From contig CALLUS010000004.1 in assembly GCA_938010435.1 (NCBI GenBank), positions 161,230 through 225,229 on the forward strand: a stretch of 64,000 nt of DNA, given 5' to 3'. Position numbers and translations under genes: made by a program. This document shows, piece after piece, positions 1-64,000 of this stretch. Positions within the stretch are counted from its first letter, which is position 1. Every line of letters starts with the position of its first letter. The notes under the pieces are model-generated. The model saw only the letters and a list, made by a program, of their open reading frames with translations, did not search any database and had not been told where the DNA came from. This stretch comes from an uncultured Rhizobiaceae group bacterium. GTDB taxonomy: Bacteria; Pseudomonadota; Alphaproteobacteria; Rhizobiales; Rhizobiaceae.

Positions 1-344
1 CGAGACAATATCAATTGACGTTCGAGGGGAGACAAGCCAACTTCCAAGCGATTAGCAGGTCCCACATCATCAAGACTGAGCATGTCATCATCCACATCAC
101 CCAACGCTTTAATATTGGGTAACAATGCGGGAACGCCATCTAGGCGCGCTACAAATTCAGTGGCCAAGGCACGAGCCGCACGACGGGTTGGCACCCAAAT
201 GGTGACTGATGCCAATGCGAGAGGATCATTTTGAGGTGCAAACCCTTCAATGAGTTTGCCCGTTAAAAGTGCTTCCACCAATGTAGGCAAATAAGGAGCA
301 CCCGGTGGGATTGAAGATACGTTGGGGTCGCGACCCAACATCAT
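1..344 (-). CDS. addB: AddB, double-strand break repair helicase-nuclease subunit (N-terminal part, runs off the window)
   Basis: Only the first 114 codons are present. The translation begins MMLGRDPNVSSIPPGAP and continues with a WVPTRRAARALATEF segment, the characteristic N-terminus of alphaproteobacterial AddB. AddB pairs with AddA to process double-strand ends for RecA-dependent repair. The start ATG overlaps the stop of the uridylyltransferase gene by 4 bases (ATGA), so it is the last visible member of the divL-tsaE-murU-addB operon. The nuclease domain and the iron-sulfur cysteines would lie outside the window. The identification rests on the N-terminal pattern and on the known Rhizobiales gene order. 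Confidence 0.88.
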   Translation of the reverse strand, partial: MMLGRDPNVSSIPPGAPYLPTLVEALLTGKLIEGFAPQNDPLALASVTIWVPTRRAARALATEFVARLDGVPALLPNIKALGDVDDDMLSLDDVGPANRLEVGLSPLERQLILS

Positions 345-1072
345 GCCGCTTGCCTGAACGCATGGATGGCCTGTTCTGCTTCATCAATCGCTGCAGGTGT
401 GCCGACGTGCAACCACAACCCATCCAGCACATGACCGAACAATCGACCTGCGGAAATGGCATCGTCAAACAATCGGTTCAACGAAAATACATCATCAGGA
501 ATCGCTTTAAACAACTCTGGCTTCGTGATAATCGCTCCCGCATAAACATAAGGGGCTGACTCCGCATCACCTCGGCGCTGCAATTGACCATCGGGGGCCA
601 TGAAGAAATCACCTCTACCATCAAACCCGACAGATTTTTCTTTTGGGGCTACCAACAACTGCATGTCCATTTGATCAACGTCCCATGTCGATTGCATAGA
701 TATGAGATTTGATGAATCCGTATCAATCCAGAATGAATCTGCGTTCAAAATATAAAATGGTGCATCGCTTAATGGCACTATGGCGCGTTTCACACCTCCG
801 CCCGAATCCAACAAGATATCGCGTTCATCAGAAATCAAAACCTGCGGTTTGCTTCGCGCCTTAGTGTGCTGTTCAATTTGATCTGCCAGATAGTGAACAT
901 TCACAGCTGTTTTTTGAACATCCGCACCGGCCAGTGAATCCAAAGCATGATCAAGAAGTGTCTTACCTGAAACTTTCACAAGAGGTTTCGGAAGAGTGTT
1001 TGTAATGGGACGCATACGTGTTCCCAACCCAGCGGCCAATACCATGGCTTGATCGATTTTACTGTTCGTCAC
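341..1072 (-). CDS. murU: MurU-like N-acetylmuramate-1-phosphate uridylyltransferase (NTP-transferase family)
   Basis: A 243-residue sugar-nucleotidyltransferase. The nucleotide-binding signature LAAGLGTRMRP is at residues 12-22, followed by KPL at 29-31; a DILLDSGGG loop (about 85-93) and NADSFW (110-115) supply the base- and metal-binding positions of the fold. Such proteins are often labelled mannose-1-phosphate guanylyltransferase. The gene upstream encodes an AmgK-like kinase, and in Pseudomonas putida AmgK and MurU act in sequence to turn recycled MurNAc into UDP-MurNAc. That role is therefore inferred from context. The gene lies 25 bases after tsaE-amgK and overlaps addB by 4 bases. 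Confidence 0.8.
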   Translation of the reverse strand: MTNSKIDQAMVLAAGLGTRMRPITNTLPKPLVKVSGKTLLDHALDSLAGADVQKTAVNVHYLADQIEQHTKARSKPQVLISDERDILLDSGGGVKRAIVPLSDAPFYILNADSFWIDTDSSNLISMQSTWDVDQMDMQLLVAPKEKSVGFDGRGDFFMAPDGQLQRRGDAESAPYVYAGAIITKPELFKAIPDDVFSLNRLFDDAISAGRLFGHVLDGLWLHVGTPAAIDEAEQAIHAFRQAA

Positions 1073-1097
1073 ATCTTTGCCCTCAATCTAAGCAACA

Positions 1098-2594
1098 TCA
1101 CGCTTGGTGCAAAACTGTTTCCACCCATTCACGATAGCGCTTCAAGGTCGGGTGAGCCAGAGAGCGTGCGAGATAGTCTTCCATACGTGGCAAATGTGCC
1201 AGATATGCATCTTTACCATCACGTTTCGATAAACGCACAAAAATACCCAACACTTTCGTAACCCGCTGTGCCGCCATTATGGCGTAAGCTGAACGGAATT
1301 TTTTTTCATCAAAAGGGATGCGCAACTTACAATAGTGGTCCAGTAGTTCTGTTTCCAATTGCACCGGGATATCCACACGCGCATCCTGCGCAATAGACGC
1401 CACATCGTACGACGAGGGTCCAATCAAACCGTCTTGAAAATCGATCAAGCCCGTTTGATTTGCAGCTTCTACATTTTCAATCCAAATGATGTTGGGGGAA
1501 TGATAGTCGCGCAGAACGATAGACTGTTCGCTCAACAGAACATTATCAACCAGCTCTGACCAAATATTTTGGAATTCTGAGTATTCTTGATCACTGGGCA
1601 CGCGCCCTGTTTTCCATTCAAAATACCAATCAATGAGCAGTTCAACTTCAATCAGCATTGCTTGCTTATCGAAGGGCGGTACGTGATGAATTTTCCCATT
1701 AGGAAGTTTAACTTCGTTACGCCAAACCTTGCTGTGCAATGTTGCAAGAGTTTCCATCGATACCAAATAGCGGGCCGCAATCGGCTGTCTGTTTTTATCG
1801 ATTATCTCGCCTGACCCCAAATCTTCGATCAGCAAAATGCCCTGATCTAAATCTAAATCATATATTTGGGGCACTCGAAACCCCTCTTCTTCGAGTAAAT
1901 ATGCCATACCTGCAAACGCACTCATGTCTTCGGCAAGATTTGCAATTTTGCTATATGGTTTGCCATCACGGATTGGGGGGCCATCCGGTTGAGTTGGCGC
2001 ATTCATCAAAATGACATGACTTCCATCATCACGATGCACTGTTTCATAAGCCCGGGAGGACGCATCTCCGGTCAGATGTTGACGGTGACTTTCTTTATGA
2101 CCGTGGTCATCCAAATATTTTCTCAGCACGAGGCTACGCTCGACCCGTGACACTGCATTGGCTTCGCCGGAAACCTCGATCATACGGGCATCATCTTCAC
2201 CACTTTGGGACAATGAAATTACCAGGCTCGGTGCAGGGAGATTTGACGCCGCTTTTTCAGGCCATTCAATCAGGGCTGCACCATCGGTCAATATTTCATC
2301 AATACCCAATTCGTCGAGTTCAGCCTCATATTCAATTCTGTATAAATCCAGATGTGCAAGTTGTCCCACATGCATGTCTTCATAGTTTTGCATAATCGTG
2401 AATGTGGGGCTTGGAACTTCCAAAAACTCATCCCCAGCCATGGTGCGAATAATGGCACGAGCCAAAGTGGTTTTCCCAGCGCCTAAATCGCCCACAAGCC
2501 ATACACAGTCATTACGACGCAGGGCTAATGCCAGCGTTTCACCGAAGCGCAACGTACCGGCTTCATCAGAGCAAGATATGGAGAGAAGCGTCAC
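1098..2594 (-). CDS. tsaE: Fusion of TsaE (t6A tRNA-modification ATPase) with an AmgK-like sugar phosphotransferase
   Basis: A 498-residue two-domain protein. Residues 1-150 are TsaE: P-loop GDLGAGKTT at 35-43, EVPSPTFT at 59-66, HLDLYRI at 81-87 and LIEWPEK at 108-114. TsaE is the ATPase of the TsaBDE complex that makes threonylcarbamoyladenosine 37 in tRNA. Residues of about 165-498 are an aminoglycoside-phosphotransferase-type kinase with catalytic LRDYHSPN at 361-368 and metal-binding LIDFQDGLIGPSSYD at 383-397, like AmgK, which phosphorylates MurNAc at the anomeric carbon. The fusion is a recognised arrangement in Rhizobiales. It begins 12 bases after divL and is followed by murU, so the kinase half probably serves peptidoglycan-sugar recycling. 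Confidence 0.88.
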   Translation of the reverse strand: MTLLSISCSDEAGTLRFGETLALALRRNDCVWLVGDLGAGKTTLARAIIRTMAGDEFLEVPSPTFTIMQNYEDMHVGQLAHLDLYRIEYEAELDELGIDEILTDGAALIEWPEKAASNLPAPSLVISLSQSGEDDARMIEVSGEANAVSRVERSLVLRKYLDDHGHKESHRQHLTGDASSRAYETVHRDDGSHVILMNAPTQPDGPPIRDGKPYSKIANLAEDMSAFAGMAYLLEEEGFRVPQIYDLDLDQGILLIEDLGSGEIIDKNRQPIAARYLVSMETLATLHSKVWRNEVKLPNGKIHHVPPFDKQAMLIEVELLIDWYFEWKTGRVPSDQEYSEFQNIWSELVDNVLLSEQSIVLRDYHSPNIIWIENVEAANQTGLIDFQDGLIGPSSYDVASIAQDARVDIPVQLETELLDHYCKLRIPFDEKKFRSAYAIMAAQRVTKVLGIFVRLSKRDGKDAYLAHLPRMEDYLARSLAHPTLKRYREWVETVLHQA

Positions 2595-2606
2595 TTTGGG
2601 TGAACT

Positions 2607-5129
2607 CTACTGAGCTGCTTGAGCAGTTGATGTTGATTCTGCTGCCGGTCTTTTTGGGAAACGACAAATAAAACATGTTCCCTTTTCAACGCCATCCGAG
2701 ATGGAAATATCTCCACCGTGGAGTTCAATCAAAGATTTGGCAATTGATAGACCCAAGCCTGCACCGCCACGTCCTGAGCCTTGCGTTTTTGAACTGAACC
2801 GTTGGAACACACGGGTTCGATCTTCTGGTGAAATTCCGGGACCTGAATCATGTACCTTCAAAAAGATATTGTCTGCATCAACACTGCTTTCCAATATCAC
2901 CGACCCTTTTTCCGGAGAGAACGAAATGGCATTGCTCAATAAGTTGAGCAAAACTTGTTGCACACGAGTTTCATCACCAACGAATTCTCCGTTACTGCCG
3001 ACATTCTTATCGTGACGCAAAATCAGTTTCACACCTCGTTCTTTTACCTGATCACTCACACTGCGTCCTGCAATATTCATCACCTCAAGGAGATCCAGTG
3101 ACTTTAAGTCAAGCTCCATAATGCCCGCATCGACCGTTGCCAAATCAAGTAGATTGTCAACAAGACTATGGAGCTCATTGGAGGAGGTTGAGATATAATT
3201 GACATATTCAGTTTGTTTTTCGTTCAACTTGCCAAAAGTATTTTGTTCCAAAATTTCAGCAAAGCCTTTGATATTGGTCAACGGAGCTCGGAATTCATAA
3301 GAAACATGTTCAATGAATTCGTTTTTCAAACGCTCGGCGGCCTGCAACGCTTCGTTACGCTCTTTCAATGTGTGCTCAAGATTCACACTTGCTGTCACAT
3401 CGGCAAAACTCAACATAGTTTGACCATTGGGCAAAGGCACCAGAGCATAATCGATCATTTCGCCAGTCGTTAGTTCAATACGACCGTCCATTGATTTTCG
3501 CGTGTCCGAAACGCCTGTGACACCGGTTGCCAAATCATCCCAAATTGTGGGAATGTCCATAACTCTCTTACAGAGTTTGGCGATATCACTAATAGGTGTT
3601 TCTGCAGCAACTTGCTCGTCTTCCAGTTCCCATAAATTTTGGAAAGACGGGTTAGACAATTTCATACGCCCATCGGCAGAGAACACAGCTATTGCTTCAA
3701 CAAGATGATCCAGTGTTTCCCCTTGCACTTGGGTCAATGCAATGTAACGGCTTTCCATTTCCAACTGTTCTGTGATATTTTCAAACACCCAAGTTACACC
3801 ACCTTGTTTGTGTGGGTTCGCCACAACGCGCAATGTGCGACCATCAGGAAGGTGCCACCAATGTTCTTGAGGTTGTGTCGCTTCATAAACTTCCAAAAGG
3901 CTGTTGCGCCACTTGGCCCAATCCGGTTGCTCAGCAACTTTGCGATCGGATCGAAGCATATCGAACAATGCTCCATTTTCCGGTTGCTGATCGAGGGCTT
4001 TTTCATCCAACTTCCACAGAGTATTGAAAGCTTCATTGCGGAAAACAAGATGTTTCTTCTCATCAAAAATGGCGACCGCAGACGCCAGTTGATCCATTGT
4101 CTGCGCATGACTTTCCAAAGTACGTCGCAGAACCCCTTGCGCCTCTTCAACTTCGCTCATATCCACGGCGAGACCTGCTGAACCACTGGAATAAGCAACT
4201 TCACTCACATCCATTGTCCGGCGATCGCCTAAAACCGTTGCAGGCACACGCATCCGGATTTGGCTCGGACCATCTTTAACATCAACATCGCCATGTTGTT
4301 TGGCCAACAACAAGCGTTCGCTGGCATCAAGAAGCTCAACTTCTTTATCAAGCACTTCGTCCAGCGTTTTCGTTTCAACAGCTTCTACATAGCTGTTATT
4401 TGCCCAACTCAAATGACCATTTTCGTCTTTTAACCACACTGGAAATGGTACTGCTTCCAAGAGAGATTTCATGGTGTCAGTGGTTTGTAACAATTTGGTA
4501 TGTTCAGATTCCAACGCAGCAAGCGCCGCCCGGTCTCCGGATAAGTTGATAAAGCGTACAAATGCATGACTGCCAGACGCGCGGCCCTGAGCTTCTATGA
4601 TGGAGCCCGTTTTGCTTTCAATCGTCAGGTCAAAAGCTTCAGCACTATCGCGCAGTCGATTCACTGCCTTTTCAAAGCTTTGAGCTGTTGATGGTGTCAT
4701 CCAAGTTCCAAACGCCACAAAGGCAGTTGCATCTTCAGGTGCACCCGCTTGAGCAGGAAGTGTGCCACGGCAAAGAGGGGCTTCTTCACGATTGGCCCAA
4801 ACCACGATACGTTGATCCGGCACATTAAGCAGAGCTTGCGCGCGTTCATTCCGCGCCTTTAAATCTGCAATGTCCAAGGCTTGTGTGCGATTTGTTTCAT
4901 CCAGTTTTTTACGTTCGCGGATCAACCATGTGGCTGACCACATGGCAAATGCGAAAGCTCCTGTGAAAACAATCAGCATAATCCAACTGTTTGCGATTTC
5001 GAGTTTTGGAATAAAATTAGCGAATTGTTCGGGTGTTGAGACTGCTTCTTGAGCATTGGCGGCCTGCAACGTGAGCAAAAACGCCGCAAAAGACGTCAAA
5101 AACCATGCGGATTGCCGCGATGCCATCAT
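2607..5129 (-). CDS. divL: DivL-type PAS sensor kinase with tyrosine in place of the phospho-accepting histidine
   Basis: An 840-residue protein from the chosen start, a tandem ATG pair; the open frame extends 65 codons further upstream but that part looks non-coding. It has an N-terminal signal or membrane segment (residues 4-25), a second membrane segment (48-70), a coiled stretch, at least three PAS-like repeats (about 215-580), then a kinase core. The H-box reads HVSYEFRAPLTNIKG, with Tyr at residue 611 (codon 3297-3299) where ordinary kinases have His. The ATP-binding N-box (LLNLLSNAISFS) and G-boxes (DSGPGISPED, GAGLGLSIAKS) look intact. Caulobacter DivL has the same His-to-Tyr change and works through CckA to control CtrA. 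The position beside ahcY and tsaE is also usual for the Rhizobiales homologue. Confidence 0.85.
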   Translation of the reverse strand: MMASRQSAWFLTSFAAFLLTLQAANAQEAVSTPEQFANFIPKLEIANSWIMLIVFTGAFAFAMWSATWLIRERKKLDETNRTQALDIADLKARNERAQALLNVPDQRIVVWANREEAPLCRGTLPAQAGAPEDATAFVAFGTWMTPSTAQSFEKAVNRLRDSAEAFDLTIESKTGSIIEAQGRASGSHAFVRFINLSGDRAALAALESEHTKLLQTTDTMKSLLEAVPFPVWLKDENGHLSWANNSYVEAVETKTLDEVLDKEVELLDASERLLLAKQHGDVDVKDGPSQIRMRVPATVLGDRRTMDVSEVAYSSGSAGLAVDMSEVEEAQGVLRRTLESHAQTMDQLASAVAIFDEKKHLVFRNEAFNTLWKLDEKALDQQPENGALFDMLRSDRKVAEQPDWAKWRNSLLEVYEATQPQEHWWHLPDGRTLRVVANPHKQGGVTWVFENITEQLEMESRYIALTQVQGETLDHLVEAIAVFSADGRMKLSNPSFQNLWELEDEQVAAETPISDIAKLCKRVMDIPTIWDDLATGVTGVSDTRKSMDGRIELTTGEMIDYALVPLPNGQTMLSFADVTASVNLEHTLKERNEALQAAERLKNEFIEHVSYEFRAPLTNIKGFAEILEQNTFGKLNEKQTEYVNYISTSSNELHSLVDNLLDLATVDAGIMELDLKSLDLLEVMNIAGRSVSDQVKERGVKLILRHDKNVGSNGEFVGDETRVQQVLLNLLSNAISFSPEKGSVILESSVDADNIFLKVHDSGPGISPEDRTRVFQRFSSKTQGSGRGGAGLGLSIAKSLIELHGGDISISDGVEKGTCFICRFPKRPAAESTSTAQAAQ

Positions 5130-5183
5130 TTTCCCGACCCGTTCTTTTGGCCTGAACGCAGTACAAGAGGCCTTTTGCAACAA

Positions 5184-5199
5184 TGCAATTCGAATTGCA
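5184..5199. promoter_or_regulatory. Perfect 16-bp palindrome upstream of divL
   Basis: TGCAATTCGAATTGCA is a perfect inverted repeat with no spacer, 55 bases upstream of the divL start codon. Its size and position suit a dimeric repressor or activator, but I cannot name the protein. Further TGCAA half-sites occur on both sides (near 5176 and 5211). Confidence 0.4.
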
Positions 5200-5394
5200 C
5201 CCAAACACAGTGCAAGCGATTCGTGCCAACTTAACCCAGTGGGAGTCGCGGTGCGAGTGCGATTTGTACTCCAACAGTGCAAATTCACAATCTCCGAATC
5301 AAAAACGGCCGCACGCCCCGACAAGAGACATGCGACCGTGGTATATTTACAATGGTAAACGAGGCGTTAATTCATGCCTTTTACCTTCGCGCGC

Positions 5395-6786
5395 TTAGTA
5401 GCGATAATGTTCCGGTTTGAACGGACCTTCAGTGGCCACACCGATATAATCAGCCTGATCTTTGGACAATTCAGTCAATTTTACACCAATTTTAGCAAGG
5501 TGCAAACGCGCCACTTTCTCATCAAGGTGTTTCGGCAAGATATAGACTTCGTTTTTGTACTCATTGCCTTTGGTCCAAAGTTCGATCTGAGCCAACACTT
5601 GATTGGTAAAAGAAGCAGACATAACAAAAGACGGATGACCCGTAGCGTTACCAAGGTTCAACAAACGACCTTGCGAAAGAAGGATCATACGATTGCCATT
5701 TGGCATTTCGTACATGTCCACTTGGTCTTTGATGTTTGTCATCTTCAAATTGCGTAAGTTAGCAACCTGAATTTCGTTGTCGAAGTGACCGATATTGCCA
5801 ACAATCGCCATGTCTTTCATTTCACGCATATGTTCGATGCGAATAATGTCTTTATTGCCGGTAGTGGTGATAAAGATATCTGCGTCTTTTACAGTATCTT
5901 CCAATGTGGTCACTTCAAATCCATCCATAGCTGCTTGCAACGCACAGATTGGATCAATTTCCGTCACCTTCACACGGGCACCAGCGCCACGCAGGGAGGC
6001 AGCTGAACCTTTACCCACATCGCCGTAACCACACACAACAGCGGTCTTACCAGCCATCATTGTGTCCGTTGCACGACGAATGCCGTCTACGAGAGACTCT
6101 TTACAACCATATTTATTGTCGAATTTAGACTTGGTGACGGAGTCGTTCACGTTGATTGCAGGGAAAGGCAGTTGGCCTTCTTTGTGCAATTCATAAAGAC
6201 GGTGAACGCCAGTTGTTGTTTCTTCAGAAACACCTTTGATCGCATCACGTGTTTTCGTGAACCAACCCGGGCTTTCTTTCATGCGCTTGTGAATCTGCGC
6301 TTTGATCGCTTCTTCTTCTTCTGACTGAGGAACCGTAAGAATATCTTCACCGGCTTCAGCACGGGCGCCAAGCAAGATGTAAAGAGTTGCGTCGCCACCA
6401 TCATCAAGGATCAAGTTTGCGCCTTCAGGGAACATGAAGGATTTGTCGAGGTAATCCCAATGCTCAACCAATGTTTGACCTTTGATTGCAAAAACCGGAA
6501 CACCTGAAGCAGCGATTGCTGAAGCAGCATGATCTTGTGTTGAATAAATGTTGCAAGAAGCCCAGCGCACGTCTGCACCAAGTGCGGTAAGTGTTTCAAT
6601 CAGCACAGCTGTTTGAATGGTCATGTGCAATGAACCAACAATACGGGCACCTTTGAGCGGCTGACTTGCCCCGAATTCTTCGCGCAGAGACATCAAGCCC
6701 GGCATTTCGGTTTCGGCAATATCGAGTTCCTTGCGGCCAAATTCAGCAAGGGCGATGTCTTTGACGATGTAATCGTTTTCAGCCAT
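5395..6786 (-). CDS. ahcY: Adenosylhomocysteinase (S-adenosyl-L-homocysteine hydrolase)
   Basis: A 463-residue cytosolic enzyme that splits S-adenosylhomocysteine into adenosine and homocysteine, removing the inhibitory product of SAM-dependent methylation. The substrate-binding GSLHMT is at residues 51-56, the NAD-binding GYGDVGKG at 252-259, and the C-terminus ends PFKPEHYRY, which reaches into the neighbouring subunit's NAD site. The start at 6786 is preferred over an ATG three codons upstream because an AAGGA ribosome-binding site lies 8 bases before it and would abut the earlier ATG. In many Rhizobiales ahcY sits between ptsH and divL; here ptsH is 33 kb away. Confidence 0.97.
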
Positions 6787-6866
6787 GGGAGGCATCCTTC
6801 AATAAAAGTTTTTAAGGGGTACATGTTGCATAGATTTGCAAACTCGAAATTTAATTACCAGAATTC

Positions 6867-6878
6867 GCCTCTTGAGGC
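6867..6878. terminator. Weak hairpin between the DUF3095 gene and ahcY
   Basis: GCCTCTTGAGGC can form a short stem of 4-5 base pairs just downstream of the DUF3095 stop. There is no U-tract, so termination would be inefficient or Rho-dependent. It could equally be part of the ahcY leader. No recognisable SAH or SAM riboswitch is visible here. Confidence 0.2.
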
Positions 6879-6896
6879 AATCACATAAAGATATGC

Positions 6897-8069
6897 TTAT
6901 GTGGATCGTATTGTCCCTGCACGCAATTGTTTTACCCGCGCAGCAGCGGTTGCATATCCGCCGGATGCACCATCAATAAAATGCATGTGATCATCACTCA
7001 TGACAGAAGGCACAATACAGGTCATCAACGCTTCATTCTGTTCAACGATTCCATAGCGAATAATATTTTTCTGTTCCGCATCTGCTAATAGAGTAGAAAG
7101 AGCCATCTGCGTTTTTACATCGCAATCAATTGTCATCATCAATGCATCTTCAAATTTTTGAAAGTCAGCATTCGCACCGGAAGTTTTGGTGTAATGAGCT
7201 GAATCAAATCCACCCACTTTGAGACCTGTTTTGAAGAAGATCAGCGCAATAAACGTTTCCAGATACAACATCAATTTGCGCCGCCACAGCGGAACAGTAG
7301 AATCACCAGCACGCGCTTCCAATTCCAGACCAGCTGGTGGCCACGTAAATGATGGGCCACTCGCCATAACCGGATGACCGCCACGGTCAAGGTTTGAAAC
7401 AAGAGCCATTACATCATTTAAAATTATTTCAACCTGATTGATATTAGCATCAGCACACGGTGCAACCACTATAGACAGGACAGATCCTTTTTGAGACGTG
7501 ATGGGAGTCCAGCGGCACGAAAGACCGGTCAAATCCGGCAGACCCCCATCAACCGATTCTGCGACGTGAAAATGGCCTTGTTTCATTTCACTTTCAGCCC
7601 AACTGGCGCCACCGCCTGCAAACATAGCATAATCTACTGAGTGAGAGGCTTTATAACGTGCCACACGCACATCTAACCCGGCTTGGTGAATATCGAAAAT
7701 TGAAATTGTAGCCACGCGCAAGACGAGATTAAACTCTTGCCACGCCCAACGGCGCACCTCATCCAGCGCTTTTTCCGCACTGAAACGCGCGGAGGGCGGC
7801 ATGGCAAAAGTTGCGCCGTCACCGCCAAAAATAAACGGGAAACGCTTTTGTGCATGAGCATTGATTTGGGCTGAAATAATGGCTGCACCTACAGTGTTGA
7901 CCGTCTTGTATTTGCCCTCTTCTATCAATCGAGTGGAGTTCTCTAGGTCCGCCAGACCCAAGAACCAATCATCGGGAAATGGCGTATAGCTGTTGGCCGC
8001 AACAATGTTCCTGAAATCGGATTGAACAGGAATGCTCTCGTAAAACAGATCTGAACTAATAATCTCCAT
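6897..8069 (-). CDS. DUF3095 family protein, possible nucleotidyl-cyclase-like fold
   Basis: A 390-residue soluble protein with no signal peptide or membrane segment. The open frame extends 12 codons further to a GTG, but the ATG at 8069 has a GGAAA-type site about 10 bases upstream and gives the expected N-terminus. It matches the uncharacterised DUF3095 family. The N-terminal 90 residues contain LADLENST (Asp41) and FIFGGDGATF (Asp84). An Asp after a beta-strand, followed about 43 residues later by a GGD-type hairpin, resembles the two metal-binding aspartates of class III nucleotidyl cyclases. The fold is my inference; the family has no assigned reaction that I know of. It follows yidC by 112 bases and may be transcribed with it or with ahcY. 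Confidence 0.75.
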   Translation of the reverse strand: MEIISSDLFYESIPVQSDFRNIVAANSYTPFPDDWFLGLADLENSTRLIEEGKYKTVNTVGAAIISAQINAHAQKRFPFIFGGDGATFAMPPSARFSAEKALDEVRRWAWQEFNLVLRVATISIFDIHQAGLDVRVARYKASHSVDYAMFAGGGASWAESEMKQGHFHVAESVDGGLPDLTGLSCRWTPITSQKGSVLSIVVAPCADANINQVEIILNDVMALVSNLDRGGHPVMASGPSFTWPPAGLELEARAGDSTVPLWRRKLMLYLETFIALIFFKTGLKVGGFDSAHYTKTSGANADFQKFEDALMMTIDCDVKTQMALSTLLADAEQKNIIRYGIVEQNEALMTCIVPSVMSDDHMHFIDGASGGYATAAARVKQLRAGTIRST

Positions 8070-8181
8070 GAGCAGCCATTTCCACAACGTGTTAAACGGC
8101 AGCACGACGCTGCATACTTAATATACGCATCAAGTACCGGAAAAGTTCCGTAAGGAGAATTTACCCGAAACGCAGCTTGAC

Positions 8182-9966
8182 CTAAGCCGCGTCTGTTTTC
8201 TTGCTGAACATGCCCTTAAGATTATCCCAAAGTTCAATCTTGGCGCCCTGGCGTTTCATGATCGTGCCTTGCTGGAGAATCGACAGGAAGTTATTCCACG
8301 CCCAATAGATCACGAGACCAGCCGGGAAAGTGGCCAACATGAATGTGAATACAACAGGCATCCATTTGAATATTAACTGCTGTGTCGGGTCTGGTGGAGC
8401 CGGGTTCATTTGCATTTGAATGAACATGGTGATGCCCATGAGAAGCGGCCATACGCCAATCATCAAGAACAAAGGCACATCATACGGTAACAGGCCGAAT
8501 AGATTGAAAATCGATGTGGGGTCGGGTGCGGACAGATCTTGAATCCAGCCAAAGAACGGTGCTTGACGCATTTCGATTGTTACGTAGATCACTTTATAAA
8601 GCGCAAAGAACACCGGAATTTGCAACAACATAGGCCAGCAACCCGCAACCGGATTGATCTTCTCTTTCTTATAGAGCTCCATCATTGCCTTTTGTTGGCC
8701 CTGGCGGTCATCGCCAAAGCGCTCCTTGATGGCCGCCATTTCAGGCTGCATCTTCTTCATGTTGGCCATGGATTTGTAGGACTTATTGGCCAATGGAAAA
8801 AAGAGCGTTTTTAACATTACAGTTACGATGAGTATCGCAACACCGAAATTGCCGACCAAATGAAACACCCAGTTCATCACGCTGAACAAAGGTTTGGTGA
8901 TAAAATAGAACCACCCCCAGTCAATCAAGTTAGAGAATAATGGAATGTTCTGCTCAGCCTCGTAGCGATCAATAATATCCACCTTCTTGGCACCTGCGAA
9001 CAAGCGGTTCGTCACGCTGGCTTCGCCACCAGCAGGAACGGCAATCACATTGCCCACATAATCGGTTTGATAAAATTTTCGGGTCTGACCAAGGTAATTA
9101 TAGGACGCCGTAAATCCATTGCCCGGAATAAGTGCCGTTGCCCAATATTTGTCGGTGATGCCCAACCAGCCTTTGTCGGCAAGGTCTTTAGCAATCCGGC
9201 CGCCAGTCTCGTCTTCAATGTCGCCGTAATCTATTTCATCCAAACCTTGTTCACCCACTGACCCGATCAAACCTTCGTGAAGAACAAAAATGCCTTCCGT
9301 TTTCGGAATGCCATAGCGTGCGATGCGGCCATAAGGTTTTACAGAGATTTCATTGCCTGACGCATTCAACACCGTATCGGTGATTGTGAACAAATAATCT
9401 TGGTCGATCTCAATCTTACGGCGGAAGGTCAGGCCTTTTTCATTGACGAACTGTAAAACCACCGGAGAAGAGGGGGTAAGTTCACCACCTTCTGCTTGCG
9501 ACCACACAGTTGATGGGCCAGGAAGTTCACCCAAGTTTGCGTCGGGCGACCAGCCGAATTCTGCAAAATAAGCGTTTTCATCTTGAACAGGTTTCAACAG
9601 TTGAATTTTCGGGCTGTCTTCAGCAATTTCTTCGCGGTATTGGGTCAAACGCAAGTCATCAATGCGTGCGCCACGTAAATTAATTGTGCCTTCCAAATGG
9701 TCAGACTTCAAAGTAACGCGCGGAGCATCTTCTTCTTTTTTCCCCATTGTGCCTGGAACAGCAGCGCTGTTGTTGCTTGCAGTTTCTCCAGCCTTGGGAA
9801 TTCCTGAATTTTCTCCACTGGTGGCAACACCCGGGTTTGCCGGCGCTGATTGTTCAGCAATTTCGCGTTCCCGCTCAATGCGTGGATTGATGAAGAATAT
9901 CTGCCACAAAAACACCACACCTAAAGAAAGAGCCGCAGCAAGAAGAAAATTACGTTGATTGTCCAT
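8182..9966 (-). CDS. yidC: YidC membrane protein insertase
   Basis: A 594-residue inner-membrane insertase (Oxa1/Alb3 family) that inserts proteins alone or with SecYEG. Residues 6-28 are the N-terminal transmembrane anchor. They are followed by a low-complexity linker and a large periplasmic beta-domain (about 90-350), then the conserved five-helix core with WGWFYFITKP, FPLANKSYKSMANMKKMQPE and the NPVAGCWPMLLQIPVFFALY stretch. The start MDNQRNFL is typical of the family; an upstream in-frame start 17 codons earlier is less likely. It lies 54 bases after rnpA in the universal rpmH-rnpA-yidC order; yidD is absent from the gap. Confidence 0.97.
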   Translation of the reverse strand: MDNQRNFLLAAALSLGVVFLWQIFFINPRIEREREIAEQSAPANPGVATSGENSGIPKAGETASNNSAAVPGTMGKKEEDAPRVTLKSDHLEGTINLRGARIDDLRLTQYREEIAEDSPKIQLLKPVQDENAYFAEFGWSPDANLGELPGPSTVWSQAEGGELTPSSPVVLQFVNEKGLTFRRKIEIDQDYLFTITDTVLNASGNEISVKPYGRIARYGIPKTEGIFVLHEGLIGSVGEQGLDEIDYGDIEDETGGRIAKDLADKGWLGITDKYWATALIPGNGFTASYNYLGQTRKFYQTDYVGNVIAVPAGGEASVTNRLFAGAKKVDIIDRYEAEQNIPLFSNLIDWGWFYFITKPLFSVMNWVFHLVGNFGVAILIVTVMLKTLFFPLANKSYKSMANMKKMQPEMAAIKERFGDDRQGQQKAMMELYKKEKINPVAGCWPMLLQIPVFFALYKVIYVTIEMRQAPFFGWIQDLSAPDPTSIFNLFGLLPYDVPLFLMIGVWPLLMGITMFIQMQMNPAPPDPTQQLIFKWMPVVFTFMLATFPAGLVIYWAWNNFLSILQQGTIMKRQGAKIELWDNLKGMFSKKTDAA

Positions 9967-10020
9967 GAAGGAAGACCTGGTTCTCAGTAACTGGGCAGAG
10001 CGCGAGTGCGCTGCCAAACA

Positions 10021-10437
10021 TTATACATCAGCGGGGCGTTTCTGCCCTTTCGCTGCACGATTTGCAACATTTGCCTTGCCCGAATGAGCATAGATTTTTT
10101 GGTAAGCTTTATTGAAGCCATGCGATACGGAAGATGTAAGGCTTTCGAACGGCTCATCAAGGGCTTCAATACGCGCAATAAGCACAGCGTCACAGCCAGA
10201 CATCATGTCTACAATGACGGCGTGACGAACGGCTTCACGCAAACGGCGTTTGATACGCGACCGCACAACAGAATTGCCTACTTTTTTAGTAACGGTGTAA
10301 CCCACACGCAAATGCGGATCATCATCGTTGCGCTCAACAAGTTGCAAAACAAAAGCGCGCTCGTGAGAACGCGCTCCATTTCGGGCATTTAAAAAATCTA
10401 CCCGTTTTTTCAATCGAGATATCAAAACCTGTGACAT
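10021..10437 (-). CDS. rnpA: Ribonuclease P protein component
   Basis: A 138-residue basic protein that binds the RNase P RNA and assists 5-prime maturation of tRNA precursors. The signature NSVVRSRIKRRLREAV corresponds to the RNR motif that contacts the RNA. The N-terminal LKKRVDFLNARNG segment and the GYTVTKKVGNS strand are typical. It follows rpmH by 54 bases and precedes yidC, so the three genes probably form one transcript. Confidence 0.96.
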   Translation of the reverse strand: MSQVLISRLKKRVDFLNARNGARSHERAFVLQLVERNDDDPHLRVGYTVTKKVGNSVVRSRIKRRLREAVRHAVIVDMMSGCDAVLIARIEALDEPFESLTSSVSHGFNKAYQKIYAHSGKANVANRAAKGQKRPADV

Positions 10438-10491
10438 GGCATCAGATTCAATTGCTTCTCGATTTCAACATGCGCGTCAAAGCGCATGTGT

Positions 10492-10626
10492 TTATGCGGA
10501 TAGTTTTTTGCGGCCGTGTGTACGACGTTTCGCGATTACGCGACGACCACCTGGAGTGGACATACGTGAACGGAAACCGTGACGGCGTTTGCGAACCAGT
10601 TTACTGGGCTGATATGTGCGTTTCAT
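10492..10626 (-). CDS. rpmH: 50S ribosomal protein L34
   Basis: This 44-codon frame was found by translating the minus strand upstream of rnpA. It begins [18 protein letters not shown] and ends THGRKKLSA, a complete L34 of normal length. The protein is a structural component of the large ribosomal subunit. The ribosome-binding site is weak (GAGCAG directly upstream), and a short CCGGT/ACCGG hairpin precedes it. It heads the rpmH-rnpA-yidC cluster. Confidence 0.98.
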
Positions 10627-10992
10627 CTGCTCGATCCGGTAAAATCACCGGTCCTCTTTCGGTCGACATATTCCAAAGCCTGATCAGAAATTCTTTAGAA
10701 TACGAAATTACTTTTGGCTGCTTTCGCCAACGTCCCCTCCCTTCAACCAAATTCATGAAGAGCAGGTAAACAAACGACAAGCGAAATCAACTTCGGCACG
10801 AACCGAAGCGTTGGCGGCTGTATAAGCTTGCTCCAAATACGAGTCAACGCCAGCAGGGAGGTCTTTTTGATATTCAATTTAACGAGAATTCCACATAGGC
10901 ACGTACTATTCGTAATCTCTTGCTCTATATGACACTTCTGTGTTGAAACATTTTGACCGCGTGTATGGCGATATTTATTTTAGGCTGATGAT
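10627..10992. other. 366-base divergent intergenic region between rpmH and the flavoenzyme gene
   Basis: No complete gene is evident. It must hold the rpmH promoter (minus strand) and the promoter of the plus-strand flavoenzyme gene. A CTTCGG/CCGAAG hairpin (6-base stem, 6-base loop) lies near 10793-10810. On the minus strand about 40 codons read as a protein-like, stop-free stretch (roughly 10750-10875, including YLEQAYTAANASVRAEVDF), but it has no start codon and an in-frame TAA stands just upstream. It may be a decayed gene or chance. Confidence 0.5.
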
Positions 10993-12432
10993 ATGAGTGA
11001 CGTTCTCAAACCGGATATTTGTGTAATTGGCGGCGGATCTGGCGGCTTGGTTGTCGCTTCTGCTGCTGCTGCATTCGGTGTTTCTGTTGTGTTGATTGAA
11101 AAACACAAAATGGGTGGCGATTGTCTGAATTACGGTTGTGTACCCTCAAAAGCACTAATTGCAGCAAGCAAACACGCCCAATCAATGCGCGAAGCACCAG
11201 CGTTTGGTGTCAGCACCGGTAAAGACGGCAGCGAACCGAAGGTGAATTTCAAACAAGTCAATGAACATGTTCAAGGTGTGATTGCAGGAATTGCTCCTAT
11301 GGACAGTGTGGAGCGATTTGAATCCCTTGGTGTTGATGTCATCGAAGCGGAAGCGCGATTCGTCGATAAAAAGACGGTTGTTGCCGGAGATAAAACAATC
11401 AAAGCACGCCGCTTTGTGATTGCCACAGGATCTGCAGCATTTGTGCCACCTATTCCGGGTATCGATAAAATCAATTACCTCACCAATGAAACTTTGTTTG
11501 ACCAGACTAAAAATCCTGGAAAGATGATTGTGATTGGCGGCGGCCCTATTGGCATAGAAATGGCGCAGGCTCATAATCGACTCGGAGCAAAAGTTACCGT
11601 GATTGAAGGCGAAAAGGCCCTCGGCAGAGACGACCCTGAACTGACAGCGATTGTTTTGGATAAAATTCGCGATGAAGGTGTTGTGATTCGCGAGAAATCT
11701 AAAGTGACCAGTATTGATAAGACGCTTAAAGGCAACGCTTTGGTGAATGTGGAGACTGAAACCGGGTCTGAAGTTCTGGAGGCCGATACTGTTCTCGTAG
11801 CCACTGGCCGCGCCGCCACAGTAGACGGGCTTGATCTTGAAAAAGCTGGCGTCGAATACACCCGACGCGGAATCAAGGTGAACGATAAGATGCGCACCAG
11901 CAACAGCCGTATTTATGCCATTGGTGATGTGGTCGGAGGTTTGCAATTCACCCATGTTGCCGGATACCACGCAGGTCTTCTGATACGTTCAATTCTGTTC
12001 CGCCTTCCGGCCAAAGAGAATCGTCACATCATTCCATGGTGCACATACACCGATCCTGAGATTGCCCAAGTGGGGCACACGGAAGAAACGGCGCGTGAGA
12101 AGTTCAAGGATATTATCGTATTGCGCTGGCCGTACGCCGAGAATGACCGGGCACAAGCTGAAAACAAAACCACTGGACTTATTAAAATTATCGCACGCAA
12201 GAACGGCTCTATTGAAGGCGTCTCAATCGCTGGCGCTATGGCTGGAGAGATGATGAATATGTGGGCTCTGGCCATCAGCCAAAAGATGAAAGTAAAGGAC
12301 ATAGCAGGATATATTCCACCTTATCCCACCATGAGTGAAATCGGAAAAAGAGCCGCCACATCGTTTTACGCACCTGCGACCAAAAAACCTTTTGTGCGCG
12401 GACTGGTGAACTTTTTGCGTAATTTCGGTTAG
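10993..12432 (+). CDS. Class I pyridine nucleotide-disulfide oxidoreductase (mercuric reductase / dihydrolipoamide dehydrogenase-like)
   Basis: A 479-residue FAD enzyme. The N-terminal FAD-binding motif is GGGSGGLVVASAAA, the redox-active disulfide is GGDCLNYGCVPSKAL (about residues 40-54), a second nucleotide-binding motif GGGPIGIEMAQA is in mid-protein, and FAD-binding YAIGDVVGG follows. In the dimerisation domain the usual HPTxSE active-site motif reads YPTMSE (444-449): the catalytic His is Tyr while the Glu is kept. It is therefore unlikely to be a standard lipoamide dehydrogenase, and its electron acceptor is unknown. No metal-binding N-terminal domain of MerA type is present. A histidine kinase gene follows within 36 bases, probably co-transcribed. 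Confidence 0.85.
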   Translation: MSDVLKPDICVIGGGSGGLVVASAAAAFGVSVVLIEKHKMGGDCLNYGCVPSKALIAASKHAQSMREAPAFGVSTGKDGSEPKVNFKQVNEHVQGVIAGIAPMDSVERFESLGVDVIEAEARFVDKKTVVAGDKTIKARRFVIATGSAAFVPPIPGIDKINYLTNETLFDQTKNPGKMIVIGGGPIGIEMAQAHNRLGAKVTVIEGEKALGRDDPELTAIVLDKIRDEGVVIREKSKVTSIDKTLKGNALVNVETETGSEVLEADTVLVATGRAATVDGLDLEKAGVEYTRRGIKVNDKMRTSNSRIYAIGDVVGGLQFTHVAGYHAGLLIRSILFRLPAKENRHIIPWCTYTDPEIAQVGHTEETAREKFKDIIVLRWPYAENDRAQAENKTTGLIKIIARKNGSIEGVSIAGAMAGEMMNMWALAISQKMKVKDIAGYIPPYPTMSEIGKRAATSFYAPATKKPFVRGLVNFLRNFG

Positions 12433-12467
12433 TGTCACCTTTGAATTGATTGCCGGATAGTACGAGC

Positions 12468-13952
12468 GTGACATCACAGAACACTCAGCAGCCTAAATTA
12501 GATCAGGAAACTCATTCGTTTCCTGCTTTTGAACACGCTATCAAAAAGGGAAGACTTTGGCCTGCCGGACTGTCGGGCAAATTGCTAGTGCTCACCACTC
12601 TTTTCATCATGCTAGCTGAAATTTTGGTGTTTGTACCATCCATCGCCAACTATCGGCTGGCTTGGTTGTCACGTCACTTCACCACAGGCGAAGCAGCCAG
12701 CCTGACTTTAGAAGAACTGAAACCAGATGCCATTCCTGAAAATATTCGCAAGCAATTGTTGGTTTTGACCGAAACAGAAATGATCGTCGTACGGCGTGAC
12801 GGAGCCAGCCATATTCTGGCAACAAATCAAATGCCCGGAGCGATCGCGCGACATGTGGAACTTATGCAACCCGGTCGACTACAAGCCGCCAATACAATTC
12901 TGGATGCTTTTGACACATTACTGTTTGGCGGCGACAGAACCATTCGCGTGTTCGGGCCCATGAAACAACGGTCAGGTACGCTTGAATTGGTAATGAAAGA
13001 CCGTTCTTTGAGAACAGCGATGTTAAGCTACGCTTACAACGTGTTACTGATTTCACTTTTAATTTCAATTGCAACGGCTCTTCTGGTTTTTGTCACACTG
13101 CGGTGGTTCCTCATCCGACCGATGCAGCGCATGACTGAATCTATGTTGGCTTTTTCCCGCGCGCCCGAAGATCAGAGCCTTGTCATCCAACCATCTGGCC
13201 GACGCGATGAAATCGGTGTGGCAGAAGAACAATTGAACGGAATGCAAAAACAACTCAGCGGTACATTCAAACAACAACGGCATCTGGCGGACCTTGGTCT
13301 CGCTGTTTCTAAAATCAATCACGACTTGCGCAATATATTGGCTTCAGCATCTTTGTTTTCGGACAGGCTTGCTGATACATCCGATCCAACCGTTCAGCGC
13401 TTGGCACCACGGTTAATCCGAACTATTGACCGTGCGGTAGACTACACCAGATCGGTTCTCGACTATGGCAAGTCAGGAGAGGCTGTGCCCACCTATAATG
13501 TGGTGCGTTTACATCAACTCTGTCAGGATGTAGCAGAAACCCTGTCTCTCGATACAGACGGCGATGTGGATTGGGTCAATCGTGTTCCAGAAGATCTGGA
13601 AATTCATGGGGATGCTGAGCAAATTTTCCGTGTGATCGTTAACTTATCTCGCAATGCATTACAGGCCATGCATGGGCTTGATGGGGAAACTCAAATTAAA
13701 CGTTTAAGCATCAGCGCTGGTGAAGAAGGCGGAAACACCGTCATTCGACTGCGTGACACGGGTCCGGGTCTACCTGAAAGCATGCAAAACAATCTTTTCG
13801 CAGCTTTTAATACAGCAGGCCGTCAAGGCGGCACAGGTTTGGGTTTGGCAATTGCTGCAGAACTTATTCGTGCTCACAACGGCACCATTCGATTGGTGGA
13901 GCAGGATGGACCGGGAGCAGAGTTTGAAATCACGCTCCCGATTCGTGTTTGA
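12468..13952 (+). CDS. Orphan sensor histidine kinase
   Basis: About 494 residues from the GTG at 12468; a TTG six codons upstream (12450) is an alternative, and neither has a strong ribosome-binding site. Two transmembrane segments (about 35-60 and 193-215) bracket a periplasmic domain of about 135 residues. A HAMP-like region follows, then an H-box INHDLRNILASAS, an N-box VNLSRNALQAM and G-boxes RDTGPGLPES and GTGLGLAIAAEL. The H-box is of the HDLRN type rather than HELRTP. No response regulator is encoded nearby, so its partner and signal are unknown. It follows the flavoenzyme gene closely, which may hint at a redox-related signal. It converges on the MoxR-type operon with a 10-base gap. 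Confidence 0.85.
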   Translation: MTSQNTQQPKLDQETHSFPAFEHAIKKGRLWPAGLSGKLLVLTTLFIMLAEILVFVPSIANYRLAWLSRHFTTGEAASLTLEELKPDAIPENIRKQLLVLTETEMIVVRRDGASHILATNQMPGAIARHVELMQPGRLQAANTILDAFDTLLFGGDRTIRVFGPMKQRSGTLELVMKDRSLRTAMLSYAYNVLLISLLISIATALLVFVTLRWFLIRPMQRMTESMLAFSRAPEDQSLVIQPSGRRDEIGVAEEQLNGMQKQLSGTFKQQRHLADLGLAVSKINHDLRNILASASLFSDRLADTSDPTVQRLAPRLIRTIDRAVDYTRSVLDYGKSGEAVPTYNVVRLHQLCQDVAETLSLDTDGDVDWVNRVPEDLEIHGDAEQIFRVIVNLSRNALQAMHGLDGETQIKRLSISAGEEGGNTVIRLRDTGPGLPESMQNNLFAAFNTAGRQGGTGLGLAIAAELIRAHNGTIRLVEQDGPGAEFEITLPIRV

Positions 13953-13962
13953 TACTCTGGTT

Positions 13963-14742
13963 CTAGCTGAACACATCAGCCAAATCAGACATGCCAACGC
14001 CTTCTTTGATTTCTTTCAGGCGGGCATAGAGCATTACAATAATACAAGCGTAAATTGCATAACTAACCGATGAAACAGCTCCTTGAAACAGCATATAAAA
14101 TAATCCCGATGTTCCAGTGAAAGCCGCCGCAAATCCAAAACCCAACAATGCCCCTAGCAAAGCCTGTATGATTGTGAGAACGACTAACAATATGACCACC
14201 AACCCCAGAATTGGCCACCGATAGCCTTTGGTGAGTTCACGGCTACGCGACAATGCACCAAAGCCTGATTGTTCTACCACCACTGATGGAATGACCACCA
14301 CCCACATCAGATACAAGATGACGCCAGGCACAATCAACAAGGCCATTCCAATAGACATTGCAATTGTTGTTACGATCGATATTACAAACAGAATGAAAAA
14401 ATTCTTGAGGCCAACCGATACATAAGTCCCCAAACGCATTGGCCGACTAAGATAAGCATCATAAGCAGCCAGCGTTATGATCGCCGTGATTAAAGTTGAG
14501 ACGACAATGGAAGCAACAATAATTGCGCCATAAGAGATAAGCCCTGAAGTGGTTGTAAACATTGCTTCCGGATTGGAAAACATGATGTCCCCAAACAAAA
14601 AATAATTGAACAAATTTAATCCGATTCCCAACACCATCGATATTCCCAGTATCAATGGAAGCCGTTTTACAAAAATCGATAACCCCTGACTCAAAACGTT
14701 TAAAATACCCAATGAAGGTTTCGTAATATCCACATCACTCAT
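13963..14742 (-). CDS. Multi-pass membrane protein of unknown function, last gene of the MoxR/DUF58 operon
   Basis: A 259-residue very hydrophobic protein with about six predicted transmembrane segments (near 27-48, 70-95, 113-133, 135-155, 175-205 and 215-240) and short polar loops. I recognise no catalytic motif. The layout resembles integral-membrane families annotated as glycerophosphodiester phosphodiesterase membrane domain or DUF7847-like, but no enzyme domain is attached. The start overlaps the RDD gene stop by 4 bases, so it belongs to the operon that begins at 21898. Confidence 0.7.
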   Translation of the reverse strand: MSDVDITKPSLGILNVLSQGLSIFVKRLPLILGISMVLGIGLNLFNYFLFGDIMFSNPEAMFTTTSGLISYGAIIVASIVVSTLITAIITLAAYDAYLSRPMRLGTYVSVGLKNFFILFVISIVTTIAMSIGMALLIVPGVILYLMWVVVIPSVVVEQSGFGALSRSRELTKGYRWPILGLVVILLVVLTIIQALLGALLGFGFAAAFTGTSGLFYMLFQGAVSSVSYAIYACIIVMLYARLKEIKEGVGMSDLADVFS

Positions 14743-15716
14743 AGTTTTTCCTCTCCCAGTTTGTCGTCCTTGAAATACTTGTCTTCACGAGCGTCACCTA
14801 AAAGCTTCCGCCTTTCAAGGTGTTCGCGTTGGGCACTGTAGAACGCTTCCAAAAATGATCGGTGATTATTGGCTTCAATTACTTCTCCGTAAGCAATTTT
14901 TTGAACAATTCGCTCAACAATCTCCTTCAAATATTGCTGTTGTTTAGCCCACGTTCCCGATGTGGAATTATCAGAAGAGCGCAACACTTTTTCAAGCACT
15001 TGAAGTTCGAAGCGCCCGTATTCATCAAGCTGCGCACTGCTGAATACGAACCGTTCATTCACCCCTAGACCAGGTTTCATAGCAATAGTGCTGGCCAGAT
15101 CATTCAACAGAACAGGTTTTGGGTCCATGATCACAGCAGTGTTTGCAATGATATCTCCAATACGTTTGTTGTGTTTATTGCGCCAAGGCACAACCAACAA
15201 TACGAACAACCAGAGCCAAGCCATCACCGAAAATGACCAGTGTTGCTGGGGACCTGCCAGCGCATAAGTAAGTGGTAGGAAAAACTCTATTTCTTTCATG
15301 ATGTTGCGCACCACAATCTGATGTGCCGAAAGGCTGCGTCCATCAACTGAAACCACGCGCAAACCCAACCAACGTTTCGCCAACGTACGCCCATTCCAAA
15401 CCAATTCTGAAATAATGTAATAAGGAATTCTGATCAGAAAAAACGTCAGCGCTGCGACCACGGCGATTAGGTTCCAACTGGTCGAAAACGCAATTGCGAA
15501 CAGCACAACAAAAATCATCGCCCCAATAAAAGTCACCAAAGTATCGACAATTTGCGCGCCCAAACGCTGGCCAAGTGGAGCTAACCGAATGTTCAGAGGC
15601 ACGCCTTCAGGAGGTATAATCTGTAGACGTTTTTCTAACCCGTCAGAGAGTTTGCGTGCACGGCTTATCGTTTTGCGTCGGGAAGCCTCACTGTCTTTTT
15701 TACGAAATGGCCACAT
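14739..15716 (-). CDS. RDD family membrane protein
   Basis: 325 residues from MWPFRKKDSEASRR; the open frame extends 30 codons upstream, but the ATG at 15716 forms a TGATG junction with the preceding stop and gives the natural start. The RDD domain (about 60-195) has APLGQRLGAQIVDT as its first conserved segment and three to four membrane helices, with ERIVQK and RREHLERRK-like cytoplasmic stretches after it. The C-terminal 130 residues are polar. RDD proteins are proposed transporters or membrane scaffolds; the role here is unknown. The gene is translationally coupled to the SpoIIM-like gene. Confidence 0.8.
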   Translation of the reverse strand: MWPFRKKDSEASRRKTISRARKLSDGLEKRLQIIPPEGVPLNIRLAPLGQRLGAQIVDTLVTFIGAMIFVVLFAIAFSTSWNLIAVVAALTFFLIRIPYYIISELVWNGRTLAKRWLGLRVVSVDGRSLSAHQIVVRNIMKEIEFFLPLTYALAGPQQHWSFSVMAWLWLFVLLVVPWRNKHNKRIGDIIANTAVIMDPKPVLLNDLASTIAMKPGLGVNERFVFSSAQLDEYGRFELQVLEKVLRSSDNSTSGTWAKQQQYLKEIVERIVQKIAYGEVIEANNHRSFLEAFYSAQREHLERRKLLGDAREDKYFKDDKLGEEKL

Positions 15717-16750
15717 CAGGATGTTGCCTTCTGGTTGTGCCCGCACAAAACGAACCACGCCAACCACATTCCACCAATGCTCCAACCGATAATGATACGG
15801 CTCCACAAATCTGTAATCAGTTGCCGACCAAATCCTTCTAGAACGCCTGCAACCAACAACATCAACGCCGCGACCAAAGCCAATTTAGTGGCATCGCGTC
15901 CTGCGTGACGCAGAGCAGCACCACGTGTGCGCTGGCCCGGAAATAGGACTGCTGCACCCAATCTGAAGCCGCCTGCTGCTGCAATAATTAACGCTGCCAG
16001 TTCCGTGACACCGTGAATTGACAACCAGCCAAATAAATCAAACGCCAGACCCTTGTTTTGATGGATGGCAAAAAACGTGCCCAATATGGTTCCGTTGTAG
16101 AATGTCAAAAACCCTGACGGTAAGCACCCGATCACACCCAAGGTGAACGACATAATCGACACTTGGGTGTTGTGGGTGAATAGCTGGGTTGAAAACGCGG
16201 CCAACCGTTCAGCGCTGCCGGAATTTTCTCCGTATAAAGCTTCTCGCAAGAAAGCTTCAGATGCTTCAGGTCCACGACCACCTGATAATCCGCCCGGGAC
16301 AAACGCATAATACCAAGTCGGATCGGAAATCGTTAAGAAATAGGCTGCGACTGCTCCACCAAACAACAACAGTGCAGCAACAAGAATGTGAAGCCAAGAT
16401 CGCCGAATAGCTTGAGGCGCACCCGCTTTGAAAAACCTTCCTACCAAACCAACCATAGTTGAGCGCGGTGCATAGACTGCAAGGTAAGCGCGGGTGGTCA
16501 GATTTTCCAGATAATGCAGCAGAGCCTGATCCAGTGAAATCTCGCGCGCCAGTGAAAGTGAATTTACTGACTGCCGATAGAGGCCCGTGAGTTCCAGACT
16601 TTCGTCAAAGGTTAGGCCGGAAAGACCCTTTTTCTCCACATGCAGAACAAGGTCAGACAGACGCTTCCATTCGCCTTCACGTTCCTTACGAAATCGAGCA
16701 GAGCGGATGAGTTCAATTTCGGGGCCGTCTTCAACAAAAGATGTCGACAT
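15716..16750 (-). CDS. Stage II sporulation protein M (SpoIIM)-like membrane protein
   Basis: A 344-residue protein with a polar N-terminal helical region (about 1-105) and five membrane segments (about 112-135, 195-228, 240-270, 285-312 and 318-337). The FYNGTILGTFFAIHQN and LSIHGVTELAALIIAAAGG stretches are hallmarks of the SpoIIM/DUF95 family. In endospore formers SpoIIM belongs to the engulfment peptidoglycan-degradation complex; this organism will not sporulate, so a role in envelope remodelling is only inferred. It overlaps DUF58 and RDD genes by one base on each side. Confidence 0.83.
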   Translation of the reverse strand: MSTSFVEDGPEIELIRSARFRKEREGEWKRLSDLVLHVEKKGLSGLTFDESLELTGLYRQSVNSLSLAREISLDQALLHYLENLTTRAYLAVYAPRSTMVGLVGRFFKAGAPQAIRRSWLHILVAALLLFGGAVAAYFLTISDPTWYYAFVPGGLSGGRGPEASEAFLREALYGENSGSAERLAAFSTQLFTHNTQVSIMSFTLGVIGCLPSGFLTFYNGTILGTFFAIHQNKGLAFDLFGWLSIHGVTELAALIIAAAGGFRLGAAVLFPGQRTRGAALRHAGRDATKLALVAALMLLVAGVLEGFGRQLITDLWSRIIIGWSIGGMWLAWFVLCGHNQKATS

Positions 16751-18054
16751 TAAATCAACTCCTTAGCTTTAATGGCCAGATATGTATTTAACAGACTCGG
16801 TGTCATCTCACCCGGTGTGGTTTCAATCACGTCGATACCCATAGACGACATTTTCTCAAATACGAGACGGCGTTCTATCAAAAGATTCGATGCCGAAACT
16901 GAACGTGCAACACCCTCCATGGTTTCCGCCTTATTATTCTGGAGATTCTTCAAAAGCGGATCATTAAGCGACACAAATACCAAAACGTGGTGACGGTTGA
17001 GAACGGCAAGATGTTCCAACAACAATTCAGCAGAAAGCGGATCTACAAAATCTGAAAAAACAACAATGAGACTTCGGCGATTTAGCCTTTCATGCAATGT
17101 GGCCAGCGCCAATGTGTGGTTGGTTTCAATAGTTTCATATTTGAGTTCAGCCATCTGACTAAGCAAACGTGCAAAAGCGGTTCGGCCAGGTTGCGGTGGC
17201 ATATATTGTCTCGGTCGTGCGTCAAATGCGAACAGTCCAACTTGATCACCTCCTTGAATCCCAGCCCAAGCCAGCGCTAGAGCAGCATTAATTTTGTGAT
17301 CAATTCGAGCAAGACCATCAATTTCTTCACGCATCAAATGGCCATTGTCCATCGCCAAAATGATTTGATGATTCCGTTCAGCACGCATTTCTTTGGCAAC
17401 CAATCTGTTTTGGCGCGCTGAATGTTTCCAGTCGATGGAACGCGGGTCCATACCTTGTACATAGTCGTTTAACTGATGGAATTCCGACCCTTCACCTCGT
17501 TGAGATGTTTGCTTCTCACCGAAAATGGCCGTGCGCATATCAAAATCGATCTGGCCTGACGTAACCGGACGAATGTTTGGAACGATCGCCGCTGACAATT
17601 CAATTTTGCGTACCGGAATAAATTCTATAAGGCCGAAACGGCTTTTCCAATAAAGCCAAAGTTTTTCAATCTGCCATCTACCACGACGCTTGGCCAAAAT
17701 CGGTAGCGTTATATTGCCTTGACCAAAGTTAAATTCCCCACGTGTCTCAAATCCATCAACATTGTCCAAGCGGCCTTTGATTTCGTTTATCGGTAAAGAC
17801 CCACCGCTGCGTTTGGATTTCAATTCGAAATCGATTTCCAGTTTCTCGCCGACAAACACTTCACGTATATGTTTGATATTCACATCAAACGATCGAGGTC
17901 CAACGCTGATCAGCCAATCCATGACAGCCATAACCAATACGGCAGTGAGCGGCAACAACGCCCAATCCACAGGTACAGTAGGCGCAATCACCACCACAAG
18001 CGACAACGCGAGTGCAGCAAATAGGAGCCAGAGCAGGAAGCGAGAAGGGCGCAT
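16750..18054 (-). CDS. DUF58 domain protein, vWA-like partner of MoxR ATPase
   Basis: A 434-residue protein with two N-terminal membrane segments (about 5-27 and 32-50), a beta-rich middle, and the DUF58 signature QLNDYVQGMDPRSIDWKHSA (about 195-213). The C-terminal half is von Willebrand A-like, but its metal site reads AMDNGHL (234-240) rather than DxSxS, so ion coordination may be altered. DUF58 proteins regularly pair with MoxR AAA+ ATPases, which are thought to act as chaperones or assembly factors on them. It starts 11 bases after moxR and shares its last base with the next start. Confidence 0.88.
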   Translation of the reverse strand: MRPSRFLLWLLFAALALSLVVVIAPTVPVDWALLPLTAVLVMAVMDWLISVGPRSFDVNIKHIREVFVGEKLEIDFELKSKRSGGSLPINEIKGRLDNVDGFETRGEFNFGQGNITLPILAKRRGRWQIEKLWLYWKSRFGLIEFIPVRKIELSAAIVPNIRPVTSGQIDFDMRTAIFGEKQTSQRGEGSEFHQLNDYVQGMDPRSIDWKHSARQNRLVAKEMRAERNHQIILAMDNGHLMREEIDGLARIDHKINAALALAWAGIQGGDQVGLFAFDARPRQYMPPQPGRTAFARLLSQMAELKYETIETNHTLALATLHERLNRRSLIVVFSDFVDPLSAELLLEHLAVLNRHHVLVFVSLNDPLLKNLQNNKAETMEGVARSVSASNLLIERRLVFEKMSSMGIDVIETTPGEMTPSLLNTYLAIKAKELI

Positions 18055-18065
18055 TCAAAACTTTC

Positions 18066-19022
18066 TTAGCGTGGGGCTTCCACCTGATTGAGAAGTTGGT
18101 CCAACACATCATCAGGTGTCGATCCTTCAATTTCTGCTGATGGGCTGAGCACAATACGGTGACGCATAGATGCTCTAAACAATCCCTTCACATCATCAGG
18201 GATCGCATAATCTCGCCCTTGCAATGCAGCCGTTGCACGAACAGCCCCGCACAGAGCATCAGCAGCACGGGTTGAAGCTCCATGGCTGATCGAATTGTCC
18301 TGACGGGTGGCACGCACCAGATCCAAAACATAGGTCAGGATTTTTTCGTCCAACCGAATGCTATCCACCAGTTCCTGACCTTGTTTGATTTTTGCTTTGC
18401 TGGCTACAGCTTCCAGACTTGCCCTACGGGCTTCATGTTCCAAGGGTTGATTTGCGTGACGGCGCAAAATTTCAAATTCTGCCTCACGTTCCGGAAAATC
18501 AAGGACGAGCTTAAACAAAAACCGGTCCAATTGTGCTTCAGGAAGCGGGTAAGTTCCTTGGTGTTCAATGGGGTTTTGAGTTGCGATCACAAAAAAAGGA
18601 TCGCCCACGGCATGGTTTGTACCATCAATCGTTACCGTGCGTTCATTCATCACTTGTAACAATGCAGCCTGTGTTTTTGGCGGAGCACGGTTGATCTCAT
18701 CCGTCAGCAAAATATCAGTGAAAATCGGTCCTTTGATCAGGTTGAACTTCGATGTGTTAAAGTCAAAAATATTGGCGCCAATCACATCACCTGGCATTAA
18801 ATCGGGCGTGAACTGGATGCGTTTGAAATCCAGCTTTAAAGTGGTCGCCATACTCTGAGCTAACAATGTTTTCGCAGTACCGGGTGGCCCTTCCAAAAGA
18901 CAATGGCCCCGTGCAAAGAGTGAGATCAAAAGTTGATTAATCACTGCGTCTTGGCCGTGAACGGCTTTGCTCACTTCACCTCTAATACTAGCTGCGAGCG
19001 TTTGAAGATCGTCCAAATTCAT
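18066..19022 (-). CDS. MoxR-family AAA+ ATPase
   Basis: A 318-residue cytosolic ATPase. Walker A is GPPGTAKTLLAQ (about residues 41-52), Walker B LLTDEINRAPPKTQAAL, sensor 1 VIATQNPIEHQGTYPLPEAQ, and a C-terminal lid with HGASTRAADAL follows. MoxR ATPases remodel or insert cofactors into partner proteins with vWA domains; the DUF58 gene immediately downstream is the likely partner. The start codon lies inside the DUF4350 gene (35-base overlap), consistent with coupled translation. Confidence 0.93.
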   Translation of the reverse strand: MNLDDLQTLAASIRGEVSKAVHGQDAVINQLLISLFARGHCLLEGPPGTAKTLLAQSMATTLKLDFKRIQFTPDLMPGDVIGANIFDFNTSKFNLIKGPIFTDILLTDEINRAPPKTQAALLQVMNERTVTIDGTNHAVGDPFFVIATQNPIEHQGTYPLPEAQLDRFLFKLVLDFPEREAEFEILRRHANQPLEHEARRASLEAVASKAKIKQGQELVDSIRLDEKILTYVLDLVRATRQDNSISHGASTRAADALCGAVRATAALQGRDYAIPDDVKGLFRASMRHRIVLSPSAEIEGSTPDDVLDQLLNQVEAPR

Positions 19023-20415
19023 GGCGTACCTCGTCTATGAGTTTTTCGAATTGACTAAGATTTTTGAACAAAGCACCGCGAGAGCCGGAAGATCCGGCAT
19101 GGTGTTCATCCAAAGCGGAAAGCGTCTTTTGTAAAATATCGCCAAGCGTTTTATTTTTGCGGACTATGACCGCCAACAGTTGTGCTTCACCTTCATCTCC
19201 ACGTTTGCGACTAGACCCCAAGACATCAGCACCCAACCCATCGAGACGTTGGCGAATATGCTGACGCGCCAAAGGAATATCTGTTCCCGGCGTGGCCCGT
19301 AAAATTGTGACATTGGCATCAATCACCGTGGCTTTGTTGGGTAGGCGATTTTCCATATCGTCTTCTTTATCAGGCGCGCCATAACGGCGCTGGGCATGCC
19401 AAAGAGTGAATACAATAAGACTGGCCAGTGCGACCCAGAAATATGAAAAGGGATATTCAAAAAAGCGAAACAGGTCAGAGAACGATCTGCCGCGATTGTC
19501 ACGGTTGGACTTAGTGTTTCGTGCACGTGGATCACGGGTTGTGCCATCGACTATAATCTTGCCTTCGCCTGCAAGAGCCAATGCTAAATCATAGACAAAA
19601 CCTGCATTATCGCCCTGTCCGGCTCCATGGTTGTTCATCAGGTCAGGGTCTGTAAGCAACCAAAATTTGGAACGATTTGACACCCATTGGCATTGCGCCA
19701 ACAAAGTTTCACCGGCAAATTCAATTTCAGAAACACACGCCTCAAACGATAGCGTACCCGCACTCATCGTTTGAGGAGCATAAAGTATGAGGTCACGTTT
19801 AACATCCAATCCAGCCGGAATATTTTTGCCTATAATTGCTGGAGTTGCGGTCACAAACTTATCTTCCCCATGACGTATTTCTGGTGCTCCTAACTTCAAA
19901 CTGTCTGCAAATGGCAATCTATGTGCATTGGGACCGATTAAGAATTCGGGATGAAATCGCTCTTGTCGCTGAGCGCCATACCGCCATTTTGGCAAGGCAA
20001 CCAATGTGGGGATATCGCGTATTTTTCGACTGAATTGATTCCTCGCAATTTGGCGCATGACAGTCGACAGGTCGTTACCACTGTCTTGAGCTCTTCGAGA
20101 AAACGAAAAAACGTCCGGATCATAAAGCGGTAGAATACGTAGCGTGATGTCTTCTTTTTTTGTCCAACGCGTGCCTTCAAAAAACTGAAACTTTTGTTTT
20201 GATTTATCTTCAGGGTTTTCCTCAGCATATCTGTCTGCGGCATAGTGGGCAAAACCGCGGGTACCGAGAACGGATCGATCAAGAGCAGCAGGTTGCGATG
20301 CATAAAACCAAATCAATGCTCCAACACCAAATATGCACAGTAACACTACTAAATTTTGGATCGGGTTTCCTTGATTGTTTCCCGATTGAATATTGGCTGC
20401 TGTTGTTTCGTTCAT
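18988..20415 (-). CDS. DUF4350 domain protein, membrane-anchored
   Basis: A 475-residue protein with an N-terminal transmembrane segment (about 22-42), a periplasmic DUF4350 domain (about 45-325; TLSFEACVSEIEFAG and WVSNRSKFWLLTDPD are visible), a second transmembrane helix (FSYFWVALASLIVFTLW, about 338-355) and a cytoplasmic tail of about 115 residues. DUF4350 proteins are typical of MoxR-DUF58 loci and have no known biochemical activity. The tail would lie on the same side of the membrane as the MoxR ATPase. The gene overlaps DUF4129 by 4 bases and moxR by 35. Confidence 0.78.
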   Translation of the reverse strand: MNETTAANIQSGNNQGNPIQNLVVLLCIFGVGALIWFYASQPAALDRSVLGTRGFAHYAADRYAEENPEDKSKQKFQFFEGTRWTKKEDITLRILPLYDPDVFSFSRRAQDSGNDLSTVMRQIARNQFSRKIRDIPTLVALPKWRYGAQRQERFHPEFLIGPNAHRLPFADSLKLGAPEIRHGEDKFVTATPAIIGKNIPAGLDVKRDLILYAPQTMSAGTLSFEACVSEIEFAGETLLAQCQWVSNRSKFWLLTDPDLMNNHGAGQGDNAGFVYDLALALAGEGKIIVDGTTRDPRARNTKSNRDNRGRSFSDLFRFFEYPFSYFWVALASLIVFTLWHAQRRYGAPDKEDDMENRLPNKATVIDANVTILRATPGTDIPLARQHIRQRLDGLGADVLGSSRKRGDEGEAQLLAVIVRKNKTLGDILQKTLSALDEHHAGSSGSRGALFKNLSQFEKLIDEVRHEFGRSSNARS

Positions 20416-21158
20416 GCAAACCTCCTCATGCCGGATTTGGCGAAAAGTGGCTTTGAAGCTTCCAGGAGTTTAAGATAGTTTTGCTGATCTAAATCACGAC
20501 CACCAAACAACACAGGTTCTGCATGCGCCATGATGTTCGACAACTCTGCGCGGTTTCGCCAACCTTCCGGTACACGGTAGAATATATCACGTGTGGTGAG
20601 ACTACGGCGCAATGGAATATTGTTTTCACCAGCTGCACGTTTCAGCCCGTGCAGCAAGAGCAATCGTAATCCTTGTTTGGGGTTATTGATTGCCTTGAGC
20701 TTTTCATAGGATAAATCATCAAGCGCGATATCGTTGTCTGCTTTACCTCCTACAACCTCTTTCAAAACAGCATCGGTAAATCGATCTTCCTTTGCTTCAG
20801 CACGGAACAATCCACCACCCGTACGATTGAACCACCACAAAACGAGGGCCCCTATAATAAGTGCTGACAACACAATAAATGAAATCCATTGGGATGTTTT
20901 CAGATCAATATTTCTGAACGGATCATTTGGTTTTTTTTCGGATACAATTTTTTCTGGATCTGCACTTTTTGAGAGATACTGACCTTTAGTGTGCTGCCAA
21001 CGACGCTCTGCGCTTGATCTGAATTTATCACCCTGGGTGCTTTTGGGAGGTGTGATAGTTTCGTCCGCATCTTTAACACCAACAGACGGAGTTGATTGCT
21101 GGGCAAAAGCCGCGCCTAGAAACCCCAAGATTATTGTGATTGTTATAAGAACTCTCAT
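20412..21158 (-). CDS. DUF4129-like membrane protein with signal peptide
   Basis: 248 residues from MRVLITITIILGFLG, a clear signal peptide ending near AFA; the open frame's 12 upstream codons are rejected because the ATG at 21158 makes a 4-base ATGA overlap with the RNase T2 stop. A periplasmic stretch of about 65 residues is followed by one transmembrane helix (WISFIVLSALIIGALVLWWF) and a cytoplasmic domain with LRLLLLHGLKRAAGENNIPL and TTRDIFYRVP, which is the DUF4129 pattern. In other bacteria DUF4129 often accompanies transglutaminase domains; none is present here. Confidence 0.75.
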   Translation of the reverse strand: MRVLITITIILGFLGAAFAQQSTPSVGVKDADETITPPKSTQGDKFRSSAERRWQHTKGQYLSKSADPEKIVSEKKPNDPFRNIDLKTSQWISFIVLSALIIGALVLWWFNRTGGGLFRAEAKEDRFTDAVLKEVVGGKADNDIALDDLSYEKLKAINNPKQGLRLLLLHGLKRAAGENNIPLRRSLTTRDIFYRVPEGWRNRAELSNIMAHAEPVLFGGRDLDQQNYLKLLEASKPLFAKSGMRRFA

Positions 21159-21898
21159 TGCAGACCAATCCGATCCACAATTCCACCCGGACAACCCTTT
21201 TTGGTTTGAGGCGAAGCCGCAATCAGTTCAGATATTTTGTCTTGTGCAGAACCGTTTAAGCCCACTGTCAATTCTGTGATCAGCGTGCGGTTTCCATCAC
21301 GTTTGCAAGAAATTCGCACGCGTTTACCCGCACCTTTTCCAAAAGAACGGTCAAAAGCACTTCTGATCTGCGCACTACTCAATCGTTTTCCGATAGATCG
21401 AGAAAACAGTTCTCGAACTTCTGATGCATTGATCTCAGATAACAATTTTACTGAATCTTGATAGTAAGTCTCGGGCGAATTCGAGTAACACGTTCCGTGC
21501 TTCACCCATTCATGGCGATGCAGATAAGACTGTGCTCCAGGCATCATCTTCCAAAGTTTTTGTTTCAGCTCGTCAGACAATCCAAGACCGGCCAGCTGTT
21601 TCCAACGACGTTTCTTATCAGTGGCTTTATCATTTTCAGACACACCACAATAGATATTGCTACCGGGTTGTGGCCACAAACCATGCAATGCAAAATTGGT
21701 ATTGTCGTAGCGATCGGGTTTAACCGCCTTGCATTCTGGCCTGCGCTTAGCGCGCTCACAGAATGCTGGCTGCCATGAAATGGCCAAAACCATTGGTCCG
21801 TTAAATGGAGACGTAGACTGCTCATTTTGACACGCTGAAACGATCGTGGCCGTCAGTGCGACCAATCCCCATTTTATTCCAACCCTCAATTCCAGCAC
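21155..21898 (-). CDS. Ribonuclease T2 family protein, probable lipoprotein
   Basis: A 247-residue secreted endoribonuclease. Both catalytic boxes are present: LHGLWPQ (CAS I) and HEWVKHGTCY (CAS II), with the active-site histidines and glutamate. The N-terminus GLVALTATIVSACQNE ends in a lipobox-like VSAC, suggesting a lipid-anchored periplasmic form. RNase T2 enzymes cut single-stranded RNA without metal ions through a cyclic phosphate. The start is a GTG at 21898; a TTG three codons later is possible. It overlaps DUF4129 by 4 bases, placing it as first gene of the MoxR/DUF58 operon, which is an unexpected association. Confidence 0.88.
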   Translation of the reverse strand: MLELRVGIKWGLVALTATIVSACQNEQSTSPFNGPMVLAISWQPAFCERAKRRPECKAVKPDRYDNTNFALHGLWPQPGSNIYCGVSENDKATDKKRRWKQLAGLGLSDELKQKLWKMMPGAQSYLHRHEWVKHGTCYSNSPETYYQDSVKLLSEINASEVRELFSRSIGKRLSSAQIRSAFDRSFGKGAGKRVRISCKRDGNRTLITELTVGLNGSAQDKISELIAASPQTKKGCPGGIVDRIGLQ

Positions 21899-22004
21899 TC
21901 TAATTTCGTATCCTCACTCATGGAACAAACCAACAGAGTTGGTAAAAGACTACACTTCAAAAAATGTAGTGGGCAATTCCATCCCAACACCTTACTTTAG
22001 CACC

Positions 22005-24587
22005 ATGGCAATAGAAACCGCGATAATTGAAAAGCACAACACTGATGAAGAGCCTGTAAGTGCTTTTTTGCCAACGGTTTTTAAAGATTGGTTTAAAAAG
22101 AGAAACTGGATCCCAAGACCACATCAGATGGAACTGCTGGCACGTTCGCAACAAGGTGATTCGACTTTGCTGATCGCTCCAACGGGCGCTGGCAAGACAT
22201 TGGCTGGGTTTCTACCTGCGCTTTGCGATCTCACCACACCCCCAAAACGCAAACCCGACACACCCAAATCCGACGAGGCGCGCGGTGGTGGAATTCACAC
22301 GCTCTATATATCCCCGCTGAAAGCGCTGGCCGTCGATATTAAACGCAATCTCGAAATACCGATTGACGAAATGGGTCTGCCTGTCACGGTAGAGACCCGT
22401 ACAGGCGACACGCCGTCCCATCGGCGCCAGCGCCAAAAACTAAAACCGCCGGACATTCTGCTCACCACCCCCGAACAATTGGGGCTGTTGATTGCTCACA
22501 AGGATGCCGGGCATTTTTTTCAAGATCTGCGCTATGTGGTGTTTGATGAATTGCATTCGCTAGTGACATCGAAACGCGGACATTTGTTGTCGCTCGGTCT
22601 CGCACGGTTGCGGAAATTGCGACCTGATCTTCAAACTATCGGACTGTCTGCCACCGTTTCCAATCCGTCCGAGCTGTGCCGCTGGTTGGTGGCGCAAAAC
22701 CGCGACAAGTTGAACTCCCATGAGGCGGGGCTCATTATCGTAGAAGGTGGCGCTAAACCCCAAATCAAAATTCTGGATTCCGAGGAACGTCTACCTTGGT
22801 CGGGCCATTCCGCCCGCCATGCGGTGGGAGAGGTTTATGAGAGCATCAAAAAGTATCGCACGTCGATCTTGTTTGTAAACACACGCAGCCAAGCGGAATT
22901 TTTATTTCAAAATCTCTGGCGCATCAATGAAGACAACCTGCCGATTGCATTGCACCATGGTTCGCTCGATGTGGGTCAACGCCGTAAGGTAGAAGCCGCT
23001 ATGTCGGTGAATGCTCTTCGCGCAGTTGTCGCCACATCGACGCTTGATCTAGGCATAGACTGGGGTGACGTTGATCTGGTGATCCATATAGGCGCGCCGA
23101 AAGGGGCCAGCCGTTTGGCGCAGCGCATTGGCCGTTCCAACCACCGTATGGATGAACCGTCGCTTGCCGTACTTGTGCCCGCCAACCGTTTCGAGGTGAT
23201 GGAATGTCAGGCTGCGCTCGACGCCAACTATCTCGGCCATCAGGACACACCGCCATTGCGTGATGGGGCGCTTGATGTGCTTTGCCAACATATCCTCGGC
23301 ATGGCGGTGGCCGAACCGTTCACGGAAGACAATCTCTATAATGAAATTATTTCAGCTACGCCTTATGCGGAATTGGATTGGAACACGTTTGAGCGCTGCG
23401 TTCATTTCGTAGCCACCGGCGGTTACGCACTGAAAACCTACGAGCGCTATGCCAAGATTAAAAAAACTGAAGACGGAAGCTGGCGACTGACTCATCCACG
23501 TTTTGCCCAACAATACAGAATGAACACCGGCACAATTTATGAGGCACCATCGCTCACAGTGCGCCTTTTAAAATTCGTCAAACGCGATGGCAAAGGCCTT
23601 GCAGCAACAACGCGTGGGGGCCGATCGCTTGGCAAGCTGGAAGAATATTTTCTGGAACAGATGATTTACGGCGACACATTTATGTTCGGCGGACAAATTG
23701 TACGTTTTGAAGGTATTCGCGAGAATGAAGCGATTGTCACGCCTACGATTTCTAAAAACCCGATGGTGCCCATGTATGCGGGGGCTAAATTTCCACTGAC
23801 CACATATCTGGCTGAACATATTCGCGATATGATTTCAGATCCTAAACGTCGTAAAAAACTTCCAACCCAAGTGGCCGATTGGTTGAAAATTCAGGGTAAG
23901 AAATCAATCCTGCCCAAGAAGAATCAGGTGCTGGTGGAAACTTTTCCGCGCGGGGATAAATTTTATCTGGTGGCTTACACATTTGAAGGCCGCATCGCCC
24001 ATCAGACTCTTGGTATGTTGCTGACCAAACGGCTGGAACGGGCACGGGCAAGACCGACAGGGTTTGTCGCCACCGATTATTCCATTTGTGTTTGGGGTCT
24101 GGATGACATCGGCGCGATGATTGCAGACGATTCCCTATCTCTCGACGGATTATTTGAAGAAGATATGTTGGGGGATGATTTAGAAACGTGGATGCAGGAT
24201 TCTTTCATGTTGAAACGCACGTTCCGTCACTGCGCCCTGATTGCCGGATTGATCGAGAAAAACCATCCCGGCAAAGAAAAGAGCGGACGGCAGGTCACCG
24301 TCTCCACCGACCTGATTTACGATGTGTTACGCGAACACGAGCCGGACCACATTCTCATGCAAGCCACACGTGAAGACGCAGCCTCCGACCTGCTGGACAT
24401 TCATCGTGTGGCCGCTCTTCTAGCCCGCGCGAAAGGCCGGATCATTCATAGAAACCTCGATCAGGTCTCACCACTCGCTGTGCCGATTATGTTGGAGATC
24501 GGGCGCGAGTCTGTGGTGGGTGAAGCCAATGAATCTCTGCTTGCGGAAGCGGCTGAAAATCTCATCAATGATGCGATGAGCGTGTAG
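22005..24587 (+). CDS. Ligase-associated DNA damage response DEXH-box helicase (Lhr-like)
   Basis: 860 residues from MAIETAIIEKHN; the open frame runs 53 codons further upstream but overlaps the promoter region shared with the RNase T2 gene. Helicase motifs are clear: LIAPTGAGKTLAG (motif I), TTPEQLG (Ib), DELHS (II), LSATVSNP (III), STLDLGIDWGDVD (V) and QRIGRSNHR (VI). The C-terminal half is the Lhr-type domain. These 3-prime to 5-prime helicases occur with an ATP-dependent ligase, an exonuclease and PdeM. Here only PdeM accompanies it; the ligase and exonuclease must be elsewhere or missing. Confidence 0.92.
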   Translation: MAIETAIIEKHNTDEEPVSAFLPTVFKDWFKKRNWIPRPHQMELLARSQQGDSTLLIAPTGAGKTLAGFLPALCDLTTPPKRKPDTPKSDEARGGGIHTLYISPLKALAVDIKRNLEIPIDEMGLPVTVETRTGDTPSHRRQRQKLKPPDILLTTPEQLGLLIAHKDAGHFFQDLRYVVFDELHSLVTSKRGHLLSLGLARLRKLRPDLQTIGLSATVSNPSELCRWLVAQNRDKLNSHEAGLIIVEGGAKPQIKILDSEERLPWSGHSARHAVGEVYESIKKYRTSILFVNTRSQAEFLFQNLWRINEDNLPIALHHGSLDVGQRRKVEAAMSVNALRAVVATSTLDLGIDWGDVDLVIHIGAPKGASRLAQRIGRSNHRMDEPSLAVLVPANRFEVMECQAALDANYLGHQDTPPLRDGALDVLCQHILGMAVAEPFTEDNLYNEIISATPYAELDWNTFERCVHFVATGGYALKTYERYAKIKKTEDGSWRLTHPRFAQQYRMNTGTIYEAPSLTVRLLKFVKRDGKGLAATTRGGRSLGKLEEYFLEQMIYGDTFMFGGQIVRFEGIRENEAIVTPTISKNPMVPMYAGAKFPLTTYLAEHIRDMISDPKRRKKLPTQVADWLKIQGKKSILPKKNQVLVETFPRGDKFYLVAYTFEGRIAHQTLGMLLTKRLERARARPTGFVATDYSICVWGLDDIGAMIADDSLSLDGLFEEDMLGDDLETWMQDSFMLKRTFRHCALIAGLIEKNHPGKEKSGRQVTVSTDLIYDVLREHEPDHILMQATREDAASDLLDIHRVAALLARAKGRIIHRNLDQVSPLAVPIMLEIGRESVVGEANESLLAEAAENLINDAMSV

Positions 24588-24598
24588 GGTGTTAAACA

Positions 24599-25453
24599 GT
24601 GAGTGATTCGACATACCCCTATCGTGCTTCTTCCAAGCCCCGGACGCCGAAAGACAAAAGTGCCGTAACACACGTTTTTGAATCGGATGACGAAACACTT
24701 ATGGCGCAATTGCAGGAAGAACTTTCGTTCGCACTACCACAAGATGCGTGTCATGAGACTTCCGGCACCTGCATTCACGCTATCAATGGTGTGGAACTGG
24801 TGACAGATGCTGAAGGGGTTGCCTATTGGCCGGCAGAAGACACGCTTTTGGTCGCCGACCTCCACTTGGAAAAAGGGTCCAGCTTCGCGCGACGCGGCAT
24901 GTTGATTCCGCCTTATGACACGAAAGCGACGTTGCAACGTTTGGCCCGGTGTTTGGATAAATGGCAACCAAAACGTGTGATCGCATTAGGGGATTCATTT
25001 CATGACGAGCAAGCTTCAGAGCGGTTGAACAGTAAAAACTTCAAAACACTTCAAACTCTCATGCAAGGGCGCGATTGGATTTGGATAACAGGCAATCACG
25101 ATCCAACTCCACCTGTGGGTCTTGGAGGTGATGTGATGGATTGTTTAAAGCAAGGCAATCTCGTCTTATTGCACGAACCACAACTTGAGTGTGAAGCCGG
25201 CGAAATTTCAGGACATCTGCACCCCAAAGCTTTGCTTGTGAGGCGAGGAAGACGCATTCATCGCTCTTGCTTTGCAACTGACCGCAAAAGGATGATCATG
25301 CCAAGCTTTGGAGCTTATACCGGTGGGTTAAATGTGTTTGATTCCGCCTTTGCAGGGCTGTTCGACGGAAAGCAATTCCACGCATTAATGCGAGGTGATG
25401 ACCAAGTATATCGCATCGCCGCCAAAGATTTAAGAAAAAAAAGCCCCGGTTAG
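24599..25453 (+). CDS. pdeM: Ligase-associated DNA damage response endonuclease PdeM
   Basis: A 284-residue metallophosphoesterase-fold nuclease. Metal-binding motifs appear in order: LLVADLHLEKGSSF, LGDSFHDEQ, ITGNHDPTPP, and GEISGHLHPKA. The GTG start gives about 50 residues before the domain (TLNG-like CIHAINGVEL), longer than typical family members; an internal ATG at codon 35 is an alternative start. It follows the helicase by 11 bases and is surely co-transcribed. Its stop codon (25451-25453) lies inside the stem of a strong terminator that works on the opposite strand. Confidence 0.9.
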   Translation: MSDSTYPYRASSKPRTPKDKSAVTHVFESDDETLMAQLQEELSFALPQDACHETSGTCIHAINGVELVTDAEGVAYWPAEDTLLVADLHLEKGSSFARRGMLIPPYDTKATLQRLARCLDKWQPKRVIALGDSFHDEQASERLNSKNFKTLQTLMQGRDWIWITGNHDPTPPVGLGGDVMDCLKQGNLVLLHEPQLECEAGEISGHLHPKALLVRRGRRIHRSCFATDRKRMIMPSFGAYTGGLNVFDSAFAGLFDGKQFHALMRGDDQVYRIAAKDLRKKSPG

Positions 25454-25475
25454 GAGAGGGTTCCATAACCGGGGC
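25435..25475 (-). terminator. Strong intrinsic terminator on the minus strand
   Basis: GCCCCGGTTA (25443-25452) pairs perfectly with TAACCGGGGC (25466-25475), a 10-base stem with a 13-base loop. On the minus strand it is followed by eight consecutive U (the A-run at 25435-25442). There is no U-tract in the plus direction. It ends either the DUF302 mRNA or, more likely, the small RNA candidate beside it, which begins about 200 bases away. Confidence 0.88.
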
Positions 25476-25635
25476 AGACGAACAACACTTTTAAAGAGAC
25501 TAATGCGAGGGGAAGAGCATTTAGTCAAAGCAGTGTTCAGGTTCTATGTCGTTGGGAGGAACGACAGGAGCATCAAGCTCCATCCCTATATGGGGACCCT
25601 GAAACAGAAATAGTGTGCGTTTTGGCACACATGAG
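25435..25635 (-). ncRNA. Candidate small RNA with a CCUCCC loop, downstream of the DUF302 gene
   Basis: The 223 bases between pdeM and the DUF302 gene hold no open frame, but on the minus strand they form a row of hairpins ending in the terminator. In transcription order these are GTGTGC/GCACAC (25613-25630), TCCC/GGGA (25583-25596), GGAGC/GCTCC (25567-25581), TGTCGTT/AACGACA with loop CCTCCC (25547-25566), and the GC-rich terminator. A CCUCCC loop on a perfect 7-base stem is anti-Shine-Dalgarno-like and recalls alphaproteobacterial trans-acting small RNAs with CUCCUCCC loops. The 5-prime end is a guess, and no confident promoter was found. The alternative is a long structured 3-prime UTR of the DUF302 mRNA. 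Confidence 0.55.
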
Positions 25636-25676
25636 TCTTTACCCTACCATGCTGTTAGAAAACCGAGTTGTGACGC

Positions 25677-26162
25677 TCATTCAGCTATCGCATCGGCTGC
25701 AATTTTTGCAAAGATCACGTCCAACTCTTCGGCCATAACTTTCAAGTCTGGTGATCCGGTTGCGTAATATGGAGTAAAAACAAAACTGGGTTTTTTATAG
25801 GAAAGTGTGGTTGAACCATCTTCATTTTCAGTCAGGTAGAAAATGATTGGCGCTTCAATACCGGCTGCTTTGCTGGCTTTCAGCATGCGTACCGCAAATA
25901 TGTTATTGTAAACACCAATTACGCGGTTTCCCGGAATGGTCAGCTTTCGCCCACGTGCTCCAGCCGATGCACTTGCCGTGTTGATCCGACCCATTTTATT
26001 GGCCTTGATCACCCGTGTCATTTTCTTGTTCAAATCCGAAAATGCATGCTTGGTTTCGATGGAAACCCAACCTTTAAGCGGGAATGTCTCTGCAAGAACG
26101 GCGCTAACACCTGATAAACCAAACAACAAAACTAAACCCATAGCCGCTAAAAATCTTTTCAT
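25677..26162 (-). CDS. Periplasmic DUF302 domain protein
   Basis: A 161-residue protein with a signal peptide (residues 1-24, cleavage near VLAE). The DUF302 core is visible as VIGVYNNIFAVRMLKASKAAGIEAP and a DGSTTLSYKKPSF strand pair. The C-terminal MAEELDVIFAKIA helix matches the family's end. DUF302 proteins are small periplasmic or cytosolic proteins with no established reaction. It lies downstream of polA on the same strand, separated by 203 bases, so it probably has its own promoter. Confidence 0.8.
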   Translation of the reverse strand: MKRFLAAMGLVLLFGLSGVSAVLAETFPLKGWVSIETKHAFSDLNKKMTRVIKANKMGRINTASASAGARGRKLTIPGNRVIGVYNNIFAVRMLKASKAAGIEAPIIFYLTENEDGSTTLSYKKPSFVFTPYYATGSPDLKVMAEELDVIFAKIAADAIAE

Positions 26163-26314
26163 TTCAATCTCTCTTTTTGTGATTCCTTATATTGATCATC
26201 ACAACCAACGCATAACGATCAAAAAGTCCCAAATATTCCAACCGTAAAAACTGATTTGAACATTGTCCGTTTATGAAAGAACGCAAAATGAAGTCTATAT
26301 GACTTTGTTGAGAG

Positions 26315-26355
26315 GAAATGGGTTTCTTGTTGAAACCAAGAGTTATTCCCATTTC
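26315..26355. repeat. Nested inverted repeat just downstream of polA
   Basis: GAAATGGG (26315-26322) and CCCATTTC (26348-26355) are perfect complements, and GGTTTC/GAAACC (26321-26337) form an alternative inner stem; flanking GTTG/CAAC extend the outer arm. It could terminate polA transcription or form part of a leader, but there is no U-tract. It begins within a dozen bases of the polA stop. Confidence 0.4.
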
Positions 26356-26365
26356 AACTCAAACC

Positions 26366-29302
26366 TTAGTGCGCTTCGTCCCAATTGTCGGCGGCATTGG
26401 CATCAACTTGTAAAGGGACCGACAAACTAAGGGCCGGCATGGGCGCATTGACCATTACTTCTTTCACTAGGTCAATCGTTTGATCGACCTCACTTTCCGG
26501 TACCTCGAATATCAACTCATCATGAACCTGAAGCAGCATTTTTGCCGATAGGCCTGCCGCATCCAAAGCAGGTTCCATCTGTATCATCGCACGACGGATA
26601 ATATCTGCCGCTGAGCCCTGAATAGGTGCGTTAATTGCTGCGCGTTCCTGAAATGCCCGCATTTGTGGATTGCTAGACTTCATATCGGGATAGTGCGCTT
26701 TGCGGCCAAAAATAGTTTCCACATACCCATGATCTCGCGCAAACGCCTTTGTGTCATCCATATAAGTTTTGATACCGGGGAAACGTTCGAAATAGGTTTT
26801 GATATAATCGCTCGCTTCAGACCGCCCGATGCCCAAATTGTTGGCCAAACCAAACGCGGAAATGCCGTAGATAATGCCGAAATTGATCGCCTTAGCCTGA
26901 CGGCGGATCATCGGGTCCATGCCTTCCACCGGCACGTTGAACATTTCGCTGGCGGTCATAGCATGAATATCGATGCCATCGGCAAATGCCTGTTTCAGCT
27001 GGCCGATATCCGCCACATGGGCCAGCACGCGCAGTTCAATCTGGCTGTAATCAGCGCTGACCAATTTGTTGCCTTTGTCAGCTACAAATGCGGTTCTTAT
27101 TTTGCGACCTTCTTCGGTGCGGATCGGGATATTTTGCAAATTGGGTTCAGATGATGACAACCGGCCCGTCGATGTGGAGGCCATAGAATATGATGTGTGA
27201 ACGCGTTTGGTTTGCGGATTTATGTATCCCGGCAATGCATCTGTGTAAGTGGATTTCAGTTTGGACAATTGCCGCCAATCGACAATCTTGCGGGGCAATT
27301 CATGGCCTTCAGCGGCCAAATCTTCCAATTGTTGTGCACCGGTGGCCCATTGCCCCGTCTTGGTTTTTTTGCCACCGGGAAGAGACATTTCATCAAACAG
27401 GATTTCGCCCAATTGTTTAGGAGAACCAACGTTAAATTTCCGGCCCGCAAGTTCGTAAATCTCGTCTTCCAGACCCGCCGCTTTTTGCGCAAAATCTCCA
27501 GACAAGCGCGACAGAATTTGACGGTCCACCGAAATACCCCGTGCTTCCATGCGGCAAATCACGTCCACCAACGGGCGTTCCAAACGTTCGTAAACCGTGA
27601 CCATTTTTTCAGTCACCAAACGTGCTTTCAAAACTTGCCACAGGCGCAAGGTCACATCAGCATCTTCGGCGGCATAAGCGGTGGCTTTATCCACCGCTAC
27701 TTTGTCAAACGTGATCATGGATTTGCCGCTACCCGCTATTTCTTTAAACGGGATTGGCGTATGGCCTAAAATGCTCTCAGATAACGTGTCCATGCCGTGT
27801 TTCGTGCGACCAGCATCCAACACATAAGACAGCAACATTGTGTCATCATAAGGAGCGACTTTGATGCCGTAACGATTTAGAACCTGATAATCATATTTGA
27901 TATTCTGAGCGATTTTCAAAACACGAGGCGCTTCCAGCAACACTTTCAAACGATCAAGCGCATCCCGTGTGGAAATCTGATCAGGGTCCAAACCACCTCC
28001 CAGCAAATCGTCTTCACCGGTTACGTGAATTAATGGAATATAACATGCTTTTACCGTGCCGTCGGCGAGGGCAATTGCGAGTGAAACACCCACTAAATCG
28101 GCCTGCATGACATCCAGTGAATTGGTTTCTGTATCAACCGCAACCACCCCAAGTTCTGTCGCGTCTGCAATCCATCGGTCGAGTGCGACCACGTCCCGAA
28201 CGGTTTCATAGTTTGAGTTGTCAATTTTCGCAGTTGCCGCATCGTTCAAACGATCATTGACCAAATCTTGCGGTTGAAATGCAGGGCCGTCACCACGGGG
28301 TTCATCACCGCTCATGGGATCATCTGTGTTATTAGAACCGGGGTCGAAATCAGGACCACGTTGTTCGTATCCATCAACATCCATCGTGCTGGCTTCAATT
28401 GCGGCAGCATCTGTTTCCGTTTCTGCAGCCACACGACGGGTCAGCGTGTTCAGCTCCAGCGCTTTTAAGAACGCGATCAATTTTGGGCCATTCAATTCGG
28501 TCAACGCCATGTCGTCCAATGGCAAATCGATAGGCGTGTTTTGATCCAGCGTCACAAGCTGTTTAGAAATGCGAGCTTGGTCTGCAAACTCAATCATATT
28601 TTCACGGCGTTTGTTTTGTTTGATTTCACCTGCGCGCTCTAAAAGTTCTTCCAGCGTGTTGTATTCTTCCAACAATTGCGCAGCTGTTTTGGGGCCAATG
28701 CCCGGAACGCCTGGAACATTGTCTGTAGAATCTCCCGCCAACGCTTGAAGATCGATCATTTTTTCAGGGCCAACCCCAAACTTCTCGACAACTTCATCAA
28801 TGCCCACACGTTTGTCTTTCATCGTGTCATACATAATGACTTGCGGACTCACGAGCTGCATCAAGTCTTTATCAGACGAAATGATTGTCACATCAGCACC
28901 CAGTTCAGCGGCTTGACGCGCGTAAGTGGCAATCAAATCATCAGCTTCAAAACCAGCCTTTTCAATACATGGAACATCAAAAGCACGGGTGGCCTCACGA
29001 ATGACAGCAAATTGCGGACGCAAGTCTTCAGGGGGTGCATCACGGTTGGCTTTGTATTCAGGATAAATTTCATTTCTGAACGTGGTGGACGAATGGTCGA
29101 AGATCACGGCAAAGTGAGACGGCACAACACCCAGATTGGTATCACGCGCTTCCTGCAGCAGCTTCCAGAGCATGTTGCAAAAACCCGACACCGCGCCAAT
29201 GGGCAAACCATCGGATTTTCGTGTCAGTGGTGGCAATGCATGATAGGCGCGGAAAATATATGCCGAACCGTCTACCAGAAAAAGGTGATCGCCCTGTTTC
29301 AT
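26366..29302 (-). CDS. polA: DNA polymerase I
   Basis: A 978-residue enzyme with all three activities, for Okazaki-fragment processing and excision repair. The 5-prime nuclease domain opens with LVDGSAYIFRAYHALPPL and has DDLIATYA and DSTDNVPGVPGIGPKTA. The 3-prime proofreading domain keeps VAVDTETNSLD and YAAEDADVTLRLW. The polymerase has motif A VSADYSQIELRVLAH, motif B RRQAKAINFGIIYG and motif C LLQVHDELIFEVP. The linker between the nuclease domains (about 290-350) is acidic and rich in Asp, Gly and Pro. It is divergent from the M20 peptidase gene, with a small RNA candidate in the gap. Confidence 0.97.
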   Translation of the reverse strand: MKQGDHLFLVDGSAYIFRAYHALPPLTRKSDGLPIGAVSGFCNMLWKLLQEARDTNLGVVPSHFAVIFDHSSTTFRNEIYPEYKANRDAPPEDLRPQFAVIREATRAFDVPCIEKAGFEADDLIATYARQAAELGADVTIISSDKDLMQLVSPQVIMYDTMKDKRVGIDEVVEKFGVGPEKMIDLQALAGDSTDNVPGVPGIGPKTAAQLLEEYNTLEELLERAGEIKQNKRRENMIEFADQARISKQLVTLDQNTPIDLPLDDMALTELNGPKLIAFLKALELNTLTRRVAAETETDAAAIEASTMDVDGYEQRGPDFDPGSNNTDDPMSGDEPRGDGPAFQPQDLVNDRLNDAATAKIDNSNYETVRDVVALDRWIADATELGVVAVDTETNSLDVMQADLVGVSLAIALADGTVKACYIPLIHVTGEDDLLGGGLDPDQISTRDALDRLKVLLEAPRVLKIAQNIKYDYQVLNRYGIKVAPYDDTMLLSYVLDAGRTKHGMDTLSESILGHTPIPFKEIAGSGKSMITFDKVAVDKATAYAAEDADVTLRLWQVLKARLVTEKMVTVYERLERPLVDVICRMEARGISVDRQILSRLSGDFAQKAAGLEDEIYELAGRKFNVGSPKQLGEILFDEMSLPGGKKTKTGQWATGAQQLEDLAAEGHELPRKIVDWRQLSKLKSTYTDALPGYINPQTKRVHTSYSMASTSTGRLSSSEPNLQNIPIRTEEGRKIRTAFVADKGNKLVSADYSQIELRVLAHVADIGQLKQAFADGIDIHAMTASEMFNVPVEGMDPMIRRQAKAINFGIIYGISAFGLANNLGIGRSEASDYIKTYFERFPGIKTYMDDTKAFARDHGYVETIFGRKAHYPDMKSSNPQMRAFQERAAINAPIQGSAADIIRRAMIQMEPALDAAGLSAKMLLQVHDELIFEVPESEVDQTIDLVKEVMVNAPMPALSLSVPLQVDANAADNWDEAH

Positions 29303-29469
29303 ATCAGGCCTTCGAAGTGCTTTGGAATGATTGGGTTTACGATGGCCAAGCGTTGCTACTTTTACAAGTCTTGGCTCACGAAGCCCTCAACTAATTGTCA
29401 AAACGAGTTGTAATGTTTTGGCCTTGAAAAAGCCGGTTTCAGAAACCATCTTCTAGACAAGCCAAAGAC

Positions 29470-29614
29470 GTAATGGCTCGCCAGAGTGAACATTTCCCCC
29501 AATAGTTCACTCATAGGCAGTTGTGACCACCCCTTTCCCCTCTCCTGAGGTGGTTATAGCGAAACGTCCTGAGCTCCAGTGGTCTTCGAGTAAAAGACTT
29601 CTGGAGCTCTTTTT
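29470..29614 (+). ncRNA. Candidate small RNA with two C-rich hairpin loops, between polA and the M20 peptidase gene
   Basis: The 385-base gap between two divergent genes contains no open frame but does contain a strong plus-strand intrinsic terminator, which neither neighbour needs. Upstream of it are GAGTGAAC/GTTCACTC (29484-29512, 8-base perfect stem, loop with CCCCC) and ACCACC/GGTGGT (29526-29554, extendable to 8 pairs, 17-base loop CCTTTCCCCTCTCCTGA). Pyrimidine-rich loops followed by a terminator are the hallmark of small RNAs that pair with ribosome-binding sites. The 5-prime end is uncertain; a GGTTT/AAACC hairpin near 29430-29442 could belong to the promoter region or transcript. No convincing promoter is visible. 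Confidence 0.65.
29571..29614 (+). terminator. Strong intrinsic terminator ending the small RNA candidate
   Basis: GAGCTCCAG (29571-29579) pairs with CTGGAGCTC (29601-29609), a perfect 9-base stem whose interior holds a further GTCTT/AAGAC pairing. Five T follow, then ATTT. It lies 73 bases upstream of the M20 peptidase start, pointing toward it, so it ends a transcript begun within the polA-M20 gap. Confidence 0.88.
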
Positions 29615-29687
29615 ATTTCCATGGGTTCTTTCACGACCTCTCCGCAGTTGGTATTAAAAGAAAACTTGTTTTGAATACGGACCCGAT

Positions 29688-31070
29688 ATGAGCGCGCTTG
29701 ATCAGACTCTTTCTAAAATCGATACCAATATGGACGGTGCGTTAGAGCGCCTGTTCGAACTGTTAAAAATCGAAAGTGTTTCCACTGATCCTGCCTACAA
29801 AGCTTCCTGTACCAAAGCAGGACAATGGTTGGTCGATGAGCTGAATTCGTTGGGTTTTGATGCCAGCTTGCGTGAAACACCTGGCCACCCGATGGTCGTA
29901 GCGCATCATGAAGGGCCAGAAGGAGCTCCTCACGTCCTCTTTTATGGTCATTATGATGTACAGCCAGTGGACCCAATTGAACTTTGGGACACAGCGCCAT
30001 TTGAGCCAACATTGAAAGAAGTCAACGGCGCAAAACGAATTTACGCCCGTGGGTCATCTGACGACAAAGGCCAGTTGATGACTTTCGTGGAAGCCTGTCG
30101 GGGTTGGAAAGAAGCAACAGGCGCGTTGCCATGCCGTGTGACCATTTTGTTTGAAGGTGAGGAAGAATCCGGATCACCTTCACTTGTGCCGTTTTTGGAA
30201 GCCACTGCTGAGGAATTAAAGGCAGACATCGCGCTGGTCTGTGACACAAACATGTGGGATGCGAATACGCCGGCTATAACCACCGCATTGCGCGGTATGG
30301 CCAGCGACGAAGTCACCATCCACGCAGCCAGCAGGGACCTTCATTCAGGTTATTATGGTGGAGCGGCGCAAAATCCGATTCATGTATTGTCTAAAATTCT
30401 GGCAGATATGCACGATGAATCCGGTGCTGTGACGCTTGAAGGTTTTTACGATGGAGTTGAAGAAACACCCGATGGCATCAAACAGATGTGGGCTGGCCTT
30501 GGGTTTTCTGCCAAAGATTTCTTAGGGGACATTGGCTTATCCATGCCTTCAGGCGAAGCCAATCGCTCTGTTCTCGAACAGACATGGGCGCGCCCAACTG
30601 CAGAGGTGAATGGCATTACCGGCGGCTATACGGGCGAAGGTTTCAAAACCGTCATCGCCGCGCAAGCCTCCGCAAAAGTGTCATTTCGTCTGGTAGGGAA
30701 ACAAGATCCTCACAAAGTGGCTGAAGCGTTTAGAAAACACATCAATGATCGTTTACCGGAGGATTGCACGGCCACATTTAAAGAGCATGGCCGTAACCCT
30801 GCAACACAATTGGATTACAACCTACCTGAATTAAAAAAAGCTGCTGATGCTTTGACAGCTGAATGGGGCAAAGATGCCGCTATCATTGCAGGCGGTGGTT
30901 CTATCCCGATCGTTGGAAATTTTAAACGTCAGCTTAGCATGGATTCGCTTCTGATTGGTTACGCCCTTGCAGACGATGCTATTCATTCACCCAATGAAAA
31001 ATATGAATTGAAAAGCTTCCAGAAAGGGGCCCGCTCATGGGCACGCGTGCTTGAAGCATTGGCGCAATAA
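29688..31070 (+). CDS. M20-family metallopeptidase (dipeptidase)
   Basis: A 460-residue cytosolic zinc hydrolase. Metal and catalytic motifs are YGHYDVQPV (His88, Asp90), RGSSDDKGQ (Asp125) and FEGEEESGSPS (Glu158/159), with a dimerisation insert in the middle (RDLHSGYYGG, TGGYTGEG) and a final His ligand in DDAIHSPNEKY. The family includes carnosine dipeptidases and related peptidases; the exact substrate cannot be read from sequence. It is a single gene that converges on the acyltransferase gene with a 3-base gap. Confidence 0.9.
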   Translation: MSALDQTLSKIDTNMDGALERLFELLKIESVSTDPAYKASCTKAGQWLVDELNSLGFDASLRETPGHPMVVAHHEGPEGAPHVLFYGHYDVQPVDPIELWDTAPFEPTLKEVNGAKRIYARGSSDDKGQLMTFVEACRGWKEATGALPCRVTILFEGEEESGSPSLVPFLEATAEELKADIALVCDTNMWDANTPAITTALRGMASDEVTIHAASRDLHSGYYGGAAQNPIHVLSKILADMHDESGAVTLEGFYDGVEETPDGIKQMWAGLGFSAKDFLGDIGLSMPSGEANRSVLEQTWARPTAEVNGITGGYTGEGFKTVIAAQASAKVSFRLVGKQDPHKVAEAFRKHINDRLPEDCTATFKEHGRNPATQLDYNLPELKKAADALTAEWGKDAAIIAGGGSIPIVGNFKRQLSMDSLLIGYALADDAIHSPNEKYELKSFQKGARSWARVLEALAQ

Positions 31071-31073
31071 TTA

Positions 31074-32186
31074 TTAGGCTGGAACAAGAGCAGCCTTCGG
31101 GGTGCTTTTTTTCCATGGTGTTCCGCTCAAGACAGCCCAATTCGGGCGATGGAACAGGAACATACCGAGTCCAGTTTTTTGAATGATCCAATACCCGATC
31201 ATTGGTGTCGCCACAGAGAATGTAAGACAGATAAGAGCCATCGTTCCAGCATCCATCCACGGAACGAATTTGAGTATCATAAGACGTGAAATCACCATTG
31301 GCAGGAAGAATGCCAAGTAAATCACAATTGAGTTGGCACCCAGGTGAGTCAATGTTTTTACTTTATCAGCAATCAATGTTGCAAGGGCGACAATCGCCAA
31401 AGCACCTGCCGCACCCAATGCAAGTGAGATAATTGGCAGACCGGACCAGCCAATCAAAACGAGCGTTAAGTTGATGGTAAACCAAACGGCAACACCCAAT
31501 AGACCCATGATCACATTGTTACGGACAAAATCAGCTAACTTGAAAATATATGGGGCAAAGACATATCCACCTACGAAATAAACAAGGTAACTTGCAAATT
31601 CGTCGACCAATACAAAATGGCCTTCAACTTCCACAACACCCAACGCTTTTGCCACAAGGGCAAAGACATCGTGGGTGCTGACCGGAACAATTTGCAACAC
31701 TGTTGCCAAACTCAACAAAACCCATTTGTGATTTTTAAACAGCTTCGCCACCACAAAAAATACTGGAAGCATGTAGATGAACCACAAAGTGCCAAACGGT
31801 TGTACGAACGTGAATACAAAAGAACGTAAAACGGCATTCTCAGAATTTCCGTCCATCACCATAAATGGTGCTTTGAAAGCGAACTGAATAATGACCCATA
31901 AAACGTAAAAGTAGAAAAAATGAATAACTTTGCGATCAATATAATGACGCCAAGGCCTATCAATTGTTGCTGCGAGAAACAGGCCAGAAATCATGAAAAA
32001 ATCCGGCATGCGGAATGGGCGTGAGAACTCCACGATTGCATGCATCCAACCACGTTGACCCGATGCAGCTTCAAGACCCAAAGTTGTGTGCAGCATCACA
32101 ACCAAAATGATACAAATACCTTTTGCAGTATCAACCCAATCGATACGGGGAGCGCTTTCAAAAGCTTGAGAGTTTGCAGTGGCCAT
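31074..32186 (-). CDS. Acyltransferase 3 family membrane protein
   Basis: A 370-residue protein with about ten transmembrane segments. It begins with the family pattern RIDWVDTAKGICIILVVMLHT, where the His in the first membrane segment is a conserved functional residue, followed by RPFRMPDFFMISGLF. Acyltransferase-3 proteins move acetyl or succinyl groups onto sugars, lipids or glucans at the membrane (OpgC, OafA, nodulation proteins). No glycan genes adjoin it, so the acceptor is unknown. Confidence 0.85.
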   Translation of the reverse strand: MATANSQAFESAPRIDWVDTAKGICIILVVMLHTTLGLEAASGQRGWMHAIVEFSRPFRMPDFFMISGLFLAATIDRPWRHYIDRKVIHFFYFYVLWVIIQFAFKAPFMVMDGNSENAVLRSFVFTFVQPFGTLWFIYMLPVFFVVAKLFKNHKWVLLSLATVLQIVPVSTHDVFALVAKALGVVEVEGHFVLVDEFASYLVYFVGGYVFAPYIFKLADFVRNNVIMGLLGVAVWFTINLTLVLIGWSGLPIISLALGAAGALAIVALATLIADKVKTLTHLGANSIVIYLAFFLPMVISRLMILKFVPWMDAGTMALICLTFSVATPMIGYWIIQKTGLGMFLFHRPNWAVLSGTPWKKSTPKAALVPA

Positions 32187-32385
32187 GATCTCGTCCTCAA
32201 CATGAATTAGGAAGATAAGATCAGATTTACCTGAAATTGTTCTGAACGCGGGTTTTAAAAGACCGTGAAACTCTCAAATTGGTTAATCCATTCCTTTACC
32301 CAAGCTTAAACAGCTTCAGATATATTTTATGCATCATTAAGCAAGCTTGCTTCGGCAATACCCTCAACCCCGCAAATGGTTATCA

Positions 32386-34521
32386 ATGGCGCGTCGGAAA
32401 AAAGACATAAGACAGCAAAAATCACGCGTGGACCCTCATTTTGATGGGGGTGGCACCGGTAAAGCTCGTCGTAAAACCAAGAAGTCTACAAAACCGAAAA
32501 AACGGTTTTGGGTGTGGTGCTTGTTGCGTTGGTTGTTGAGACCGTTTCCTACCTTTGTGTATTGGGGCGCAGTGTTAGGCCTATGGACTGTGATAGGGGT
32601 TGCAGGCATTCTTGCATTTTACGCCACACAATTGCCAAGTGCAGACACTTGGCATGTACCAGAACGTCCGCCGAACATTCGAATTGTCTCTGCCGATGGT
32701 GAGCTCATTGCCAACCGGGGTGTCACGGGTGGTAAGGCTTTACGACTAGAGGAAATGTCGCCACATATCGCACAGGCCGTGATCTCTATCGAAGACCGTC
32801 GTTTTCATGCTCATTTCGGGTTTGATCCTATTGGCTTTACCCGTGCCATGACCCGCAACATTGTGCAAAAACGCATGCGAGAAGGTGGATCAACCATTAC
32901 TCAGCAGTTGGCCAAAAACCTATTCTTGAAACCAGAACGTACTTTTGGCCGGAAAGTGCAGGAACTGATTCTTGCCGTTTGGTTGGAAACGAAATATTCC
33001 AAAGCCGAAATTCTCGAGCTTTATCTCAACCGTGTTTATTTTGGCGCTGGCGCAACAGGCGTTGACGCTGCGGCTCGTCGTTATTTTGGCAAATCTGCAA
33101 AATACGTCACAGTACCTGAAGCCGCACTGTTGGCAGGATTGTTGAAAGCACCTTCGAAATATTCACCAGCACGCAATCCCAAATTGGCCCAACGCCGTGC
33201 AAGACTTGTACTACGCGCCATGCAGGAAGAAGGTTATATTAAAGTCGGCAAGATTGATGTGACCAACATCAAACCCGGAGAATATGCAAAACACTTTCGT
33301 TCAGGACCAGAACATTTTGTGTCCGATATGATTGTCAAACGCGTTACAAAAATTCTCGGCGAACCTAAAAATGATGTCATCGTTGAGACAACCGTTTCAT
33401 CATTTCTCATGACGGCTGCCCATTCTATGTTGACTGAAACATTGGACAAGCATGGCAAAAAGAAAAATGTATCTCAAGCAGCTATGGTTTCCATGTCACC
33501 AGATGGTGCAGTTCAGGCACTCATTGGTGGTCGCGACTATGGTAAAAGCCAATTCAATCGCGTTGTCGATGCTAAACGTCAGCCCGGTTCAGCCTTCAAA
33601 ACGTTTGTTTGGTTGAAAGCATTGGAAAATGGGTTTGATCCATCCACTGAAATGATTGATGAGCCCGTTAAATTCGGAAAATGGCGCCCTGAAAATTATG
33701 ATAAGAAATACCGTGGCCTTGTGACACTTGGAGCTGCGTTCAGTGGATCGTTGAATACGATCGCAGCGAAACTAATCACCCAAGCAGGGCCAAGAAATGT
33801 GGCCTCTGTCGCACGACGCATGGGCATTGCCAGCAAGCTCATTGCCAATGGATCACTGGCGTTGGGCACTTCGGAAGTCAGCCTCTTTGAACTCACCCGT
33901 TCATTTGCACCATTTGCAAATGGCGGGAAAAAAGCCACTCCGTATCTAATCCGTAAAATTACCGGCAAAGATGGAAAAATTCTTTTTGAACGCAAAGAAC
34001 CAAATCTAATCACTGCGGTCATGCCGGAGAACCTCGCAGATATGAACCAAATGTTGGCACGTGTTGTTTCCCACGGCACCGGCAAAAAAGCACGTTTGAA
34101 AATACATCAAGCAGGCGGAAAAACAGGCACGAGCCAAGGGTTTCGCGATGCCCTGTTTGTTGGGCATACCGCACATTTGGTGACGGGGATTTGGTTTGGA
34201 AATGATGACAACTCACCCACCAAAAAACTCACAGGCGGTTCTTTACCAGCAAAAGTCTGGAATGAATTTATGGAATTAGCTCATTCTAATTTGGAGGCAA
34301 AGCCATTGCCAGGCGCAAATATATTTATTGCTGATTTGCCTGATCGCTTGCCCATTCCTTCTCCCCGACCAACCCAGATTTTAGCTGATCGTAAAGTGCC
34401 AACCACGAACGTTGGCGAAGAAACAACCGCCAGTATCAAAAGTGATTTGCGCAAACGTGTTGAAAGCAAACTTAAGAAAAAGGCCAAGACTTCAATTCTT
34501 GACCTTATTCTTGGAGATTAA
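32386..34521 (+). CDS. Class A penicillin-binding protein (PBP1 family)
   Basis: 711 residues from MARRKKDIRQQ; an in-frame TTG 13 codons upstream is less likely. A highly basic cytoplasmic head (1-40) precedes one transmembrane segment (about 55-80). The GT51 glycosyltransferase domain carries EDRRFHAHFGFDP (Glu136) and GGSTITQQLAKNLFL. The transpeptidase has SxxK in QPGSAFKTFVW, SxN in SGSLNTIAAK and KTG in KTGTSQGFRDALF. The enzyme polymerises and cross-links peptidoglycan in the periplasm. A lysine- and arginine-rich C-terminal tail follows the transpeptidase. It converges on pckA. Confidence 0.93.
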   Translation: MARRKKDIRQQKSRVDPHFDGGGTGKARRKTKKSTKPKKRFWVWCLLRWLLRPFPTFVYWGAVLGLWTVIGVAGILAFYATQLPSADTWHVPERPPNIRIVSADGELIANRGVTGGKALRLEEMSPHIAQAVISIEDRRFHAHFGFDPIGFTRAMTRNIVQKRMREGGSTITQQLAKNLFLKPERTFGRKVQELILAVWLETKYSKAEILELYLNRVYFGAGATGVDAAARRYFGKSAKYVTVPEAALLAGLLKAPSKYSPARNPKLAQRRARLVLRAMQEEGYIKVGKIDVTNIKPGEYAKHFRSGPEHFVSDMIVKRVTKILGEPKNDVIVETTVSSFLMTAAHSMLTETLDKHGKKKNVSQAAMVSMSPDGAVQALIGGRDYGKSQFNRVVDAKRQPGSAFKTFVWLKALENGFDPSTEMIDEPVKFGKWRPENYDKKYRGLVTLGAAFSGSLNTIAAKLITQAGPRNVASVARRMGIASKLIANGSLALGTSEVSLFELTRSFAPFANGGKKATPYLIRKITGKDGKILFERKEPNLITAVMPENLADMNQMLARVVSHGTGKKARLKIHQAGGKTGTSQGFRDALFVGHTAHLVTGIWFGNDDNSPTKKLTGGSLPAKVWNEFMELAHSNLEAKPLPGANIFIADLPDRLPIPSPRPTQILADRKVPTTNVGEETTASIKSDLRKRVESKLKKKAKTSILDLILGD

Positions 34522-34533
34522 ATTCCGCTCCAG

Positions 34534-36135
34534 CTAAGCAGCCGTTGGCGCTGCATCGCGAACTGTCGCATCAACATGCTCTTCAAACTTGCCAAAATTT
34601 TCAATGAACATAGAGACCAGCTTTTGTGCTTGTTCGTCATAGGCTGACGCATCACCCCATGTATCACGCGGGCGCAACAGTTTATCGTCAACACCAGAAA
34701 CAGATACGGGAACTTCTAAACCGAAATTCTCGTCAACGCGCATTTCAACATCATTCAACGAACCATCCAGCGCAGCTTTCAACAATGCGCGTGTCGCTTT
34801 GATCGGCATACGAGACCCCTCGCCATAACGACCACCTGTCCAACCTGTGTTGACCAACCAGCATGTAGAATTGTGTTCAGCAATTTTGTCGCGCAACAGA
34901 TTTCCATATTCACTTGGATGACGCGGCATGAATGGCGCGCCAAAGCATGTGGAGAAAGTGGCTTGAACACCAGACACACCCTTTTCAGTGCCAGCGACCT
35001 TTGCAGTGTAACCAGATAAGAAGTGATACATGGCTTGTTCTGGCGTCATGCGCGCGATCGGAGGCAATATACCGAACGCATCGGCAGTCAACATAATGAT
35101 CGTACCAGGATGAGGAGCCATTCCCGTTTCAGAGGCGTTTGGAATGTAATGTAGCGGATACGCCACCCGCGTATTCTCGGTTAGCGACCCGTCATCAAAG
35201 TCTGGAATTTTCGTCACAGGGTCAAGAACAACATTCTCAATCACTGAACCCCATTTTTGAGTGGTCGCATAAATTTCCGGCTCTGCCTCTTGGGACAGAC
35301 GAATTGTCTTAGCGTAACAGCCACCTTCAAAATTAAAAATACCGTTGTCCGACCAACCGTGTTCATCATCACCCACCAGTGTTCGCGTTGCATCGGAAGA
35401 TAGGGTTGTTTTGCCTGTACCTGACAAACCAAAGAACAAAGCTGCATCGCCATCATCGCCCACATTGGCTGAACAATGCATAGGCATCACACCCTTTGAA
35501 GGGAGGAAGTAATTCAGTGCACCAAAGACAGACTTTTTTGTTTCTCCCGCATATTCAGTTCCACCAATCAAAACGATGCCGCGCTTCAAGTTAACGGCAA
35601 TTACTGTTTCAGACCGACACCCATGACGCGCAGGGTCAGCTCTAAATGATGGTAGATTGATGATCGTCATATCCGGAACAAATGACGCCAAAGAAGCGAT
35701 CTCCGGACGACGCAACAAATGACGGATAAACAATGCATGCCAAGTCAATTCAAGATAAACGCGCACGCCAATTTGATAATCAGGATCAGCACCACCGTTC
35801 AAATCTTGTGCCAGAAGCTCTTTGCCCTCTGCGTGTTTCAGAAAGTCGGAATAGAGAACGTCAAATTTGTCCTCATCCATTGCCTGATTGTTGTCCCACC
35901 AAACGGTGTGTTCTGTTTCAGAATCGCGAACGATATATTTGTCTGTTGCAGAACGACCGGTGTGCTTTCCGGTGCTGACCGACAATGCTCCGCCAGCAGC
36001 AACTTCACCTTCACCGCGTTCGATAGCTAAATCATAAAGCGTTCTCTCGTCGTCATTCCAACGGATGCCTGTCAGGTTGGTCAAGCCAATTTTATCAGAG
36101 CCAAAAGCTTCATTATGAATGCCGGATTGTTTCAC
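34534..36135 (-). CDS. pckA: Phosphoenolpyruvate carboxykinase (ATP)
   Basis: A 533-residue cytosolic gluconeogenic enzyme that converts oxaloacetate and ATP to phosphoenolpyruvate. The kinase-1 loop is [15 protein letters not shown], with [13 protein letters not shown] and the substrate-binding [11 protein letters not shown] also present. It is divergent from chvI, an arrangement conserved in Rhizobiales, where ChvI/ChvG influence pckA expression. The 430-base gap between them holds both promoters. Confidence 0.97.
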
Positions 36136-36565
36136 GGAACGTTCCTTTGATTTTCGAAATATATTCTACCGCGTCCCGCATACGGGTCGCCTGAATTGAT
36201 AATTCTTCTTTACAGAGAAGACATGACCTGCGGTGTTGAATTTGAGAACGACCCTATTCACCAGCCCTTGTTATGACAAGACGATGACGGGGTCATTTTG
36301 TCTGTGTTTCATTGATTAATCGATTAAATTGACGAACAAATTTTCATCGGGGTTAATGATTCAAATTTTCAATCGGTTCGTATTTTTTACAAGCGTCGAC
36401 TTCGAAACTATGTCTGCCACAATTCGGTTTCATTGCGAATTTATGATAATCGAATTGAAATACAGTTCATATTGGCACCACAACTTTTTAACCCTACATT
36501 GAAGCGCAGACGTAATTTGAACATATCGTTCAAACTCAAAAAGCGCACGACTGGAGATTTTCTAC
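36136..36565. promoter_or_regulatory. 430-base divergent regulatory region between pckA and chvI
   Basis: No gene is visible. The region is AT-rich toward chvI. It contains a perfect 12-base palindrome TTAATCGATTAA (36316-36327) and the inverted repeat described separately at 36516-36534. A CTGGAG ribosome-binding site lies 9 bases before the chvI ATG. These are candidate binding sites for ChvI or a catabolite regulator; I cannot assign them. Confidence 0.5.
36516..36534. promoter_or_regulatory. Inverted repeat 31 bases upstream of chvI
   Basis: TTTGAACATATCGTTCAAA has perfect 7-base arms separated by 5 bases. It lies just upstream of the chvI ribosome-binding site, in the expected promoter or leader, and suits an operator for autoregulation or a leader hairpin. 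The GAAC/GTTC spacing is 5 bases, not the 7 of the alphaproteobacterial LexA box. Confidence 0.45.
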
Positions 36566-37270
36566 ATGCCAACCATCGCTCTTGTTGATGATGATCGGAA
36601 TATATTAACGTCCGTCTCTATCGCCTTAGAATCTGAAGGATATAAAGTCGAAACCTATACAGATGGTGCATCTGCATTGGATGGACTTTCCGCCAAACGC
36701 CCGGATCTTGCTATCTTTGATATTAAGATGCCACGCATGGACGGCATGGAATTGCTGCGTCGTCTGCGCCAAAATTCTGATCTTCCAGTCATTTTTCTGA
36801 CATCCAAAGATGATGAAATTGACGAATTGTTCGGATTGAAAATGGGAGCTGATGACTTCATCACCAAGCCATTTTCTCAACGTTTGCTTGTGGAGCGCGT
36901 GAAAGCGGTTCTGCGCAGGTCCGCTGCACGAGCTGAAGGAGCGGTGCGTACAGATGGCGGTGTCTCCAACATGCTGGAGCGCGGGCATTTGGCAATGGAC
37001 CAAGAGCGCCACACATCTACCTGGAAAGGCAAGCAAGTTATTTTGACTGTGACAGAATTTCTAATTTTGTTTGCGCTTGCTCAACGTCCGGGTGTTGTGA
37101 AATCCCGGGATTCACTCATGGACGCTGCTTATGATGATCAAGTCTATGTGGACGATCGCACAATCGACAGCCACATCAAACGGCTTCGCAAAAAATTCAA
37201 AGCCACCGATGATGACTTCGAAATGATCGAAACGCTTTATGGTGTCGGCTATCGCTTTAAGGAAAGCTGA
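36566..37270 (+). CDS. chvI: Response regulator ChvI
   Basis: A 234-residue OmpR-class regulator. The receiver domain (1-120) has the acidic pocket VDDD (7-10), phospho-acceptor Asp52 in [11 protein letters not shown], the TSKDD switch and the K in ITKPFS. The winged-helix DNA-binding domain follows (about 135-232; [15 protein letters not shown]). With ChvG it forms the acid- and envelope-responsive system of Rhizobiales, essential or needed for host association in many of them. The next gene, chvG, starts 5 bases after the stop. Confidence 0.95.
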
Positions 37271-37275
37271 ATTGG

Positions 37276-39174
37276 GTGACAGACGCCGATCCGACCATAG
37301 GTGACATTAACTTGAAACTGGAACCCGAAAATGGTGCCAGTAAATTACCTGTGGTCGATAAGAACAAGATGCAGGTGTCAGATACCAATTCAAAAAATTC
37401 TAATGGGCAACCAACTGTTCGCTGGTGGCGACAGTCGGTTTGGAAAAAAGTTAAACTGAAAGTCTCCCGCTTCTTCGGGCGTTATATTTTCACAAGCCTG
37501 ACCCAACGAATCATTTTCTTGAATATGGCCGCCTTATTCATTTTATTGTCCGGCATCCTCTTTCTCAACCAGTTTAGAGACAGCCTGATTGAAGCACGTG
37601 TTGAAAGCTTGCTTACTCAAGGAGAAATTATTGCTGGTGCAATTGCCGCTCAAGCAACGGTGGATACAGATTCCATTACAATCGATCCTGAACGGCTGTT
37701 GGAGTTACAAGCGGGCGAATCTGCATTTCCAATGGAAAACGAGAATGAGAGCATTGATTTTCCAATCAACCCTGAACTGATTGCTCCTGTTCTTCGAAGG
37801 TTGATTTCACCTACGCGCACCCGCGCAAGAATATATGACCGCGATGGGCTGACCATTTTGGATTCTGATCGTCTCTATTCTAGAGGTCAAATTTTGAGAT
37901 ATGATTTACCACCGCTGACACAGGGCGAAAAAAACTGGTTCAGCCGGACATGGCAAAAATTTAGAAACTGGTTTTGGCAAAATGATTTACCACTTTATAC
38001 CGAAACACCAGATGGGTTGGGCACATCTTACAGTGAAGTGGTAACTGCCTTAACTGGCGGCCCGGGCAGTAAAACGCGCAGAACCAGCAATGGCGACACT
38101 ATTGTATCTGTTGCGGTTCCCGTTCAAAGGTTTCGTGCTGTGCTTGGTGTTTTGCTGCTGTCCACGGAAGCCGGTGACATTGATAAAATTATTGAAAAGG
38201 AACGTTTGGCGATTGTTCGGGTCTTTGGCGTTGCAGCAGCGGTAAGCGCACTTCTTTCCATTCTGTTGGCATCGACTATTGCCAGCCCTTTGAGACGATT
38301 ATCTGCAGCTGCAGAACGAGTGCGTTTGGGCGTAAAGTCACGAGAACAAATTCCCGATTTTTCTGAACGACGCGATGAGATCGGACATTTGTCTACATCA
38401 TTGCGAGACATGACCAATTCTCTTTATGCCCGTATTGAAGCCATTGAAAGCTTTGCTGCTGATGTGAGTCACGAGTTGAAAAACCCACTTACATCTCTGC
38501 GCAGTGCTGTAGAAACACTCCCCCTCATCAAAACAGAAGATCAACGGACACGTTTAATGGATGTCATTCAGCATGATGTGCGCAGATTGGATCGTTTGAT
38601 TTCTGATATTTCAGATGCATCACGGTTGGATGCTGAACTGGCGCGGGATGATTCAGAAAGTGTTGATCTCGCTGAGCTCCTTCAAACCTATTATGACAAT
38701 TACAAAAACATGTCCGACAACACCAAAATGTCAGTTCCAGAATTAACGCTTGATATTGAAAAGCCACCCGTTCCCATTGGCCGAAGAAAACGCACCAATC
38801 CGTCAATGACTGTTTCAGGTCACAAAGGAAGACTGGGGCAAGTTCTTGCCAATTTGATCGAAAATGCACGCAGTTTCGTTCCGGCTGAAAACGGCAAAAT
38901 TAATCTCGAATTGAAACATATCGGAGATTCAATCCAAATCTCAATTCGTGACAATGGGCCCGGCATTCCCGAAGAAAACACAATTCGAATTTTTGAGCGT
39001 TTTTATACCGATCGGCCGGGGACAGAATCTTTCGGTCAGAACTCCGGCCTCGGCCTTTCTATCACGCAACAAATTGTAGAAGCTCATGGCGGGACCATTA
39101 CTGCAGACAACATCAACCCTGTGGAAGGAACAGGCGCGGTATTCCGTGTTGTCATTCCTGCACTTTCAGCATGA
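37276..39174 (+). CDS. chvG: Sensor histidine kinase ChvG
   Basis: A 632-residue membrane kinase starting at GTG. A cytoplasmic head of about 78 residues precedes the first transmembrane segment (80-97), then a periplasmic domain of about 210 residues and a second transmembrane segment (about 313-335). HAMP, H-box FAADVSHELKNPLTSLRSA (His399), N-box NLIENARSF and G-boxes DNGPGIPEE and GLGLSITQQIV follow. In related bacteria the periplasmic protein ExoR inhibits ChvG until cleaved at low pH; exoR is not in this window. The stop overlaps hprK by 4 bases. Confidence 0.94.
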   Translation: MTDADPTIGDINLKLEPENGASKLPVVDKNKMQVSDTNSKNSNGQPTVRWWRQSVWKKVKLKVSRFFGRYIFTSLTQRIIFLNMAALFILLSGILFLNQFRDSLIEARVESLLTQGEIIAGAIAAQATVDTDSITIDPERLLELQAGESAFPMENENESIDFPINPELIAPVLRRLISPTRTRARIYDRDGLTILDSDRLYSRGQILRYDLPPLTQGEKNWFSRTWQKFRNWFWQNDLPLYTETPDGLGTSYSEVVTALTGGPGSKTRRTSNGDTIVSVAVPVQRFRAVLGVLLLSTEAGDIDKIIEKERLAIVRVFGVAAAVSALLSILLASTIASPLRRLSAAAERVRLGVKSREQIPDFSERRDEIGHLSTSLRDMTNSLYARIEAIESFAADVSHELKNPLTSLRSAVETLPLIKTEDQRTRLMDVIQHDVRRLDRLISDISDASRLDAELARDDSESVDLAELLQTYYDNYKNMSDNTKMSVPELTLDIEKPPVPIGRRKRTNPSMTVSGHKGRLGQVLANLIENARSFVPAENGKINLELKHIGDSIQISIRDNGPGIPEENTIRIFERFYTDRPGTESFGQNSGLGLSITQQIVEAHGGTITADNINPVEGTGAVFRVVIPALSA

Positions 39175-39617
39175 CAATCAAGTTAAACGCGAAAAATATT
39201 CATGGTTGTGCGATTGTCCTTGGACACCACGGATTGCTTATACGGGGTCCATCGGGGAGTGGCAAAACAACATTGTGCCACAGGCTCATCGATCAATGGT
39301 TATCATCAGACCAATTCGCCACATGGGTTGGTGATGATCAAGTTCTTTGTGAAGTGTTAAATACCAAACATATAGTAACCGCGACGCTTGAGATTGGTGG
39401 TCTGACTGAAAGGCGTTTCAGTGGAATAAGCAAAACCGATCACCAAGAAAGCGCAGTGTTGGATTTAGAAATATGCCTTATTCCACATTCACAATTGGAA
39501 CGTCTTCCCGAAGCCAAAACCAGCACCCAACATATAAATCTCGCCAGCATAGATGTTCCGGAACGCGATAGTGAATTGGCCATGGAATTAATCATTGAAC
39601 ACTTGAATTCAATTTAG
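39171..39617 (+). CDS. hprK: Short-form HPr kinase/phosphorylase
   Basis: A 148-residue protein with Walker A GPSGSGKT at 26-33 and a WVGDDQVLCE segment. Alphaproteobacterial HprK lacks the N-terminal half of the Firmicutes enzyme, so the length is normal and not a truncation. It phosphorylates a serine of HPr, whose gene is two genes downstream, and couples the regulatory PTS to ChvG/ChvI signalling. It overlaps chvG by 4 bases. Confidence 0.9.
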   Translation: MTIKLNAKNIHGCAIVLGHHGLLIRGPSGSGKTTLCHRLIDQWLSSDQFATWVGDDQVLCEVLNTKHIVTATLEIGGLTERRFSGISKTDHQESAVLDLEICLIPHSQLERLPEAKTSTQHINLASIDVPERDSELAMELIIEHLNSI

Positions 39618-39689
39618 GGCTTGCAAGTACGGTAAGTCATGTAAATATGACATACTGATTGGTCGGAAATGGATTGGGCAAACCACTCT

Positions 39690-40091
39690 ATGATAGGTCT
39701 CGTTCTTGTCACACACGGCTCTTTAGCCAAAGAATTTCATCTCGCGCTCGAACATGTTGTCGGGCCGCAGGAAAATGTTGAAACTGTATCAATCGGTCCT
39801 GATGATGATATGGAACAACGTCGACAGGACATTTTAGAGTCCGTTGGCAAAGTGAATTCTGGTTCCGGTGCAATCATTCTTACCGATATGTTTGGTGGTA
39901 CGCCTTCCAATCTTGCAATTTCAATCATGGAACCCGGTCTGATCGAAGTTGTCGCCGGAGTGAATTTACCCATGCTGATAAAACTCGCCGGAGTTCGATC
40001 AGACGACGATATGAATGCTGCTTTGGAGAAAGCAACGGAAGCTGGAAAGCGGTATATTAATATCGCAAGTCAGGTGCTTGCCGGTAAATGA
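39690..40091 (+). CDS. manX: PTS mannose-family EIIA component (regulatory, ManX-like)
   Basis: 133 residues from MIGLVLVTHGSLA; an ATG seven codons upstream (39669) is a possible alternative with a slightly better ribosome-binding site. His9 in VTHG is the phospho-acceptor, and LTDMFGGTPSNLA is the family signature. No EIIB, EIIC or EIID genes are present, so this protein is regulatory, part of the incomplete PTS of Alphaproteobacteria that controls carbon and nitrogen responses. The stop overlaps ptsH by 4 bases. Confidence 0.9.
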   Translation: MIGLVLVTHGSLAKEFHLALEHVVGPQENVETVSIGPDDDMEQRRQDILESVGKVNSGSGAIILTDMFGGTPSNLAISIMEPGLIEVVAGVNLPMLIKLAGVRSDDDMNAALEKATEAGKRYINIASQVLAGK

Positions 40092-40375
40092 GTTCTGACG
40101 AGACCAATAGCCCCAGAGTTCTAGAAATCGTCAACGAACGCGGGCTACACGCGCGGGCTTCAGCAAAATTTGTTAAAGTTGCTGAACAATTTGATGCGGA
40201 TATACAAGTCACCAAAGGTTGTTACACAGTTGGTGGAACATCGATTATGGGTTTGATGATGTTGGCTGCTTCCAAAGGCTGCCATATTGATGTCACAGCA
40301 ACTGGGTTGGAGTCCGAGAAAGCTCTGGATGCAATCGCTGAGTTGGTAGCCAATCGTTTCGATGAAGAAGTTTAG
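40088..40375 (+). CDS. ptsH: HPr phosphocarrier protein
   Basis: A 95-residue carrier. The PEP-dependent phosphorylation site is His21 in RGLHARASAKFV, and the HprK-dependent site is Ser52 in GGTSIMGLMMLAA. Both sites are intact, so the HprK-HPr-EIIA relay is complete apart from enzyme I, which is not in the window. In many Rhizobiales ahcY follows directly; here coaA converges instead. Confidence 0.94.
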   Translation: MSSDETNSPRVLEIVNERGLHARASAKFVKVAEQFDADIQVTKGCYTVGGTSIMGLMMLAASKGCHIDVTATGLESEKALDAIAELVANRFDEEV

Positions 40376-40427
40376 ACCTACAACGTGTAGCATTTGCTAA
40401 ATCTCATTAACCGCCATGCACCCTAGT

Positions 40428-41372
40428 TCACAATCTACGCAATGAAACCAAATCTACCGCATGGTTCTCGCCTTTGTGCAAAACGAGATCGGCGCGCTTT
40501 CGGGTCGGCAAAATGTTTTCATGTAGATTGGCCAAATTAATGCGCTCCCATAGATCCAGCGCAATGGCTCTGGCAGCATCCTTAGATACTTGACTGTAAC
40601 GATGAAAAAAACTTTCCGGTTGACGAAAGGCCGTATCACGCAAACGTAAAAAGCGATCAACATACCACTTTCGAATATCGTCTTCATCTGCATCAATATA
40701 AATCGAGAAGTCGAAGTAGTCAGATACAAAAGGAACAGAGTTCCCATCCGGCGGCAACTCACTGACTTGCAAAACGTTGATGCCTTCAAAAATCAAAATA
40801 TCCGGTTGATCGACTGTTCTAAATTCACCCGGCACACGGTCATAAACCATGTGGGAATATACCGGTGCTTTCACGTTGCGCTCACCAGCTTTGATACGGG
40901 ACAGAAAATCCAAAACTTGACGACGGTCAAAACTTTCCGGGAAACCTTTTCTGTCCATGATATCCAAACGTCGCAATTCTTCGTTTGGGAGTAAAAACCC
41001 ATCTGTTGTGATTAAGTCGACCTTTGGGCTGGCAGGCCAGCGCGACAATAACTCTTGAAGAATTCTTGCTGTGGTGGATTTTCCCACAGCGACAGAACCT
41101 GCAATGCCAATAATAAACGGTGTTTTTTGACCATGAAGATTCAAAAATCGAGCACGTTGTTTGAAAAGACCGATTGTGGATTCAACATGGGAAGCAAGCA
41201 ATCTGGATAAAGACAAATAAATGCGTCCAACCTCTTCCAATGCAATCGGATCATTCAAAGAACGCAAACGAACAACTTCTTCTTCGGTCAATGTTAGCGG
41301 AGTGTCAGCGCGAAATGCCGCCCATTCATCGATATCAAATTCCAGATAAGGTGATGCTTCAGATTGTTCCAT
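40428..41372 (-). CDS. coaA: Type I pantothenate kinase
   Basis: A 314-residue kinase that phosphorylates pantothenate, the first committed step of coenzyme A synthesis. P-loop [17 protein letters not shown] (about residues 88-104), [12 protein letters not shown], and [13 protein letters not shown] are family features. It directly follows hisE with no gap, at the end of the his gene run. The first step of the CoA pathway lies here and the last (coaE) at 52.9 kb. Confidence 0.95.
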
Positions 41373-41702
41373 TTATTTAATCTTGGACTCTCGACGCGCC
41401 GCTTTCTCAGCCAACCCGCTTTGACCAGTGCGGCGCTCCAGCTCTTCAATCACATCGGACAGAGGAACATCTTTCATGTGCAAGACTACGAGAAGATGAA
41501 ACAGAAGGTCTGCAGCCTCATCACGTAAACCTTCTTTGTCACGCGCCAATGATGCAATAACTGTTTCGACAGCTTCCTCGCCCAATTTCTCGGCAGCTTT
41601 TTCAATGCCTGATTCCACCAGCTTCGCCGTCCATGAAGTCTTGTCTCCACTGGAAGCACGTTGCGTTATGATATGTTCAAGGTCAAAAAGGGAAAAGGAC
41701 AT
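41373..41702 (-). CDS. hisE: Phosphoribosyl-ATP diphosphatase
   Basis: 109 residues from [12 protein letters not shown]; a TTG five codons upstream is rejected. The all-alpha MazG-like fold shows [12 protein letters not shown] and [14 protein letters not shown], which carry the metal-binding acidic residues. It hydrolyses PR-ATP to PR-AMP, the second step of histidine synthesis. It lies 24 bases after hisF and abuts coaA. HisI and HisG are not in the window. Confidence 0.95.
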
Positions 41703-41726
41703 CTGCTTATATATCAAAAATGAAAA

Positions 41727-42503
41727 TTAAATTTTCTCGCGAACGGGAATACCCGCGTTCGCCATGTGAGATTTTGCCTGAGCCACTGTATAGGTGCCGA
41801 AGTGAAAAATCGAGGCTGCTAAGATTGCACTCGCGTGCCCTTCTTGAACGGCATCAACAAGGTGATCAAGATTGCCTGCACCACCAGAAGCAATCACCGG
41901 AACAGAAACGGCATCCGCCACAGCGCGAGTAAGTCGCAAATTGTACCCGTCCTTGGTGCCATCCCGGTCCATGGACGTGAGCAATATTTCGCCAGCACCT
42001 TTTTTAACCATAAGTTGTGCAAATTCGATTGCATCTATTCCAGTGGCATTGCGTCCACCATGGGTGAAGATTTCAAAACGATCTTCTTCGCCCTCTTGGT
42101 TAACACGTTTTGCATCAATGGATGCCACGATGCACTGATTGCCAAATTTATCTGCTGCACGAGCAATCACATCTGGATCGTTCACTGCTGCGGTGTTGAA
42201 AGAGACTTTATCAGCACCAGCCAGCAATAGTTTGCGTACGTCTTCAGGTGTACGAACACCGCCGCCTACCGTGACAGGCATAAAACACTGCTCAGCTGTT
42301 TGTGCTACAACATCATAGATCGTTTCGCGGTTGTCTGATGATGCGGTTATATCAAGGAAACAAAGTTCATCAGCCCCTGCAGTATCGTAAGCTTTTGCGG
42401 CTTCAACCGGATCTCCTGCATCCACGAGATCTACAAAGTTCACGCCTTTTACAACGCGGCCGTCTTTCACATCGAGGCAGGGAATGATTCGGGTTTTCAA
42501 CAT
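41727..42503 (-). CDS. hisF: Imidazole glycerol phosphate synthase cyclase subunit
   Basis: A 258-residue TIM barrel with active-site [12 protein letters not shown] (Asp11 region), [13 protein letters not shown] and [12 protein letters not shown]. It works with HisH, using ammonia from glutamine to form imidazole glycerol phosphate and AICAR. It starts 3 bases after hisA in the same transcript. Confidence 0.97.
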
Positions 42504-42506
42504 TGA

Positions 42507-43244
42507 TTAAACATCTTGTAAAAGCGACAGCGCTTCATCTGAATTGATACGTCCATCATATAATGCACGTCCCGAGATTGCACCTTCAAGAATTTGAGCG
42601 TCAGCGTCGATCATGCGTTTAATGTCATCCATGGATGCCAAACCACCAGATGCGATGACCGGAATGGAAGTGCTCCGCGCCAGTTCCAAGGTGCTATCCC
42701 AGTTGATACCGGTTAAAACACCATCGCGATCGATATCGGTGTAAATTATGGCGGCGGCACCAGCATCTTCAAATCGGGCAGCCATATCAATAACGGTCAA
42801 CTGCGATGTTTCAGCCCAACCTTCAACAGCAACTTTACCGCCCTTGGCATCAATACCCACAGCAACTTGATTCGGAAATTTACGGCAGGCCTCTCGCACA
42901 AGATCGGGATCACGCACTGCAATTGTGCCCAAAATGACCCGCGCCAACCCCTTAGAAAGCCAGTTTTCAATATGAGCAAGCGTGCGAATACCACCACCCA
43001 ATTGAACAGGATTTGACGTGCTTTTTAGTATGGTTTCCACTGCTGAACCGTTGACAGCTTCACCCGCAAAGGCTCCATCAAGATCAACCACATGAAGATA
43101 TTCAAAACCCTGATCTTCAAACTCTTTCGCTTGAGCTCCAGGATTTGTGTTGTAAACCGTTGCTTGATCCATATCACCAAGTTTCAAACGCACGCACTCG
43201 CCCGCTTTTAGGTCGATCGCAGGAAAGAGAATTGGTTTGTTCAT
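42507..43244 (-). CDS. hisA: ProFAR isomerase (HisA)
   Basis: 246 residues from [13 protein letters not shown], whose ATG overlaps the hisH stop by 4 bases (ATGA); an ATG four codons upstream (43256) is also possible. The two-fold TIM barrel has [18 protein letters not shown] and [13 protein letters not shown] with the catalytic aspartates. It isomerises the fourth intermediate of histidine synthesis. Confidence 0.96.
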
Positions 43245-43894
43245 GACGGTTGCCATTTTAAAAAATTGGAGATCAATGCAAGGCCAAGTGTTTGGCTTTT
43301 TTCCGGATGAAACTGTGTACCAACCATATTATCTTTGGCGACCATTGCGGTTACGGGCATTCCATAATTTGTCATCGCAACGCAATCCGATTTATCATCT
43401 GTTTGCATATGATAAGAATGAACGAAATAAGCATGAAGGCCACTTTCACCCAATTCAATACCTTTCAAGAGCGGATGATTTTGCTGAACCTCCAAAGTAT
43501 TCCAACCGATTTGTGGAATTTTCAATGAAACGTCTTTTGGAACCATTTCAACTACATCGCCAGATATCCAATCCAAACCAGATGTCGTTTGTTTTTCCAA
43601 ACCACGCGTCGCCATCAATTGCATACCCACGCAAATTCCAAGAAACGGTACACCGCCGTCCCGAATACGTTCGTTCAAAACATCCACCATGCCTGAAACT
43701 GCATTGAGACCTTCATGGCAATCTGCAAATGCACCAACACCCGGTAAAACAATGCGATCTGCTGAACGCACTCGTTCAGCGTCAGACGTTAGATTGATTT
43801 CTGCATCAACACCACTTTCTCTTGAAGCACGTTCAAAAGCTTTGGTGGCAGACTTCAGATTGCCTGAGCCATAATCAATAATTGCAACACGCAT
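43241..43894 (-). CDS. hisH: Imidazole glycerol phosphate synthase glutaminase subunit
   Basis: A 217-residue class I glutamine amidotransferase. The nucleophile Cys lies in [12 protein letters not shown], and the catalytic His-Glu pair in [10 protein letters not shown]. It delivers ammonia to HisF. It lies between the DUF2628 gene (5-base gap) and hisA (4-base overlap). Confidence 0.97.
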
Positions 43895-43899
43895 GACGA

Positions 43900-44382
43900 C
43901 TATGAGCTCGTTTCTGGAAAAAGACTAAAAGCCATATTGTCTGATTCCAGTGTCTTTGCTGCAAAATTCGCTGAAGACAAGCTTTCAATTTCTGCTTCTT
44001 TCCATTGCACTAAAAATCGTTCAAGTGCCTCTTTTTCACCGGTGGCTTCCACGGTGCCCACATGATGCAATCCAATTTCTTTTGCTCGATTTCGTCGCAG
44101 TTGATGGCCTTCTAACCACAAATACAGACCCGGCAATCCACCCATAAGTGCAGTCACCAAAAAGAACGGTGTTGCCAACAAAGCGAGAAAGAAAAAAGCG
44201 GCCAAACAGTACAACGAAAATACCCACCAAAGCTTATGATAGGCCAACCAAATCGGTGGGGCGATCAAGGCCCAAGTGACTTTGCCTTCAGGAATGGCGA
44301 TGAGACTATCGAAACGACTTTCTCCAGTGCGATCTCCTGCAACCGGTTCCGCATCTCTGTTCATGTGGAGTGTGTAGATCAT
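43900..44382 (-). CDS. DUF2628 family membrane protein
   Basis: A 160-residue protein with two or three transmembrane segments (about 35-55, 56-75 and 78-93) and a polar C-terminus. It sits between hisB and hisH (3- and 5-base gaps), where a DUF2628 gene is regularly found in Rhizobiales. Its function is unknown; it has no histidine-pathway motif. Co-transcription with his genes may reflect operon organisation only. Confidence 0.78.
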
Positions 44383-44385
44383 GAC

Positions 44386-44982
44386 TTAACTGTTCAACGT
44401 TCCTTTGGTTGAAGGGATAGAATTCTTCGTGCGTTCATCAGATTCAGTCGCGGCACGCAATGCACGCGCCACCGCCTTAAAGCATGTTTCAGCAATATGA
44501 TGCGAATTTGCTCCGTAGAGATTGTTGACGTGAAGCGTGATGCGGCCAGCTTGAGACAGTGCTTGAAAAAACTCACGCACAAGCTCGGTATCGAAAGCTC
44601 CAACCTTTGCGCGCGGGAAATCTACATCCCACACAAGAAACGGACGGCCCGAAACATCAATTGCTGCACGGGTCATAGCTTCATCCATTGGCAGATCAAT
44701 AGAGGCGTAGCGGTAAATACCTTTGCGATCACCCAAAGCCTCGTGAATGGCCTGTCCAATTGCCCAACCACAATCTTCCACAGTGTGATGATCATCGATG
44801 TGAAGGTCACCTTCGGCTTTGACCTTAATATCAATTAGAGAATGTTTTGAAAGTTGCTCCAGCATGTGGTCAAAAAAACCAACACCGGTTGAAATATCAA
44901 ACTTTCCAGTTCCATCAATGTTCACATCGACAGCGATGTTGGTTTCATTGGTTGCACGCTTTACACTTGCTTTGCGGGCCAT
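44386..44982 (-). CDS. hisB: Imidazoleglycerol-phosphate dehydratase
   Basis: A 198-residue single-function HisB without the phosphatase domain of enterobacteria. The two manganese-binding motifs are DDHHTVED and [11 protein letters not shown]. It dehydrates imidazole glycerol phosphate. It is the first gene of the run hisB-DUF2628-hisH-hisA-hisF-hisE-coaA and is divergent from hslV. Confidence 0.97.
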
Positions 44983-45067
44983 AAAACTTGCTCCAAAACG
45001 AATTGATAAGATTCTTTGTACTCACTTGCGCGCTTCCTATCAGGCTTATTGAAAAATGGCTATATTT

Positions 45068-45105
45068 AGCTTGTTGCAAGCTTAATATTGATCGCAATTG
45101 CAATC
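45068..45105. promoter_or_regulatory. Inverted repeats in the hisB-hslV divergent promoter region
   Basis: AGCTTG/CAAGCT (45068-45082, 3-base spacer) is a perfect inverted repeat, and GATCGCAATTGCAATC (45090-45105) is a near-palindrome with one asymmetric pair. A CCTACA/TGTAGG hairpin lies just before hslV (45137-45158). They are candidate operator or leader elements; I cannot assign a heat-shock promoter with confidence. Confidence 0.35.
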
Positions 45106-45182
45106 ATGGAATCAATCCATACATATAGCGCATCGCCTACAGCCTGAATGGTGTAGGCTCCACATCACGTTTGGAGAACAAA

Positions 45183-45749
45183 GTGAGTCAATCTGAAGAA
45201 AGCTGGTTGCCCAAGGTCCACGCCACCACAATCATTATGGTGCGAAAAGATGGGAAAGTTGTTATCGCTGGAGATGGTCAGGCTTCTATGGGCCAAACTG
45301 TGATGAAATCGAATTCCAAGAAAGTTCGCAAGCTCGGAAATGGTGACGTGATTTGTGGCTTTGCCGGATCAACCGCTGACGCATTTACATTGCTGGAACG
45401 TTTGGAATCCAAGATGGAACAATATCCGGATCAATTGATGCGCGCTTGTGTAGAACTTGCCAAAGATTGGCGCACAGACCGCTATTTGCGCAAGCTGGAA
45501 GCCATGATGTTGGTGGCAGATAAAAATGTCAGCCTTTGCCTTACCGGGGTTGGAGATGTGTTCGAACCTGAAGATGGCATTATGGCCATTGGTTCAGGTG
45601 GCAATTATGCCCTTGCCGCTGCCCGTGCGCTTTATGACACCAAGGCGAAAGCTGAAGACATCGCAACCAAATCCATGAAAATCGCTGCAGATATCTGCGT
45701 CTACACAAATCACAATCTCGTTGTCGAAACCCTCAACGAAGATAAATAA
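45183..45749 (+). CDS. hslV: HslV, proteolytic subunit of the HslUV protease
   Basis: About 188 residues. The GTG at 45183 is chosen because a GGAG site lies 7 bases upstream; a TTG at 45171 would overlap that site. The N-terminal nucleophile is the first Thr of [12 protein letters not shown], exposed after removal of a short propeptide. [13 protein letters not shown] and [14 protein letters not shown] are proteasome-beta features. HslV forms a double hexamer capped by HslU. The hslU gene follows within 14 bases. Confidence 0.96.
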
Positions 45750-45763
45750 GCGGAACCATTTCT

Positions 45764-47071
45764 ATGACAAATTTTTCTCCCCGCGAGATCGTGTCCGAGC
45801 TCGACCGTTTCATTATTGGTCAAAACGATGCCAAACGCGCTGTGGCCGTCGCCATGCGCAATCGCTGGCGCCGCCAGCAATTAGAATCACCCATGAAAGA
45901 GGAGGTGATGCCAAAAAATATTCTAATGATTGGTCCCACAGGTGTTGGTAAAACAGAAATTTCACGACGCTTAGCTAAACTTGCTGGTGCTCCATTCATC
46001 AAAATCGAAGCTACCAAATTCACTGAAGTCGGATATGTGGGTCGTGATGTGGAACAAATTATTCGTGACCTGGTCGAGATTGGCATCGGACTTGTGCGCG
46101 AAAAGAAACGCGAAGACGTTAAAGCCAAAGCTCACGAATCTGCTGAAGATCGGGTGTTAGATGCACTTGTGGGCGAAAATGCCAGCCCAGCGACACGTTC
46201 TAGTTTTATCAAAAAATTACGTGAAGGTGAATTGGACGACAAAGAGATCGAAGTGGAAGTGGCGGATACCGGTTCACCCATGGGTGGGTTTGAAATTCCC
46301 GGAATGCCCGGTGGTAATATGGGAATGATCGATCTCGGCGACATGATGTCAAAAGCCATGGGTGGTCGAACCAAGAAACGAAAAACGACTGTCAAAGAAA
46401 GCTACGAACTTTTAATTGCTGAAGAAAGCGACAAGCTTTTGGATGACGAACAAGTCGTCGCTGAAGCTGTGAGCGCCGTTGAAAATGATGGTATCGTGTT
46501 TCTCGATGAAATCGATAAAATTGCTGTTGGTGGTGATGCGAGAGCCGGATCTGTTTCTCGCGAAGGTGTGCAACGGGATTTGCTTCCATTGGTCGAAGGC
46601 ACAACAGTTGCCACAAAGCACGGACCAGTGAAAACAGACCATATCCTTTTCGTGGCCTCCGGTGCGTTTCACGTTTCAAAACCTTCCGATCTGTTGCCTG
46701 AGCTTCAAGGACGATTGCCGATACGGGTTGAATTACGCGCGCTAACGAAGAATGATTTTGTACGTATTCTCACCGAAACCGAAGCCAGTTTGATCAAACA
46801 ATATGTGGCCTTGATGGGAACGGAAGATTTCAAGCTCGAATTCACAGATGATGCCATTGATGCATTGGCCGATGTTGCGGTTGAACTGAATTCATCCGTT
46901 GAGAATATTGGCGCACGTCGTTTGCAAACGGTTATGGAAAAAGTACTCGATGAGATTTCTTTCGATGCACCGGACAAAAGTGGGGAAACACTGTATATTG
47001 ATGCTGACTTTGTGCGCAAAAATGTAGGCGACCTGGCCAAAAACACCGATCTATCGCGCTATATTCTCTAA
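45764..47071 (+). CDS. hslU: HslU, ATPase subunit of the HslUV protease
   Basis: A 435-residue AAA+ unfoldase that feeds substrates into HslV. Walker A is [15 protein letters not shown]; the intermediate I-domain spans about 110-240 and includes a Gly/Met-rich stretch ([17 protein letters not shown]). Walker B is [12 protein letters not shown], and the C-terminus DLSRYIL is the tail that docks between HslV subunits. Confidence 0.97.
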
Positions 47072-47100
47072 CAACAGTTTGTGACTTTTTTCACGCACCT

Positions 47101-47133
47101 GGAACAGCAAACACAATTGGCGCTTGCTGTTCC
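47101..47133. repeat. 10-base inverted repeat between hslU and the DUF1402 gene
   Basis: GGAACAGCAA (47101-47110) and TTGCTGTTCC (47124-47133) pair perfectly around a 13-base loop, 29 bases after the hslU stop. There is no following U-tract. It could stabilise the hslVU mRNA end or reduce read-through to the next gene. Confidence 0.5.
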
Positions 47134-47159
47134 AGACCTTGGCCTATTATGAATGTTTC

Positions 47160-48122
47160 ATGAAAAAACTGTCTTTGATCCTCTACATTGCTACTAGCTT
47201 TGCCTTGCAATCTGTCGCCCCTGTTTCAGCCGTAGAGTTGGTGCCACCGGGCAATCGCAACGCAGTCCAACCCAAAGTTCCTGGTGCTTCGGCTCGGCGA
47301 ACGCGCGGATCTTCTTTTAACACGAAATACAAAAAAATTCGCAACCTGTTGGCCAAAGATCGCAAACTCATGGGTAAGATCAAAAAAGCAGCATCCTCTT
47401 TCGCTATTGATCCAATTCATATCATCGGTGCTTTGGTAGGCGAACATACATATAACGTAGACGCAAAAGACCGGTTGCAGAGTTATTACGTAAAGGCTCT
47501 CGCTTATCTCAACCAAGATCTTTCGTTTCAATACAAAGGCACAAGCATTGATGAACTGGTATCTCAACCGGCTTTTTCAAAATGTAACGGATTAAAAAAC
47601 AGCTACTCACTATGGTCTTGTCGGGAACGTGTCTGGAACGTGTCTTACCGCGGCAAGTCGAAAGAAGGACAGCGCTGGCCAAACCACCGTATGGGCCACG
47701 TGTTCTTTCAACCTTTTTATGCCGGACAGACGTTTGGTTTGGGTCAGCTGAACCCACTCACAGCATTGAAGGTCAATGATCTGGTGCGTAGCCGCGTGCG
47801 CCGTGAACCAAGACTCTCAACAAGACGTGCTCCTGAAATTTACAACACGATCATGGAACCAGATTCAACGCTGATTTACATGGCTGCCGTCATTCGTAAC
47901 TCAATCGATTCTTACAAATCGATTGCCGGATTTGATATTTCAAAAAACCCTGGTGTGACTGCTACTCTGTATAACCTTGGCAATGTTCAAGTGCGTGCCT
48001 ACGCTTTGAAAGCCAAAAACAAACGTTTGAAATCAGCCGGCAAAAAACCGCAGCCACCTCAAGAAAATTATTACGGCTGGCTCGTGAATGAAAAAGAAGC
48101 GGATTTACGATCAATTCTTTGA
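47160..48122 (+). CDS. DUF1402 family secreted protein
   Basis: 320 residues from MKKLSLILYIATSFA, with a signal peptide ending near VSA; the open frame runs 12 codons further upstream. The middle shows FAIDPIHIIGALVGEHTYN and FGLGQLNPLTALKVND, reminiscent of lysozyme-like or lytic transglycosylase helices, where a Glu in the GEH segment could be catalytic. That is my inference; DUF1402 has no known activity. The location after hslVU is conserved in Rhizobiales. Its end overlaps the convergent XRE gene by 12 bases. Confidence 0.8.
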   Translation: MKKLSLILYIATSFALQSVAPVSAVELVPPGNRNAVQPKVPGASARRTRGSSFNTKYKKIRNLLAKDRKLMGKIKKAASSFAIDPIHIIGALVGEHTYNVDAKDRLQSYYVKALAYLNQDLSFQYKGTSIDELVSQPAFSKCNGLKNSYSLWSCRERVWNVSYRGKSKEGQRWPNHRMGHVFFQPFYAGQTFGLGQLNPLTALKVNDLVRSRVRREPRLSTRRAPEIYNTIMEPDSTLIYMAAVIRNSIDSYKSIAGFDISKNPGVTATLYNLGNVQVRAYALKAKNKRLKSAGKKPQPPQENYYGWLVNEKEADLRSIL

Positions 48123-48479
48123 GGCCAGATGATTTTCAATAATGATCTGAATGTCTTTCAAATCAGCAGAGCTTAAACTGGAAATATTTCGGCTAAAAAG
48201 ATTTGCGGTTAATGTTGCTTGGCTGGGAAGATTTGACGTGTTGATGCTCACCTTCGGGTCAGACAATTTGGCAAGACGTTGCAACTCTTCCGCCTCATCC
48301 CAAATAATATTTAGGAAACCGACAATGCGCTGCTGCATAGGCCAAGACGGTAAACCTCTTTTTCCATGTTCCAGCGCCGACAAGTAAGCTGGTGAAATAC
48401 CAATTGCCCGAGCCATTTCTTTTTGGGTTACGTTGCGTTCTTCGCGAAGCTTGCGCAGATGTTCGCCAAATGGAGTCAT
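48111..48479 (-). CDS. XRE-family helix-turn-helix regulator
   Basis: A 122-residue protein. The N-terminal 60 residues are a Cro/CI-type domain: LRKLREERNVTQKEMARAIG with the recognition-helix pattern SPAYLSALEHGKRGLP. The C-terminal half is polar with a final helix (about 100-120). The target is unknown. It starts 4 bases into the end of the Smr gene, so it is transcribed with Smr and mltA. Confidence 0.85.
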   Translation of the reverse strand: MTPFGEHLRKLREERNVTQKEMARAIGISPAYLSALEHGKRGLPSWPMQQRIVGFLNIIWDEAEELQRLAKLSDPKVSINTSNLPSQATLTANLFSRNISSLSSADLKDIQIIIENHLASKN

Positions 48480-49057
48480 GGTTTCGTACGGTTTAGTTTG
48501 CGAACCCGTACATAGAGTGCACCGTCACCACCATGGCTGAGATGAGCCTGTTTAACACCGTTCACATAAGGCGAAAACTCCGGAAGATTGAACCAATTTG
48601 GAACCTGTTGTCGCAAAACACCCCGACCCTCATTGCCTTTACCTGTGATCACCAACACCATCCGGTGGTCACACCTTTGCGCCATTTGAAGAAAATCCAA
48701 CAAAGCAAACCGTGCCCGATCTTGGGTCATGCCATGTAGATCGATGCGTGAATCAATTTGCTGTTGACCTTTAGCCAAACGCTTCAATGTGCGAAGCTCG
48801 ATTGGATGAGATTGAATTATTTTTGGCACTGGTGGTCGATAAGAGTCTGATTTTATTACCGAAACAAATGGTTTCTCTTTTAAATTTTGATGCGCCTTGA
48901 ACGAACTATCTGATGCTGTGGAAGACTGCATTAATTTTTCCATCTCACGCTCCAATTGTCTTCCGCGTGTTTCAGAGTTAGGCGTGACAGTTTCAGTCAC
49001 TCTTTTCCAAAGATGCTTGTCCTCACGGTTCAATAATTTCTTAGAGTCCCGTTTCAT
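48476..49057 (-). CDS. Smr domain protein (MutS2-type nuclease domain)
   Basis: A 193-residue protein. The C-terminal Smr domain (about 95-190) has IDLHGMTQDRARFAL and VITGKGNEGRGVLR, with the LDLHG and TGxG signatures. It ends in YVRVRK. Stand-alone Smr proteins can be DNA or RNA endonucleases; no MutS part is attached. It overlaps mltA and the XRE gene by 4 bases each. Confidence 0.88.
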   Translation of the reverse strand: MKRDSKKLLNREDKHLWKRVTETVTPNSETRGRQLEREMEKLMQSSTASDSSFKAHQNLKEKPFVSVIKSDSYRPPVPKIIQSHPIELRTLKRLAKGQQQIDSRIDLHGMTQDRARFALLDFLQMAQRCDHRMVLVITGKGNEGRGVLRQQVPNWFNLPEFSPYVNGVKQAHLSHGGDGALYVRVRKLNRTKP

Positions 49058-50160
49058 AATTTTAAGAAGCCATCCAAATTAAAATTTTCAACAGGCAGAA
49101 AAACAATCATCTCTGCAGCATGTCTTACTCGACCAGCTTTCAATCCAGCTTCGTCACCACTTCCAATAAATATATCCCCCCTTGCAGGGCCAACGATTGC
49201 AGACCCCGTGTCATGAGCAATCATCAAACGGGACAATGGTTCTATTTCTTGTGGCAATGGCTTTTGGGTTGTTAGCCAAATAGGTGTTCCAAAGGTGTGG
49301 AGTGTCCGATCCACTGCCAAACTGCGTTCAGGGATTAGTGGTGTTTTGGCAGCAGCAATTGGTCCTGTTTCAAGATCAGTTCCCAACACTTCTTCAAAAA
49401 ATATGAAAGATTTATTGTGGAACAACAATTCATCCAAATCGTTTGGATTATCTAACATCCATTTTTTTAGTCTATCCGCAGTCATTTCAGCAGGCGGGAT
49501 CTGCAACTGAATGCATAGTTTTTTGGCAATCGACGAATAGGGATGACCTGATTTTGCAGCATAGGTCACACGCATGATGTCACCTTTATCTAAATTCAAC
49601 TTGGCTGAACCCTGAACATGAATGAAAAATGCATCAACCTTATCTTCGAGAAAGACCAGTTCCAGCCCACGACCTGACAATGCGCCTGTGCTAATCATCT
49701 CACGGTCAAAATATTGTTTGATGCCGTCATTCGTTTTCAAACCATAACGATAGCTCGCATCCATCTGCCTTGGACGATTAGCATCGTTCACATCAACAAG
49801 ATCATCAGGTCGAAGATAAAGAGGTTCGCTAAATTTTTCTGACCGTATTTTTGAAGCTGTCACCACGGGTTCGAAATAACCCGTCAGAAACCCTTCTGCA
49901 TCATCTATTTTATGAGGCTGAAATGCTAATTCAAAAAAAGTACGGGCTTTATTGGGCGTCATAGAAGTTTTTGAACACTCGATAGCGGCTTTACCAACAG
50001 TGGCAAGCGCGTTGCCGCTTATTCCAAGTGCACGGGTTTTATATGGTTTTTCCACCATCCTCCGGGCCGAAACTAAAAAACTCTTAAACGCAGAAATATG
50101 ATCATCGTTCTTCCAATTCGGAATATCGTGATATCCGAGTGGGATGAGCTTGTCCGACAT
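49054..50160 (-). CDS. mltA: MltA-type murein transglycosylase A
   Basis: A 368-residue lytic transglycosylase that cleaves peptidoglycan glycan strands to 1,6-anhydro products. The MltA domain has GYFEPVVTASK and FFIHVQGSAKL, and the 3D domain near the end has LMIAHDTGSAIVGPARGDIFIGSG with catalytic Asp residues. No signal peptide is visible at the chosen start MSDKLIPLGYHD. Either the true start is upstream, export is unusual, or the annotation is as in other Rhizobiales. It lies between the Tim44-like gene (16-base gap) and the Smr gene. Confidence 0.88.
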   Translation of the reverse strand: MSDKLIPLGYHDIPNWKNDDHISAFKSFLVSARRMVEKPYKTRALGISGNALATVGKAAIECSKTSMTPNKARTFFELAFQPHKIDDAEGFLTGYFEPVVTASKIRSEKFSEPLYLRPDDLVDVNDANRPRQMDASYRYGLKTNDGIKQYFDREMISTGALSGRGLELVFLEDKVDAFFIHVQGSAKLNLDKGDIMRVTYAAKSGHPYSSIAKKLCIQLQIPPAEMTADRLKKWMLDNPNDLDELLFHNKSFIFFEEVLGTDLETGPIAAAKTPLIPERSLAVDRTLHTFGTPIWLTTQKPLPQEIEPLSRLMIAHDTGSAIVGPARGDIFIGSGDEAGLKAGRVRHAAEMIVFLPVENFNLDGFLKL

Positions 50161-50176
50161 TTGATCAACTCAATGA

Positions 50177-50884
50177 TTAAGCGTCGGTAGCGACAAGCTT
50201 CCAGTTTGGATCACGCGACTTCACAGGGCGAGCAAATGTCCATACGTCCACAATCTCTGCAACTTCTTGCAAATCTCCATCCACAACTTCATCATCGCTG
50301 TTCAATGTCGCAGAGATCATTTGGCTGACGAACTGGATGGTGAGCTGTGCTTCTTCTTTGACCAATTCTGCAGAAGTGAATTTGGTTTTTTCAATTCCCA
50401 CAAAGCTGGCTTGTACGCGTTCTCCATTAGCGGCGCGTTCATCAATTACAGCTTCAAAGTTGTCGTATACTTCACGGGACAACAAGCCTTTGAGCGCTTT
50501 TTTGTCGCCATCAGCAAATCCGGTCACGATCATCTCATAAGCCATTTTGCCACCTTCCAAAAACTGATCAGCATCAAATGATGGATCGCGCGACACAATT
50601 GCTGTCAGACCTTGTTTCAAGTCTTTATCTTTGCCGGCAATTTCAGAAATACGCATTTCTGAAGCAGAGAGTTGATCTTCTGGTGAACGACCACGGGCAT
50701 TGGGCAGAGTAACCACATTGTCGTTTGAACCCTGTTCGTCTGTGTTTTCTTTATTTTTCAAATCCGTGTAAGGGTCATACGGTGGACGTTCGTTGCCGTT
50801 GCGGGTTCCCAGCACACTTCGCAATTTCCAAAACACAAAAATTGCGGCAGCCAGAGGCAAAAGTGTAAAAAGATCAAGTTCCAT
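50177..50884 (-). CDS. Tim44/TimA-like protein
   Basis: A 235-residue protein with an N-terminal membrane segment (LFTLLPLAAAIFVFWKLRSVLG) and a C-terminal Tim44-like domain (about 95-230) with MAYEMIVTGFADGD, LLSREVYDNFE and VDVWTFARPVKSRDPNWKLVAT. The family is related to the mitochondrial import-motor adaptor and is thought to act at the inner membrane. It is divergent from fxsA and opposite to secB, which keeps its usual place in Rhizobiales. Confidence 0.88.
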   Translation of the reverse strand: MELDLFTLLPLAAAIFVFWKLRSVLGTRNGNERPPYDPYTDLKNKENTDEQGSNDNVVTLPNARGRSPEDQLSASEMRISEIAGKDKDLKQGLTAIVSRDPSFDADQFLEGGKMAYEMIVTGFADGDKKALKGLLSREVYDNFEAVIDERAANGERVQASFVGIEKTKFTSAELVKEEAQLTIQFVSQMISATLNSDDEVVDGDLQEVAEIVDVWTFARPVKSRDPNWKLVATDA

Positions 50885-51051
50885 GATGGGTTCACTGTTC
50901 TGGGTTAGAGCATTTCAATCGCCTGTATCGGCGAAACATTACACTGTATATAGGACGAAGATCACTGACGTTCAAATACCCCATTCAAACGACATAATGA
51001 TGCACCTATATAGATGTGAACCGTCCTCTAACAGAATGTTCAAAAACACCA

Positions 51052-51567
51052 ATGCCTTTTGCATTTATTCCATTCTTGCTGCTCATTGTTCCAATCGTGG
51101 AAATAGCCACATTTATTTTAATTGGCGATAAAATTGGTCTTTGGCCGACCCTTGGAATGATCTTTTTAACAGCGCTTGTGGGAACTTTTTTGCTGCGAAT
51201 TCAAGGGTTTCAACTCTTGAACCGTATAAAACAAGAAACGAACTCCGGTAAAATTCCAGGAAGAGCCTTAGGAGACGGGGCAATGATTTTAGTGGCGGGA
51301 ATTTTGCTCCTGACACCGGGTTTTATCACCGATACAATCGGGTTTTCATTGTTTATTCCATTTGTTCGATCAGCCATTTGGACATTTATTGCCTCTCGCA
51401 TTACTTTCATGATGCCCGGTGGTACGACATTTCAAAACAATCATTTTGAAACTACCGACGATAGAATGGACGATAATGGTCCAATAATTGATCTGGATGA
51501 AGACGAATATAGTACTGGTGAGGTGAACTCCGATTCCCCTTGGAACAAAAACGAATCATCTGATTGA
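51052..51567 (+). CDS. fxsA: FxsA family inner-membrane protein
   Basis: 171 residues from MPFAFIPFLLLIVPIVEI; a GTG start 12 codons upstream is less likely. It has four hydrophobic segments with the family motifs EIATFILIG, LGDGAMILVAGILLLTPGF and an acidic hydrophilic C-terminus (about 120-171). E. coli FxsA relieves phage T7 exclusion by the F plasmid; its normal role is unclear. secB follows 119 bases later. Confidence 0.9.
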   Translation: MPFAFIPFLLLIVPIVEIATFILIGDKIGLWPTLGMIFLTALVGTFLLRIQGFQLLNRIKQETNSGKIPGRALGDGAMILVAGILLLTPGFITDTIGFSLFIPFVRSAIWTFIASRITFMMPGGTTFQNNHFETTDDRMDDNGPIIDLDEDEYSTGEVNSDSPWNKNESSD

Positions 51568-51686
51568 TTGTCTCTACTCTACTTCCTTGCCAGTGGAACC
51601 GTGCCGTGGTAACGCCTGTGCGGATTTTTGCAAAGACAACGCGCCCTGCGTTTGTTTCACTCAAACAGTAGTATCACGGGAACATT

Positions 51687-52196
51687 ATGGCTAAAAAAGA
51701 GACCAAAAAGGCAGCTGCCAAAAAAGATAAAAACGAAGAAGTGCAAGGCGGCGAGCCAGCGTTGAATGTGCTTGCTCAGTATATTAAAGATCTTTCTTTT
51801 GAAAATCCGCATGCTCCGCACTCTCTGCGTCCGCGTGAAAATCAACCAGAGATTAACATCAACATTAATGTCAACGCCAATCCACTTTCAGAGACAGATT
51901 TTGAAGTTGAATTAAAATTGGAAGCTTCCGCTGGTGAAGATGCTGACACGATGTTCAATGTGGAACTCACCTATGGCGGCGTTTTCCGCTTGACCAATAT
52001 GCCAGAAGAATCTGTAGCACCAGCAATCTTGATTGAATGTCCGCGTTTGCTTTTCCCGTTTGCACGTCAGGTTATCGCTGATGCTACACGCAATGGTGGT
52101 TTCCCGCCATTGATGATTGATCCTGTCGATTTTGCGGCTTTGTTCCAACAGCGCATGGCTGAAGAACAAGTGAAATCACAAATGGAAGCTAACTAA
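51687..52196 (+). CDS. secB: Protein-export chaperone SecB
   Basis: A 169-residue tetrameric chaperone that keeps preproteins unfolded and hands them to SecA. The lysine-rich first 20 residues are followed by [19 protein letters not shown], a typical SecB segment, and a beta-rich core ([33 protein letters not shown]). It converges on dnaQ with a 2-base gap. Confidence 0.96.
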
Positions 52197-52198
52197 AC

Positions 52199-52906
52199 TT
52201 AAGTCTTCCACTTTTTCCAAATTGCTTGCTCACCAAGCGATTCTACGAAGGCGGCGTGAGCCGCCTTTGTTGTTTCTGTCTCCCGCGCAATGAGAGGGCG
52301 GGGACGAATACGATTTTGAAAAATTTCAGTTGTGTCTTCAACATCTGTCTCCGACTTCTCTTCAGTCTCATGGTCAAGAGAAAAGCCGGCCTGACGTCCA
52401 CCGGTTAGTTCGATGTAAACATCAGCCAACAGCTCGGAATCCAGTAAAGCACCGTGCAATGTCCGGTGCGCATTTGATATGCCGAATCTGTCACAAAGTG
52501 CATCGAGTGAATTTCGCGCACCCGGATATTTTCGCCGTGCAATCACCAATGTATCAATCACACGATCATTCTCGATAATCGGTTGATTCACCCGTTTTAG
52601 TTCAGCATTGATGAAGCCCATATCGAATTTCGCATTATGAGCTATCAATTGACCTTCGCCAAAGAAGGCCAAAAATTCACTCAACACTTCTGAAAATGCT
52701 GGCTTGTCTGCCAAGTCTTCAATTGAAATTCCGTGAACATTTTGCGCATCAGGGTGAATAGCCCGATCACCGGGATGAAGGTATTGATGATAAGTTTTTC
52801 CTGTTGGAAATCGATTGATCATTTCAATCGCGCCGATTTCAATAATTCTATCCCCCTGTTCAGGAGACAAGCCTGTGGTTTCTGTATCGAAGATTATTTC
52901 ACGCAT
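52199..52906 (-). CDS. dnaQ: DNA polymerase III epsilon subunit
   Basis: A 235-residue 3-prime to 5-prime proofreading exonuclease. Exo I is FDTETTGLSPEQGD, Exo II LIAHNAKFDMGFIN, and Exo III LHGALLDSELLADVY with its preceding His. The C-terminal region (about 175-235) binds the polymerase core. The start lies within the coaE gene (8-base overlap), so the five genes from PPSR to dnaQ are probably one operon. Confidence 0.96.
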   Translation of the reverse strand: MREIIFDTETTGLSPEQGDRIIEIGAIEMINRFPTGKTYHQYLHPGDRAIHPDAQNVHGISIEDLADKPAFSEVLSEFLAFFGEGQLIAHNAKFDMGFINAELKRVNQPIIENDRVIDTLVIARRKYPGARNSLDALCDRFGISNAHRTLHGALLDSELLADVYIELTGGRQAGFSLDHETEEKSETDVEDTTEIFQNRIRPRPLIARETETTKAAHAAFVESLGEQAIWKKWKT

Positions 52907-53516
52907 TTAGATTCTCTTCTTTCGACCAGTTCCCGGATAAAACCATCTGAATAATGTTTAATACGTCCGCATTGGCAGCGTCCAAACCTTTGGATGTATC
53001 AATAATGAAATCTGCTTTTGCCCGCTTTTCTTCATCAGGGGTTTGGCGCCTTAGAATGGCTTCAAACTTTTCTACGGTCATATCATCACGAGCCAACACT
53101 CTTTCGCGTTGAACTTCTGGTGGTGCTGTAACCACAATCACTCCATCAACACGATTATCAGCTTTCGTTTCAAAAAGAAGAGGCACGTCTAGAATTGCTA
53201 ATTTTTGTTTTTCGCTAATCTGCTTCTCGCGAAAATCATTTTCCTTGCGACGAACAAGAGGATGAATAATTATTTCGAGCTTTTTCATCTCGGCATCATT
53301 ACCCACAACACGCTTGCCCAACTTTGCACGGTTTACTCCGTCTTCATCAGTGGTTCCGGGAAAAACTGCTTCGATCAAGGAAACTGCTTCAGATTCATAA
53401 AGCTCATGAACCGTGGCATCCGAGTCATGAACAGGAACCCCTGCATCTCTAAAAAATTGCGCGGTTGTGGATTTTCCCATTCCGATAGAACCCGTCAGAC
53501 CAAGAAAAACCGTCAT
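52899..53516 (-). CDS. coaE: Dephospho-CoA kinase
   Basis: A 205-residue P-loop kinase (GLTGSIGMGKSTTAQFF near the N-terminus; VPLLFETK and DVLNI stretches) that phosphorylates dephospho-CoA, the last step of CoA synthesis. It overlaps aroE by 4 bases and dnaQ by 8. Confidence 0.96.
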   Translation of the reverse strand: MTVFLGLTGSIGMGKSTTAQFFRDAGVPVHDSDATVHELYESEAVSLIEAVFPGTTDEDGVNRAKLGKRVVGNDAEMKKLEIIIHPLVRRKENDFREKQISEKQKLAILDVPLLFETKADNRVDGVIVVTAPPEVQRERVLARDDMTVEKFEAILRRQTPDEEKRAKADFIIDTSKGLDAANADVLNIIQMVLSGNWSKEENLNA

Positions 53517-54364
53517 GAGACCTCACCAAGATCCGCTAACAAAACAGCACGAAGTTCTGGTGTTACTTCAGGTCTCACTCCAAACCATTTTTCAAAACCC
53601 GGAACAGCTTGATGAAGAAGCATGCCTAATCCATCAACGGTTTTCATTCCGCGGGTTTTAGCTTCATGCAGAAATGGTGTGATCAGCGGCGTGTATACAA
53701 TATCATGAACAATGGTGTCGCTGTTAAAACCGTTAAGAGAAAGTGGTGTTGCATCTTCCAATTCTGTCCCAACCATTCCGATGGAAGTGGTATTGATTAT
53801 GATAGACGCGTTTTTTTCTATCTCTCCAATATCTTTATAAGCGATAGAGCAACAAGGCTCGCCAAACATATCCCGCAATTCTACAGAACGCGGTAATGTG
53901 CGGTTTGCGATCGTAATTTTTTTAAAACCCCGTTGCATCAAAGCGTCAATAATCGCACGAGATGCCCCACCCGCACCAAGAACCAGCGCTCCGCGTTTAA
54001 GGCGTTTTTCATCACTCCAACCATTCGCAAATTCATCCAGATTGGCAGAAAATCCATATCCGTCTGTATTGCCACCCATGATCGTATCATTTTCAATCCA
54101 AACCGTGTTCACAGCTCCCAAACGTTTGGCAGTTGAATCTGCTTTTTGGACATTTGAAAAAGCAGTTTCTTTGTGTGGCAATGTGACATTGCCACCAATA
54201 AACCCATCATCTTGGAATGACTCAATAAAACTATCAAAGTCTTCCACTTTACAGGGATGTCTCAGGTAATCACCTTCAATTCCATATTTTTGCAACCAAT
54301 ATTTATGAACCAATGGCGACCTTGAATGACCAACAGGCCACCCTGTAACAAATGCTCTAGCCAT
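53513..54364 (-). CDS. aroE: Shikimate dehydrogenase
   Basis: A 283-residue NADPH enzyme that reduces 3-dehydroshikimate. Substrate motifs are GHSRSPLVHKYW and NVTLPHKETAF (catalytic Lys), with NTDGYGF; the cofactor loop is VLGAGGASRAIIDAL with NRT at the strand end. It overlaps maf and coaE by 8 and 4 bases. Confidence 0.96.
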   Translation of the reverse strand: MARAFVTGWPVGHSRSPLVHKYWLQKYGIEGDYLRHPCKVEDFDSFIESFQDDGFIGGNVTLPHKETAFSNVQKADSTAKRLGAVNTVWIENDTIMGGNTDGYGFSANLDEFANGWSDEKRLKRGALVLGAGGASRAIIDALMQRGFKKITIANRTLPRSVELRDMFGEPCCSIAYKDIGEIEKNASIIINTTSIGMVGTELEDATPLSLNGFNSDTIVHDIVYTPLITPFLHEAKTRGMKTVDGLGMLLHQAVPGFEKWFGVRPEVTPELRAVLLADLGEVS

Positions 54365-54953
54365 CGATCACTCCATTCTCTCTCAATGCCTTTAATAACG
54401 GCAAAAGAGGTAAACCAATGATCGAGAATAGATCACCGCCAATTTTTTCGAACAAATGAGCGCCTTTTCCTTCAATATGATATGCGCCAACGCTAGACAA
54501 AATTCCATCTCCCACATCTGCTAAATGACGGCCCACGAATTCCGGTGTTAACGATCTCATTTTCATAGGACACGGCGTCACGTGCCGCCAGATGGTTTGA
54601 CCGTCGCGGACTAGAACCACAGCCGAATACAAAAAATGTGTTTTTCCAGCCAACAATAACAATCGCCGTCGTGCTGCATCCATGTCTTTGGGTTTATGCA
54701 AAACTTGATTTTCAAATGCCAATATTTGATCGCACCCGATCACCCACGCACCAGGTTTTTTTTCACTGACATCAAGAGCTTTTGCTTCGGCTAAAATCTC
54801 CGCTCGGTCTTCAGCCAAAACATCAGTATCTTGCAAAGGCGCTTCAATTGCACGTTCATCTAATGTTGAAGGCACTTGCCGGAAATTCAAACCGGTGTTT
54901 TCCAGCAATTGCGCTCGATGGCTACTGCCAGAAGCAAGGACAAGATCATTCAT
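54357..54953 (-). CDS. maf: Maf-family nucleotide pyrophosphatase
   Basis: A 198-residue protein with the N-terminal SGSSHRAQLLENTGLNF (family SxSxRR-type loop) and VIGCDQILAF (catalytic Asp), then KPKDMDAARRRL. Maf proteins hydrolyse nonstandard or modified nucleoside triphosphates and have been linked to septum arrest. The first S-x-R-R is read here as SSHRAQ, a variant. It overlaps aroE by 8 bases. Confidence 0.9.
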   Translation of the reverse strand: MNDLVLASGSSHRAQLLENTGLNFRQVPSTLDERAIEAPLQDTDVLAEDRAEILAEAKALDVSEKKPGAWVIGCDQILAFENQVLHKPKDMDAARRRLLLLAGKTHFLYSAVVLVRDGQTIWRHVTPCPMKMRSLTPEFVGRHLADVGDGILSSVGAYHIEGKGAHLFEKIGGDLFSIIGLPLLPLLKALRENGVIDG

Positions 54954-54988
54954 TTTAGATGCAACTCCAATGACGCTTGATCAAACTG

Positions 54989-55840
54989 TTAAGAATGCTT
55001 TCGATGCAGCGCAAGAATAGCTGCCGATGTTTCTTCAATTGAGCGTTTCGAAACATCAATCATAGGCCAACCGTTCTCTTTACACAGTCTGCGAGTCCAA
55101 GCCAGTTCTTCCAGTATCGCAGCCCGATCAACATAACTGTCACCGGTCATATCCCGTTCAAATGCCAACAAACGGTTTTCACGAACTTGAAGAATACGTT
55201 CAGCAGAGGCAACAAGAGCAACGATCAATGGCTTTTTGGCTTTATAAACTTCAGCTTGTAATTCTGCGCCCGGGACAAGCGGGATGTTGATCACTTTTGT
55301 TCCTCTTTGGGCCAGATAAATAGAAGTCGGTGTTTTAGATGTTCGGCTAATTCCAATGAGAATTATATCCACCTCTTCCAAGTCATCAGGAAGGTTTCCA
55401 TCGTCGTGCGCCATGGCGAACTTTACCGCATCCAGCCGGTCGAAATATTCATCATCAAGCGCGTGTTGTGCACCTCTACGCCCAGATTTCGCTTCGCCCA
55501 AATGTGCATCAAATACTTTTGTAACTGGTGTAAGCACGTTGAGGGATGGGACACCAAGTTTGGCACAACGTTCGCGCAATAAAACTTCGAGTTCTTCATC
55601 AACCATCGTGTACAGAACAATACCCGGAGATATATCTACGGCGTCAAGTGCCGTTTCCAACTGTTTACGTTTTCTCACCATCGGCGTGACATGCTCTACA
55701 GCTTGCCATTTTGGATATTGAGCTGCTGCAGCTCGCCCGGCATTTATAAGAGTTTCACCTGTGGAATCAGAAATCATGTGCAAATGAAAATACGTTTTGC
55801 GGCTTACTTTTTGTCGTGCTTTATCAATCCAATTTCGCAA
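54989..55840 (-). CDS. Kinase-PPPase family pyruvate, phosphate dikinase regulatory protein
   Basis: A 283-residue protein (PPSR/DUF299). HMISDSTGETLINAGRAAAAQ and GISRTSKTPTSIYLAQRG are the family's conserved boxes, the latter with the phosphate-binding loop. Such proteins phosphorylate and dephosphorylate a threonine of PEP-utilising dikinases. The start is a TTG at 55840 because no in-frame ATG occurs before residue 22, inside a conserved segment. It is first in the maf-aroE-coaE-dnaQ run and faces the putative oriC. Confidence 0.88.
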   Translation of the reverse strand: MRNWIDKARQKVSRKTYFHLHMISDSTGETLINAGRAAAAQYPKWQAVEHVTPMVRKRKQLETALDAVDISPGIVLYTMVDEELEVLLRERCAKLGVPSLNVLTPVTKVFDAHLGEAKSGRRGAQHALDDEYFDRLDAVKFAMAHDDGNLPDDLEEVDIILIGISRTSKTPTSIYLAQRGTKVINIPLVPGAELQAEVYKAKKPLIVALVASAERILQVRENRLLAFERDMTGDSYVDRAAILEELAWTRRLCKENGWPMIDVSKRSIEETSAAILALHRKHS

Positions 55841-56275
55841 ACTTAAAACCCCTGAAAACCCTATCTCGTTAGATGATGAACCCTGTGTACAATTGTGGAC
55901 AAATAAGGCTTCTTTCTCAAATACGTTTTTCTGTACCCGTAGGCACGAATCTCGTCCACATATAGGACAGGCCTGTTTGAATTAACCACTTGTTAATAGT
56001 AATGGGGGTTTTTGATTTCATAAAAATTATTCCACATTTCATAAAATCAAACCTCCAATCAATTTACGGAGTTTACCGTTTGTTTTTATAAGGTAAAATT
56101 AATTTCATCCCCATTTCTCTTCACAAGTGTAATGTTTTACGTTTGAATAGGAGACAAGAGCTTTTTGCTGGCTATCTGTTGATAGATCATAATCCCCGTA
56201 ATCCACTGACTCTAATAATAATCAAATACAATCGACAAAATTAGCTGTTGAAAACAAACCTGTGAAAGACGCCAA
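55841..56275. other. oriC: Probable chromosomal replication origin (oriC)
   Basis: A 435-base AT-rich gap upstream of hemE. In Caulobacter and several other Alphaproteobacteria the origin lies beside hemE, and all genes on each side here point away from the gap. DnaA-box-like 9-mers are TGTGGACAA (55894-55902, one mismatch to TGTGGATAA), TCGTCCACA (55952-55960), TATTCCACA (56028-56036) and TGTTGATAG (56177-56185), the last three with two mismatches. A CtrA-type TTAA-N7-TTAA box is present, and GANTC sites occur at 55947 and 56208. No gene is visible inside. The strongest support is location and orientation; the boxes alone are weak. Confidence 0.65.
55982..55996. promoter_or_regulatory. CtrA-type box in the putative origin
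   Basis: TTAACCACTTGTTAA matches the CtrA consensus TTAA-N7-TTAA exactly, and the spacer begins CCA as in the TTAACCAT half-site. CtrA represses initiation at the Caulobacter origin. One such site can occur by chance, but the position inside the hemE-PPSR gap is meaningful. Confidence 0.55.
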
Positions 56276-57316
56276 ATGAGCTCTTCAAAATCCAATCGTC
56301 TCCTAATGAATGTTATCAATGGGGATCATACAGGACCTTTACCCGTTTGGATGATGAGACAAGCAGGACGTTATTTACCGGAATATAAAGAAACACGGAA
56401 AATAGCAGGAAGCTTTTTGGATCTTTGTTATAATCCAGAACTCGCCGTTAAGGTTACGCTCCAACCAATAGATCGCTTTGGCTTTGATGCAGCCATATTG
56501 TTTTCAGATATCCTAGTGATACCAGATGCACTTGGAATTGATGTTCGTTTTGAAGAAGGCAGAGGACCTCTTCTCGAGACTGTCGATCAAAACTCCATTC
56601 CAGATATAAATGATGGTAATCTTTTAAATCATTTAACTCCTGTTTTAGAAACAGTGGAGCGATTGCGTGAAGAGCTTCCTGATAAAACAACTCTCTTGGG
56701 GTTTTGTGGAGCACCTTGGACGGTAGCGACTTATATGATTGCCGGACATGGAACACCAGACCAAGGACCAGCACGTCAATTTTCTTTGAATCATCCCGAT
56801 AGTTTCCAAATCTTGATTGATAAACTCGTGATTGCTTCATCAGCCTATTTGATTGCCCAATTGAAATCGGGTGCGGATGCTGTCCAGATTTTTGATTCTT
56901 GGGCATCTGTTTTGGATGAAAATCAATTTGAGAGGTGGTGTGTTAAACCTGTCCAACAAATTGTCAGTAATGTCCGTACTGAAATTCCAAACGCTAAAAT
57001 TATCGGTTTTCCAAAAGGTATAGGAGCCTTTTACAAAGGGTATGCTGAGAAAACAGGAGTTAATATGCTTGGGTTGGATTGGACTATTCCAATGAAATTT
57101 GCTCAAGAATTGCAGTCGGAAATTCCAATTCAAGGTAATTTGGACCCGAATAGGCTTATCGCCGGAGGCAATGCCCTTGATGATGGTATTGATGCTATTT
57201 TAGAAAACTTGACTGATGGGCCATTGGTTTTCAATTTGGGGCATGGGATTACTCCTTTAACGCCTATTGCCCATGTGGAGCAAATGATTCAACGCGTTCG
57301 GGCCTTTAGGAGATAA
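56276..57316 (+). CDS. hemE: Uroporphyrinogen decarboxylase
   Basis: A 346-residue enzyme of haem synthesis that removes four carboxyl groups from uroporphyrinogen III. The signature PVWMMRQAGRYLPEY (about residues 23-37) and FCGAPWTVATYM are present, as is FNLGHGITPLTP. It is the first gene right of the putative origin. A weak GAAAGA site precedes the ATG. hemJ follows 3 bases after the stop. Confidence 0.97.
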   Translation: MSSSKSNRLLMNVINGDHTGPLPVWMMRQAGRYLPEYKETRKIAGSFLDLCYNPELAVKVTLQPIDRFGFDAAILFSDILVIPDALGIDVRFEEGRGPLLETVDQNSIPDINDGNLLNHLTPVLETVERLREELPDKTTLLGFCGAPWTVATYMIAGHGTPDQGPARQFSLNHPDSFQILIDKLVIASSAYLIAQLKSGADAVQIFDSWASVLDENQFERWCVKPVQQIVSNVRTEIPNAKIIGFPKGIGAFYKGYAEKTGVNMLGLDWTIPMKFAQELQSEIPIQGNLDPNRLIAGGNALDDGIDAILENLTDGPLVFNLGHGITPLTPIAHVEQMIQRVRAFRR

Positions 57317-57319
57317 GAT

Positions 57320-57742
57320 ATGGTTTTATGGGTAAAAGCGGCGCATGTCATTTCAGTGATTGCTTGGATGGCGGCTCTTTTGTATTTGCCAAGGCTGTTT
57401 GTTTATCATTGTGAAGCTGAGACGGGTTCACCCATGTCTGAGAAACTAAAAGTTATGGAACGTCGTTTGATGAAGGCGATTATGACACCATCCATGATTG
57501 CCACATGGGTGTTTGGTTTATGGGCTGCATCTTTGTTGCACGTGTGGAGTGACGCCTGGTTTCTTATAAAATTTCTTTGTGTAGTTGTTATTACTGGTAT
57601 GCACATAGCGAATGCAAAATGGCTTCGGGGCTTTGCGAATGATGCAAATATGAACAATCAAAAATTCTATCGAATTGTTAATGAAGTGCCTGCGGTGTTG
57701 ATGATTATTATTGTCATAATGGTGATCGTAAAACCGTTTTAA
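57320..57742 (+). CDS. hemJ: Protoporphyrinogen oxidase HemJ
   Basis: A 140-residue membrane protein with four transmembrane segments. His9 in KAAHVISVIAWMAALLYLPR and the following Arg are the conserved residues of the HemJ family, which oxidises protoporphyrinogen IX in bacteria that lack HemG and HemY. Its place 3 bases after hemE supports the haem role. Confidence 0.93.
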   Translation: MVLWVKAAHVISVIAWMAALLYLPRLFVYHCEAETGSPMSEKLKVMERRLMKAIMTPSMIATWVFGLWAASLLHVWSDAWFLIKFLCVVVITGMHIANAKWLRGFANDANMNNQKFYRIVNEVPAVLMIIIVIMVIVKPF

Positions 57743-57961
57743 TGATCCATGACGGCAAATGTTTCATTTGCCTTGCGTTATGGGCATTCGGGATATAGAT
57801 ATCTTCTTATCAGATGTGCTGTCGCCCTTTAGGGTCCTGCCTTTTTAGCATGAACTTGTCTCTTAAATTTGAACAAGCTTCCCGACCCGTTGGTCGGACT
57901 GGTATTTCATATTCGGCTATTTTTAGCCCATTGACGATTGTAATAGAACGGAACGACTTTC
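57743..57961 (+). promoter_or_regulatory. Leader region of rho with hairpins
   Basis: A 219-base gap with no convincing gene. A GGCAAATG/CATTTGCC stem (57754-57772, 8 pairs, 3-base loop) lies just after hemJ and may limit read-through. A CCGAC/GTCGG hairpin (57882-57897) lies closer to rho. In other bacteria the long rho leader is a site of Rho autoregulation, and the unstructured C-containing stretches here would suit that; it is inference. Confidence 0.4.
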
Positions 57962-59227
57962 ATGGAACAGATGAAGCTTCAAGACCTTAAAGCTAAATCA
58001 CCAACAGATCTTATCAGCTTTGCTGAAGAACTTGATGTGGAAAACGCAAGCACGCTGCGTAAGCAGGAATTGATGTTTGCCATTTTGAAACAGCTTGCTG
58101 ATGATGATGTAGAAATAATCGGTCAGGGCGTTGTTGAAGTTCTTCAAGATGGTTTTGCGTTTTTAAGATCTTCCAGTGCTAACTATCTACCGGGACCGGA
58201 CGATATTTATATTTCTCCATCCCAGTTACGCCGCTTTTCATTGAGAACAGGGGATACAGTCGAGGGTCCGATCCGTAGCCCGAAAGATGGTGAAAGATAT
58301 TTTGCTCTCTTGCAGGTCAATACGATCAACTTTGAAGATCCGGAAAAAATTAAACACAAGATTCATTTCGATAATCTGACACCGCTCTATCCTGAAGAGC
58401 GATTTCACATGGAGATCGAAAATTCAGAAAGCAAAGACCTATCTGCGCGTGTTATTGATTTGGTCGCACCGATGGGCAAAGGTCAACGCGGCTTGATTGT
58501 TGCGCCGCCTAGAACCGGTAAAACGGTATTGTTGCAGAATATTGCGCATTCAATCACTGCAAATCACCCTGAAGCTTATTTGATTGTGTTGTTGATTGAC
58601 GAACGTCCTGAAGAAGTGACAGATATGTCGCGTTCAGTGAAAGGTGAGGTTGTCGCTTCAACATTTGATGAACCGGCAACCAGACACGTTCAAGTGACTG
58701 AAATGGTGATTGAGAAGGCCAAACGTCTGGTCGAACATGGGCGCGATGTGGTCATTTTATTGGATTCAATCACGCGCCTTGGACGTGCTTACAATACGAC
58801 TGTTCCTTCATCAGGTAAGGTTTTAACGGGCGGTGTGGATGCAAATGCGTTGCAACGTCCTAAGCGTTTTTTCGGTGCTGCACGTAATATTGAAGAAGGT
58901 GGTTCGCTGACAATTATTGCTACGGCTTTGATTGATACGGGTAGTCGTATGGATGAAGTGATTTTTGAAGAATTCAAAGGCACGGGTAACTCGGAGATTG
59001 TTCTTGATCGCAAGGTTGCGGACAAACGCACTTATCCGGCAATGGATATTCTCAAATCAGGCACTCGAAAAGAAGATTTGTTGATAGAGAAAGCAGATCT
59101 GCAAAAGATCTTTGTGCTTCGTAGAATTCTGTCTTCTATGGGCAATACAGACGCCATAGAGTTCTTGATCGATAAATTGAAGCAAACCAAAAATAATGCC
59201 GAGTTCTTCGACTCAATGAACACATAA
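57962..59227 (+). CDS. rho: Transcription termination factor Rho
   Basis: A 421-residue hexameric RNA helicase. The N-terminal helix bundle and cold-shock-like RNA-binding fold (about 1-125; [23 protein letters not shown]) precede the ATPase with P-loop [15 protein letters not shown], Walker [18 protein letters not shown] and the [20 protein letters not shown] region. An ATG three codons downstream (EQM) is an equally possible start. Confidence 0.97.
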
Positions 59228-59278
59228 GTCTTTCGACTCGATTCGGAAACGTATCGATTTATTCGTTGGAGTTAATTG

Positions 59279-60583
59279 ATGCAAAAAAGCACTGTGTTTG
59301 CATTGTCCAGCGGAGCTTTACCCAGTGGTACAGCCGTCATTCGGATCAGTGGTCCTGATGCATTTGATGTGTTTCCTGTTATGGTGCGCAAGGCTCCAAA
59401 GCCACGCTATGCTCAATTGTGTAATGTTTATCATTCTCAAACGTCGGAGTTAATAGACAGGGCGCTTGCTATTGTTTTTCAACACGGGCGTAGTTTTACC
59501 GGTGAAAATACGGTTGAACTCCATTGCCACGGTGGAATGGCCACTGTTGAGGCGGTATTGTCGTCGCTTTCTAAGATAGACAATTTCAGACCCGCAGAGG
59601 CCGGAGAATTTTCCAGACGCGCCTTTGAGTTTGGAAAACTGGATCTCACAGAACTTGAGGGATTAAGTGATCTCATTTCCGCACAAACTGAAGGTCAACG
59701 ACGATTGGCGCTTGCTCAATCTTCGGGTGTTTTGCGTGAATTGTATGATGGTTGGAGATCAGAGCTTATAAAGTTGCGTGCCTATATTGAAGCCGAGTTT
59801 GATTTTGCTGATGAAGATGACATTCCCGGCAGCGTGAGTGATCAGGTTTGGGAACGCGTTGCCGTTTTAAAAGAGTCCATTGAAGATCATCTGGATGATA
59901 ATCGTCGCGGAGAAATTGTGCGCGAGGGTTATAGAGTTGCATTGGTAGGGCCTCCAAATGTAGGAAAATCCAGTCTCTTGAATGCGCTTACTCAACGAGA
60001 TGTCGCCATTGTAACCGACCAACCAGGCACCACGCGAGATGTGATTGAAGTTCAATTAAACATTGCCGATCAATTGGTCATTTTAAGCGATACTGCTGGT
60101 CTCAGGGAAACTGATAATGTGGTTGAACAAGAAGGCATTCGACGTTCTTATCTAAAAGCAGATGAGGCTGATTTGGTTTTGTGGCTGCAAGCCAGCAATC
60201 AAGCCTTAGTACCTTGCCCCTATGAGTCTGCTGTTCGTGTTTGGACCAAGTCTGATATCGCTCATGCGAACCCTGAGCACGATTGGATTAAATCTAACAC
60301 CAAGGACACAGATGGTCTGGATGACCTTTTGAGTTTCCTTAAAAGCCGTGTAAGTGAACACGTGGTAGGCCAAAGTGATGTTTTAATGTCTCGAACGCGT
60401 CACAGATCAGCATTACGCGATGTGGGTATTCAACTGAACCAGAGCTTGGTTCCAACCACAGATCATGTCGTGCGTTCTGAATGTCTGCGTTTGGCAGCAG
60501 AAGCGCTTGGCCGGATAACCGGACGAATCGATGTAGAAGACCTTTTAGATGTTATATTTTCTGAATTTTGTATCGGAAAATGA
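59279..60583 (+). CDS. mnmE: MnmE (TrmE), tRNA uridine-34 modification GTPase
   Basis: 434 residues from MQKSTVFALSSGALPSG; a TTG just upstream is rejected. The N-terminal folate-binding domain has GENTVELHCHGG, the G domain GPPNVGKSSLLNAL and DTAGLRETDNVVEQEGI, and the C-terminus is CIGK, whose Cys is required for activity. With MnmG it makes the cmnm5 group on wobble uridine. Its stop codon forms the first bases of a parS-like site. Confidence 0.96.
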   Translation: MQKSTVFALSSGALPSGTAVIRISGPDAFDVFPVMVRKAPKPRYAQLCNVYHSQTSELIDRALAIVFQHGRSFTGENTVELHCHGGMATVEAVLSSLSKIDNFRPAEAGEFSRRAFEFGKLDLTELEGLSDLISAQTEGQRRLALAQSSGVLRELYDGWRSELIKLRAYIEAEFDFADEDDIPGSVSDQVWERVAVLKESIEDHLDDNRRGEIVREGYRVALVGPPNVGKSSLLNALTQRDVAIVTDQPGTTRDVIEVQLNIADQLVILSDTAGLRETDNVVEQEGIRRSYLKADEADLVLWLQASNQALVPCPYESAVRVWTKSDIAHANPEHDWIKSNTKDTDGLDDLLSFLKSRVSEHVVGQSDVLMSRTRHRSALRDVGIQLNQSLVPTTDHVVRSECLRLAAEALGRITGRIDVEDLLDVIFSEFCIGK

Positions 60584-60596
60584 TTCACGTGAAACA
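60581..60596. promoter_or_regulatory. parS: parS-like centromere site 1
   Basis: TGATTCACGTGAAACA matches the bacterial parS consensus TGTTTCACGTGAAACA at 15 of 16 positions. It overlaps the mnmE stop codon (60581-60583). ParB binds such sites to seed the partition complex; parA is 2.8 kb away. Confidence 0.88.
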
Positions 60597-60617
60597 TTTT
60601 CAGCTTGATATGAGCTG

Positions 60618-60633
60618 CGTTTCACGTGAAACA
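60618..60633. promoter_or_regulatory. parS: parS-like centromere site 2
   Basis: CGTTTCACGTGAAACA matches the parS consensus at 15 of 16 positions. Its centre is 37 bases from that of site 1. Between it and mnmG is a short AGAGC/GCTCT hairpin (60691-60705) in the mnmG leader. Confidence 0.9.
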
Positions 60634-60728
60634 ACTTACTTAAAAATATCGATCTTTGACGATATACACGCTGCAACCTAAATCCCTTGAAGAGCCGGGA
60701 GCTCTTTATAGCATTTTGGAACTTGAAC

Positions 60729-62603
60729 ATGTCAGACACGAAATTCGATGTTATAGTGGTTGGAGGTGGTCATGCCGGCACTGAAGCAGCTTCCGCGTCT
60801 GCCCGAGTTGGTGCAAATACACTTCTCGTTACTCACCGTTTTGATACAATTGGTACACTATCTTGCAATCCTGCAATTGGCGGATTGGGTAAAGGTCATC
60901 TTGTTCGTGAGATAGATGCTTTAGATGGTTTAATGGCGCGTGTTGCAGACAGATCGGGCATCCAGTTTCGTATGCTCAATAGGCGAAAGGGCCCGGCTGT
61001 ACGTGGTCCACGCACACAATCTGATAGAGCGCTCTATCTCTCCGTGATGCAAGAAGAGATTTTAGAACATGAAAACCTTACTGTTTTTGAAGGTGAAGCC
61101 GCTGATCTTTTGATTGAAGACAATCGGATAGTCGGGCTGGAAATGGCAGATGGAAAGGTTTTCCACTCTCCTGCCGTTGTTCTAACTACCGGCACTTTTT
61201 TGAGAGGCCTCATTCATATTGGCGAAACAAAAACTCCTGCCGGTCGTATGGGCGAAAATCCTGCGCGTAAAATGGCGGAAACCTTAGACCGTTTGAATAT
61301 TCCGCTCGGGCGTTTGAAAACAGGAACCCCTGCCCGCTTGGATGGTCGCACGATTGATTGGAAGCGGCTCGAAATGCAATCTGCCGATGAGAAGCCGATC
61401 CCATTTTCAACCCTTACAGATAGGATCACTGTTCCTCAGATTGAGTGTGGAATTACAAGAACGAATTCTAGGACGCATGAGATCATCCGAGAGAATGTAC
61501 ACCGGTCTGCAATGTATTCCGGTCAAATTGATGGTGTGGGCCCCCGTTATTGCCCATCGGTTGAAGATAAGATCGTAAAATTTGGAGAGCGGGACGGTCA
61601 TCAAATCTTTCTGGAACCTGAAGGTTTAGATGATCCTACCGTTTATCCAAATGGCATTTCCACGTCTTTGCCAGAATCCGTTCAACATGACTTCATTGCT
61701 ACGATTGAAGGTTTGGAGAATACAACAATTCTACAACCCGGTTACGCGATTGAATATGACTATGTTGATCCGCGGGCATTAAAACCTTCTTTGGAAACGC
61801 GCGCTGTTAAAGGCTTTTATTTGGCTGGTCAGATTAATGGAACCACAGGCTATGAAGAGGCTGGTGCGCAAGGTTTGGTTGCGGGTTTAAATGCGGCGAG
61901 ACAGTCCGGCGGTTTAGTGCCTCATATATTCAGCAGAACGCAATCCTATATAGGTGTGATGATTGATGATCTTGTAACTCGTGGTGTGTCTGAGCCGTAT
62001 CGTATGTTTACTTCCCGCGCCGAATATCGATTGAGTTTGCGCAGTGATAACGCAGATCAACGTCTTACCCATTCAGGTGTTGAGTTAGGTTTGGTTGGCG
62101 ATTTGCGTCGGGATCGCTTTTTGAAGAAAGAACAACAGCTACACGATGCTAAAACATTATGTGAATCACAAGCTGTGACACCTAATGAAGCTCAAAAGCA
62201 CGGCTTAAACATTACAAGTGATGGCGTTCGCCGCAATGCTTTTGAGCTGATGAGTTACTCTGAGATCAACTTTTCAGACGTGTGCCGTATTTGGCCGGAG
62301 CTTAAAAATATTGACCCTGCTATTGCAGAGCAAATTGAGGTTGATGCGGGATACTCCGTTTATTTGGACCGTCAACGCAAAGATATTGAGGCAATCCAAA
62401 GAGATGAAGCTTTAGAAATCCCTGATGATTTCAACTATGACGATATTTCCGGCCTGTCTAATGAGTTGCAACACAAGTTGAAGACGATTCGACCCAGCTC
62501 TTTAGGTCAGGCTGGCCGTATTGATGGTATAACGCCTGCTGGTTTGACCTTATTGTTGGCTCATATTCGTAAAGACAAACAATCTAACAGGGGCGCTGCA
62601 TAA
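60729..62603 (+). CDS. mnmG: MnmG (GidA), tRNA uridine-34 carboxymethylaminomethylation enzyme
   Basis: 624 residues from [20 protein letters not shown]; the open frame's 14 upstream codons are rejected because the FAD-binding motif should lie near the N-terminus. [25 protein letters not shown] and [17 protein letters not shown] are family landmarks. The FAD enzyme partners MnmE. The TAA stop and the rsmG ATG share one base. Confidence 0.96.
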
Positions 62604-63247
62604 TGGCGCCTGTTCCAGACTCATCACTAAAAGCTGTCAACAATGTTTCACGTGAAACGTTGGAACGACTCACAGTTTTTGCAAACTTATTGGTTCAATG
62701 GCAAAGCCATATAAACCTCATTGCACCGTCTACAATTCCAGATTTATGGGAACGCCATATTGAGGATAGTTTGCAATATGTTGTAAAATTTCCAAAGGCC
62801 CGACATTGGATTGATCTTGGATCGGGTGCAGGCTTGCCAGGTATGGTTGCTGCAATTGTTCTTGCTGATCAGGGTGGTGGCCGCGTTGAAATGGTTGAGA
62901 GTGTGGGTAAGAAATGTGCGTTTCTGCGGGCAGTGGCGCGCGAAACAGGCTTAAAACAAGCTGGAGTAGAGGTGGTTGTTCATAATGATCGCATTGAGAA
63001 TGTACTTTATCAATTGGATAAGCCAAACGTCGTCTCGGCTCGTGCGTTAGCGTCGCTCGATCAGTTGATTCATCTTTCAGCTGATTTCATCAAGGGTGAT
63101 ACTATCGGATTGTTTCCCAAGGGGCGTGATCATAAAGCCGAAATTGGTGTAGCCCTTCAAAATTGGTCATTCGATTTTGAGATCACAAACAGTGCGCTTG
63201 AAGCAGATTCCGTACTTCTTAAAATATCTAATGTTGAAGAACGTTAG
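62603..63247 (+). CDS. rsmG: RsmG (GidB), 16S rRNA G527 methyltransferase
   Basis: A 214-residue SAM-dependent methyltransferase that makes m7G527 in 16S rRNA. The SAM motif is WIDLGSGAGLPGMVAA, with HIEDSLQ before it and RVEMVES after. Codons 15-19 (VSRET) are written in DNA that forms a parS-like site, so the coding and centromere functions overlap. It starts 1 base into the mnmG stop and is followed by parA. Confidence 0.95.
   Translation: MAPVPDSSLKAVNNVSRETLERLTVFANLLVQWQSHINLIAPSTIPDLWERHIEDSLQYVVKFPKARHWIDLGSGAGLPGMVAAIVLADQGGGRVEMVESVGKKCAFLRAVARETGLKQAGVEVVVHNDRIENVLYQLDKPNVVSARALASLDQLIHLSADFIKGDTIGLFPKGRDHKAEIGVALQNWSFDFEITNSALEADSVLLKISNVEER
62644..62659. promoter_or_regulatory. 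parS: parS-like centromere site 3, inside rsmG
   Basis: TGTTTCACGTGAAACG matches the parS consensus at 15 of 16 positions. It lies within the rsmG coding sequence near its start. Three such sites within 2.1 kb indicate the chromosomal partition locus. Confidence 0.9.
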
Positions 63248-63346
63248 AGCCGTATTAAATTTTATATTTTGAAATTATTGCGTTCATTTATCTCCAGACT
63301 TTGATAGTTACATATCAATTCAAATCAAAACGGCACTTCACCTCGT

Positions 63347-64000
63347 ATGAGCATTCACGATGACATCCGACCGCGCGTCATAGCTCTGGCTAACCAGAAA
63401 GGTGGGGTGGGTAAAACAACAACGGCCATAAATCTTGCCACAGCGCTTGCCGCCATTGGTGAAGAGGTTTTGTTGGTGGATTTGGACCCGCAAGGCAATG
63501 CAAGCACAGGTTTGGGTATTGGTTCTGATGAACGGGAATTGTCGACCTATGATTTGATGTTGGCTGAGCAAAGCCTCAAAACTGTTGTTCAAAGCACTGC
63601 AGTTCCCCGGCTTTCTATTGCGCCATCCACCATGGATTTGCTCGGTGTTGAAATGGAGATATCAAACGAAGCTGATCGTATCTATCGTTTGAAGAAAGCG
63701 GTAGCTGGACATTTGGGCCGCACACCGGACTTTACATATATCCTAATTGATTGTCCGCCTTCTCTGAATTTGCTGACGTTAAATGCGTTGGCCGCGTCAG
63801 ATTCGGTCCTGGTACCACTCCAAACCGAGTTCTTTGCTCTTGAAGGATTGAGTCAATTATTGAAAACCATTGAACAAGTGCGCGCAACAATTAACAACCA
63901 GCTGACGATACAAGGTATTGTGATGACAATGTTTGACAAGAGAAACAATCTGGCTTCACAGGTGGTGGAAGACGCGCGATCCACATTGGGCGATTTGGTT
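63347..64000 (+). CDS. parA: ParA chromosome-partitioning ATPase (partial, runs off the window)
   Basis: The first 218 codons are present. Translation starts MSIHDDIRPRVIALANQK with the deviant Walker A KGGVGKTTTAINLA, then LLVDLDPQGNASTGLGIG and YILIDCPPSLNLLTLNALAA (Walker B). ParA moves ParB-parS complexes along the nucleoid. parB is expected just beyond the window. It follows rsmG by 99 bases with no terminator in between. Confidence 0.96.
   Translation, partial: MSIHDDIRPRVIALANQKGGVGKTTTAINLATALAAIGEEVLLVDLDPQGNASTGLGIGSDERELSTYDLMLAEQSLKTVVQSTAVPRLSIAPSTMDLLGVEMEISNEADRIYRLKKAVAGHLGRTPDFTYILIDCPPSLNLLTLNALAASDSVLVPLQTEFFALEGLSQLLKTIEQVRATINNQLTIQGIVMTMFDKRNNLASQVVEDARSTLGDLV

Follow-up and report, generated by a model that had tools for sequence, protein, structure and literature searches.

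A small RNA gene between polA and an M20 peptidase gene as a diverged ortholog of the rhizobial αr7 locus

The gap between the divergent genes polA and an M20 family peptidase gene, within a 64-kb stretch of Rhizobiaceae DNA (hereafter, the window), carries a small RNA gene that is almost certainly the αr7 ortholog of this genus, in a diverged form; in S. meliloti the gene is known as SmrC7, sra03 or SmelC023. The RNA is not newly discovered, because αr7 is already known at the same place in rhizobia and their relatives. From the perspective of the family, the polA-linked αr7 reaches further in the Rhizobiaceae than the Rfam model detects, with the loops kept and most of the stem bases changed. 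Additionally, the window copy and its close relatives supply αr7 with a second covarying sequence set, a heat-shock-type promoter that is conserved, and a possible pseudoknot open to testing.

The gene, its hairpins and its promoter

The features of the locus are collected in Table 1. The coordinates given for the gap, the terminator and the C-rich loops in the initial annotation, which was made from the sequence alone, were all correct when checked, and the orphan terminator that it described, with a 9-base stem and a U-tract, was confirmed both by the sequence and by folding. The longer of the two C-rich stretches coincides exactly with the loop of H3, the second of the two hairpins then proposed. 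The transcript, which had been put at 110-150 bases, is probably a little longer (about 157 nt, taking the start from the promoter). The further statement that the gap holds no open frame is true only loosely, as nine frames of at least 20 aa overlap it; the longest frame starting within the gap has 44 aa (29523-29657, GTG start), and a 245-aa frame antisense to polA extends into it to 29413.

Table 1. Features of the polA-M20 gap and its surroundings (positions in the window)
Feature	Position	Strand	Description
polA	26366-29302	-	divergent neighbour
Intergenic gap	29303-29687		between polA (-) and the M20 gene (+); checked against the sequence
RpoH (sigma-32)-like promoter	29423-29452	+	CTTGAA 29423-29428, 17 bases, CCATCTT 29446-29452
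Small RNA gene, diverged ortholog of αr7 locus	29458-29614	+	about 157 nt; start predicted from the promoter, 3' end at the U-tract
Hairpin H1	29460-29478	+	stem AGCCA/TGGCT; GACGT 29467-29471 in loop; stem covaries in the genus
Hairpin H2	29484-29512	+	CCCCC 29496-29500 in loop
Hairpin H3	29520-29560	+	12-pair stem; 17-base loop CCTTTCCCCTCTCCTGA 29532-29548
Linker ACGTC	29564-29568	+	complementary to GACGT of the H1 loop; possible pseudoknot
Intrinsic terminator	29571-29618	+	9-base perfect stem, GAGCTCCAG 29571-29579 with CTGGAGCTC 29601-29609, then TTTTTATTT
M20 family peptidase gene	29688-31070	+	downstream neighbour, usual gap arrangement

Folding of the plus strand over 29475-29616 yields -56.8 kcal/mol (z -6.99), a value that none of 200 shuffles equalled, and the complementary strand of the same segment folds well too (z -4.37). 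A simple scan of 29200-29800 returned neither terminators nor sigma-70 promoters; it missed the terminator because its loop limit is 8 bases.

The RpoH consensus is CTTGAA-N17-CCANAT. The related pattern CTTGAA-N16-18-CCAnnTT, with at most two mismatches, precedes the RNA in all ten genus sequences searched, and the window copy matches it exactly with N17. Across the family, CTTGA[AT] lies upstream of all 48 matches to the genus model described below, in a 150-base search stretch with no shuffled control. Sites as good as that of the window copy (10 of 11 positions) number seven in the 64-kb window on both strands, its own included, so the case for this promoter rests on conservation and position. 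The genome of the window holds two rpoH matches above the model cut-off. Published data on relatives describe several sigma factors: RpoD and RpoH1/2 are listed for SmelC023 (PMC7143759), the 2007 papers on S. meliloti give a sigma-70 signal or none at the promoter of the gene (PMC2245857, PMC2780559), and R. etli ReC06 is reported to increase under heat shock and to carry putative promoters resembling those of RpoE and RpoH (PMC4167512).

Conservation and covariation in the genus

When 61 genomes, that of the window among them, were searched at the DNA level, there was a single close match (G013, 85%), followed by four short matches from the same genus with E of 3.3e-5 or lower, each of them lying over the H3 region. 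The RNA is present in the same divergent polA/M20 gap in nine genomes of the genus, counting the window's own, and all genus genomes that entered the alignments have polA and M20 on a single contig in divergent orientation. Nine genus sequences make up alignment A1; G003 was left out of it as diverged and kept in the promoter search.

RNAalifold assigned 30 pairs to A1, and for 22 of these one sequence or more had both bases changed. When a structure of 36 named pairs was scored over the same nine sequences, 90.7% of the cells were paired (shuffled mean 78.9%), and both-side changes occurred in 23 of the 36 pairs, a count with a shuffled mean of 12.2 that none of 500 shuffles reached. Slid controls gave 35.2-45.3% of cells paired and a covariation score of at most 0.165, as against 0.526 for the structure itself, a comparison that favours the structure because it was derived from these sequences. 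The weakest covariation measure, further pair types, was matched by 19 of 500 shuffles. As regards the single elements, 92.6% of cells are paired in the H1 stem and 92.5% in that of H3, where both-side changes affect 9 of 12 pairs and the loop core is retained, and the terminator has 10 of 13 pairs altered on both sides. H2 has no covariation score because MAFFT did not line it up; it appears, to varying extent, when the nine genus sequences are folded singly. Given this conservation of paired cells and both-side changes, a chance origin is very unlikely, and loops that stay constant while stems vary are what would be expected of a working RNA. The initial proposal of an independent small RNA gene on the plus strand, having a terminator of its own and a pair of C-rich loops, is supported, and both loops are conserved in the nine genus sequences.

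The H3 core CCCCTCTCCTGAGG is exact in eight genus genomes and carries one change in G011 and two in G003. With up to two changes allowed, the core is found in 10 of the 15 genus genomes; its uniqueness is a weak statement, because the reversed-pattern control also gave one match. Among the other five, G012 has no room for the RNA (gap of about 148 bases), neither polA nor M20 could be matched in G006 and G008 (77% and 61% complete), and in G014 (0.9 Mb) the M20 search was negative. The M20-polA gap of G005 (locus L049) holds CTTGAA-N17-CCATCT, a small hairpin with the loop CCATCCCCCTCCAG and a strong terminator, which perhaps represent a reduced αr7 undetected by the genus model.

Relation to αr7 and to other rhizobial RNAs

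In S. meliloti, C7/SmrC7 sits between polA and SMc02851 (PMC2780559), and the same gene is sra03 (PMC2245857) and SmelC023 (PMC2873474, PMC3927594); this member was first reported in 2007. The published family description assigns R. etli ReC06 to αr7, puts every member except one next to DNA polymerase I, and depicts four hairpins, the middle two with highly conserved loops on compensating stems (PMC3927594), while sra03 was described with three long hairpins and a strictly conserved 15-nt central loop (PMC2245857). SmrC7 is reported to be up about 13-fold in nodules and to be processed from 148-150 to 106 nt (PMC2780559). The window copy follows the family rule (PMC3927594) of lying beside DNA polymerase I, and it has the four hairpins, the two conserved middle loops on covarying stems (H2 by folding only) and the 3' terminator. 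It shares with αr7 (RF02342; SmrC7, sra03, SmelC023 and ReC06) the place next to polA and the strand, the order H1, H2, H3 and terminator, an H2 loop with CCCC, the H3 core CCCCUCUCC, a CTTGAA-type promoter and a length near 150 nt. In contrast, the stems are almost wholly different, the score is below the Rfam cut-off, and the H1 loop is GACGC/GACGU with a complementary linker. The H3 loop also differs, as it runs on as CUGAGG where αr7 usually has GGG (CCCCUCUCCUGAGG in the window RNA, CCCCUCUCCGGG in most relatives).

The initial annotation had rightly advised a test of the Rfam alpha-r families, the locus being that of αr7 (RF02342). Loci around the M20 gene were gathered from named genomes (80 kept of at least 593), and these relatives put the window in the Rhizobiaceae sensu lato; viral contigs searched with the M20 protein gave no match. 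The Rfam search covered 20 of the 80 Rhizobiaceae loci: in 13 of the 20, αr7 was called upstream of M20 on the same strand. R1, a model built solely from the nine genus sequences, matches 48 of the 80, each time upstream of M20 on its strand (E 9.5e-7 to 0.065), and overlaps 11 of the 13 Rfam calls; the exact core CCCCUCUCC is found in the window copy and in 46 of the 48 matches. R1 gave no match in the other 32 of the 80 loci, L157 and L111 among them despite their αr7 call. In whole genomes, αr7 exceeded the Rfam gathering cut-off (60 bits) in 12 of 61, in 11 of these between polA and M20; the twelfth match (G028) adjoins M20, with polA elsewhere on the contig. The αr7 model gave no match to the window gap up to E 10 and none at E 1 in any of the 15 genus genomes, a threshold at which it also responds in 3 of 14 control genomes, never above cut-off. 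When 11 genus loci (47.6 kb, G012 left out) were scanned permissively at E 10, there were three hits: two to αr7, located exactly on the RNA of G010 (27.4 bits) and G013 (23.1 bits), and a third due to chance. Because the Rfam cut-off is not reached, the RNA is termed a diverged ortholog of the αr7 locus and not a member of RF02342 as modelled. Wider searches with R1 under a stricter filter found 6 of 394 family genomes at E 0.01 and, at E 0.001, one of 385 genomes of the class, namely that of the window. One of the six, G329 (locus L103), was judged false, as its match straddles the junction between two protein genes and no polA was seen in the 3.1-kb locus. Alignment A2 extends the comparison to 22 sequences (G004, a near copy of G002, left out), and there RNAalifold retained only H1 and the terminator (17 pairs), because MAFFT fails to line up the H2 and H3 stems across the family; family-wide homology in A2 rests on loops, order and place.

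Three relatives show particular arrangements. The region upstream of M20 in L050 (G024) combines an H2-like hairpin, whose loop has CCCCC, with a terminator-like stem and an H3-like hairpin that lacks the usual loop core, and αr7 may be decaying or changing there. In L104, from a Rhizobiaceae MAG, a repeat block of about 50 bases with CTTGCGAG..GCAAAGCCTCACGTGC flanks the αr7-like RNA on both sides (around 2000-3000). In L136 of Agrobacterium arsenijevicii, Rfam αr14, αr35 and the C1_109596F thermometer lie within 1 kb (4455-5378), with αr7 2-3 kb away.

Other rhizobial RNAs resemble the window RNA in part. The αr14 or cuckoo RNAs (NfeR1, SmelA075, SmelA099) are described as having several hairpins and anti-Shine-Dalgarno-type C-rich loops, but they lie at another locus and carry CCUCCUCCC in each loop. 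The cuckoo-type kinship raised in the initial annotation did not hold, CCUCCUCCC being absent from 29303-29687, and the αr14 model gave no match to the gap up to E 10. A DapZ hit with E 5.8, scoring 14.9 bits where the cut-off is 56, is at chance level. PmaR of Agrobacterium likewise has an accessible C-rich loop, which binds mRNAs, although it is one long spoon-like hairpin at another locus, reported in its description solely from Agrobacterium and one Rhizobium strain (PMC6234868).

It could be argued that an unrelated RNA replaced αr7 at this locus in the genus, as the αr7 model misses the window copy and RNAalifold kept only H1 and the terminator in the 22-sequence alignment. The order of parts, the loop core CCCCTCTCC and the form of the promoter are nevertheless all shared with αr7, and the weak reciprocal model hits fall at the same place, which makes replacement very improbable. 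To a similarly small degree, the RNA might act in cis on the M20 gene as a leader or attenuator, since it lies upstream on the same strand with a terminator ahead of the gene; against this, the distance from RNA to M20 varies from about 0.1 kb to more than 2 kb in named relatives, a MarR-type regulator gene is described beside the RNA in Rhizobiaceae (PMC3927594), and S. meliloti makes a discrete RNA of 148-150 nt (PMC2780559). An mRNA for a small peptide is less credible still: the 44-aa frame exists and has a GTG start, yet it reads through the terminator, and the genus alignments show many indels of one or two bases as well as paired stem changes.

Predicted mode of action and targets

For the αr7 ortholog, the explanation that we regard as probable is a stress-transcribed RNA whose C-rich loops pair with translation-start regions. 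RpoH, perhaps together with the housekeeping sigma factor, would transcribe the gene under stress, a step suggested by the promoter and by the data on relatives. The RNA, of about 157 nt and ending at its own terminator, may undergo the cleavage behind H1 that is reported for SmrC7. The loops of H2 and H3 would then pair with G/A-rich translation-start regions of several mRNAs, mostly repressing them. This pairing step, proposed by analogy to αr14 and from the conservation of the loops, seems likely; anti-Shine-Dalgarno loop pairing has been demonstrated for NfeR1, a different RNA of the αr14 family. An αr7 ortholog acting mainly through protein binding at its C-rich loops, as a sponge or cofactor, would equally fit two short, nearly fixed loops on variable stems, and no mRNA target was found in the literature. 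We consider it unlikely, as the related rhizobial RNAs with C-rich anti-Shine-Dalgarno loops (αr14/NfeR1) are described as pairing and the H2 and H3 loops differ from each other in sequence and length.

Within the pairing explanation, the H1 loop, with GACGC or GACGU, is able to pair with the GCGUC or ACGUC of the linker in all nine genus sequences. Four of the five pairs are invariant and one goes from C-G through U-G to U-A; the pseudoknot is treated as hypothetical because this variation is a single change, between two close genomes (G013 and that of the window). Possibly, though we hold it doubtful, αr7 in the genus is a compact switch in which the pseudoknot presents both C-rich loops together, with the H3 loop retuned to CUCUCCUGA for new targets. 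If so, processing downstream of H1 of the kind described for SmrC7 would disrupt the pseudoknot and alter activity.

The literature searched on αr7 function gave no tested or established target, and the only one suggested for sra03 is zapA (PMC2245857). This candidate was set aside: over 14 genus genomes, with uncurated gene starts, the loop paired with it no better than shuffled loops (25-99 of 100 shuffles as good). A strict search of the window's own genome for GGAGAGGGG close before an ATG found it at two sites (three rows), of which one precedes a long open frame, and these sites are a target lead only. On the minus strand of L198, near 1500, GGAGAGGGG stands 17 bases ahead of the start codon (ATG) of an open frame at least 501 aa long. 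This frame, a possible target through exact pairing, starts MLKGNRKALEQ, which we take to be an adhesin-like N-terminus.
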